Below, piece after piece: positions 1-40,002 of a DNA stretch of 40,002 bases. This DNA is from Chthoniobacterales bacterium. Lineage in GTDB: Bacteria > Verrucomicrobiota > Verrucomicrobiia > Chthoniobacterales > UBA10450. A program made the translations under genes and the position numbers. The stretch lies in contig JAICMR010000010.1 in assembly GCA_025929155.1 (NCBI GenBank), forward strand, positions 1-40,002, read 5' to 3'. The notes beneath the pieces are model-generated. The model was not told the DNA's origin, did not search any database, and saw nothing but the letters and a program-made list of their open reading frames with translations. Each line of letters opens with the position of its first letter. Position 1 is the stretch's first letter.

Positions 1-51
1 AATATGACTCTTACGTTTAACCATCCGCCGCGCGGAAGCTTTTTTATTTTT

Positions 52-1068
52 ATGGCACTCACCGAAACCGAAATTCAGCGTCAGCAAGAAATCAAACAGG
101 CCGAAGAGCTCCTCTTCACCGGGAAACAGGAACTCGGCTTCGCCAAAGGTCTTTTCCTCGGAGATTTCATCGCCGACTGGGCGATGCCTTATCCGAGAAT
201 CTCGGATGCGCAGCAGGCGCAGTTGGATCGGGCGATCGCGGAGGTGAGGGAGTTTCTCGATGCGCACCTGGACCCGGAAGCGATCGATCGCAACGCGGAT
301 ATTCCGCGGGAAGTGATCGACGGGCTCGGACGGGTCGGCGTACTCGGCATGACCGCGCCGACTGAAGTCGGGGGTCGGGGTTTTTCGCAGATGATGTATT
401 GCAAGGTGCTCGAGGAAATCGGCGCGCGTTGCGCTTCGACCGCGGTCTTCACGAACGCGCACCATTCCATCGGGATCCGCGCGCTTTTGCTTTTCGGGAC
501 CAAAGCACAAAAGGAAAAGTGGCTGCCGCGGCTGATGAATGGCGAACAACTGGCCGCCTTCGCGCTGACCGAGGCGCAAGCTGGCTCCGACGCCGCAAAT
601 GTCCAGACCACCGCGACGCCCAGCGAAGACGGCAGCCATTACGTCCTCAATGGTGAGAAACGCTACATCACGAACGCCGCGATCGCGCAAGTTCTGACGG
701 TCATGGCGCGCACGCCGGTCCCGGGCAAGGAAGGGAAAACCGCGATCACCGCCTTCCTCGTTACCCCGGATATGGAGGGCTTCGAGATGATCGAGCCGCG
801 CATGCCGAAGCTCGGGATCCGCGGAACAGCCACCGGACGTTTTCGCCTAACGAATGTAAGAGTGCCGAAGGAAAACATCCTCGGCCCGCTTGGCAAAGGT
901 CTGCGCGTCGCGCTCACCGTCCTCGATTTTGGCCGTACAACCTTCGGCGCGTGCTGCACCGGCGGGGCTAAAACCTGCCTCCGAATGGCGGTCTCGCACG
1001 CTAATTCGCGTCAGCAATTCCAGAAGACCCTGGGCAATTTCGACCTCGTGAAGAAGAAGATCGGGTGA
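52..1068 (+). CDS. Acyl-CoA dehydrogenase, N-terminal fragment ending at an in-frame TGA
   Basis: This is the first part of a flavin-dependent acyl-CoA dehydrogenase, which catalyses the first step of fatty-acid beta-oxidation. The fragment holds the N-terminal helical domain and the middle beta domain. The family signature ALTE..AGSDA lies at about residues 171-181 and ends just before the FAD/substrate contacts. I chose the ATG at 52 because the protein from MALTETE onward looks like the family start; an in-frame ATG at 4 would add 16 unlikely residues. Neither has a clear ribosome binding site. Translation stops at TGA 1066-1068 directly after KKKIG, but the same frame continues with typical family sequence. 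Together the pieces give about 600 residues, the length of very-long-chain enzymes. The stop is therefore probably a CGA to TGA nonsense change or a sequence error. This piece alone lacks the catalytic glutamate. Confidence 0.85.
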   Translation: MALTETEIQRQQEIKQAEELLFTGKQELGFAKGLFLGDFIADWAMPYPRISDAQQAQLDRAIAEVREFLDAHLDPEAIDRNADIPREVIDGLGRVGVLGMTAPTEVGGRGFSQMMYCKVLEEIGARCASTAVFTNAHHSIGIRALLLFGTKAQKEKWLPRLMNGEQLAAFALTEAQAGSDAANVQTTATPSEDGSHYVLNGEKRYITNAAIAQVLTVMARTPVPGKEGKTAITAFLVTPDMEGFEMIEPRMPKLGIRGTATGRFRLTNVRVPKENILGPLGKGLRVALTVLDFGRTTFGACCTGGAKTCLRMAVSHANSRQQFQKTLGNFDLVKKKIG

Positions 1069-1860
1069 ATGGCCGCCGACGTTTACGCAATGGAAGCGAT
1101 GACTCAGGTCACGGCGTCGCTGATCGATCGCGGCTTCGAGGATTATATGATCGAAACGGCGATGCTGAAGGTCTTCACGACGGAACGGCTTTGGGATGCA
1201 GTCAATGACTGCTTCCAGATCCACGGCGGCTCCGCTTATTTTGACGATTCGCCCTTGGGCCGAATGCTGCGTGACGCGCGGATCAACCAGATCGGCGAGG
1301 GGAGCAACGAAGTGCTTACTTCGTTTATCGCGCTCGTGGGGATGCGCGGGCCGGGAATGGAGTTCAAGGAAATCCTCGACACGGTGATGAAGCCGTGGCG
1401 GGCCGAGCGGAACAAGGCCTTTGGTGCGGGTCTGAAACGCCTGAGCGCAGCCGTAAAAGTGCCGGAAGTGCCGGTGCGCCACGAGCAGTTGCGCTCCTAC
1501 GCGAGCCAGCTCGGGCGGCTCGTTTGGCGCTTTAACTTCGCCGTCAACAAGGCGCTCATCACCTACCGCGAACCCGTCATGGACATGCAGCTCATCCAGG
1601 AGCGGATCGCGGTGGCGGCGATGGAGCTGTTTGCCACCACCTGCGTGCTCAGCCGCTGGGATTCGGAGCTAACCAAGTCCGGCCGAAATGGGCACTCGGT
1701 CACGACCGAACAGGTGGCTGCTGACCTGTTCGTGCGACGTTCGATCCGCAAGATCAAGGAAGCGCTCCGCGACCTCGGCGATAACGACGACCGCGCCCTG
1801 CTCGCAACCGCGAACGCGGTGCTCGGGCAGCGAGCTTCGATCAGCCGCAACGGCAGCTAG
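1069..1860 (+). CDS. Acyl-CoA dehydrogenase, C-terminal fragment in the same frame
   Basis: This continues the preceding fragment without a frame change, starting MAADVYAMEAMT immediately after the TGA. It holds the C-terminal helical domain. QIHGGSAY at about residues 50-57 matches the FAD-binding segment of the family. RINQIGEGSNEV at about 71-82 matches the region with the catalytic base, so Glu77 of this fragment is the likely catalytic glutamate. The long tail after it (roughly 180 residues) is typical of very-long-chain acyl-CoA dehydrogenases, which are membrane-associated. An ATG happens to follow the stop, so reinitiation is possible, but a separate C-terminal domain would not be an active enzyme. 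It ends with TAG, and 56 bases later a GT2 gene begins. Confidence 0.85.
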   Translation: MAADVYAMEAMTQVTASLIDRGFEDYMIETAMLKVFTTERLWDAVNDCFQIHGGSAYFDDSPLGRMLRDARINQIGEGSNEVLTSFIALVGMRGPGMEFKEILDTVMKPWRAERNKAFGAGLKRLSAAVKVPEVPVRHEQLRSYASQLGRLVWRFNFAVNKALITYREPVMDMQLIQERIAVAAMELFATTCVLSRWDSELTKSGRNGHSVTTEQVAADLFVRRSIRKIKEALRDLGDNDDRALLATANAVLGQRASISRNGS

Positions 1861-1916
1861 CCAGTAAAAGAGCCGGGCGGCACGGCACGAAAAATGGTTC
1901 TTCAAAGGGAGCAACC

Positions 1917-2900
1917 ATGCTCTCGAAGCCGCGCACGTCGCCCTCGCTCACCATCCTAATCCCGTGCCTCAATGAGGCTCACGCCGTCGCCGCGGTCGTG
2001 CGAGAGTACACCGCAGCTTTCCCCCAATCCGATGTCCTCGTGGTCGACAACGGCTCCGAAGACGGCACGGCAGAAGCGGCGGGCGCGGCCGGAGCGGCTG
2101 TCATGACAGAGCGTCGCCGCGGGAAAGCAACGGCAGTCGCGACCGCGCTCGCCGCCATTGATACCGACCTCGTTCTCATGGTCGACGGCGATGGCAGCTA
2201 CCCCGCCGAAGGCGGTCGCCTGCTCCTGGAGCAATACCTGCGCGAGCCGGTGGACATGATTACCGGCATCCGCAGCGCGCAAAAGGCAGCGCTGGTTTTC
2301 CGTCCGATGCATCAGTGGGGAATGTCGATTTTCGCCGGGGTAATGAATTCGGTTTTTCACTTTAAGCCGCTCGATCTTTTTTCCGGTCTGCGACTTTTTT
2401 CGCGGCGTTTCTACAAACATGTCCCGGTACTTTCCCGCGGCTTTGAATTGGAAATTGAGCTGACCATTCAGGCGGTGGATAAGGGGTTCGCGCAGGCCGA
2501 AGTGCCGATTCCTTTTCGCACTCGCGCCGAAGGTTCCGCTTCGAAGCTCCGGACGGTGCGAGATGGAATTCGAATTTTGCGATTGCTCGTCGTTCTTTTT
2601 CGTGATTATCGACCGCTCACGTTTTTCGGAACATTGGCGCTCGGCATCGGGATTCTCGGCTTTGCCACCGGCTCCATTCCGGTATTGGAATATTTTTCGA
2701 CCGGGCTCGTGAACCGTCTCCCGTTGGCCGTCTTAGCGGCGAGCCTCGTCACACTTTCCTTCATCATCGGGCTTATCGGGCTACTCTTGGAATCGAACCT
2801 GCGCTACCACCGCGAGGCGTATCATATTCAGCTGCGGAAATTCGGTGCGCCGGCCGCACGCGCTTTGACGGCCGACTATAGGCGTGCGCTAACTGGCTAA
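1917..2900 (+). CDS. Family 2 glycosyltransferase, polyprenyl-phosphate sugar synthase type, with two C-terminal membrane helices
   Basis: This 327-residue protein has a GT-A fold resembling dolichol-phosphate mannosyltransferase. The N-terminus LTILIPCLNE and the VVDNGSEDGT motif bind the nucleotide sugar. DGDG at residues 90-93 is the metal-binding DxD. A GSASKLRTVRDG segment near residues 205-216 is typical of membrane-linked DPM-like enzymes. Two hydrophobic segments follow at about 233-255 and 268-292. Such enzymes transfer a hexose from a nucleotide donor to a polyprenyl phosphate on the cytoplasmic side, providing the donor for GT-C transferases such as those encoded downstream. The start is supported by AAAGGGAG at 1904-1911, five bases before ATG. 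Six bases separate its stop from the next gene, which suggests an operon. The exact sugar and lipid are unknown. Confidence 0.85.
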   Translation: MLSKPRTSPSLTILIPCLNEAHAVAAVVREYTAAFPQSDVLVVDNGSEDGTAEAAGAAGAAVMTERRRGKATAVATALAAIDTDLVLMVDGDGSYPAEGGRLLLEQYLREPVDMITGIRSAQKAALVFRPMHQWGMSIFAGVMNSVFHFKPLDLFSGLRLFSRRFYKHVPVLSRGFELEIELTIQAVDKGFAQAEVPIPFRTRAEGSASKLRTVRDGIRILRLLVVLFRDYRPLTFFGTLALGIGILGFATGSIPVLEYFSTGLVNRLPLAVLAASLVTLSFIIGLIGLLLESNLRYHREAYHIQLRKFGAPAARALTADYRRALTG

Positions 2901-2906
2901 ATCTGA

Positions 2907-4100
2907 ATGAAAATAGCCATCGTCGCCCAGTACTACCCGCCTCACGTGGGCGGCTTAGAAGTCGTGGCAAAGAAACAGGCAGAAAGCTTCGCCGCTGCCG
3001 GTCACGCGGTAACAGTTATAACTTGTGCCTGTGCCGGCGCTCGCGTTGGCGATCGGGACGAACAAGGCGTCCATTTGAGAAGAGCGGCCGCTGCTAATTT
3101 TCTCGATCAGCGCCTGGCTTTGCCTTTTGCCTTGCCCGGAATCGGTTTGTTCAGGAAGCTGCGCCAAGAGATCATGCAAGCCGACGTCGTCCTCTTGCAC
3201 GACGTCTTCTACCCGGTTTGTTGGCTGGGTTATTTGCTCGTCACACTTTATGGGAAGCCGCTCGTGCTGATTCAGCACGTTGGTTATGTCGAACATCCCA
3301 GCCGAACAGTTGTCTTCGGCCAGCGCCTCGTCTACGCCACCTTCGGGGCCGCAATCTTTCGAAAAGCCACGAACCTCGTGGTCTTTAACGGAAAAGTTAA
3401 AGCTTTCCTTCTTCGCTGCGGGGTGGAGCAGGAAAAGATCACGGAACTACGGAACGGCGTTAATCTGGAGCAGTTTCAGCCGCCTCCTCCGAGGCTTTCG
3501 AGAAGCTATGTTCGCGAGAAGTTCGACTTATCTCTCGACAAGCCGACCGTCCTTTTTGTTGGACGTCTGGTTCCGAAAAAAGGGTTCAAAGCGCTGCTTG
3601 AGGCCGCCGATGAAAGCTTTCAGTTGGTTCTGGTTGGGAGCGGCATTTTCGCCGAATCTTATCGACACCTCTCGAATATTCACTTTCTAGGATCCCTCGC
3701 TCACTTGGCGCTGCGAGAGCTGTATTCGGTAAGCGATCTCTTCGTCTTACCTTCGGTCGGGGAAGTTTTTACCGTCGCGATGCAGGAAGCTATGGCCAGC
3801 GGACTGCCAGTGATTACGACGGACGATGCTGCTTACAATTCGTATGACATTAATCGTGACCTGATAGCCCTTATTCGACCCGATCCGCCGAGGATCAGAG
3901 ATGCCATCTTACGACTTCTTGCTGACCCAGAGCGCCGCGCGCGAATGTCCGAGTATTCACGGGCCACGGCCGAAGAATGGTTCGATTGGGATAAAAACTT
4001 CCTAGCACTGGAGAAGCTGGTAGCGACCGCGGTTCGTCATGGCAACGAAACCACTCCCGCTGGCTCCCCAGTCTTGGGTTTGGCAGAATCCACGAAATGA
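2907..4100 (+). CDS. Family 4 glycosyltransferase (GT-B fold)
   Basis: This 397-residue retaining glycosyltransferase of the GT4 family probably adds a sugar to a surface glycan on the inner face of the membrane. The N-terminal acceptor half opens with AIVAQYYPPHVGG, the usual family start. The C-terminal donor half has FVGRLVPKKG at about 212-221 and the E-x7-E type motif in EVFTVAMQEAMASGLPVI at about 287-304. It lies 6 bases after the GT2 gene and overlaps the next gene by ATGA (4097-4100), so translation is probably coupled. It ends with TGA. The sugar specificity cannot be read from the sequence. Confidence 0.87.
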   Translation: MKIAIVAQYYPPHVGGLEVVAKKQAESFAAAGHAVTVITCACAGARVGDRDEQGVHLRRAAAANFLDQRLALPFALPGIGLFRKLRQEIMQADVVLLHDVFYPVCWLGYLLVTLYGKPLVLIQHVGYVEHPSRTVVFGQRLVYATFGAAIFRKATNLVVFNGKVKAFLLRCGVEQEKITELRNGVNLEQFQPPPPRLSRSYVREKFDLSLDKPTVLFVGRLVPKKGFKALLEAADESFQLVLVGSGIFAESYRHLSNIHFLGSLAHLALRELYSVSDLFVLPSVGEVFTVAMQEAMASGLPVITTDDAAYNSYDINRDLIALIRPDPPRIRDAILRLLADPERRARMSEYSRATAEEWFDWDKNFLALEKLVATAVRHGNETTPAGSPVLGLAESTK

Positions 4101-5140
4101 AGCAGACGAAAATCCTGATCTTTAAGCTCGGACTACTCGGTGATGTTCTGATGACTACGCCGTTCGTTCGGAACCTTCGCCATATCTTTCCCCAGGCGGA
4201 AATCCATTACTATGTGGGCAAGAGCTATCGAGTTGCGCTGGAAGGCAACCCGCACCTTTCGACTCTCGTCGACTTCGACGAGCAGATGTTTTACCGTCGC
4301 GACTTCCGACAAGTCTCGAGGCTGTGGCGGCGAATAAAAAGGGAGCAATTCGATCTGGTGTTCCTTCTCGGAAAGCACTGGTTTTTTAATGCTTTCGCCG
4401 CTTCCCTGGGGATTCCAACACGTGTCGGATTCGCGCGCGAACCGATCAGCCGCATCTTTCTCACGCGAGCGGTGCCGTTTCTAGAGCTTCGGCACGAGAT
4501 CTACTACTATCTCGACTTACTCCAGTTCGTCGGAAGCCCAGACTACTCAGACTTAGCCATGGAGGTAGAAATTGGCCAAAAGGACGAGGCACGTGCAGAG
4601 TCTCTTATTGAAGAGTTTAAATTGCGGGGATTCGTGGCGACCATTAACAGCGGCGGAAACAATGCGGGCGAAAATCAGTTCGTGCGACGCTTACCCGCCG
4701 GTTTCTTTCAGAACCTGGTAATGGCTTTGGCGAGGCGCGGTCCGGTCGTGTTGCTCGGGAACGCCGCAGATCGAAAGCATTACGCTCAGTTTCCCTTCCC
4801 GGCTAATGTGGTCGACATGAGCGGACAGCTCTCGTTTCGAGAGAGCCTGGCCCTAATGCGGCGCGCTAAGCGGATATTCACTACAGATTGCGGGGGGATG
4901 CATATGGCCGCGACGGTCACCGAACACATAACGGCTTTCTTTGGACCTGCTCATCCACTTCGGAAGCTGCCGCTTCGCGCCGATGTGGAGGTTGTCTGGC
5001 CGGACCGCGCCCGTTACAATCCGTACTACGACCTTTACAATACGGGACTCAGGGAGCCCTCTTTTCAGGACATTATCTATTCGCTGAATGGCCAAACGAT
5101 TGATAGCCCACGGCGAAGCGCGGTTCCAGCCAATTCATGA
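4097..5140 (+). CDS. Family 9 glycosyltransferase, heptosyltransferase-like
   Basis: This 347-residue GT-B protein belongs to the ADP-heptose:LPS heptosyltransferase family. The N-terminus has FKLGLLGDVLMTTPFVRNL (about 9-27), matching the acceptor-binding glycine-rich start of these enzymes. Near the C-terminus FTTDCGGMHMAA and FFGPAHP (about 262-287) match the nucleotide-sugar binding region, where the family usually has D-(S/T)GxxHxAA. The likely role is adding a heptose or related sugar to a lipopolysaccharide core or other surface glycan. Its start overlaps the GT4 stop and its stop overlaps the methyltransferase start, both as ATGA, so the three genes form one translationally coupled unit. 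Other GT9 members use other donors, so 'heptosyl' is an inference. Confidence 0.85.
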   Translation: MKQTKILIFKLGLLGDVLMTTPFVRNLRHIFPQAEIHYYVGKSYRVALEGNPHLSTLVDFDEQMFYRRDFRQVSRLWRRIKREQFDLVFLLGKHWFFNAFAASLGIPTRVGFAREPISRIFLTRAVPFLELRHEIYYYLDLLQFVGSPDYSDLAMEVEIGQKDEARAESLIEEFKLRGFVATINSGGNNAGENQFVRRLPAGFFQNLVMALARRGPVVLLGNAADRKHYAQFPFPANVVDMSGQLSFRESLALMRRAKRIFTTDCGGMHMAATVTEHITAFFGPAHPLRKLPLRADVEVVWPDRARYNPYYDLYNTGLREPSFQDIIYSLNGQTIDSPRRSAVPANS

Positions 5141-5811
5141 ACGAAGCCTCGAAGACGAAACAGATCTGGAGCGCCACTGAACGGGCTCTGCTCGAAGGCA
5201 AGGGTATCGACATCGGCTGCGGCCCTGATCCAGTTACTCCAACAGTCCGCAAGTTTGACTTAGCGGATGGCGACGCGAACGAGATCGGCAGGTTCGTTTC
5301 GGAGCAGTTCGATTATGTCTTTTCGGCTCACTGCCTCGAACATATGAAAGACCCAGCTCACGCGCTCGCGGGATGGTGGCGATTAGTACGATCAGGCGGG
5401 CATCTGATAGTATTGGTTCCCGACGAAGACCTCTACGAGCAAAGCTACTGGCCGAGCCTGTTTAATACGGACCATAAGTCGACCTTCGCCATTTCCAAGA
5501 CAGACAGCTGGTCGCCCCGGTCCTTTAACGTCTTGGACCTAATGCAGGCATTGCCCGGAGCTGAGATTGTGTCCATTGAAGTCCATGATCGAGGCTATGA
5601 CCGATACCTGCTTCACACGCGAAAGTATCCGCGGTCGCTGGCCCGGCTTTTGGGCAACGGATTAACCGCAGCGATCAAGTTCGGCGGAAATCGCAAGCTA
5701 GGGAATCTTAGCAGAATTCTGGCGCGCCTTCTTCGCGCTCCTGTCGATCAGACCTACTTAGGAGCTTTTGCCCAAATCCAAGCGATTGTCCGGAAACGCG
5801 AGCTAGCATAG
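5137..5811 (+). CDS. Class I SAM-dependent methyltransferase
   Basis: This 224-residue protein has a Rossmann-type methyltransferase core. Motif I is GIDIGCGPDP (about 23-32), the SAM-binding loop. FDYVFSAHCLEHMKDP (about 58-73) is the next conserved stretch of the type 11/UbiE-like group, followed by GGHLIVLVPDED. Its place at the end of the GT4-GT9 unit, with an ATGA overlap, suggests that it methylates a sugar or glycan intermediate. The substrate is not determinable. The stop codon TAG (5809-5811) directly abuts the stop of the opposing flippase gene, with no base between them and no room for a separate terminator. Confidence 0.8.
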   Translation: MNEASKTKQIWSATERALLEGKGIDIGCGPDPVTPTVRKFDLADGDANEIGRFVSEQFDYVFSAHCLEHMKDPAHALAGWWRLVRSGGHLIVLVPDEDLYEQSYWPSLFNTDHKSTFAISKTDSWSPRSFNVLDLMQALPGAEIVSIEVHDRGYDRYLLHTRKYPRSLARLLGNGLTAAIKFGGNRKLGNLSRILARLLRAPVDQTYLGAFAQIQAIVRKRELA

Positions 5812-7140
5812 CTAAGTCCGAGCGAGGGCCGAACAGAGCGCCGGATCGTTCGCACGCGGAGTGGGAACGGCGACGGCCTTCCTGATTGCTATGACTGCGG
5901 GCAAATAGGCGCAGACCGCCAAGGTCGGCGGGAGAAAAGTTCCGATCAAGCCGTAGCTGGATTGTAGCCAGTAAACGCCAAGAAGCGTTATGCACACCTC
6001 TATACCTCCACAAAGGGCGGCGGTTCGGCCAACCCCGAGCCCTAAGGCACAATAGGTAACTAGTCGATTCGAGGCGATCGCCAAACCCAAGGCAGCGGTC
6101 CAAAGCCCGGTAGACCAGCCCAAGGGAGTCGGAATAGCGAGCCAGTAGCGAAAAAAGGGGGACACCCCTAACGCGATTGCGGCCGCACTAGGAATACTAA
6201 ACGCCAAAGCGTAGACGCAGACCGTTCTCAAACATTCACGTCGTTCACGAGCACTGCGACAGCGGGGTAAGACTGCTAAGCCTACATCAAACGACACGGC
6301 GCCGAGCGCGCTAATAATTTCGCTCATTCTAAGGAGGATAAAAAAGGAGCCTGCCGCCGCCGGACTTCCTAAAGCGCCCGTAAGAAGGATAAGACCGTGC
6401 GATTTGGAGGCCCAGGTGATGGAGGTGATATTCATCCAGTGACTTTGCTTGAGAGCCGAACGCAGGCCACTCCAAGTAACCGCACGGAGGCCAAGGTGTT
6501 GCGGCAAAGCAAAATAGTGTAGGCGGTGGAGTGTGAGTGCGATATTTGCGCAGAGCAGTGCCGCGATCCAAATGGTCACTGTTATTGGGACAGAAGAATG
6601 CCAGGAGAGTGCTAGAGCTACGGCTGGGATCGCAGCGACCCAGCCACCGGCGCCAGCCATTTTGATACGACCCACCCCTTCATGGAGAACTATCGCTTCC
6701 AAGAGAATAGACGTGGCCAAGTACGGAAGCGTCAGCGCCGTTACGACAACAAATAGCCACTCGTGCTTCCGCGGGATGGCCAAGAGCTTAGACCATCCGT
6801 GCCAAAAAGTGAGGCTCACAACGCTCGCTAAGATGAGACCGCTGATGACAGCAAAGAGAAGAAGACTTTCAGCCAGAGCGGGCGAAGAATCACCACGCGC
6901 GACAGCCTTGGCAAGTTCAATCCTGGTGCGGCCGCGTAGCCCGAGGTCGCAAAGAGACAGAAGCACAAAGAAAGAGCTTGCGATGGCGAATTCCCCGTAC
7001 CCGGTGGCTCCCCAAGCATGCAACATCCAGGGTGTCAGACCCAGCATGAAAACGGCTTTCGCCGCGAACGCAACGGTTTCCCAGAGCTGGTTCGAAGACA
7101 GTTGCCGTTGAAGGGACGGCCCAAGAAGCGGTCGGGACAT
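5812..7140 (-). CDS. Polysaccharide flippase-like multi-pass membrane protein
   Basis: This 442-residue protein is almost entirely hydrophobic, with about twelve membrane segments. The N-terminal stretch AAKAVFMLGLTPWMLHAWGATGYGEFAIASSF resembles the start of Wzx/RfbX-type oligosaccharide flippases of the MOP superfamily, including the G-x-x-x-Y/F-G loop after the first helix. Such proteins move lipid-linked oligosaccharides across the inner membrane. Context with glycosyltransferases on both sides fits. It is read toward the GT4-GT9-methyltransferase unit. Upstream, 25 bases separate it from the stop of the GT-C gene at 7166, so the two may be co-transcribed. Family assignment is by overall pattern; no single catalytic residue defines it. 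Confidence 0.75.
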   Translation of the reverse strand: MSRPLLGPSLQRQLSSNQLWETVAFAAKAVFMLGLTPWMLHAWGATGYGEFAIASSFFVLLSLCDLGLRGRTRIELAKAVARGDSSPALAESLLLFAVISGLILASVVSLTFWHGWSKLLAIPRKHEWLFVVVTALTLPYLATSILLEAIVLHEGVGRIKMAGAGGWVAAIPAVALALSWHSSVPITVTIWIAALLCANIALTLHRLHYFALPQHLGLRAVTWSGLRSALKQSHWMNITSITWASKSHGLILLTGALGSPAAAGSFFILLRMSEIISALGAVSFDVGLAVLPRCRSARERRECLRTVCVYALAFSIPSAAAIALGVSPFFRYWLAIPTPLGWSTGLWTAALGLAIASNRLVTYCALGLGVGRTAALCGGIEVCITLLGVYWLQSSYGLIGTFLPPTLAVCAYLPAVIAIRKAVAVPTPRANDPALCSALART

Positions 7141-7165
7141 GATTCAGAGCGCTGCTGCGCTTCAC

Positions 7166-8869
7166 CTATTCTCGGCCGCTTGTGAAAAGACCATAGCTGG
7201 CAAGATCGTTTTCGCTAAAAATCTTCCTTGCATGGAATTTCGACTGCAATAGGGCAGCCTCCCGCGTCGTCATAGGAAAAAAAGAAACCACGATAGGGCG
7301 TTCTCGCAGAAAGGGATCGTTACGGATAAGGTCAGCTCCATAGTATGCCAACAGAGGGTTGAAGCCAACTAGATCAACGTCGCGAGTATGAAACTTTTCA
7401 TTAGCGATCGCGTAGGGTCTGACGAACTCTTCCGCTTGCATGCAGCGCAGCGGGAATTGAACGAGCAGCGCTAGTGTCACTCCAGCTAAAACGAGAGCAG
7501 AGGCGTTGACTTTTCCGATTCGCTGGATCAGGGAGTCCCAGCCGGAAACGGCGACTAGTATGAGGCAACCGAGCGTTCCGTGAAAATATCGGTCACCCCA
7601 GCCGTGCGCTTGGTCGGAGCGTACAAAGATATAGAATCCGAAGGTAAGGAGGCAGCTAAGTGCGGCGTCGCGCAGAAAGGCAGGTTCGCGCTGCAGGCGG
7701 GCGAAGCCTAGGACGGCGAGGAGCGGCACTGGGAAAGCCAGCCATCCCACTAAAAGCAGCAGGTATACGAACTGAATGACCCAGGTGTAGCGATGAACAG
7801 CGAAGACGCTGATAGCCCCGTGGTCGAAGGTCGGCAAAAAGCGGTGCCACCAGAGGACGCAGGCAATGACGCCTGCAACATACACAACCGCGAAAAAGAA
7901 GCTCGCGCGCCACCGCCGCTCGCGTACCAAGCGAAATAGGAATGGCGTCGCAAAAAGGGCATGGAAAAAAGGCTGGTGTAGAGCCAGCGCCGCCACGCCA
8001 ACAAAGGGGGTGAGCCAGAACCGCCGCTTCTCCGGAGAGAGATAGAGCCAAAGCCAAATCAGGTTAAAAGCTAGGTGGGCCGGCATGGCGTAGGCGGTCA
8101 TCGACATGACGAGCACTTGCGATGAACTCGCAAGAAGTGCTGCCGCTATGACGGGCTTCCAATTGTCGTCTGGCCAGATTTTCTTTGTTACTGCCGCAAC
8201 AGTGAGAACGCTGATTGCGCCCAACATCGGGTTGAGAAAGTCCTCCAGGGACAGAAACATAAACAGCGCTCGCATCGCGGCATACACTGGGAGATAGGAA
8301 GAGTTCCAGCTATGAAGCTCCGGAAAATAGCTCGTGTGAGTGGGCCGGATGAGGTGGATCATCGGTTCCCAAAAGGCTGGCACAACCGCACGCAAGTGTC
8401 CGCTGAGGAAGATACGAGCTTGAAAGTTAGCCATGTTCTCGTCTGCGCTCAGCGCGTAACGATGGAAAACGAGGTCATTTCCCACCGCCGCGAGGACGAA
8501 GGTTCCGACAGCGAGGAGCACGACGACAAGGCCAGGGCGCACCTTGAGCGAGCGGGGGTGGACAGGTACCTGGCGGCGAAGCCACAGTGCGGTTAGGACA
8601 GCGAAAGCTGCGACCAAACCGAGTCCCCAAGGCTCATTACGTGAGAAGAGGACGTAGAAAACATTATAGCCATCGAAGGGGTCGGCTGCACCCAGCCAGG
8701 TCCCGCGGAGCCATAGTCCAAGGCCGATGCCGGCGTCGGCGACCAGGGCCAATGCGCCCAGAGTCATCCAGACGAGAAGCATGTTTCTGCTGGCGGTCCC
8801 GGGTGCCTGTGTCGGAAGTTGGTTGACAGGCGGTTCGGCAACTGGTGCGAAGATCATGAGCGATAGCAT
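7166..8869 (-). CDS. GT-C type membrane glycosyltransferase-like protein
   Basis: This 567-residue integral membrane protein has about eleven to thirteen hydrophobic helices. ALSADENMANFQARIFLSGHL places an acidic pair (Asp143-Glu144) in the first long extracytoplasmic loop, the position of the catalytic or metal-binding acid in PMT/ArnT-type (GT39/GT83) enzymes. These use polyprenyl-phosphate sugars to glycosylate lipids or proteins in the periplasm. A C-terminal soluble part of about 100 residues follows the last helix. The start is uncertain: ATG 8869 lies 13 bases after AAGGAG, and a second ATG four codons later is possible. It is divergent from the GT-C gene at 8959 across a short intergenic region of under 100 bases. 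The acceptor is unknown. Confidence 0.7.
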   Translation of the reverse strand: MLSLMIFAPVAEPPVNQLPTQAPGTASRNMLLVWMTLGALALVADAGIGLGLWLRGTWLGAADPFDGYNVFYVLFSRNEPWGLGLVAAFAVLTALWLRRQVPVHPRSLKVRPGLVVVLLAVGTFVLAAVGNDLVFHRYALSADENMANFQARIFLSGHLRAVVPAFWEPMIHLIRPTHTSYFPELHSWNSSYLPVYAAMRALFMFLSLEDFLNPMLGAISVLTVAAVTKKIWPDDNWKPVIAAALLASSSQVLVMSMTAYAMPAHLAFNLIWLWLYLSPEKRRFWLTPFVGVAALALHQPFFHALFATPFLFRLVRERRWRASFFFAVVYVAGVIACVLWWHRFLPTFDHGAISVFAVHRYTWVIQFVYLLLLVGWLAFPVPLLAVLGFARLQREPAFLRDAALSCLLTFGFYIFVRSDQAHGWGDRYFHGTLGCLILVAVSGWDSLIQRIGKVNASALVLAGVTLALLVQFPLRCMQAEEFVRPYAIANEKFHTRDVDLVGFNPLLAYYGADLIRNDPFLRERPIVVSFFPMTTREAALLQSKFHARKIFSENDLASYGLFTSGRE

Positions 8870-8958
8870 TATGACTGCTTCACTCCTTCAGCAGCCACCG
8901 CGCCAGTACCTCGGCTAATTTCTGGGGGCCTAGCACAGGACTTGCAGCGCAATGGCGC

Positions 8959-10254
8959 ATGCCATCCGCCGCACATCCTAGCATTCTCCCTGCTCCCATG
9001 GGGCGCCAGCCTATGTTTAGTCGCGACAGGCTGCTCGTCGCGGTGGCGCTTTGCGTTCTCCTCGGACTCGGGATTTTTCTCCGGATTTTTCCTTCGAGCG
9101 GGTACCACCGCGCAGGTTACGACGAATTTGGATACTGCGTTTTCGTCCAGCAGATCCAGAAGGCCGGCCTTTGGAACTACGACAAGGTAGTGCAGGTCTA
9201 CGTGGAGCGGCAATACAGGCAACCCGATGCGGTTGTACCAGCGACCCGCATCGCCTTCCTGGCACCAGCTGCTGTCATCGCCACTATCTTTCATCTCGCT
9301 CCTTTTCAGGCATTGCATGCCACCTCAGCGGCCGCGGGCATTCTCCTGCTGCTGCTTAGTACGCACTTTGCCTGGCGGTTGGGTGGCATCCCTTCGATGC
9401 TTGGGGTAACGGCGTTGATGTCCTGCGCGCCGCTCCAGATTTATCTGTCGCAGCGCGCGCTAATCGACGGCTATTTCGCCTTTTGGGCGCTTCTCGCGCT
9501 CTGGCTGACCTGGGAAAACCTGACACGTCCGCGCCACTGGGGCTGGCTGAGTGCGTACACGATTTGCCTCACGATTCTTGTTCTAACGAAAGAGAATGCC
9601 GCTTTTGTGATCTTCGCCCTTTTCGGACTGCTTCTCCTCAACCGTTTTCTGAGCATCGGGACTCTCACACCACAGCTACTGGTCGCCACGGTTCTTGGTC
9701 CTGCGCTTGGCGTTCTGCTGCTCGCTGCGCTCGTGGGTGGAGTTTGGGAGTGGCTGGAGTTTTACCGGATGTTCGTCGCGAAATCGCGCACCAATTTCTA
9801 TTCGATTCTGGCGCAGGATGGTCCCTGGTACCGGTACGCAGTGGACTTTGTGATCATCTCACCACTCCTCGTCGCCTGCGCTTGCGGCCGGATTTTTCAA
9901 CTCCACAAACGCGACCTTCCAGGTCTTTTTATGACCGTCTTCCTGCTCCTCAGTCTCCTCGCGATGTCGATGGTAAAATATGGCATCAGCCTACGGTATG
10001 CGGCGTTCTGCGACCTGCCGCTCGCCTGGCTGGCTTCGTCACAAGTGCTTGCGTTGGGCCGCAGAATATGGCCGCAACGGAGCGCGTTCGGCGCGACGCT
10101 TTGTTTCGTGCTCCTCGCATTTGTGGGGCTGAATCAATACCAGCGATTCTTCGTGAGCGCCGAAGTCTACGATCCGACGACCGCTGCCTTGGTTTGGGCC
10201 TCAGGCATGGAAAAATCGCCGACCGCTGTTAAAAAGGTTTCGAACTCTCCTTAA
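8959..10254 (+). CDS. GT-C type membrane glycosyltransferase-like protein
   Basis: This 431-residue multi-pass protein resembles PMT/ArnT-family glycosyltransferases. After the first membrane helix comes GYHRAGYDEFGYCVFVQQI, with the acidic pair Asp55-Glu56 typical of the first periplasmic loop of GT39/GT83 enzymes. About ten more hydrophobic segments follow, with YLSQRALIDGYFAFWALLALWL near the middle, another hallmark of the group. The annotated ATG gives a hydrophilic leader of about 20 residues; ATG codons at 8998 and 9013 are plausible alternatives. Its TAA stop shares a TTAA palindrome (10251-10254) with the stop of the convergent gene. It probably uses a lipid-linked sugar made by a GT2 such as the one at 1917; the acceptor is unknown. 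Confidence 0.72.
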   Translation: MPSAAHPSILPAPMGRQPMFSRDRLLVAVALCVLLGLGIFLRIFPSSGYHRAGYDEFGYCVFVQQIQKAGLWNYDKVVQVYVERQYRQPDAVVPATRIAFLAPAAVIATIFHLAPFQALHATSAAAGILLLLLSTHFAWRLGGIPSMLGVTALMSCAPLQIYLSQRALIDGYFAFWALLALWLTWENLTRPRHWGWLSAYTICLTILVLTKENAAFVIFALFGLLLLNRFLSIGTLTPQLLVATVLGPALGVLLLAALVGGVWEWLEFYRMFVAKSRTNFYSILAQDGPWYRYAVDFVIISPLLVACACGRIFQLHKRDLPGLFMTVFLLLSLLAMSMVKYGISLRYAAFCDLPLAWLASSQVLALGRRIWPQRSAFGATLCFVLLAFVGLNQYQRFFVSAEVYDPTTAALVWASGMEKSPTAVKKVSNSP

Positions 10255-12116
10255 CGAGTACCAGTCTCGATCTGCTGATCTAGGGCTGTGAACTCCGACC
10301 GGCCTGGATCGAGTTTGCGCGCAATAGAGATGGCGCTCCGCGCCGCGAGGAGGTCGCCCGACTCGAAGGCCGCGCGCGCCAGGAGGTAGTTCAGTTTGGC
10401 GTCGTTAGGCGCAAAACGGAGCGCCCGGTGAAAACAGATGGTGGCCATACCCCAGCGTTTCTCTTTGAGCGCAATGATCCCCAGATTGTTGCTCGCGCCG
10501 ACGTGCCGCGGATCAAGCTGGAGGGCCGTGAGATAAAATTTCTGTGCGACCGTCGGCTGCCCCATCGCAAGATAGAGGTTGCCTTCCGCGAAGTTAATCT
10601 CGGCATTGTCAGGCGAATAAGCGTAAGCGCGATCGAGTTTCTGGCGCGCGAGTGGCAGGTTGCCGATCTCAAGGGCTTGCAGACCTGAGTTATAGGTGTC
10701 AAGCGCCCATAGGGTAGTATCTTTCTGCGGTAGGGAGACAAACCCGGTGGCCCCGGAAAGAAGCAGGAGAAACAAAGCCGCTTCACGCTGCCGTCCAGTC
10801 GCGAGAGTGCGCCACAGCTCCCACACGCCAAAAGCAGCAAACAAGAGAAGTCCCGGTACCGCGGCGAGCCGATATCTTTCAGTCACAAAAACAGTCAGAA
10901 GCGATGCCATGTGCAGTAGAACCGCGGCGCCGATCCAACGAGCGTTAGGAAATTTCCAGCAGGCAATGACCATTCCTGGAAAGGCCAACGCGGCTACCAG
11001 CCCGAAACTTATTCCCGGAAAGATGACTGACTGGTCGCGCAGAGCGGTCACAACGCTGATGTCGTCATATTGGAATGCGTTCCAGAAGTTCTTGATCTTA
11101 ACTCCCACGAGGCGCAACCAGAGGTTGGGATTTTGCCGGATCCAAGCGCTCGCTTGCGACGACCAGTAGGTGGACACCTCCGAGCGTTTAAGGGGGCGAT
11201 GCGCGGCGCGTTCGGCCGTCGTGATCGAATCTTGGAGCATCGCCTCCTGTCCCGCGTGCAGTCCCGGAGGGAATTTAGGATAACCCGTGGCTTCCGGATT
11301 ATTACCGATCCAGAAATTCACGCCGCTATGTGCCGAAAGAAAAACCTGGTCGCGCGCGAGGAAGTAGTTATGAACCCAGGCGGGTGACGCGCCGAGAACA
11401 ACACCTGCAAAAATTAAAATCGCAGCAGTGAGCTTCCGTGAAGCCGGTCCCGACCAACGCAGGAAAAGTGCGGCAAGCAACAGCGGCACCAGGAAGAGCA
11501 CAGTCGCGATACCCATTGCCGTAAAGCCAACCAGGATTCCCAGGAGCAAGACCTGCGTCAGCGTTGGGGACTGCTGCCGCTTCACAATCTGCCAGACGAC
11601 GAACCAAAAGATAAGGACGAGCCACGAAGTCGGCATCAAGATGATCGAGTAAGCCGTTGCCGGTTGGAAGAGCGCCCAACCAAGGGCCGCCAGAGCACCG
11701 ATCAACCCCCCATGAAAGGGCGGTTGCTCTTTCGCTCCGTCTGCTCGCGAGGGGAGAAAGACAAACGACCCGATCTTATAGAGCAACACTGCCGTGCCGC
11801 CTTCGAGCAGAGCCTGGATCAGTCCCGGCACGAATGGGCTATAACCCCAAACCTTATAGATGCCCGCTAAGAGATAGGCATAAAGCGGCAACCCATAAAA
11901 CGCGCCCTCCGTCCGCCATTCGCCATGAAGAATACGGAGCGCCCAGTTGTTGTAAAACTGCATGTCCCCGCCATGCGGCAGGAGGAACTGCGAGTCCGTC
12001 AGGCGGACGAGTGCGACCAGACGGAGCAGGAAAACACCAAGGAAAATCCAAGTGCCGACAGGGAGAACACGCAGCGTGGAATGCTTCGCCGGCAAGCTTG
12101 GCGGGAGAGTCACCAT
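10251..12116 (-). CDS. GT-C type membrane glycosyltransferase with C-terminal TPR repeats
   Basis: This 621-residue protein has two parts. Residues about 20-460 form a multi-pass membrane domain; after the first helix comes LLPHGGDMQFYNNWALRI with Asp51 at the place of the catalytic acid of GT39-like enzymes, and TERYRLAAVPGLLLFAAFG lies near the end of the domain, as in the family. Residues about 470-621 are tetratricopeptide repeats (for example NAEINFAEGNLYLAMGQ and GASNNLGIIALKEKRWG). The same order, GT-C then TPR, occurs in the protein at 13336 and in animal TMTC O-mannosyltransferases. The gene is divergent from the pilin pair. It carries one copy of the dispersed nonamer (10402-10410), the only one between 0.9 and 15.6 kb. 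Confidence 0.75.
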   Translation of the reverse strand: MVTLPPSLPAKHSTLRVLPVGTWIFLGVFLLRLVALVRLTDSQFLLPHGGDMQFYNNWALRILHGEWRTEGAFYGLPLYAYLLAGIYKVWGYSPFVPGLIQALLEGGTAVLLYKIGSFVFLPSRADGAKEQPPFHGGLIGALAALGWALFQPATAYSIILMPTSWLVLIFWFVVWQIVKRQQSPTLTQVLLLGILVGFTAMGIATVLFLVPLLLAALFLRWSGPASRKLTAAILIFAGVVLGASPAWVHNYFLARDQVFLSAHSGVNFWIGNNPEATGYPKFPPGLHAGQEAMLQDSITTAERAAHRPLKRSEVSTYWSSQASAWIRQNPNLWLRLVGVKIKNFWNAFQYDDISVVTALRDQSVIFPGISFGLVAALAFPGMVIACWKFPNARWIGAAVLLHMASLLTVFVTERYRLAAVPGLLLFAAFGVWELWRTLATGRQREAALFLLLLSGATGFVSLPQKDTTLWALDTYNSGLQALEIGNLPLARQKLDRAYAYSPDNAEINFAEGNLYLAMGQPTVAQKFYLTALQLDPRHVGASNNLGIIALKEKRWGMATICFHRALRFAPNDAKLNYLLARAAFESGDLLAARSAISIARKLDPGRSEFTALDQQIETGTR

Positions 12117-12174
12117 CGGGGAGAACGAGAGCAGACTTAATGCTAGCCGAGCTCTCCGGGATCATTTTCCGCAA

Positions 12175-12191
12175 TTGGCATCATCATTGCT
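12175..12191 (+). promoter_or_regulatory. Predicted sigma-54 promoter of first pilin gene
   Basis: TTGGCA at 12175-12180 and TTGCT at 12187-12191 give GG and GC with exactly ten bases between them, the invariant spacing of sigma-54 (-24/-12) promoters. The expected transcript start is near 12202, leaving a leader of roughly 55 bases before the pilin ATG at 12258. Sigma-54 control of type IV pilin genes is well known in other bacteria. An activator site and a PilR-type regulator are not visible in the window. Confidence 0.65.
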
Positions 12192-12257
12192 AAGAAAAAG
12201 CCATCCGCGTCCGACCCGCGGTGCCATTACCATTCAAAAATAAAGGAAAGTCATCAT

Positions 12258-12665
12258 ATGTTAAACCGACAGAAAGAACGCCGCGGGGGTTTTACCCTTG
12301 TGGAGATCATGATCGTGGTTGCGATCATCGCCCTGCTTGCAGCCATCGCGGTGCCTGGATTCCTCCGGGCTCGTAAACGTTCGCAGGCGAGCCGGGTCGT
12401 AAACGACCTCCGATTGATCGACTCCGCGGTCGATCAATATGCAATCGAGAACAACAAGATCACCGGGTCGAAGGTCAACACGGCCGACTGGATCGTTTAC
12501 ATGAAGAGAGGCTCTACGCTCTATAACACAGCGTCGGACATCTTTGGTAATACCTACGGTGCGCAAACGGTGGACTCATTGCCGGCGGTACCCAAAAATA
12601 CGTTCGCCACCTTGTCCGACGTAGCACCTGCAGCGTTCTTCTCACCCTATCCGATCGCGCCATAG
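12258..12665 (+). CDS. Type IV pilin-like / pseudopilin protein, copy 1
   Basis: This 135-residue prepilin has a short positively charged leader ending in GG and the class III signal GG/FTLVEIMIVVAIIALLAAIAVPGF. Cleavage by prepilin peptidase after Gly11 would leave Phe as the first residue and Glu at mature position 5. The first 30 mature residues form the hydrophobic assembly helix. The rest (about 90 residues) has no cysteine and ends FSPYPIAP. It is short compared with typical major pilins and similar to type II secretion GspG-like proteins, so both roles are possible. AAAGGAAAG at 12242-12250 is a plausible ribosome binding site. Copy 2 lies 144 bases downstream and matches at about 117 of 135 residues. 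A small palindrome (12684-12701) follows the stop. Confidence 0.9.
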   Translation: MLNRQKERRGGFTLVEIMIVVAIIALLAAIAVPGFLRARKRSQASRVVNDLRLIDSAVDQYAIENNKITGSKVNTADWIVYMKRGSTLYNTASDIFGNTYGAQTVDSLPAVPKNTFATLSDVAPAAFFSPYPIAP

Positions 12666-12724
12666 AGCGTCGCTTCATATCTGGCGTTCCTGCAGGCACG
12701 CAAGAGATCTAAATCTCCAGAAGG

Positions 12725-12741
12725 TTGGCACCAAGGCTGCT
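12725..12741 (+). promoter_or_regulatory. Predicted sigma-54 promoter of second pilin gene
   Basis: TTGGCAC at 12725-12731 is a full consensus -24 element, and CTGCT at 12737-12741 is a one-mismatch -12 element. GG and GC are again separated by exactly ten bases. It lies between the two pilin genes, about 70 bases before the second ATG. Its independent presence suggests that the second copy is transcribed on its own as well as by read-through. Confidence 0.6.
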
Positions 12742-12809
12742 CTAACAGGAGATCAAATCCGCGCTGGAACCGCGGACGCAGCAAACAACAAACAAACCAA
12801 AGCAATAGT

Positions 12810-13217
12810 ATGTTAAACAAATCAAATACGAAGCGCGGGGGTTTTACCCTCGTTGAAATCATGATCGTAGTTGCGATCATCGCCCTCCTGGCAGCGATCG
12901 CGGTTCCCGGATTCCTTCGGGCCCGTAAACGCTCACAAGCCAGCCGGGTCGTTAACGACCTGCGCCTGATCGACGCTGCCGTCGACCAGTATGCGATCGA
13001 GAACAACAAGACAACCGGCACAAAGGTGGATACAACCGACTGGGTTGCCTACATGAAGAAAGGCTCGGCGCTCTACAACACGGCGTCAGACGTCTTTGGC
13101 AACAGTTACGGCGCCCAGACGGTGGACTCGCTGCCGGCTGTGCCGAAGGACACGTTTGCTACCTTGTCGGACGTGGCGCCGGCAACGTTCTTCTCGCCCT
13201 ATCCGATCGCCCCGTAA
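12810..13217 (+). CDS. Type IV pilin-like / pseudopilin protein, copy 2
   Basis: This 135-residue paralogue of the preceding gene has the same class III leader (RGG/FTLVEIMIVV), the same length and the same FSPYPIAP end. By eye 18 residues differ, mainly conservative changes, with a cluster in the leader (residues 4-8) and the rest scattered over the exposed C-terminal domain. Many third codon positions also differ, so the duplication is not very recent, or the copies have been kept different. No Shine-Dalgarno sequence is evident; the region before ATG is A-rich. A strong hairpin follows the stop. Expected location is the inner membrane, then a pilus or pseudopilus. The neighbouring GT-C enzymes make glycosylation of its Ser/Thr-rich domain conceivable. 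Confidence 0.9.
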   Translation: MLNKSNTKRGGFTLVEIMIVVAIIALLAAIAVPGFLRARKRSQASRVVNDLRLIDAAVDQYAIENNKTTGTKVDTTDWVAYMKKGSALYNTASDVFGNSYGAQTVDSLPAVPKDTFATLSDVAPATFFSPYPIAP

Positions 13218-13232
13218 GCGGTTGCTTCATAC

Positions 13233-13265
13233 ACCTGTCACCCTCGCCGAGCGGGAGTGGCAGGT
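13233..13265 (+). terminator. Hairpin after second pilin gene
   Basis: The arms beginning ACCTGTCAC and ending GTGGCAGGT pair over about 14 positions, with one mismatch and two G-T pairs, around a CCGAG loop. It starts 15 bases after the pilin stop. No T run follows, so it could be a transcript-stabilising or processing hairpin instead of a classical intrinsic terminator. Confidence 0.45.
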
Positions 13266-13300
13266 AATGAATCAGCAGTAGCAGGCCACGAGGGTCAACC

Positions 13301-13334
13301 CTGGACGGAGCGCGGCGGAGTCGAAGAATCCTGG
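13301..13334 (+). repeat. Dispersed GTCATCC...GGATCC-type repeat, degenerate copy
   Basis: The stretch GGAGCGCGGCGGAGTCGAAG followed by AATCC matches the core of a short repeat seen three more times in the window's intergenic gaps (16591-16627, 22586-22634, 25830-25870). It sits just before the ATG of the GT-C/TPR gene. Only the central part is recognisable here. Confidence 0.4.
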
Positions 13335-13335
13335 A

Positions 13336-15459
13336 ATGCCATTTCTGAGCAAGACGACGGGCTCCCCTCGGTATCTCGGCAATCCCGCCGCGCGTGCACG
13401 ACCTCTTTGGCAGTTTCTCCAGACTGACGGGTGCCGGTCCTTGCTACTTATTCTGCTTGCGGTCGCGATTCACGCGCCGGCTCTTTCGGGCCAATTCATC
13501 TGGGATGATAACTACCTTGCGCACGACAATCCCTTCATAAAGAGCCCGCTCTTCATTTTTGAAGCTTTTCGGCAGCATCTTTTTTTCGATTCCTTCTCGG
13601 CCCACTATCGGCCGGTGCAAAACCTTTCCTACATAGTTGATTACTTCTTTTGGAATGACGACACCTTCGGTTTTCACCTAACAAACATAGTGCTGCACGC
13701 TGCCAGCGGTGTGCTTCTTTACTTTCTCGCGCGCCGGCTTCTTCACTCGCTCTTTGCCGAGAAACTGAGTATCCCGGTTCGATCTGGCGCGGCTTTCCTT
13801 GTGGCTTTGCTCTGGACTGTGCACCCGGTGCATAGCGCCGCGGTCGACTACATCTCAGGTCGCGCTGATAGCCTGGCCTTCGTTTTCGCCTCTGGCGGCT
13901 GGCTGCTTTATCTCCGCGGAATCGAGGCTAAATCGCGAGGATTGCGGCTCACTCTCTTTTCCGGCGCGGCTTGCACGGCACTTCTTGCGCTTTGTTCGCG
14001 TGAAACGGCCGGACTCTGGCTGATTATTTTTCTCCTCCACACACTGGGTTTCTCGCGAAAAACCAGCCGGCGCTCGAAGGGCTTGCTGCTGGCAAGTTGC
14101 GTCGCGCTTTTCGCCGTCTACTGCGGCCTGCGACAGTTGCCGGAGCAACGCCAGGGTTCAGGTCCAACTCCCGGCTGGAGCAGCTCCGTCCGGATGGTCC
14201 TCATGCTGCGCGCCCTCGGCGATTACGGGCGGCTGATGGTGTTCCCGGCGAACCTCCACATGGAGAGAACGGTCGTTGATAATGAAACCTATGGGTCACA
14301 CGCGAGCTGGCAGCATTCCGTCGAAACCGAGTACCTCTCGATCGGCGGGTTATTCGTGGCTGGCCTGCTTGGTGTCGGTTGCTGCCGCGGCGGCGCGGGT
14401 CGCAAAACTCGCATCTTTGGCGCCTGTTGGTTCGCGGTAGGTTTTCTTCCCATCTCCAATCTTTTCGATCTCAACGCGACCGTGGCTGAGCATTGGCTTT
14501 ACCTGCCGAGCGTGGGGCTGCTGATCTTCGCGGCCGGTATCGCTCTGGATGTTCCGGTGCGTTACCGGCGCGCGCTCACGATTGGCGCGTGTGCGGCCGT
14601 GGTTGCCCTTAGTCTGCGAAGCGCGGCGCGGAGCAGTGATTGGACGACGCCGGAGCATTTTTACAAGCAAACCATCGCGGCCGGCGGAACGAGCACGCGC
14701 GTCGCCCTGAATCTCGGTCAGCTATACGCGGAACGTGGTGAATACGTTCGAGCCGAAAAGTGTTTCCGCGAAATCCTCGCGGGCTACCCTGATTATCCGG
14801 TCGCGCAAAATAATCTCGCCAATGCGCTTTTCCACGAGGGCAGACGCGAGGAAGCCGAAGCGCTTTTCGCAAAATCCACAAAGGCCGCCGCTGAAGAGCG
14901 GAAAGAATATCCGCGAACCTGGATCGCGGCGCTCAACCTTGCCGGACTCCACGACCAGCAGAAGGATGTGACAGGTGCGCTCGCGATTCTGGACAAAGCT
15001 CGCGCCGAATATCCAAAAACGTGGGAGATCGTGAGCTTCGAAGCCGAAGTCCTGCGCAACAACCAAGGCCCGGGCGCGGCGATTCCACTCGTGGAAGATT
15101 ACAAGCGTGCCAACTGGTGGAACTACGGCGCTTCGCTCGCGCTCGGCCGCTTACGCGCCCAAAATGGCGAGGCGGAAAAAGCCGAGGCTGCGCTCCGCGA
15201 CGCGAGCCGGCTTGACATGCATGAAGTGGAAGCGCTCAATCTGCTGGCCGACCTTCGTGTTCACCAAAACCGTCTTGCAGATGCCTGCGCCGCGCAGCGC
15301 CGGGCGATTTCGCGCCAGCCGAATCTTCCGCGCGAATACCTCTTTCTCTCGCGGATTCTCGAGAAGATGGGACGCACCGCGGAAGCTCGAGAAGCGATCG
15401 CGAAAGTCACGGAGCTCCAAACCTCCGCGCGCGAGTTTGGCCGTGTGGCGGTCGATTGA
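13336..15459 (+). CDS. TMTC-like membrane glycosyltransferase with C-terminal TPR repeats
   Basis: This 707-residue protein has a membrane domain (about residues 35-430) followed by tetratricopeptide repeats (about 440-700). After the first helix comes SGQFIWDDNYLAHDNPFI with Asp57-Asp58, the acidic pair typical of this GT-C group; HYRPVQNLSYIVDYFFWNDDTFGFHLTN matches the conserved loop that follows. Animal TMTC proteins of this design O-mannosylate exported proteins, and the TPR part may recognise the acceptor. Sequence visible in the repeats includes TRVALNLGQLYAERGEYVRAEKCF. The gene follows the pilin pair in the same direction after 118 bases. It stops with TGA. Acceptor and sugar are unknown; bacterial proteins of this type are mostly uncharacterised. 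Confidence 0.75.
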   Translation: MPFLSKTTGSPRYLGNPAARARPLWQFLQTDGCRSLLLILLAVAIHAPALSGQFIWDDNYLAHDNPFIKSPLFIFEAFRQHLFFDSFSAHYRPVQNLSYIVDYFFWNDDTFGFHLTNIVLHAASGVLLYFLARRLLHSLFAEKLSIPVRSGAAFLVALLWTVHPVHSAAVDYISGRADSLAFVFASGGWLLYLRGIEAKSRGLRLTLFSGAACTALLALCSRETAGLWLIIFLLHTLGFSRKTSRRSKGLLLASCVALFAVYCGLRQLPEQRQGSGPTPGWSSSVRMVLMLRALGDYGRLMVFPANLHMERTVVDNETYGSHASWQHSVETEYLSIGGLFVAGLLGVGCCRGGAGRKTRIFGACWFAVGFLPISNLFDLNATVAEHWLYLPSVGLLIFAAGIALDVPVRYRRALTIGACAAVVALSLRSAARSSDWTTPEHFYKQTIAAGGTSTRVALNLGQLYAERGEYVRAEKCFREILAGYPDYPVAQNNLANALFHEGRREEAEALFAKSTKAAAEERKEYPRTWIAALNLAGLHDQQKDVTGALAILDKARAEYPKTWEIVSFEAEVLRNNQGPGAAIPLVEDYKRANWWNYGASLALGRLRAQNGEAEKAEAALRDASRLDMHEVEALNLLADLRVHQNRLADACAAQRRAISRQPNLPREYLFLSRILEKMGRTAEAREAIAKVTELQTSAREFGRVAVD

Positions 15460-15501
15460 CAGCGTGGCTCGGGGAGTTACCATCGCGGCGTTTTGCCCGG
15501 T

Positions 15502-16506
15502 ATGGCTGCTGCGAAAATCCTGACCGAAAAGGAAGTCGATCTCCGACCGCTTCTCGATAAAACCTGCGCGGTCATCGGCTACGGCGCGCAGGGCCGGGCG
15601 CACGCGTTGAATCTGCGCGACAGCGGAGTCTGCGTCCTCGTGGCTCTGCCGCCGAAGAGCCGTTCCCGCGCTGTCGCCCGGCGGGACGGACTATGCCTAA
15701 CGACAACCGCAAAAGCCGTGGCGCGCGCCGATCTCATCTTTCTCGCGCTTCCAGACACGAAAATGGGTGAAGTCTTTGAGCGGGAAATCGCTCCGAATTT
15801 GCGCGCCGGGCAGATGCTCCTCTTCGCGCACGGGTTCGCGATTCTCTACCGCACTATTGTCGCGCCTGACGATGTCGATGTCGTGATGGTCGCTCCGAAA
15901 GGTCTCGGGCCGATGGTCCGCACGCAGTTCGAGGAAGGGAAGGGTGTGCCTTGTGTTTTCGCGATCCAGCAGGACGCAACCGGCCGCGCCCGACAGCTCG
16001 CGCTCGCCTACGCGAAGGCGATCGGCGGGACCCGCGCCGGAGTGATCGAGACGACTTTTCGGGAAGAAACCGAAGCGGATTTGTTCGCGGAACAAGCTGT
16101 CCTTTGTGGTGGGATGACGGCACTGGTGCAGGCGGGCTTTGAGACTCTGGTGAGCGCGGGTTACCAGCCGGAGGTGGCTTATTTTGAATGCCTGCACGAG
16201 CTGAAATTCATCGTTGACCTGATGCACCGCGAGGGGATCAGCGGCATGCGCGAGAAAATTTCCGAGACCGCGAAATGGGGTGACCTGACCGCCGGGCCGA
16301 AGATGATCGACGCGAACGTGAAGGCGGAAATGCGGAAAGTGCTGGAGAACATTCGGAGCGGGAAATTCGCGAATGAATGGCTGCGAGAAACTGCCAGCGG
16401 CCGCCAGCGCTACGACGAGTTGTTGAAGGAGGGGAAAGGAGCGCCGATCGAAGAAGTGGGCCGGCGTCTCCGCGCGTTGATGCCGTGGTTGCACGGAAAC
16501 GCCTAA
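15502..16506 (+). CDS. ilvC: Ketol-acid reductoisomerase family protein, divergent
   Basis: This 334-residue class I KARI-type protein belongs to an enzyme family that isomerises and reduces acetohydroxy acids with NADPH and magnesium in branched-chain amino acid synthesis. The Rossmann motif is GYGAQGRAHALNLRDSG (from about residue 26). The knotted C-terminal domain is well conserved, with ETTFREETEADLFAEQAVLCGG and AYFECLHELK carrying the expected acidic metal ligands. Four normally strict motifs deviate: GSQGHAHA is GAQGRAHA, HGFNIHFG is HGFAILYR, GPGH is GLGP, and the SxSxTAEYG-like motif is KISETAKWG. No other ilv or leu gene is near. It may be a paralogue with altered specificity. ATG 15502 is preferred over an upstream TTG (15493). 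The stop TAA lies inside a copy of the dispersed nonamer (16501-16509). Confidence 0.8.
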   Translation: MAAAKILTEKEVDLRPLLDKTCAVIGYGAQGRAHALNLRDSGVCVLVALPPKSRSRAVARRDGLCLTTTAKAVARADLIFLALPDTKMGEVFEREIAPNLRAGQMLLFAHGFAILYRTIVAPDDVDVVMVAPKGLGPMVRTQFEEGKGVPCVFAIQQDATGRARQLALAYAKAIGGTRAGVIETTFREETEADLFAEQAVLCGGMTALVQAGFETLVSAGYQPEVAYFECLHELKFIVDLMHREGISGMREKISETAKWGDLTAGPKMIDANVKAEMRKVLENIRSGKFANEWLRETASGRQRYDELLKEGKGAPIEEVGRRLRALMPWLHGNA

Positions 16507-16518
16507 CGAATCGCTATC

Positions 16519-16533
16519 CTGCGCGAAGCGCAG
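16519..16533 (+). terminator. Possible hairpin after ilvC-like gene
   Basis: CTGCGC and GCGCAG form a perfect six-base stem with a GAA loop, 12 bases after the stop codon and between convergent genes. No T run follows, so a terminator role is tentative. Confidence 0.3.
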
Positions 16534-16590
16534 CGGAGAACAATGTTGGGCGGTTCCTAAAACGCACGCGCGAGCTTCGACGCGATTTCA

Positions 16591-16627
16591 CGGGATCCCT
16601 CCACCGCTGCGCTCCGCTCCGGATGAC
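16591..16627 (-). repeat. Dispersed GTCATCC...GGATCC-type repeat
   Basis: Read on the minus strand this is GTCATCCGGAGCGGAGCGCA followed by GCGGTGGAGGGATCCCG. It shares the order GTCATCC, GAGCGG, GCGCAG, GGGATC with the copies at 22586-22634 and 25830-25870. It occupies the gap between the convergent ilvC-like and TPR genes. Confidence 0.55.
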
Positions 16628-16646
16628 TGGGGCGGTCCTTGCTCCG

Positions 16647-19091
16647 TTATTCGTTCCACAGGAAGTGCTCGAGCCGCAACTGCGTCAGCCGTGATTTTGC
16701 CTCATCGCTCCGCGCGCCGCCGACGGCTGCGAGCTTCCGGTAAATCGCGACTGCCGCATTCCAATCGCTCGCTTCCTCGAGCAAATGCGCCGCGCTGAAA
16801 CCTGCCTTGTAATACCAGAAGAACTCGTGCTGCCGCTCCGGTTGCGCGGTTTCCTCGATCACGGAGTAATAAGTCGTTAGGGCTGCCGGTTTGTCGTTTA
16901 GCTTTTCCAGCGCTTTCCCTTTCTTGAATTCTGCCTGATTCCTCCAATGAGCCGGCACGCCCGGTTCGCTGGCGAGCTGCTGATAAAGATCGATCGCTCG
17001 CCGATAATTTTGCGAATCGGTTACACCCATTTCATAAAGCACATCGGCTTTGCCGCAGAGCGCCTCGCGATGTTCCGGCGGCTTGGCATTGTTCTTCAAG
17101 ACTTCGTCGTAGATGGCGATCGCATCCGCGTTCTTGCCTAACCGGCGCTCGATCGCGGCCTCTTCATTCCGTGCCGCCCACTTCAGGTCGCCATTGTATT
17201 TTACCACCTGATCAAACAAGGCGAGCGCGTGATCGAGCGACTTTTCTCCCATGCTCGACATCGCGGAGCGCGCGGCGAAGAAGAGAGCTTTCTCGGTTAG
17301 GGTGGCGTCCGGATTCTGTTGCGCGAGTAATTCAAATTGGGTCTGGGCATTCGCGAAATCCTGCCTGCGGAAATAAGCTTCGGCCAATTTCATCCGCACT
17401 TCCGCGGTGAAAGGCGATCCCGGATGTGCCTGCAGAAATGCGGAAGCCGCTGCGATCACTTTCGTCTCGTCCTGCCCTTCCGAGGCGTCGTTCAACCAGA
17501 TCTCAAGGTAATCGGCCCGCTCGATTGCGGTCGGATTGGGATGGGACTGGCGGGCCTTCGCGAGATCGGCACGCGCTGTTGCTAAATCCGGTTTTGGCTC
17601 ATGAAAAGCCAGCTCGGCAAGCGCCACCCACGCTTCCGAAACGCGCGGGCTGTTTGGAAAATCCTGGATGAACTTCTGGAAGGATGCAGCCGCTTCCGGC
17701 TTGCCTTGCGCCGCCTGAACCGCGCTTTTCTCCAGGAGTAAATCGCTCTGCGTCCCTTTCTGCGTCGGATCGTTGCTGATCTGCCGGTAGCCGTTTGCAA
17801 ACTTCGCGGTCTCGTCAAGACGGAGCCAGCAGATTGCGGCATTGAAGAGCGCCGCACTGGAGAACGCCGAAGACTTTTGTGCTATCCGTTCAAAGGTCGT
17901 GGCCGCGGCGGCGAGTTGGCCGGAACGATAATTGGCTTCTGCGATCAACCAATCCGCGCGCTGCACGAACTCAGGTTGTGTCTCCAGCTTCTGCGCCGCC
18001 TCGGCGGCGGCGATCGCGCCTTTCCAATCCCGATCTTCGAGCAGGAGTTGCGCCAGCTCGAACTGCGCCCGACCTAACGACGGCAGATGCACCGGACTTT
18101 CCCGCAACCCCGTCAGAAGTCTGATCGCGGCCGCGCGATCACCGGTTCGCAGCTGGTTTCGCGCGAGATACCATTGTGCCAGCGAACGCCTCGGCTCGGC
18201 CTTGTCGCGCGACCAGCGCGCGAGTTCGTTAGGCGAAGCCTTTTCTTCAGCCTGATAAAGTTGATCGAGCTTGGCGAAAATGACCGGCAGCGCGGAATCG
18301 GTCGGATAATGGTCGATAAAATCCTCGAGCAGATCGTCGCCTCGCTCGGGCGATTTACCCTGCAAATGCGCATCTGCGATTGCACAAAGCGTCGCGATCA
18401 ACAGCGGGTGGGAAAGATTCGTCGGCTTCCGCAGCAGAACCGAGAGAATGTCCACGGTGCGGCCATAATGTTTCTCCGCGAGCTGAATCCGGCCGAAAAG
18501 AAAACGCCGCTCATCTCGATCCGCCGCACGCTCGGGTTTGACGCTGCGGAGCAGGTGATCGGCATCGACCAGGCGGCCGCTCTCGATTAACAGCGCAGCT
18601 GCGCCTAACGATGCGCGAATGTGCCAGATCGGGTCGGTGGCGAGAGCCTCTAGTACGCGCAGAGCGTCGCCGTTTTGGTTGAGCGCGCGGAGCGCCTGCG
18701 CCTCGCCAAAAGCGGCATTCGACGCGAGCGGCCTTTGGGCCCGCCCGGCCACTTTTGCGTAAAGCAGACGCGCTTCCGGCCAGCGATAAAGCGCGGCGAG
18801 CGCCTGGGCGCGCCAGAAGAGGACCGCGGAATCGTTCGTGAGGGCGGCATCATTTGCCTGCTGGAGCGCCTCTTCCGGCCGGCCCGAGCGAACCAGCGCT
18901 TCGGTTAATTTTGCCTTCGCGGTCAGCGCGTCCGCTGGCGTGAGCTTTTGCCGAAGCAACGCCTGCAACCGGACCACCGCGACCTGCGGAACGCCCTCTT
19001 CGAGCGGCCGGATCGCCTGCTCCAGTGCGGCGGTCGTCGCGCCGAGGGAACTCGTCGCGAAGAGAAGCAAAAAGAGTAGCGCCCGTTTCAT
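16647..19091 (-). CDS. Secreted tetratricopeptide-repeat protein
   Basis: This 814-residue protein begins with a signal peptide ([18 protein letters not shown], cleavage probably near residue 18), followed by TPR-like helical repeats over nearly the whole length, such as PADALTAKAKLTEALVRSG, KGAIAAAEAAQKLE and DFANAQTQFELLAQQNPDA. The family usually acts as a protein-interaction scaffold; the location is probably periplasmic or outer-membrane associated, in the style of YbgF/BamD-type repeats. Its ATG overlaps the uvrA stop as ATGA (19088-19091), so it is probably translated from the uvrA transcript, although no functional link to repair is evident. It holds nonamer copies at 18226 and 18603 and near-copies at 16874 and 18072. 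No specific function can be assigned. Confidence 0.8.
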   Translation of the reverse strand: MKRALLFLLLFATSSLGATTAALEQAIRPLEEGVPQVAVVRLQALLRQKLTPADALTAKAKLTEALVRSGRPEEALQQANDAALTNDSAVLFWRAQALAALYRWPEARLLYAKVAGRAQRPLASNAAFGEAQALRALNQNGDALRVLEALATDPIWHIRASLGAAALLIESGRLVDADHLLRSVKPERAADRDERRFLFGRIQLAEKHYGRTVDILSVLLRKPTNLSHPLLIATLCAIADAHLQGKSPERGDDLLEDFIDHYPTDSALPVIFAKLDQLYQAEEKASPNELARWSRDKAEPRRSLAQWYLARNQLRTGDRAAAIRLLTGLRESPVHLPSLGRAQFELAQLLLEDRDWKGAIAAAEAAQKLETQPEFVQRADWLIAEANYRSGQLAAAATTFERIAQKSSAFSSAALFNAAICWLRLDETAKFANGYRQISNDPTQKGTQSDLLLEKSAVQAAQGKPEAAASFQKFIQDFPNSPRVSEAWVALAELAFHEPKPDLATARADLAKARQSHPNPTAIERADYLEIWLNDASEGQDETKVIAAASAFLQAHPGSPFTAEVRMKLAEAYFRRQDFANAQTQFELLAQQNPDATLTEKALFFAARSAMSSMGEKSLDHALALFDQVVKYNGDLKWAARNEEAAIERRLGKNADAIAIYDEVLKNNAKPPEHREALCGKADVLYEMGVTDSQNYRRAIDLYQQLASEPGVPAHWRNQAEFKKGKALEKLNDKPAALTTYYSVIEETAQPERQHEFFWYYKAGFSAAHLLEEASDWNAAVAIYRKLAAVGGARSDEAKSRLTQLRLEHFLWNE

Positions 19092-22000
19092 TTGACTAAC
19101 AATGGGCGCAGATGCTCACCAGTGTAGCTTCCGCTCGTTTCCGCGACAGTTTCCGGAGTTCCTTCGACGACCACCCGGCCACCGCCGGCGCCGCCGTCGG
19201 GTCCCAGGTCAATCACCCAATCGGCGCATTTGATCATTTCGAGGTTGTGCTCGATCACGACCAGCGTGTTCCCCGCGTCGCGCAACTTCATCAGCACCTG
19301 GAGCAGCTTCTCGATATCGGCAAAGTGTAGCCCGGTCGTCGGCTCGTCGAGAATGTAAAGGGTGCGGCCGGTTGCCTTCTTCGCGAGCTCGGTCGCGAGC
19401 TTCACACGCTGCGCTTCGCCACCGGAAAGGGTGGTGCCGGATTGGCCGAGCCGCAGGTAGCCGAGGCCGACGTCCTGGAGGGCTGTCAATTTGTCGGCCA
19501 CGGTCGGCACGCTCCGGAAAAAACGCGACGCCTCGTCGACCGTCATCGCAAGGACGTCCGCGATGTTTTTCCCTTTGAAAGTGACCTCGAGCGTCTCTCG
19601 ATTGTAGCGTTTTCCCTGGCAGACTTCGCAGACCGCGTAGGCGTCGGCGAGGAAGTGCATCTCGATTTTAATAACGCCGTCGCCCTGGCAATTTTCACAC
19701 CGGCCGCCCTTCACGTTGAAGCTGAAACGCCCGGCGCTGTAGCCGCGAATGCGCGAGGCGGGAAGTTGACTGAAGAGATCGCGGATCGGAGTGAACGCGC
19801 CCGTGTAGGTGACCGGATTCGAGCGCGGCGTGCGACCGATCGCGCTTTGGTCGATGATGATCGCCTTGTCGATTTGGTCGAGCCCGTGGATCGCGCGGTG
19901 CTCGCCCGGCTTGTCTTTGGAGTTGTAGAAATAGCGGAAGAGCGCGCGCCGCAAAATGTCATCGACGAGGGTCGATTTGCCGCTGCCGGAGACGCCGGTG
20001 ACGCAAGTGAAACAGCCTAACGGAAAGCCAACCGTCAGGTTCTTTTGATTGTTCTCGGTCGCCTCCACAATTGTGATCCAGCCATCGGAGGAAATGTTCG
20101 TCGTCCGCGGCGCGACACGGTGTCGGGGAACGCTGATGCGCGATCGACCGGAAAGATAGGCGGCGGTCGGCGAATTCTTTGCCTCGAGAATTTCGCCTAA
20201 CGAACCTTCGGCAACGATTTCGCCGCCGCGCGGGCCGGCGCCGGGACCGAGATCGAGAATGTGATCTGCGGCGCGAATCGTTTCCTCATCGTGCTCGACC
20301 ACGATCACAGAATTTCCGAGATCGCGCAGACGCCGAAGCGTGCGGATGAGACGCGCGTTGTCGCGCTGATGAAGGCCGATGCTCGGCTCGTCGAGAACAT
20401 AGAGAACGCCGGCGAGCCCCGCCCCGATCTGGGTGGCGAGGCGGATGCGTTGCGCTTCGCCGCCGGAAAGGGTGCCGCTCTCGCGGTTGAGCGTGAGATA
20501 GTCGAGGCCGACCTCAAGGAGAAACTCAAGACGCGAAGTGATTTCGTGCAGCACTTCGGAAACAATCGCGCGCTGATTCTCAAGCAATTCTATATGCCTA
20601 ACGAACTCTGCCGCCTCCGCGATCGTGAACTCGCAGAACTGGTGGATGTTCAGCTCGCGCATTTGCTGGGGTGCGCGCCCGCCCTCGCGCCCTGTTTTCG
20701 GCGCGTCGCCGAAAACTTCGACCGAAGAGGAAGTTCGCGGTGGCGAGGGCGCCATCGCCGCCATGCGAGCCGGCGGCACTTCCGGGGCAGCAGCGGACGC
20801 GACGCACTCGAGAGGAACTTTTGCGCAAAGCGTAACCGCGAGGATTTCCGGCTTCAGCCTCGCGCCGTGGCAGACCTGACAGGTCGCGCGGTTCATGAAC
20901 CCGCGAATCCGGGCGCGAGTGAATTCGCTCTCGGTCTCCTCGTAAAGCCGCTGCATTTGCGGGACGAGGCCCTCAAATGGCTTGGCGGTTTTTGTGGCGC
21001 GACCGTTGCCAGTGCCGACGCTCAACTCGACCGCTTCGTCGCCGGTGCCGAAGAGGAGCGCCTTCTTGAACTCGTTAGGCAGCTCGGCATACGGCATCGT
21101 CTCGGTGACCTTGAAATGCCTGACGAGCGCGTTTTGCAATCCGCGATAGTACGTCTTCATCCGCTTGGTTCCGCGCCGCCACGGCACGATCGCGCCCTCC
21201 GCAAGCGACTTGGTCGTGTCGGTGATCATCAGCTCGGGATCGAGCACCGGCTGGGTGCCGAGTCCGTGGCAGGCGGGGCAGGCGCCAAGGTGACTGTTGA
21301 AGGAGAAATGCTTCGGCGTGAGCTGGCCTAACGAGAAGTTGGTATCGGGATTGCCGTAGTCGGTCGAATAGCGCACTTCTTCGTAATCGCCTTCGCCGGT
21401 CCCGCGCAAGGCGACGAGGCGATTGTTACCCCACTTCAATGTCGTCTCGACCGAATCAGCCAGCCGCGAACGAATCCCTTCGCGCACGACCAGCCGATCA
21501 ACGACCGCTTCGATCGTGTGGCGGGTGCCTTTCTTCAGCCGAATCGGCTCCGGCTGGCCGAGCTCAAAAATTTCGCCATCGACACGCACCCGGACGAAGC
21601 CTTCCCGCTTCGTTTTCTCCATCACGTCGCGGAATTCGCCCATCTCGTTTCGAACGAGCGGCGCGAGCAGAATGATTTTTGTCTCTTCGGGATATGCGAG
21701 AATCTGATCGACGATCTGCTGGGCCGTCTGGCGAAAAATCGGCTGCCCGGTTACTGGATCGTGCGGTTGTCCAACTGCCGAAAAAAGGACGCGGAGATAA
21801 TCGTAGATTTCAGTCGTGGTCGCGATGATCGAGCGCGGATTTGTGCCTGCACTACGCTGCTCGATCGCAATCGCGGGGGAGAGGCCCTCGATGAAATCGA
21901 CCTCCGGTTTTTCCATCTGATCGAGAAATTGCCGGGCGTAAGCTGAGAGGCTCTCAACGTAACGGCGCTGGCCTTCAGCATAGAGCGTATCGAAGGCGAG

Positions 22001-22123
22001 CGAAGACTTCCCGGAGCCGCTCATGCCGGTGATGACGACCAGCTTTTCGCGCGGAATCTCGACGTGCAGATTCTTTAGATTATGCTGGCGCGCCCCACTG
22101 ATCTTGATAGTTTTTGCAGGCAT
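19088..22123 (-). CDS. uvrA: UvrABC system protein A (excinuclease ATPase subunit)
   Basis: This 1011-residue UvrA recognises damaged DNA with UvrB in nucleotide excision repair. Two ABC ATPase modules are clear: Walker A GMSGSGKS at 33-40 and GVSGSGKST in the second half, LSGGEAQR signatures in both, and LDEPSIGLH and LDEPTTGLH Walker B regions. Zinc motifs are CPAC (282-285) paired with CQVC (415-418), and CENC paired with CEVC in the second half. The usual length is about 940 residues. The excess is mostly a Pro/Ala-rich insertion at about residues 441-487, between ILAVTL and MRELNIHQF, encoded by a palindromic DNA segment (20663-20803). Four exact nonamer copies lie in the gene. The next gene downstream starts within its stop codon. 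Confidence 0.97.
20663..20803 (-). repeat. Palindromic in-frame insertion within uvrA
   Basis: About 47 codons interrupt the conserved UvrA sequence. The DNA has a perfect ten-base inverted repeat GTTTTCGGCG / CGCCGAAAAC with a three-base loop (20694-20716), nested in a nine-base inverted repeat CGCCCTCGC / GCGAGGGCG (20680-20688 and 20743-20751). The encoded peptide is Ala/Pro/Arg-rich and has no counterpart in ordinary UvrA. The structure resembles palindromic elements that insert in frame into genes, such as those described in Rickettsia; relation to those is not implied. Confidence 0.6.
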
Positions 22124-22190
22124 CGGGTGGGATCTTTAGAACCTATAAGTCAAGCACACCCGACCGCCTTCTCCAGCGAATTTGCCTTTT

Positions 22191-22442
22191 ATGACTGAGC
22201 CCAGCTTAACGATCCCGCCGGACGAAGTCGCCGATTTGCAGAAGAAATTCAGCGAAATCAAGCACTCGATTAACAACGCGCTCGCGGTGATGATGGCGCT
22301 CTCGGAAATGTCGCAGCGTCGTCCGGATTACGCCGAAAAATTGGCGACCACGGTGCTTGCGAAAGCGCCGCAGATCGTGACGAGCCTGCAGGAGTTCACG
22401 CAGGTTTTAAACGAAAAGGCGTCGCCGAAACCGGAAGCGTAA
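22191..22442 (+). CDS. Small helical protein resembling an isolated histidine-kinase dimerisation domain
   Basis: This 83-residue protein is divergent from uvrA. FSEIKHSINNALAVMMALSEMSQRR (residues 20-44) resembles the H-box of sensor kinases of the HD-INN type, with His25 as candidate phospho-acceptor followed by Asn28-Asn29. A second helix, KAPQIVTSLQEFTQVLNE, could complete the two-helix hairpin. No ATPase domain or receiver domain is present here or nearby. It could be a phosphotransfer protein, or a decayed kinase fragment that kept only the dimerisation helices. ATG 22191 is preferred to an in-frame TTG at 22182. Family recognition is tentative. Confidence 0.65.
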   Translation: MTEPSLTIPPDEVADLQKKFSEIKHSINNALAVMMALSEMSQRRPDYAEKLATTVLAKAPQIVTSLQEFTQVLNEKASPKPEA

Positions 22443-22585
22443 CTGCGCCGGAGGAACCGCCGATCCGGTCTTCCCGGGGCGAGGTGGAGGGATCTTTGCG
22501 GGGCCGTGGGAAGCGACGCGGCAAAGCTAAGCAAACCTGCCGACAACCCTGTCCGCAGATTCCCTGCCTTCGCTTCACGGCGAAA

Positions 22586-22634
22586 GGGGATACTTCGAGT
22601 CCGTTTGGCTGCGCTCCACTCCGCTCAGGATGAC
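22586..22634 (-). repeat. Dispersed GTCATCC...GGATCC-type repeat
   Basis: On the minus strand it begins GTCATCCTGAGCGGAGTGGA, then GCGCAGCC and CGAAGTATCCCC. It lies in the 209-base gap (22443-22651) between convergent genes. A second fragment with GGTGGAGGGATCTTTGCG lies at 22483-22500. No gene is seen in this gap. Confidence 0.55.
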
Positions 22635-22651
22635 AACTGCGCTCCGGCCGT

Positions 22652-23752
22652 TTACAGCGCAAGAAGCTCCTCGGCTATTTCGAGCGACGCATTGGGGCGG
22701 CTCAGGCGACTGATGTTTGCCGACCATTCGCGCCAAACCCGCGCGTTATCTGCGAACGCTTCCTCGACCGCGGAGACGATCGCGCCGGGGGTGGTTGCGA
22801 GCGCGCCCGCGTGCTTTCCCCGAAGCAAACGCGCATTGCCTTCCTCCTGGCCAGGCACAATCTGATTAATAATCATTGGGCAACTCGCCGCGATTGCTTC
22901 CTGCACTGTCGCCCCGCCGGCTTTAGCCACCAGCAGGTGACTCTCGAGCATCAAACGCGGAAGCTGATCGCTCCAGCCGACAAGCTCAAATTTCCGCTTT
23001 GCTTTCGCCAGGATCGCCTCGGCGGTGCGCCGCAGACGATCGTCCTTTCCGACCGTGACTGTGAGACGCGTCGCCGGAATTTCGGCGAGGCGCCGAATGA
23101 TCTCCGGGTCGACCACGCGCCCGACGTTGATCATGTGCAGGATCCGCCGTCCATAGGCGTCGGAGGGCGGCTCGCGGAGCGGGCCGAGCTCAGCGAATGT
23201 CGGTGCGACGGGAAATCCCGTGACGAGCAGGCGATCCGGAGCGACTCCGAGATCAGCGAGAACGGCCGCAGTTTCGTCGTTAGGCACGTAGAAGCAATCG
23301 CATCGGCAACGATGCCAGATGGCATTCACCGTGATCGAATCCGTCACGCAGACGATCCGACGAAACGGCGGCACCGTCTCGCCCACGATCTCGTCGAGCA
23401 GGTGGGAATATGCAGGAAAAACAGAGACCACCACATCTGGCCGAAACTGGCCGAGTAAATCGCGCAGCCGGTTTTTGGCGCGAAAAAATGCGCGCAGCTT
23501 CTTTCGCGGATGATCCTGTCGGTCGATCCAGTTGTAAAGGAGCGACCAGGCTGCGGGCAGGCGGTTGATAGCTGTCAGATAAGCTCGCCTAACGACATCA
23601 TTCGCCAGTCCATAGGTCTCGGAAAAGAGGTCGCGCATTTCGACCAGCGAGCGATCAGTTCCCGCCAGGACCAGCCCGTCGCGGATGCCACGGGCCGCCG
23701 CGTTATGGCCTTCGCCAAATCCGGCGGTCAGGATCAGGATGCGTTTGGGCAT
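22652..23752 (-). CDS. MGDG synthase / diacylglycerol glucosyltransferase family protein
   Basis: This 366-residue GT28-type GT-B glycosyltransferase resembles monogalactosyldiacylglycerol synthase and processive diacylglycerol glucosyltransferases. The N-terminus ILILTAGFGEGHNAAARGI (5-23) has the G-x-G-H-x-x-AA motif that binds the lipid acceptor side. The C-terminus has KAGGATVQEAIAASCPMIINQIVPGQEEGNARLL (about 272-305), the donor-binding region of GT28 enzymes. It would add sugar to a membrane lipid at the inner membrane surface. A copy of the dispersed nonamer (23753-23761) directly abuts the start codon, occupying the place where a ribosome binding site would lie. It diverges from the BrkB-like gene. 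The sugar and lipid are unknown. Confidence 0.8.
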   Translation of the reverse strand: MPKRILILTAGFGEGHNAAARGIRDGLVLAGTDRSLVEMRDLFSETYGLANDVVRRAYLTAINRLPAAWSLLYNWIDRQDHPRKKLRAFFRAKNRLRDLLGQFRPDVVVSVFPAYSHLLDEIVGETVPPFRRIVCVTDSITVNAIWHRCRCDCFYVPNDETAAVLADLGVAPDRLLVTGFPVAPTFAELGPLREPPSDAYGRRILHMINVGRVVDPEIIRRLAEIPATRLTVTVGKDDRLRRTAEAILAKAKRKFELVGWSDQLPRLMLESHLLVAKAGGATVQEAIAASCPMIINQIVPGQEEGNARLLRGKHAGALATTPGAIVSAVEEAFADNARVWREWSANISRLSRPNASLEIAEELLAL

Positions 23753-23779
23753 TCGTTAGGCAGATGCGCCGAGAGTTTA

Positions 23780-24715
23780 ATGGCATTCGCCAGTCGGCAA
23801 AGTAATCTTCTCGCATCGATGAAAAGGCTTCACTTGCTCGGTCGCGTAACCCGCCGCCTCGTCTGGGAAACGATTACCGACGAGACGATGGGCCTTTCGG
23901 CGCAGATGGCTTACCAGATGCTTTTCACCCTCGCGCCGGGGCTGCTCTTTCTCTGGCATTTGCTCGGACTTTTCGGGACAGACCCGGCGAAGTTGCACAC
24001 GATGCTCGGCGTCGTTAGGGCCTTTCTGCCGCCCGACCCCAAGGTGCAGGAAATCCTCGATACCATCGTCGCAAACGTGATTGTGACCGGGAGCAATGGA
24101 AAGCTTGCGATCGCCGGCATCATCCTTGGGATCTATCTGGGCACGCTCTTCATTTCCACGATCTCACGCGCGCTCAGTCACACTCATGGCGTGACCGAAG
24201 ATCGCAACTGGTGGTCGAAATACATCATTTCGTTTTTCCTCCTTTTTTGGTTTGGGATCACGATCCTGATTGCTTTCAACGTTACGGTTTTTGGCGAGGC
24301 GCTTGCGGGAATGGCAGAGGTGAATTTGCAGCTCCACATCCCGCTCCAGGAATGGGTCGCCTACCTGAACCTGCCCTTTACCGGCATCGCGCTCGTCATT
24401 CTCGCTCTCGCGCTCTACCTGCTGACGCCGGAGAACTACCTGACGATTCGGCAGGCGCTGCCGGGCGCGATTTTTTTCTCCATCGGCTGGATGACGGTGA
24501 CGAAGCTGTTTCAGTTCTACGTCGCCCGTTACGACCGCTACAACCCAACTTATCTCGCGCTCGCTTCCATCATCATGCTCCTGACATGGATGTATCTCAC
24601 CTGTCTGCTGCTCCTCCTCGGCGGGAAATTGAACGCGATCCTGCGCCGCGAAAGCGAACGGGCCGCGATCGCGCGCGCTGCCACGGAAGCGGCGAGCGAG
24701 CCGCAACCGGCCTGA
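23780..24715 (+). CDS. YihY/BrkB family inner-membrane protein
   Basis: This 311-residue membrane protein of the BrkB/YihY family was once annotated as RNase BN. About six helices are visible: LSAQMAYQMLFTLAPGLLFLWHLLG near the N-terminus matches the family start, followed by IAGIILGIYLGTLFISTISRAL, YIISFFLLFWFGITILIAF and the conserved C-terminal region RYDRYNPTYLALASIIMLLTWMYLTCLLLLLGGKLNA. The function is not established; a transporter role has been proposed. ATG 23780 is chosen. A longer open frame extends back to 23510 but overlaps the coding region of the divergent gene. ATG 23819 (MKRLHLLG) is another possible start. It is followed after 15 bases by the former start of the amidase reading frame. 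Confidence 0.82.
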   Translation: MAFASRQSNLLASMKRLHLLGRVTRRLVWETITDETMGLSAQMAYQMLFTLAPGLLFLWHLLGLFGTDPAKLHTMLGVVRAFLPPDPKVQEILDTIVANVIVTGSNGKLAIAGIILGIYLGTLFISTISRALSHTHGVTEDRNWWSKYIISFFLLFWFGITILIAFNVTVFGEALAGMAEVNLQLHIPLQEWVAYLNLPFTGIALVILALALYLLTPENYLTIRQALPGAIFFSIGWMTVTKLFQFYVARYDRYNPTYLALASIIMLLTWMYLTCLLLLLGGKLNAILRRESERAAIARAATEAASEPQPA

Positions 24716-24730
24716 GAGGTCCGCTGAATT

Positions 24731-24877
24731 TTGATTCGTCGATTGCGCACTCATTCACGCTGGCCACTGCTCGCGGTCGCGCTTCTGCTGCTTGTCGGCA
24801 TCGGTCTGCGCACGATCGCATGAGCCGAACCGACGGAGGAAGAAAAGCGGCAACTCTTCCTGAAAGCGCGCGAACGG
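24731..24877 (+). pseudogene. Detached N-terminal membrane anchor of the amidase, ended by in-frame TGA
   Basis: From TTG 24731, ten bases after GAGAGGT, the frame encodes MIRRLRTHSRWPLLAVALLL, then LVGIGLRTIA and TGA at 24821-24823. This is a typical signal or anchor segment. The frame continues after the TGA as AEPTEEEKRQLFLKARER into the amidase frame. The intact gene probably began here, 15 bases after the BrkB-like stop. CGA (Arg) changed to TGA would explain it. Confidence 0.6.
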
Positions 24878-25753
24878 ATGCGCACCGTCGCGAGTCCCAC
24901 TCCCGCGAAAGAAAGCACGCCGCGGCACAAGCCGAAGCCGGCGAAACATCCGCCTGCGAAACACAAAAAAGCCGCGGCCTCGAAACCAACTCCGGAGCCC
25001 GAAGAGGAAGAAACGCCCGCGCCCGAACGCGCGCGAAACACTCCGGAGCCGGAAGAAACGGCACGTCGTTCTCAGCCTAACGAGTCAAAGCCGGGACCGA
25101 CGGTCGCTCGAAAAGTGAACCCAACTCCAACGCCGGCCGTGAGCAAAGCTCCTACAGGCAGGACCGCTCCGGCGCAGGTCGTGATCGAGAAATCGGGTTA
25201 CCAGAAACCGCGCGGGTTTTCGCTCCTGCCGTTCCACCTTTTCGGTAAGCACTACAAATATCTGACGCGCTCCGTGCGCAGCCAGATCGATCGCGCGCCG
25301 GTCCTGCGCGAGCGCTGGCGTTTCATCATCGTGCACAACAGCGGGACGCGGCAGGGGAACGCGCGGATTTTCGACTACTACCACCGGCATGTCCGCCGGA
25401 TGCCGAACGGGCTCGCCTACCATTTCGTGATCGGCAACGGCACCTCTTCGGGCGACGGCGAGATCGAGATCGGCAACCGCTGGACGCGCCAGATCAATGG
25501 CGGCCATGTGCACAGCGATTACCTCAACAACATTTCCTTAGGCATTTGCCTGGTCGGAGATTTTAATCGGGATCAACCGACGAAAGCGCAGCTCGACGCC
25601 TGCGAGGAATTGATCCGATACCTCCGAGCACGGTGCGGAAAAGTCGATCGCAAGGAAATCCCGGTCCGTCCTCATCGGGAGATGAATCCGCCGCGTTGGG
25701 CGACGGATTGCCCCGGAGACGACTTCCCTTACAAGTGGTTTCGACAATTCTAG
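24878..25753 (+). CDS. N-acetylmuramoyl-L-alanine amidase domain protein with Pro/Lys-rich linker
   Basis: This 291-residue protein consists of a low-complexity Pro/Lys/Glu-rich linker (about residues 5-100) and an amidase_2/PGRP-type domain (about 145-290) that would cleave the bond between N-acetylmuramic acid and the stem peptide of peptidoglycan. Likely zinc ligands are His153 (IIVHNSGT), His266 (VRPHREM) and Cys278 (TDCPG), the usual His-His-Cys set; RMPNGLAYHFVIGNG and ISLGICLVGDFN match the fold. From the annotated ATG there is no export signal, although the linker and enzyme only make sense outside the cytoplasm. The missing anchor is found just upstream in the same frame, cut off by a TGA (24821-24823). 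The real gene is therefore probably 24731-25753. Confidence 0.8.
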   Translation: MRTVASPTPAKESTPRHKPKPAKHPPAKHKKAAASKPTPEPEEEETPAPERARNTPEPEETARRSQPNESKPGPTVARKVNPTPTPAVSKAPTGRTAPAQVVIEKSGYQKPRGFSLLPFHLFGKHYKYLTRSVRSQIDRAPVLRERWRFIIVHNSGTRQGNARIFDYYHRHVRRMPNGLAYHFVIGNGTSSGDGEIEIGNRWTRQINGGHVHSDYLNNISLGICLVGDFNRDQPTKAQLDACEELIRYLRARCGKVDRKEIPVRPHREMNPPRWATDCPGDDFPYKWFRQF

Positions 25754-25829
25754 GGGACGTCATGAAGCGAGTGCGGTGGCAATTGAGATAACGCGCGGAT
25801 GGACACGGATGAAACGCGGATCAGCCGTC

Positions 25830-25870
25830 GTCATCCCGAGCGGGACGCAGCGTAGCCGCGGGATCCCGAG
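25830..25870 (+). repeat. Dispersed GTCATCC...GGATCC-type repeat plus CGGAT-rich stretch
   Basis: GTCATCCCGAGCGGGACGCA then GCCGCGGGATCCCGAG repeats the pattern seen at 16591-16627 and 22586-22634. Just before it, 25791-25822 has three spaced CGGAT units (GCGCGGATGG, ACACGGATGA, ACGCGGATCA), a second small repeat style. Both lie in the 189-base gap between the amidase and CvpA genes. Confidence 0.5.
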
Positions 25871-25942
25871 AGCTTGCCTGGAAACGACGCCTGCGAAGAG
25901 CGGCCCCGGAACCCTCGACTTCGCGATTCCGTCCGCACTTCT

Positions 25943-26875
25943 TTATCTGGAATAATCCGTCTCAATCGCTGGCTCCTCGTTGCCATTGCCGCCAGGGCGG
26001 CGCAGCGCATAATCAAGCGCCTTCTGGAAATCGAAACTCCGCACTTCCTTCGCCAACTCCGGGTCGTTCAAAGCCTCGATCAGCTTGGGATTCTGCAGGA
26101 GCTCGAGAAATCGTTGCTGGCTGACGAGATCGATGATTTCCGGGTCGTCGCGCAGCGCGAGAATCCGGGGATTCTGCGTCAGTTGCTGCGCTCCAGGATA
26201 GGAGAGAAACCGCGCGGCATTTCGCGGGTCAGAAACGACCGCGCCGAGTTTTCCAAGCGCCTGATAACTGGCTGCAGGGATCAAATCCACGTCTTTCACG
26301 ATCTCTCCTAACGAGCCCAGCTCGATCGAGTTCTTCAATTTTGCGAGCGAGGCCACCAAAGGCGGCGGGGATTCGATGGCCTTTGCAGCACGGAGAGGTT
26401 GCCCGCGCGCCGCTTCAAAAGCCGGCGGTTTGGTTCCACTTTTTGCCTCCGCATTCGCGATCGCGCCGACGGAGCGAATCCCAACGACGATGAGCCAGAC
26501 ACTGAAAAGCCCGAAGAAAATGCCGAGGAGGGCGCCGCTCAAGCCGTAGAGGAAACGCACCATTCCGACCTTCTGTTGTCCCGTGCGTTTGAACAGAATC
26601 GCGCCCGCGCCGGTGATCAGTGCGTAAACCAGCAACGCTAGGATTGCTCCGGAAAGAAGCGAGATAATGAGGTCAGGCGCGCGAACCAGGTTGCGCAGGA
26701 TGGGCAAAAGGAGCCGTCCCCCGAAAAGAGCGGCGGCGTAAGCCGCCAGCACTGCGAGCAGCCGGACCACTTGCCTAACGAGCCCAAGTCTCCAGCCGCG
26801 CACGATTTCAAACGCAATCAGGATCAGCGCGAAGGAAACAAAGATCGTCTGCCAGAACGAAGAGCCGGCGGTCAT
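25943..26875 (-). CDS. CvpA-family inner-membrane protein
   Basis: This 310-residue protein has four hydrophobic helices in the first 150 residues, including [39 protein letters not shown], the typical start of CvpA (colicin V production) proteins, and [25 protein letters not shown]. The remaining 150 residues are hydrophilic and extra relative to the short Escherichia coli protein, with repeated motifs such as [20 protein letters not shown] and [22 protein letters not shown]. The role is unclear; CvpA proteins are linked to envelope homeostasis. Its ATG overlaps the aroC stop as ATGA, so it is translated together with chorismate synthase. One nonamer copy lies at 26773-26781. Confidence 0.8.
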
Positions 26876-27963
26876 GGTCTTGCAAGCGAGCCGGCGCGCT
26901 GCCGCAGGACGTGATCGCAGAGAACGATCGCGGTCATCGCCTCGACGATCGGGACAGCGCGCGGAACGACGCAGGGATCGTGGCGGCCGCCGGCCGCGAG
27001 GGTCGTTTCCGTTCGACCTGCGGTTACGGTTTTTTGCGGCTGCGCAATCGTCGCGGTTGGTTTGAAGGCGACGCGGAAGATGATGTTCTCGCCGTTGCTA
27101 ATGCCACCCTGGATTCCGCCGGAATGATTCGTCTTCGTGCGCACTTCTGCTCCGCGTATCTCGAAGGCATCGTTGTGCTCCGAGCCTTTCATTTTGGCGG
27201 CCGCAAAGCCACTGCCGATCTCGAATCCTTTGGTCGCAGGCATGCTTAGCATCGCTTTCGCGAGATCGGCTTCGAGCTTGTCGAAAACGGGTTCACCCAG
27301 TCCAGCGGGCGGCTGGCGCACGACGCATTCAACGACGCCGCCTAACGAATCTCCGCGACGTCGCGTTCCTTCGATCAGCTCGACGATTTGCGCGGCAACC
27401 GCGACATCAGGACAACGTGTGGGGTTCGCTTCCACTTCTTCGCGCGTCACGGTCGCCGAATCGATCGTTGCGACCAGTTCGTGAACGCACGTAACGTAAG
27501 CGAGGACTTCGAGCCGCGGGAAAAGCTGACCAAGGATCTTGCGCGCGACTGCGCCGGCGGCGACGCGGCCGATCGTCTCGCGCGCGGAAGCGCGTCCGCC
27601 GCCCTGCCAGTTTCGGATGCCGTATTTGGCTTCGTAGGTGTAGTCCGCGTGCGAGGGGCGGTACGTCTCCTGATTCTCCCGATACGCTTCCGGCCGTGCA
27701 TCTTCGTTCCGAACGAGGATGGCGATGGGGGTGCCCAGAGTTTTCCCTTCGAAAACGCCAGAGACGATTTCGCAGCGATCGCTTTCCTGGCGCTGGGTCA
27801 CGATCGTGCTCTGACCCGGCCGGCGGCGATCAAGTTCCTGCTGGATATCGTTAGGCGAAAGCGCGAGCCGCGAGGGACAACCGTCGATTACCACGCCCAC
27901 GCCGCCGCCGTGCGATTCACCAAAGGTCGTGATGCGAAAAAGTCGGCCGAAGCTGCTGCCCAT
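26872..27963 (-). CDS. aroC: Chorismate synthase
   Basis: This 363-residue enzyme converts 5-enolpyruvylshikimate-3-phosphate to chorismate with reduced FMN, the last step of the shikimate pathway. All three family signatures are visible: [16 protein letters not shown] near the N-terminus, [18 protein letters not shown] (about residues 126-143), and [18 protein letters not shown] near the end. The start at ATG 27963 ([19 protein letters not shown]) matches the family; a longer open frame back to 28173 overlaps the next gene and is rejected. The length is normal. It is followed by cvpA with an ATGA overlap. Nonamer copies are at 27340 and 27848. Confidence 0.97.
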
Positions 27964-28078
27964 CGCGGCGCAGCTTAATCTCCGAGAAGCGTTGCGACAA
28001 CGTCCCCCCGAGCGAAGCGCACTGGAGCCGCCGGCCATCCGGCTTTGCATGCCCGCCGGCGTCCCTGTTTCAAGCGAG

Positions 28079-29242
28079 CTAGATCGCCGCCAGTGCGGTC
28101 CGCAGATCGTCGCGAAGGTCTTCCACATCTTCCACGCCGACGGAAAGCCTAACGAGTGACTCGGTGATTCCAAGCGCGATCCGCGTCTCCTCGGGAATCG
28201 CTCCGTGTGTCATGATCGGCGGATAATTTACCAGGCTTTCCACCCCGCCTAACGATTCTGCGAGCGAGAAGAGGTGCGTGTTCTCGAGAAAACGGCGGGT
28301 GCCGGCCAGGTCGGTGTCCAGAATCAGCGTGATCATGCCGCCGTAGTTGCCGTGCATCTGCCGGCGGGCCAGGTCGTGCTGCGGGTGATTCGTTAGGCCA
28401 GGATAATTGACGCGACGGACCTGTGATTTCTCCTCGAGCCAGTTGGCGAGAATGAGCGCGTTTTCGCAATGGCGCTCCATTCGCAGCGCAAGGGTTTTGA
28501 GTCCGCGCATGGCGAGAAAGCTGTCGAACGGCCCGGCGATTGCGCCCACCGAGTTTTGCAAAAACTGCATCTGATCGCCGAGTTCTTTATTGTCTCCCAC
28601 GATAGCGACGCCGCCGACCATGTCGGAGTGGCCATTCAGGTATTTCGTGGCGGAATGCACGACGAGATCAAAGCCGAGCTCAAGCGGCCGCTGGATCCAG
28701 GGACTTGCGAAAGTGTTATCGGAAACTGCGATGGCGTTGTGGCGGCGAGCGATCTTTGCGACCGCTTCGAGGTCGATCAACTTCAGGAGCGGATTACTGG
28801 GCGTTTCCACCCAGACCATTCGGGTATTCGGTCGCATCGCCTTTTCCAGGTCTTCCGCGTTCGTTAGGTCAACAAACGTAAAGTCGAGATTGGCGGAGCG
28901 ACGCCGGACTTTCTCGAAGAGGCGGTAGGTGCCGCCGTAGAGATCGTCGCTCGCGACGACGTGCGAGCCGCTGTCGATCGTCTCGAGGATCGTCGCGATC
29001 GCGGCGGAGCCGGAGGCAAAAGCCCAGCCCCGCGTGCCGCTTTCGAGGTCGGCAACGCAACGTTCATAAGCGCACCGGGTTGGGTTGATGGAGCGCGAGT
29101 AATCGTAGCCTTTGTGCCTGCCAGGGCTTTCCTGCACATAGGTCGAAGTTTGGTAAATCGGCGTCATGACCGCGCCCGTGGACGGATCGGGCGATTGGCC
29201 GGCGTGGATGACGCGGGTGGCGAGGTGCTGTTTCTTTTTCAT
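28079..29242 (-). CDS. Cystathionine gamma-synthase / gamma-lyase family PLP enzyme
   Basis: This 387-residue enzyme belongs to the Cys/Met metabolism PLP family. Lys200 in [13 protein letters not shown] is the Schiff-base lysine. [11 protein letters not shown] (about 46-56) and [12 protein letters not shown] (about 75-86) are the usual cofactor phosphate-binding regions, and [17 protein letters not shown] is the C-terminal family motif. It could make cystathionine from O-acyl-homoserine (MetB) or split it (gamma-lyase); sequence alone does not decide. The nearby cystathionine beta-synthase favours a role in reverse transsulfuration. It contains four exact or near nonamer copies (28147, 28247, 28390, 28861). 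A purine-rich tandem repeat lies just upstream of the start. The 115 bases downstream, before aroC, hold no visible gene. Confidence 0.88.
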
Positions 29243-29254
29243 GGCGATCGCTAA

Positions 29255-29278
29255 GGAAAGCAGGAAAGCAGGAAAAAG
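29255..29278 (+). repeat. Short tandem repeat GGAAAGCA, almost three units
   Basis: Two exact GGAAAGCA units and a third partial unit (GGAAAAAG) lie 13-36 bases upstream of the minus-strand start at 29242. Copy number could vary by slippage and affect the leader of that gene. No known regulator site is recognised. Confidence 0.5.
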
Positions 29279-29425
29279 AAATCGTTTCGACAGGGACGGG
29301 ACGCCAGGTCTTCCCCGTTGCCTTTGTGCTCAACCAGGAGGCGGGCCGCGCCAGGGAAGCTCGGTCGCGCTTTTCCCGGTCAGGTTGCGGACGTTTCGTC
29401 GAAGGAAGCGAGCGACGCCCGGCGC

Positions 29426-30625
29426 ATGCTGAAGACTGGGGCTGCGGCACCTTCGGCCTTGACGGCGGACTCGACTCTGGGAGGAGCGAACGGTAAAAGC
29501 CGGTTCTCCGTGCTGACTCGACTCCTTCGCGCCCTGCGCCGGCCTCCGCCGAGGCTGCAGCCGAATCCGCTGCTTGCGGTCGGTTTCCGAAAATCCATCT
29601 GCGAATATTTTTGCGCGCGGGACGGCGCGGCGATCGGCCGCGCCTTGTCGGAAAACTTGCCTGCAGGTGCCAAGGTCTCCGTGATTTTCGACGCGGCGTC
29701 GGTGCGACAGCAGATGTGTTGCATCTGGGCTCAGTCGAGGACTGGCGGTACGCGATTCACCTTCCCGATCCTGCAGTCGGGACAGCTGCTTGAGGTGGTG
29801 GTGGAACGCTGGCTTTCGCTCTTCGACTTATTTCTGGCGATGGCGCGGCGACGCCAGGTCGGCGGCTCGACGGTCATCAATCTCAGCGACTGTCCGGTCG
29901 AGCCAGGGCTGGCATTTTGTGGAAATGCTCCGCAGCACATTCTGCTGCCCGACTTTGAATTCCTGCAATCGCGCGGCTATCGCGAAGCGCGATTCTATTT
30001 TGACCTTCATCAGCCGAGGTGGGAAGAGCGTTCGCCACGAGTCTTCTGGCGGGGCAGCTCGGTCGGCCAGAAAGATCATCCGATTCTGGAAATGCCGCGG
30101 GCGCGTCTTTGTCTGCTCGGACGAGAGATGGGTGAGGCGTGGGGCGACATCGGGTTGGCCGCGCTCTTTCATATTTCGGAGGCGGACGCGAATGAGCTGC
30201 GGTGCCGCCAGTTGATGAAGGAAAAGGCGCCATGGCAGACGCTGAGCCAGTATCGATTCCACATCGACATTGACGGGCACGCCTCTTGTTTCAGCGCTCT
30301 GTTCCGGAAGCTGCTCTCTGGTGGCCTGGTGCTGAAGGTGCAGTCACCTGACCGGTTTCGGCAGTGGTATTACCACCAGCTGGTGCCGGGAGTAAATTAC
30401 GTGCCGGTCCGGTCCGACTTGGGCGATCTGGTTGAGATCGTGGCGCATTATCGGGAACGTCCGCGCTTGGCGGAAAGCATCGCGCGACGCGGCCGCGAGC
30501 TCGCGCTCTCACTGACTTATGAGAAGGAATTTGCGTTCGCCCTGCAAGCCTCCGAGCGAGCGTTTGCCTCGACGCTCACTTCGGCATCTGCAGCCGGAGA
30601 TAGGAGAGCAGGTCGGTGCGCGTGA
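29426..30625 (+). CDS. Family 90 glycosyltransferase (CAP10/LpsA-like)
   Basis: This 399-residue protein resembles the CAP10/GT90 family, glycosyltransferases acting on lipopolysaccharide, capsule or proteins (for example POGLUT in animals, LpsA in bacteria). RVFWRGSSVG, WQTLSQYRFHIDIDGHASCFSALFRKLLSGGLVLK and FRQWYYHQLVPGVNYVPVRSDLGDLVEIV (in the last third) match the conserved family core. The N-terminal 70 residues are Ala/Arg-rich and uncertain; ATG 29426 is taken, while the open frame extends to TTG 29318. The gene lies opposite to both neighbours, and its last 50 bases overlap the end of the convergent CBS gene. It carries no nonamer, unlike both flanking genes, which may point to separate ancestry. 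Confidence 0.8.
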   Translation: MLKTGAAAPSALTADSTLGGANGKSRFSVLTRLLRALRRPPPRLQPNPLLAVGFRKSICEYFCARDGAAIGRALSENLPAGAKVSVIFDAASVRQQMCCIWAQSRTGGTRFTFPILQSGQLLEVVVERWLSLFDLFLAMARRRQVGGSTVINLSDCPVEPGLAFCGNAPQHILLPDFEFLQSRGYREARFYFDLHQPRWEERSPRVFWRGSSVGQKDHPILEMPRARLCLLGREMGEAWGDIGLAALFHISEADANELRCRQLMKEKAPWQTLSQYRFHIDIDGHASCFSALFRKLLSGGLVLKVQSPDRFRQWYYHQLVPGVNYVPVRSDLGDLVEIVAHYRERPRLAESIARRGRELALSLTYEKEFAFALQASERAFASTLTSASAAGDRRAGRCA

Positions 30626-31982
30626 TCAGGCCGAGGAACTTGTCGTCCTTCATCACGATTGCGACGCGGCCGCGCTCGAACACGCCTAACAAGTCTTCGA
30701 TTTTCGCGGCGGGCGAGAGCGTCTCGAGCCGATCCGTCATCGCACTGCTGACCAGCTCGTTGAAGCACGCAGGGTCGCGATGGACTTTCACGAGCAGATC
30801 GGATTCATCGAGAATGCCGACTGCGCGCCCGTCGCCATTCAAGACCGGAACTTGCGAGACATCAGCCGAACGCATGCGCTTAAAGGCGGTGAGCAAGGTG
30901 TCGTTCGGCCCCACGGAAATGACTTCGCCCTTATCATAACGATGCGAGATCAGATCGCGCAGATCGCCCTTTGTGGTGCGCTGGGCGAAGCCCTGTTCGG
31001 CCATCCAGAAATCGTTGAACATCTTCGAGAGATATTTATTTCCGGTGTCGCAAACGAAGGTCACGACCCGCTTCGGTTCGGTCTGTTGCCGGCAGTAACG
31101 GAGCGCGCCGGCGAGTAAAGTTCCCGTCGACGAGCCGCCGAGGATTCCCTCTTTCCGCAACAACTCGCGCACAACCGCGAAGCTTTCGATATCGTCGATC
31201 TCGAACGCGTCGCGCACGAGCGACATGTCGGCGTTATCGGGAATGAAATCCTCGCCGATTCCTTCCACAGCCCAACTGCCGGCCTGCTCGATCTTCCCGG
31301 TTTTCACCCATTCGTAAAGGATCGAGCCTGTCGGGTCGGCGAGGATCATTTCGACCTTCGGATCCACTTTTTTGAAGAAACGTCCGAGCCCCGTGAGCGT
31401 GCCGCCCGAGCCGACGCCGACCACGACGGCATCGAGATCGTGCTCGATTTGATCCCAAATCTCAGGCCCGGTGCTGGTCTCGTGCGCGAGCGGATTCGCC
31501 GGATTGCCAAATTGGTTTGCGTAAAACGCGCCCGGAATTTCGTCCGTCAGGCGTGCGGCGATATCCTGGTAATATTCCGGATGGCCGCGCATTACGTCGC
31601 TTCTCGTTAGGCGCACTTCCGCCCCAAGAGCGCGGACGTGGGCGATTTTTTCCTGCGACATCTTGTCCGGAATGACGAGGATGATTCGGTAGCCTTTGGC
31701 ACCGGCGATCAGCGCAAGACCCAGCCCTGTATTGCCCGCAGTCGCCTCGATCACGGTGCCGCCCGGTTTAAGTTTTCCCTCGCGCTCGGCCGCCTCGATC
31801 ATCGCGAGCGCCACCCGATCCTTGATCGAGCCGGTCGGGTTCATGTTTTCTAGCTTGACCCAAAGCCGGCAGGGGCCGGTGTCCATGTGAGTGATCTCGA
31901 CCAGCGGCGTGTGGCCGATGAGGGAGAGGATCGCAGGCGGGTCGTTAGGCAAAATAGGCGTGGCAGGCGACGAGCTACTCAT
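30576..31982 (-). CDS. Cystathionine beta-synthase with tandem CBS domains
   Basis: This 468-residue PLP enzyme has a fold type II catalytic domain (about 15-325) and two CBS domains (about 340-465). ENMNPTGSIKDRVA holds Lys54, the cofactor lysine; EATAGNTGLGLALIA binds substrate; VGSGGTLTGLGRF binds the cofactor phosphate. It would condense serine or O-acetylserine with homocysteine or sulfide. The CBS pair (KGEVISVGPNDTLLTAFKRM and ETLSPAAKIEDLLGVFERG) could bind adenine nucleotides or SAM, but this is not shown. Together with the gamma-synthase/lyase at 28079 it could form a reverse transsulfuration route. ATG 31982 (MSSSSPATP) is preferred over longer frames. Nonamer copies are at 31604 and 31942. 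A cysteine synthase role is possible. Confidence 0.9.
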   Translation of the reverse strand: MSSSSPATPILPNDPPAILSLIGHTPLVEITHMDTGPCRLWVKLENMNPTGSIKDRVALAMIEAAEREGKLKPGGTVIEATAGNTGLGLALIAGAKGYRIILVIPDKMSQEKIAHVRALGAEVRLTRSDVMRGHPEYYQDIAARLTDEIPGAFYANQFGNPANPLAHETSTGPEIWDQIEHDLDAVVVGVGSGGTLTGLGRFFKKVDPKVEMILADPTGSILYEWVKTGKIEQAGSWAVEGIGEDFIPDNADMSLVRDAFEIDDIESFAVVRELLRKEGILGGSSTGTLLAGALRYCRQQTEPKRVVTFVCDTGNKYLSKMFNDFWMAEQGFAQRTTKGDLRDLISHRYDKGEVISVGPNDTLLTAFKRMRSADVSQVPVLNGDGRAVGILDESDLLVKVHRDPACFNELVSSAMTDRLETLSPAAKIEDLLGVFERGRVAIVMKDDKFLGLITRTDLLSYLRLQMPK

Positions 31983-32107
31983 GTGATCAGCGCCTGGAAG
32001 AAGCCGAGCGCAGCTTACGCGACCATCGTCGCCGCGCGCCGTCAAGCTGAGGCGCGTGTTATCCGGGTCGGCTCGACGGTTTGATGTGGTTGGACTAGAA
32101 ATGCCCC

Positions 32108-32884
32108 TTGCACCATTCGCTTCAGAGATTTGGGATCATCGCTTGCGCCGTCGCCGCAGTGACGCAGTTGACGCAGGCTGAGGAGCCGCTCCACGTCGCG
32201 AGCGAGCAATTTTTCCCGCTCCCGCTCACCGGCGCTGTCCAGCTGATGAACCTCGATGGATCGATCCAGATTTTCGGCTGGTACGAACCGCGGGTGCGCC
32301 TTGCCGCGGTGCGTAACGCCTACACGAGAGCGCGGCTGAAAGAGATCCGCGTCGAGACGAAAGCCACAGCGAATTCGCTCGATGTCCGCACCATTATCCC
32401 GCCGGCGCACGGCCTTTTCGCCGACCGTTCCGGAACGATCGATTACACGTTGAATGTGCCGGAAACCGCGCAGGTCACGCTCCGGCTGAGGGACGGCGAG
32501 ATTGTGATGCAGGGCCTGCGCGGCGGCAATGCACGGATCGAACTGCGAAATGGCCGCGTTTTTCTCCGCAATTGCTTCGCCCGGATCCAGGCGCATGCCG
32601 TTCATGGGGCGATGGATGTTTTCTACGAGTGGTGGGAAAACGCGCCCGCCGCTTTTGATCTCCTGCTCGATCACGGTCGGATCGGGGCCCTGCTGCCAGC
32701 CGCCGCAAAGATCCAAATCGATGCCACGACGGCGGACGGCCAGGTTGGCAATGGTTTCGGGGTTGTCATTGCCGATTCACCCGGACCGGGGCACGCAATG
32801 CGGGGCGAAAACGCTCCGGACGCGCCGGTCTCTCTCCATCTCCGCACCGGCGGCGGCAACATCAGCATCGACAGCTGGCGTTAG
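32108..32884 (+). CDS. Exported protein with beta-strand repeats, DUF4097-like
   Basis: This 258-residue protein has a signal peptide (RFGIIACAVAAVTQLTQA, cleavage probably before EEPLHV). The mature part is rich in short alternating strands, such as GAVQLMNLDGSIQIFGW, VTLRLRDGEIVMQGLRGGNARIELRNGRVFLR and VSLHLRTGGGNISID. This resembles DUF4097/auto-adhesin-like beta-helix proteins, which often sit with envelope stress systems. The only start available after the upstream in-frame stop is TTG 32108, and no ribosome binding site is clear. The periplasmic location is inferred; the function is unknown. Eighteen bases separate it from yajQ. Confidence 0.7.
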   Translation: MHHSLQRFGIIACAVAAVTQLTQAEEPLHVASEQFFPLPLTGAVQLMNLDGSIQIFGWYEPRVRLAAVRNAYTRARLKEIRVETKATANSLDVRTIIPPAHGLFADRSGTIDYTLNVPETAQVTLRLRDGEIVMQGLRGGNARIELRNGRVFLRNCFARIQAHAVHGAMDVFYEWWENAPAAFDLLLDHGRIGALLPAAAKIQIDATTADGQVGNGFGVVIADSPGPGHAMRGENAPDAPVSLHLRTGGGNISIDSWR

Positions 32885-32901
32885 CCGGGGAGAATTGGGT
32901 T

Positions 32902-33387
32902 ATGCCTTCTTTCGACATCGTCTCCGAGATCGACAAACAAGAGATCGACAACGCGCTCAACCAGGCGCGCAAAGAACTCGCCACCCGCTTCGACTTCAAA
33001 GGCGTGAAGGCAGAGATTGAGCACGAGAAGGACAAGATCGTGCTCACAGCCGAGGACGCCGCGCGGCTCCGCGGCTTGCGCGAGATCGTGATCGGCAAGC
33101 TTTCGAAACGAGGTGTCGACCTGCGCAATATTGATCAGCAGGAACCGGCGATTTCCTCAATGGGCCACGCGCGTCAGGAGATTAAAATCCAGCAGGGCCT
33201 GGAAGGGGATAAGGCGAAAGAGATCATCCAGGCAATCAAGGGCGGCGGATTCAAGACCCAGAACGCCTTACAGGACCGGCAGATTCGGGTCACGGGAAAG
33301 AAGCGTGACGAGTTACAAGAGGTGATCGCCTTTGTGAAGAGCAAGGACTTCGGAGTCAGCACGAGTTTCAAGAACTTTCGAGACTAA
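32902..33387 (+). CDS. yajQ: YajQ family nucleotide-binding protein
   Basis: This 161-residue protein of the DUF520/YajQ family is conserved over its whole length: MPSFDIVSEIDKQEIDNALNQ at the start, ATRFDFKG at 27-34, and EIIQAIKGGGFKTQNALQDRQIRVTGKKRDELQEVI near the C-terminus. Family members bind nucleotides; some bind cyclic di-GMP and affect gene expression. Two ferredoxin-like domains are expected, in the cytoplasm. GGGGAG at 32887-32892, nine bases before ATG, supports the start. It is followed by a cupin gene after 27 bases. Confidence 0.95.
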   Translation: MPSFDIVSEIDKQEIDNALNQARKELATRFDFKGVKAEIEHEKDKIVLTAEDAARLRGLREIVIGKLSKRGVDLRNIDQQEPAISSMGHARQEIKIQQGLEGDKAKEIIQAIKGGGFKTQNALQDRQIRVTGKKRDELQEVIAFVKSKDFGVSTSFKNFRD

Positions 33388-33414
33388 TACTGGCCGAAGG
33401 AAGCTTATCAGCCA

Positions 33415-33900
33415 ATGAAGAAGGTTAACCTGAGTGAGATAGAAGAATCCGAGCGACACTCGCCGAAAGGGAAATACCGCAAGTTTGTCAAAGATATCTC
33501 CATTGCCCTGGGGCGTGAGAAGGATTCCCTGGATCTGGCGAAGCGCCATCCGTTCGACCTGGCGCTGGTCCGAATCCCAAAGGATAAGAGTTATTGCCCC
33601 TATCACTCACACAGCGCTGAGACCGAGCTCTACCTCGTGATCTCTGGCCGCGGAGCGGTGCGCGACCGGACCGGCATCACAAAAGTGGCAGCGGGCGACG
33701 CGTTTCTCTTTGCTCCTGGCGAAGCGCATCAACTCACCAACGCCGGCGAGGAGGACTTTGTCTATTACGTGATCGCGGATAATCCGCGCGGCGACTCTTG
33801 TTGCTATCCGGATAGCCAGAAGTTCGCCGTCGAGAAGGAAGGCGAGGAAGAAGTGATTACGCGTGGGATTGAGACTGACTACTACGAAGGAGAAGAATAA
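33415..33900 (+). CDS. Cupin-domain protein
   Basis: This 161-residue protein has one conserved beta-barrel cupin domain. Motif 1 is CPYHSHSAETELYLVISGRG (61-80) with His64, His66 and Glu69 or Glu71 as likely metal ligands; motif 2 is APGEAHQLTN (about 101-110) with a further His. The N-terminal 45 residues (RHSPKGKYRKFVKDIS) are a lead-in seen in quercetin-dioxygenase-like and sugar-binding cupins. The C-terminus is very acidic (EGEEEV, YYEGEE). The substrate is unknown. The next gene starts four bases after its stop and may use the AAGGAG inside this gene's end (33887-33892). Confidence 0.85.
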   Translation: MKKVNLSEIEESERHSPKGKYRKFVKDISIALGREKDSLDLAKRHPFDLALVRIPKDKSYCPYHSHSAETELYLVISGRGAVRDRTGITKVAAGDAFLFAPGEAHQLTNAGEEDFVYYVIADNPRGDSCCYPDSQKFAVEKEGEEEVITRGIETDYYEGEE

Positions 33901-33904
33901 GACC

Positions 33905-34246
33905 TTGATCAAGCTCATCGTGGCGATCAAGCGGAACCCGCAGATGACGCCGGCTGAGTTCCATGACTATTGGAGGAACGAGCACGCGGCCAAAGTAAGG
34001 GAGCTTAGGGCCAGCAACCTTATCCGCCGCTATGTGCAGGCGCATACGCTCGAATCGGAGTACGCTTCCGGAGAACCCGCCTTCGATGGGACGGCAGAGC
34101 TGTGGTTCGAGACGATGCTCGACAAGGAGGCTTTCTACAGCGATCCAGAGTATCTCGACAAGGTGGCGCCGGACGAGAAAGTCTTTGCGGACATGGCTCA
34201 CACTCTCTTCTTCATCACAACAGAGGAAGTAGTACTTAGTAAATAA
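33905..34246 (+). CDS. EthD-like dimeric alpha-beta barrel protein
   Basis: This 113-residue protein begins IKLIVAIKRNPQMTPAEFHDYWRNEHAAKVREL, the typical start of the EthD/ABM-type dimeric alpha+beta barrel family, with the characteristic F-x-x-Y/H-W-x-x-x-H-A segment. Members include small dehydratases, monooxygenases and uncharacterised helpers. TTG 33905 is taken as start because it begins exactly at the family N-terminus; the open frame further upstream overlaps the cupin gene. The two genes probably form an operon. The 167 bases that follow (34247-34413) hold no visible gene. Confidence 0.75.
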   Translation: MIKLIVAIKRNPQMTPAEFHDYWRNEHAAKVRELRASNLIRRYVQAHTLESEYASGEPAFDGTAELWFETMLDKEAFYSDPEYLDKVAPDEKVFADMAHTLFFITTEEVVLSK

Positions 34247-34413
34247 AGTTTAGAATGTTCGATTCCGCGAAATGACCGAGAAGCGTGAGCAAAGGTGTCA
34301 CTGGACGTAGAAACTCTGTTTAAGGGAACTCGGCGGGATTCTTCAACTCCGCCCGCTTTCGCGCGATCCGTTTAGAATCAGGGAACCTTTGTGAAATAGC
34401 TTTCGATCAGTCT

Positions 34414-34842
34414 ATGTCCGATCCATTTAATCTTGAGAGATTCGTCCTTGCGCAGGAAGGAGTATTCGAGACGGCTCTGCAAGAGTTAAAGCGAGGCCGA
34501 AAAGAGACTCACTGGATGTGGTTTATCTTTCCGCAGATCATGGGGCTCGGGAGCAGCGCGATGGCGCAGCGTTATGCCATCCGGTCGCGCGCGGAAGCGG
34601 AAGCTTACCTACAACATCTAATCCTTGCGCAACGGCTCCGGCAATCTGCAGAAGCGCTGCTTATGGTCGACGGTAAATCGGCCACTGAGATCATGGGTTT
34701 TCCGGATGACATGAAGCTGCGGTCAAGCATGACGCTTTTCGCCCAGACTTCGATTCAGAACGAAAATCTTTTTCACCAGGTGCTGAATAAGTATTATCAA
34801 GGGCAACCAGATGAAAGGACGCTGGCTCTCCTGGAAAGATAG
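34414..34842 (+). CDS. DUF1810 family protein
   Basis: This 142-residue cytoplasmic protein is recognised as DUF1810 from its conserved blocks: FNLERFVLAQEGVFETALQELKRGRKETHWMWFIFPQIMGLG at the start, YAIRSRAEAEAYLQH, and GFPDDMKLRSSMTLFAQ. The family is all-helical and widespread; its function is not established. The length is normal for the family. No Shine-Dalgarno sequence is evident. The downstream gene begins seven bases after the stop, with its ribosome binding site AGGAG overlapping this gene's stop codon. Confidence 0.85.
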   Translation: MSDPFNLERFVLAQEGVFETALQELKRGRKETHWMWFIFPQIMGLGSSAMAQRYAIRSRAEAEAYLQHLILAQRLRQSAEALLMVDGKSATEIMGFPDDMKLRSSMTLFAQTSIQNENLFHQVLNKYYQGQPDERTLALLER

Positions 34843-34849
34843 GAGTCGA

Positions 34850-35422
34850 ATGAGCCGAGGGAGCCAACCGAAGGAGAGACCAAAGAAAGCTGTCGTCACG
34901 CAGTCGAAGCTGTCCATACGTCTCCAGCGCAAAGCTGACGGTTCGGCCATTCTGACCTGCACGCGCGCGGACGGCTCCGTCACGTGGCAACGCCAGGCCG
35001 GCCCGCGGGGTTCGATTTTCCCTGCGCATGATCTTACGCACTACGCGGTCGAGACCGAGCTGGTTTATGCACAAGGCTTCTACGGCTTGATCGCCGCTGG
35101 TTGGGAAATCAGCGATTTCGCGGCGCCGTGGCCGCGCGGCGCCATCCCGTCGGAAGCGCGCGAGGTGGAGTTGCTGGTCGGACTACTGGATTCGGAACGC
35201 CGGATGGGGGAATCCGGCACGGCCGAAGAGTTTTTCGCGCGCGGTGAGTCGTATGCAGCCGCCCGACGCGCCGGCGGCAAGGCGTTGGGATCAATGAGAT
35301 GGATCCCGGAGGAAGATCTGACGCGAGTTCGTTCGCTTCGGGACGACCTGCTTGTTCAGTGGGCGGCGACCCGCCCGGGTCAAACTTTAGAGCTGAACTT
35401 CCAGATTCGGGCACCGGCCTAA
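34850..35422 (+). CDS. Uncharacterised protein, 190 residues
   Basis: The family is not recognised with confidence. ATG 34850 follows AGGAG (34841-34845) by four bases; a longer frame overlaps the DUF1810 gene. The basic N-terminus (residues 1-25) is followed by a strand-rich segment (KLSIRLQRKADGSAILTCTRADGSVTWQR) and FPAHDLTHYAVETELVYAQGFYGLIAAGWEISDF, whose D-L-T-H-Y-A-V-E block looks like a conserved motif. The second half is helical. There is no signal peptide or membrane segment. It is probably cytoplasmic and co-transcribed with the DUF1810 gene. Confidence 0.7.
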   Translation: MSRGSQPKERPKKAVVTQSKLSIRLQRKADGSAILTCTRADGSVTWQRQAGPRGSIFPAHDLTHYAVETELVYAQGFYGLIAAGWEISDFAAPWPRGAIPSEAREVELLVGLLDSERRMGESGTAEEFFARGESYAAARRAGGKALGSMRWIPEEDLTRVRSLRDDLLVQWAATRPGQTLELNFQIRAPA

Positions 35423-35443
35423 AATTGCCGCGTTTCGGCAGCG

Positions 35444-37606
35444 ATGGTAACTAAGGCGATGCAGTTCGTGCGTCGCATCGCGTGTCTGGTTTTGCTGGTC
35501 GGGCTCGTGCTCTCGCCAGCAATTTCGCGTGCCCAGAAATTCGAAGGACGCGAACTGGTGCAGGCGAATCTGATCGCTGACACGACGACGATTGTCCCGG
35601 GCAAAGCTTTTACCGCGGGGCTATTGCTCAAGGCAGTGCCGGGCTGGCACACTTACTGGCAATATCCTGGCGACGCGGGCATCCCCACGGAGATCAACTG
35701 GCACCTGCAGGCCGGCTGGAAAACCGGTCCAATCCAGTGGCCGATCCCGCAGAAATTGAGCGAGCCGGGCGGCATCGAGATCTACGGTTACCACGGCGAA
35801 GTGCTGCTCATGATGCAGGTCACGCCGCCGGCGACGATCGCCGAAAAATCGGTCCATCTCGCCGGCGATGTCGATTGGTTGGTCTGCGAAAAAGTTTGCA
35901 TCCCGGGCAGCGGCAAAGTCGCGCTCGATCTTCCCGTGGGCGAGACGGCGGCACCGGCGAATGAGGCATTGTTTTCTAAAACTCGCGCGCAACTGCCGCG
36001 GGCTCTGCCAAACGATGCGAGGACGTTGTTGCGCTGGAGCCGCGATGCACAGGCGTTCCACCTGACGATCACGGATAAAAGCCTGGCGCAGAATCCTTCG
36101 CTCGACTTTTTCCCGCTGCCGACAGGCACGACCGTGATCGGTCATCCGAAACGCGAGGCGACTGAGAACGGCCTGGCGGCTTTTAGGATTCCCATCCAGT
36201 CGGCGGATTCAAAAGTGCAGTCCCTGGATGGATTGCTTATTTTCGATCATCAAGCCTGGTCGTTAGGCGCGATGAACGCGGGTGGGACAGCAGCGCCGGC
36301 TTCTCCGGCGGCGGCCGCGACGCCGATGGCGCCGCAGGATGCCGGCGGCCTCTTGAAGTTTCTCCTGTTTGGTTTCGTCGGCGGCTTTATTTTGAATCTG
36401 ATGCCGTGCGTGCTGCCGGTGATCTCCCTGAAAATCTTTGGGTTTATCCAGCACGCGGGCGATCGGCGCGGAAAGATTTTCGGGAACGGCCTTGCCTTTT
36501 CGTTAGGCATCTTCGCGTGGTTTCTCGGCCTCGCGCTGCTCCTGATCGGGCTGAAAGCCGCCGGTCACCAGATCACGTGGGCCTTTCAATTCACGAACCC
36601 GCTTTTTGTGGTGGTGATGAGCGCGGTCGTGCTCGTTTTCGCGCTCAATCTTTTCGGGGTGTTCGAGATCAGCTTGCCGGCCGCGGCGACGAGCGGAATG
36701 CTCGGCTGGAGCGCGCGGGAAGGCTATGCCGGTTCGTTTTTTCAAGGTGTCTTCGCGACCGTGCTCGCGACGCCCTGCACTGCTCCTTTTCTTGGGAGCG
36801 CTCTCGGGTTCGCTTTCGCCGCGTCGGCGGGCGTCATCCTGCTCATGTTCGCGGCAATCGCCGCCGGAATGAGCGCGCCCTATTTGCTCCTGACCGCGCA
36901 ACCAGCCTGGATGCGTTTCCTGCCGCGGCCCGGCGCATGGATGGTGCGGGTGAAGCAATTCATGGGGTTTCTCCTGATCGCGACACTGCTCTTTCTCCTC
37001 TGGGTCCTGGGCGCGCAACGTGGTCCGGAAGCGATCGTTTGGACTTCGGCGTTTCTGCTCGCGCTGAGCGTGGCCTGCTGGCTGAAAGGTTCTTTCTCGA
37101 CTCCGCTCGCCTCCGGGCGGCAGCGCGGGGTCGTGCTTATGCTCATGGTTTTGCTTGTGTTCGGAAGCGGCTGGTATTTTATCGGCAAAAAATTCAACGC
37201 GCTCGAAACGGCTCCGAGCCTAACGAAAAGCCACTGGGTGCCTTTCACTCCCGAGCGACTGCAAAGCGAGCTTGCGCAGGGTCGTGGCGTCTTCCTCGAT
37301 TTCACTGCGGCCTGGTGCATCACCTGCAAATTCAACGAGGCGTCGGTTCTGGAGACCGCTGCGGTGCGCGAAGCATTCGAGCACTCGGGCGTGGTGAAAA
37401 TGAAAGCCGACTGGACCAATGCCGATCCGGTTATCACGAAAACTTTGAAACAATTCGGCCGCGTCGGTGTCCCACTTTACGTGCTCTACCCACCGGGAAA
37501 ACCAAATCAGCCGATCGTGTTGCCGGAGCTGCTCACGCAATCTCTCGTGCTCGATCATCTCCAGTCGGCCACGCCGAAAGTCGCAGCCGCTCCTTCAAAT
37601 CTATGA
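35444..37606 (+). CDS. dsbD: Thiol:disulfide interchange protein DsbD-like
   Basis: This 720-residue inner-membrane reductase passes electrons from cytoplasmic thioredoxin to periplasmic proteins. It has a signal peptide (about residues 1-30), a periplasmic N-terminal domain with Cys148 and Cys152 in WLVCEKVCIPG, a membrane domain of eight helices (about 303-580) with Cys322 (MPCVLP) and Cys445 (ATPCTAP), and a C-terminal thioredoxin domain with WCITC (Cys625, Cys628). The N-terminal domain is of the DsbD_N/ScsB-like type. A Pro/Ala-rich linker precedes the membrane part. It overlaps the next gene by ATGA (37603-37606), so the redoxin is a likely partner. Three nonamer copies lie inside (36260, 36500, 37218). 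Confidence 0.92.
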   Translation: MVTKAMQFVRRIACLVLLVGLVLSPAISRAQKFEGRELVQANLIADTTTIVPGKAFTAGLLLKAVPGWHTYWQYPGDAGIPTEINWHLQAGWKTGPIQWPIPQKLSEPGGIEIYGYHGEVLLMMQVTPPATIAEKSVHLAGDVDWLVCEKVCIPGSGKVALDLPVGETAAPANEALFSKTRAQLPRALPNDARTLLRWSRDAQAFHLTITDKSLAQNPSLDFFPLPTGTTVIGHPKREATENGLAAFRIPIQSADSKVQSLDGLLIFDHQAWSLGAMNAGGTAAPASPAAAATPMAPQDAGGLLKFLLFGFVGGFILNLMPCVLPVISLKIFGFIQHAGDRRGKIFGNGLAFSLGIFAWFLGLALLLIGLKAAGHQITWAFQFTNPLFVVVMSAVVLVFALNLFGVFEISLPAAATSGMLGWSAREGYAGSFFQGVFATVLATPCTAPFLGSALGFAFAASAGVILLMFAAIAAGMSAPYLLLTAQPAWMRFLPRPGAWMVRVKQFMGFLLIATLLFLLWVLGAQRGPEAIVWTSAFLLALSVACWLKGSFSTPLASGRQRGVVLMLMVLLVFGSGWYFIGKKFNALETAPSLTKSHWVPFTPERLQSELAQGRGVFLDFTAAWCITCKFNEASVLETAAVREAFEHSGVVKMKADWTNADPVITKTLKQFGRVGVPLYVLYPPGKPNQPIVLPELLTQSLVLDHLQSATPKVAAAPSNL

Positions 37607-38223
37607 AAACAAAATCGCTGCTCATCTCGACGTTCGCTCTTACTGCGCTCTGCGGAGGAGCACTCTTCGCCGCGGAAGGTCCAAAAGTTGGCGCGCCCGC
37701 GCCCGGTTTCTCGCTGACCGATTCGCACGGCCGGACGCATTCGTTAGGCGAGTACAAGGGCAAATACGTGGTGCTCGAATGGTTCAACCCGGGCTGCCCG
37801 TTCGTGCAGAAGCATTACAAGAGCGAGAACATGCAGAAGCTGCAGAAAGAATTCACCGGCAAGGAGGTGGCCTGGTTAACGATCGACTCCTCTGCTCCGG
37901 GAGAACAAGGTCATCTGTCGCCAGCGGAAGCGAACCAGCAGATGAACGATTGGAAGATGAACTCGACCGCGTTGCTCCTCGATCCGACGGGCAAAGTCGG
38001 CCACGAATACGGCGCGACGAACACGCCGCACATGTTTGTGATTAACCCGAAGGGCGACCTCATCTACACCGGCGCGATCGACAACAGGCCGACGGCCAAA
38101 GTCGGCGACATCCCGGGCGCGACGAATTACGTGCAGGCGGCGCTCGACGAAGCCATGGCTGGCAAAGCGGTCGCGACGCCGACCTCGCGGGCGTACGGCT
38201 GCGGCATAAAGTATTCAGACTAG
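37603..38223 (+). CDS. Exported redoxin (thioredoxin-fold, AhpC/TSA-like)
   Basis: This 206-residue thioredoxin-fold protein has a signal peptide (MKTKSLLISTFALTALCGGALFA). GAPAPGFSLTDSHGRTHSLGEYKGKYVVLEWFNPGCPFVQKHY (30-72) is the peroxiredoxin-like core, with Cys65 as the single conserved active cysteine (GCPF); a second cysteine lies in the tail (YGCGIKYSD). TPHMFVINPKGDLIYTGAID carries the cis-proline region. It probably acts in the periplasm as a thiol peroxidase or reductase served by the DsbD encoded just upstream. The start is fixed by the signal peptide and ATGA coupling; a much longer open frame back to 36406 is an artefact. A nonamer copy is at 37741. Confidence 0.88.
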   Translation: MKTKSLLISTFALTALCGGALFAAEGPKVGAPAPGFSLTDSHGRTHSLGEYKGKYVVLEWFNPGCPFVQKHYKSENMQKLQKEFTGKEVAWLTIDSSAPGEQGHLSPAEANQQMNDWKMNSTALLLDPTGKVGHEYGATNTPHMFVINPKGDLIYTGAIDNRPTAKVGDIPGATNYVQAALDEAMAGKAVATPTSRAYGCGIKYSD

Positions 38224-38551
38224 CCGCGAGCAGCTGCCGATCTTTGCAGACGCTGCAACGATCGCTCCGCGAGAATCAGCCCGAAATGAGATGCCTCCGG
38301 GACGCGACCGTGGGCGATCTCTGCTAGCGGGCTTGGCGCGACGGAGCCGGATTACCGCCCGCGACGGGTCTGGTCGACAGGTTCGGAGCGGCACAATCGA
38401 AAGGCCTTGCGACGACGATGCGGACGAGTCGCGACGGGGGCCGTGGCTACTCAAATCCCCACGTTACTACGGAAGCCGATCCCTATATTCGCGGAGTATC
38501 GACCCCGAGACAGACGAGGTTGTTTCGGCGGCGCGGCCGGTTCTCGCCGCG
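38224..38551. other. Gap of 328 bases without a recognised gene
   Basis: No plausible start, homology or RNA structure was found on either strand. Short open frames exist but look random. No nonamer copy or dispersed repeat is seen. It separates the redoxin gene from the convergent, frameshifted dehydrogenase and could hide decayed coding sequence. Confidence 0.4.
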
Positions 38552-39327
38552 TCATCGATACACCATGCCGCCATCGATGAGCGGGGCTTGCCCGGTCATG
38601 TAATCTGAATCCGGACCCGCGAGGTAAGATACGAACGCGGCTACATCCACCGGCGTTTCGGCGCGGCCCAGCGCAATGCCGCCGACGAATTTTTCGTAGT
38701 TCTCCCCGATCTTAGCCCCGGTAATTTCCGCCGTTCGCCGGTCGATCTCCACCCACATGTCGGTGCCGACTACGCCCGGGCAATACGCGTTCACCGTGAT
38801 GCCGCTGCTCGCGAACTCTTTCGCTGCGGCCTGAGTCAAAGCGCGAACTGCGAACTTGGTCGCGCAATAACTCCGAGAAGCGGGTAGCCCTCATGTCCGG
38901 CGATCGAAGCGGCGCTGATGATTTTGCCTTCTGTTTGCGCTTCTGGAACTTTTTCGCGGCGGCTTGGATTCCCCACAGAACCCCGCCGAGATTTATGCGC
39001 ATGATCTTCTCTAAGTCCTCCGGCGTCACTTCCGCGAGTGGTTTGATCTGTGCGATCCCGGCATTGTTCACCATGATGTCGAACCCGCCGAGTTCCTTCT
39101 CCGCGTGGTCGATCGCGCGTAAACGTCCTCCCGCTTCGAGACGTCGGCTTTGAAGGTCGTAGCCTTGCGCCCGAGCGCTTTCACTTCGTCGGCGATCGCT
39201 TTCATCTTTTCTTCGTTTAAGTCCACAACTGCAATGTCCGCGCCGTCGTTTGCCAGGCGCAAGCCGATCCCGCGGCCGATCCCTGACCCGCGCCCGTCAC
39301 CAACGCGATTTTCCCTTGAATGCTCAT
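38552..39327 (-). pseudogene. Short-chain dehydrogenase/reductase, frameshifted (acetoin/diacetyl-reductase-like)
   Basis: Pieces of one classical SDR of about 258 residues are spread over different frames: MSIQGKIALVTGAG, then IGRGIGLRLANDGADIAVVDLNEEK, then IMVNNAGIAQIKPL and MRINLGGVLWGIQAA, then SAASIAGHEGYPLLG, then ALTQAAAKEFASSGITVNAYCPG to the end. Restoring one base at each of four places (near 39281-39284, 39115-39118, 38936-38942 and 38866-38871) reconnects them. The last lies within the catalytic Y-x-x-x-K (Y-CATK). All four are deletions of one base, mostly in short runs. It could be a decayed gene or a poor-quality stretch of assembly. The original enzyme would reduce small ketones or diols with NAD(H). 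The start ATG lies five bases after the upstream gene. Confidence 0.8.
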
Positions 39328-39332
39328 GTTCT

Positions 39333-39710
39333 TTAGCCTTCCTGCTTCTGATCGCTTTTCGCTGCTTCCACCATTTGGTCGTGCGCCGCTTCTTCGACGC
39401 CGCGGCTGGCGAGGCGTTCGTCCAGGAGCGCTTCATCCTTCGGCTCGACGCGCGGGATTTCTCCGCCGCTTTCGCCCGGAATCGAATCGCGCTCGCTCCA
39501 AGTTGAGTCATCCTGCGACGCGCTCCGGTCCGTGCCGGTCAATTCTGCGCGCGCCTGTTCCCAGTCCGCATCGGTAAACCGATCGGGATTTCGTTCATCA
39601 AGCCGCGCGATCTCGCGCGCGCGTTGGTCCACCATCTCAGGCGTCGGGACGCCGAGCTCAGTTTCGCGGCCGGAAAGGTCGCCAATCGGGGTCTGCGGTT
39701 TTGTGTTCAT
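39333..39710 (-). CDS. Small acidic hydrophilic protein, 125 residues
   Basis: The function is not recognised. The protein is charged, with no membrane segment or cysteine. TPEMVDQRAREIARLDERNPDRFTDADWEQARAELTG (about 23-59) forms a helical block resembling short motifs in stress-related small proteins of the DUF2934 type, but this is a weak resemblance. The rest is disordered-looking, rich in Glu, Asp and Ser. Its ATG overlaps the stop of the upstream universal stress protein (TCAT at 39707-39710 on the plus strand). The SDR follows after five bases, so the three genes look like one stress-type operon. Its frame is intact, unlike both neighbours. Confidence 0.7.
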   Translation of the reverse strand: MNTKPQTPIGDLSGRETELGVPTPEMVDQRAREIARLDERNPDRFTDADWEQARAELTGTDRSASQDDSTWSERDSIPGESGGEIPRVEPKDEALLDERLASRGVEEAAHDQMVEAAKSDQKQEG

Positions 39711-40002
39711 ATAATTAGAAACGGGAGCGCGGTGCTCGACGGGTGTTCAGATTGGCGCATCGATACATCAGGGCGCGGCTTCCGCGGATTTTTTCCGTCC
39801 GCCCGGTTCGGCACCACGATACGGAACAGGGCGCATGCCGGACGATTTGCTCAGCCGCGCTGCCGATGAAAGGACGGCGCAATCCGGATCGTCCGTGTGT
39901 GGAAGTGACGATCAGATCAATCGCTCGCGCCCGGACATAATCATCGAGTTGTTCGACCAGCGGTCCGACGACGACTTTGCTCGTGATCTCCAGATCCGAT
40001 TC
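39707..40002 (-). pseudogene. Universal stress protein (UspA family), 3' part, frameshifted and cut by the window edge
   Basis: On the minus strand the frame reads LEITSKVVVGPLVEQLDDYV, then ARAIDLIVTSTHGRSGLRRP and FIGSAAEQIVRHAPCSV. This is the C-terminal ATP-binding region of UspA proteins (HGRSGLRR...GSAAE). After PCSV the frame breaks near 39818-39822; restoring one base gives LVVPNRADGKNPRKPRPDVS and a short tail to TGA at 39707-39709. The 5' part lies beyond the window. Either a true frameshift or a sequencing error of the same kind as in the neighbouring SDR. The stop overlaps the ATG of the next gene. Confidence 0.75.

Follow-up and report, generated by a model that had tools for sequence, protein, structure and literature searches.

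A TGA at 24821-24823 parts the N-terminal signal of a predicted exported peptidoglycan amidase from the rest of its gene, and we consider it very probably a sporadic single-base nonsense change, either an error of the consensus sequence or a strain allele that is recent or in the minority. Since related genes are unbroken at this place, a sporadic defect or an assembly error is the most likely explanation, ahead of any novel decoding of the stop codon. The window, by which we mean the whole stretch of DNA analysed here, is the entire contig C200 (40,002 bases), one of the 241 contigs of a 3.41 Mb draft genome with a completeness of 96.95% and a contamination of 5.04%. The nearest named relatives are metagenome-assembled Chthoniobacterales and Spartobacteria.

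Layout of the amidase locus

The following features make up the locus.

23819-24715, plus strand: gene for a YihY/BrkB-family inner-membrane protein (PF03631, E 6.1e-46; NCBIfam model TIGR00765 over its cut-off; ATG start chosen by eye).
24731-24820, plus strand: predicted N-terminal signal peptide of the amidase with a TTG start, fused in frame and with the TTG kept in the relatives G001-G005, and backed by sequence shuffles.
24821-24823, plus strand: in-frame TGA in the codon just ahead of the Ala where cleavage is likely; the five closest relatives have Arg, Gln or His instead.
24824-25309, plus strand: linker of the amidase, charged and rich in Pro; the first start codon past the TGA is the ATG at 24878.
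25310-25720, plus strand: Amidase_2 domain (Pfam match), the sole one found in the genome; the frame ends at TAG 25751-25753.

The translation of 24731-24877 reads LIRRLRTHSRWPLLAVALLLLVGIGLRTIA before the TGA and AEPTEEEKRQLFLKARER after it. The first-pass annotation had described a stretch in the amidase frame, 15 bases past the previous gene and cut by this TGA, and the translation confirmed that layout. The YihY/BrkB-family gene has its stop codon at 24713-24715, and 15 bases lie between it and the TTG at 24731, from which 30 codons run through a basic part and then a hydrophobic core up to the TGA, and the same frame stays open beyond it as far as the TAG at 25751-25753. Downstream of the TGA, a single Amidase_2 domain (Pfam PF01510) was matched with an E value of 3.8e-16, above the gathering score. 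The NCBIfam models gave no match to the amidase part after 24878, and the comparison of the amidase with solved structures gave weak matches, the best of which was the peptidoglycan recognition protein 4z8i (E 3e-6).

From this layout, we propose that the gene would encode an exported peptidoglycan amidase of the Amidase_2 type, whose N-terminus, from TTG 24731 on, is a cleavable signal peptide. A single-base nonsense change would have placed the TGA inside this signal peptide in C200 alone. Taken at face value, the sequence would yield a peptide of 30 residues, and a restart downstream, where ATG 24878 is the first start codon, would give a signal-less, cytoplasmic product. An out-of-frame ATG at 24820-24822, which overlaps the TGA, was also considered as a restart site. 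We dropped it because the relatives have no stop there that would need a restart, and because its frame (part of 24211-25080) runs through the amidase linker.

The stop is absent from related amidase genes

The signal peptide and the amidase, which the TGA keeps from forming one open frame in the window, do form one in relatives. In four genomes of the same genus (G001-G004) and one of the same family (G005), the TTG, the hydrophobic core and the EEEK segment all lie in a single open frame, so that the orthologue alignment proposed as a check in the first-pass annotation shows the stretch fused to the amidase. The residue at the TGA place is Arg in G001, G002 and G004, Gln in G003, whose alignment is gapped just before this place, and His in G005. 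Identities between the window and these five relatives amount to 11 to 16 of the 25 to 29 residues aligned before the TGA, and to 11 to 16 of 18 after it. When the 30 residues of the window were shuffled as a whole, the real score was reached in 0 to 6 of 2000 shuffles per relative, and when they were shuffled within three blocks it was reached in 0 to 58 of 2000, across the same five relatives. Judged by these alignments, the likeness of the 24731-24820 stretch to the relatives is not a matter of chance.

We found the same in wider samples. A search of 83 genomes returned a match in 74, and a stop inside the match was seen in the window alone. An aligned piece spans the TGA place in 32 of the 73 matching relatives, at times as a weak second piece, and therefore the comparison of 74 loci is the fuller test at this place. 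These 74 loci, the window included, were obtained from 100 by taking out duplicates and any without an Amidase_2 match. A hydrophobic segment, defined as a 15-mer with a mean Kyte-Doolittle value of 1.6 or more in the same frame as the domain, was present in 67 of the 74 distinct Amidase_2 loci. The remaining seven are the window itself, four loci truncated at a contig edge (L024, L029, L068 and L069), L046, which scores 1.53 and has a visible signal-like segment, and L070, which scores 0.44 and has none. The window is the one locus among the 74 where a stop is seen parting the segment from the domain.

The N-terminal stretch as a likely cleavable signal peptide

The first-pass annotation took this stretch for a membrane anchor of the amidase. 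Its assignment to the amidase stands, but the sequence of the stretch fits a signal peptide removed by signal peptidase I better than an anchor. The pattern x-x-A-[QE] follows the hydrophobic segment in 44 of the 68 loci other than the window (threshold 1.5), and the -3 residue in those 44 loci is Leu, Val, Ala, Thr, Gly or Ser. Cleavage by signal peptidase follows the -3/-1 rule, and this pattern suggests that the amidase signal is cleaved after the conserved Ala. The TGA occupies the -2 place of this likely cleavage site, directly before its Ala. Ten different residues are found at the -2 place in the 44 loci, with Arg in 12, His in 11, Gln in 6, Cys, Ser and Tyr in three each, and others in the rest. 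A lipobox pattern was found in 4 of the 68 loci and neither pattern in 20, several of the latter being planctomycete loci with a Gly-Cys pair.

In the planctomycete amidase relatives L073-L078, L080 and L081, the hydrophobic segment is followed by the Gly-Cys, an arrangement known from lipoprotein signals. Most of the Chthoniobacterales loci have Ala-Gln or Ala-Glu at the place of this Gly-Cys.

Evidence for and against a sporadic change

Over 278 ungapped codons from 24878, the comparison of the window with four same-genus genomes gave dN values of 0.12-0.17 and dS values of 1.06-1.74. Relative-rate counts for the amidase were even in four of five cases; the fifth, with 28 changes in the window versus 13, is a poor test whose outgroup is closer to the comparison genome. 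We saw no sign of long decay in the amidase gene. Since the gene is constrained after 24878 and the relative rates are mostly even, the TGA change is either recent or not real.

In addition, a sporadic change is favored by breaks in two other genes of C200 and by the mixture of haplotypes in the assembly. The first break is a second in-frame TGA.

1066-1068, plus strand: in-frame TGA in an acyl-CoA dehydrogenase gene (4-1860), whose C-terminal Pfam domain is left in two halves.

The frames of all aligned relatives (15 of 15) have Arg at this place. The second break lies near the right contig end, where a short-chain dehydrogenase gene on the minus strand (38550-39400) shows several frame changes; the matches of 12 relatives to the first piece of this broken gene were weak ones only. 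As for the haplotypes, contig C50 (L138, 341-1) overlaps the left end of the window (1-341) and disagrees with it at 20 positions in 341, of which 17 are third codon positions, and we therefore conclude that haplotypes are mixed in the assembly.

In a stop scan based on homology, coverage came to 31.0 kb for the window and about 19.2 kb for a sample of its own genome. Besides 1066 and 24821, the scan of the window listed stops at 15457, 22138, 22631 and 23456, which we put down, on the basis of the alignments, to gene boundaries, pre-start sequence or shadow frames. In the homology-covered part of the window (31.0 kb), we judged no gene to be broken by a TAA or TAG. The three flags raised by a frame-change scan were likewise put down to shadow frames. 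Split genes were also sought with a codon-score scan of 20 stretches of the same genome (343.5 kb) and of the window. It marked 18 stops, six for each of the three stop codons, and we took no rate from it because it included gene boundaries and missed the amidase stop. Two in-frame TGA codons in 40 kb deserve mention, but a modest rate of errors or alleles would suffice, and the genome-wide checks were patternless.

Several observations count against a sporadic change. Apart from the TGA at 24821, the frame is undisturbed in either direction. The gene carries the only Amidase_2 domain found in the genome, and therefore its loss should be costly. Both in-frame TGA codons stand at places of mostly Arg in relatives, and no gene-breaking TAA or TAG accompanies them in the 31.0 kb covered by homology, in which a reader could see a pattern. 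To these we add the uneven relative-rate count (28 versus 13) and the locus L070, which is without an in-frame hydrophobic segment.

Alternative readings of the TGA

One alternative is readthrough, in which UGA is read at some rate, for example by tRNA-Trp, and this rate sets the amount of exported amidase. We regard it as very improbable. UGA has been reported to be the leakiest stop (PMC5289835), and the frame after the TGA is both open and constrained. Moreover, the -2 place tolerates many side chains (ten residues among the 44 relatives), and therefore a misread residue would do little harm. However, the programmed readthrough raised in the first-pass annotation found no backing in the comparisons, as the stop was seen in none of the relatives examined, the fold of 86 bases around the TGA is no better than those of shuffled sequences (z -0.05), and a hairpin of 7-8 bp on the 3' side of the TGA also forms in the stop-free G004 and G001. 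The base after the TGA is G and not A, which is said to favor misreading by tRNA-Trp in E. coli (PMC5289835). The tRNA-Trp of this genome, inspected by eye, has a five-pair anticodon stem with G-U at the top and G at position 24, and therefore does not look like the misreading forms described in PMC13092985. A stricter version, in which the UGA is real and fixed and its leaky decoding sets the export of the sole Amidase_2 enzyme, the rest ending as the 30-residue peptide, is harder still to credit. If the stop were real and read through, the level of export would be set by a leaky stop.

Two products by design, namely a 30-residue single-span membrane peptide and a cytoplasmic amidase starting at ATG 24878, would be an explanation whose plausibility falls between those two versions of readthrough. 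An ATG is indeed available at 24878, and each of the six relatives aligned beside the window has Met at the corresponding codon. However, both parts lie in one frame in the five closest relatives, so that this Met is internal there, and a cytoplasmic amidase was found in no stop-bounded relative among the 74 loci, with L070 perhaps excepted.

We give hardly any credence to selenocysteine, for which the UGA would be read by tRNA-Sec together with SelB. Contig C41 (L192/L210 and L211) carries a tRNA-Sec with the anticodon TCA and SelB, and therefore the genome very likely makes selenoproteins; Cys occupies the -2 place in 3 of the 44 wider loci. However, none of the five closest relatives has Cys at the TGA place, where they have Arg, Gln or His, and neither the fold, no better than shuffles, nor the hairpin, common to stop-free relatives, sets this TGA apart. 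No function is known for selenocysteine within a signal that is cleaved off.

The reassignment of TGA to an amino acid in this organism is just as hard to credit and is already contradicted. Both in-frame TGA codons sit where relatives mostly have Arg and a Verrucomicrobiota lineage that reads UGA as Trp exists (PMC13092985), but RF2 is found in the genome over its cut-off, TGA ends 10 of the 30 hand-listed window frames (9 of 29 without the disputed stop at 1066), the 44 ABC_tran matches in the genome contain no stop, the 18 MFS_1 matches contain no TGA (one weak piece has a TAA), and no UCA anticodon occurs among the 46 tRNA matches read by ARAGORN, tRNA-Sec apart, all of which agrees with the first-pass view that general reassignment is unlikely.

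Relation to known systems and consequences for annotation

The gene resembles the exported N-acetylmuramoyl-L-alanine amidases of the Amidase_2 type (PF01510) in its domain and in the in-frame N-terminal signal segment of its relatives, and it is unlike them in that a TGA parts the signal from the enzyme in C200. With nonsense alleles, pseudogenes and consensus errors in draft genomes it shares a single stop, a gene otherwise intact and constrained, stop-free relatives and mixed haplotypes, and we found nothing that sets the C200 case apart from these. The likeness to UGA recoding, whether by readthrough, selenocysteine or UGA as Trp, consists of the in-frame UGA, the functional-looking gene and the selenocysteine machinery in the genome, whereas the UGA here is not conserved, RF2 is kept, the UCA anticodon is found in tRNA-Sec alone and the fold is undistinctive.

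Finding in-frame TGA codons twice in a draft contig should not be taken for recoding, even in a genome with selenocysteine machinery. A sporadic change at 24821 matters mainly for annotation. A start placed at ATG 24878 would make the enzyme look cytoplasmic, whereas in the relatives an N-terminal signal begins at a TTG 49 codons before that ATG.
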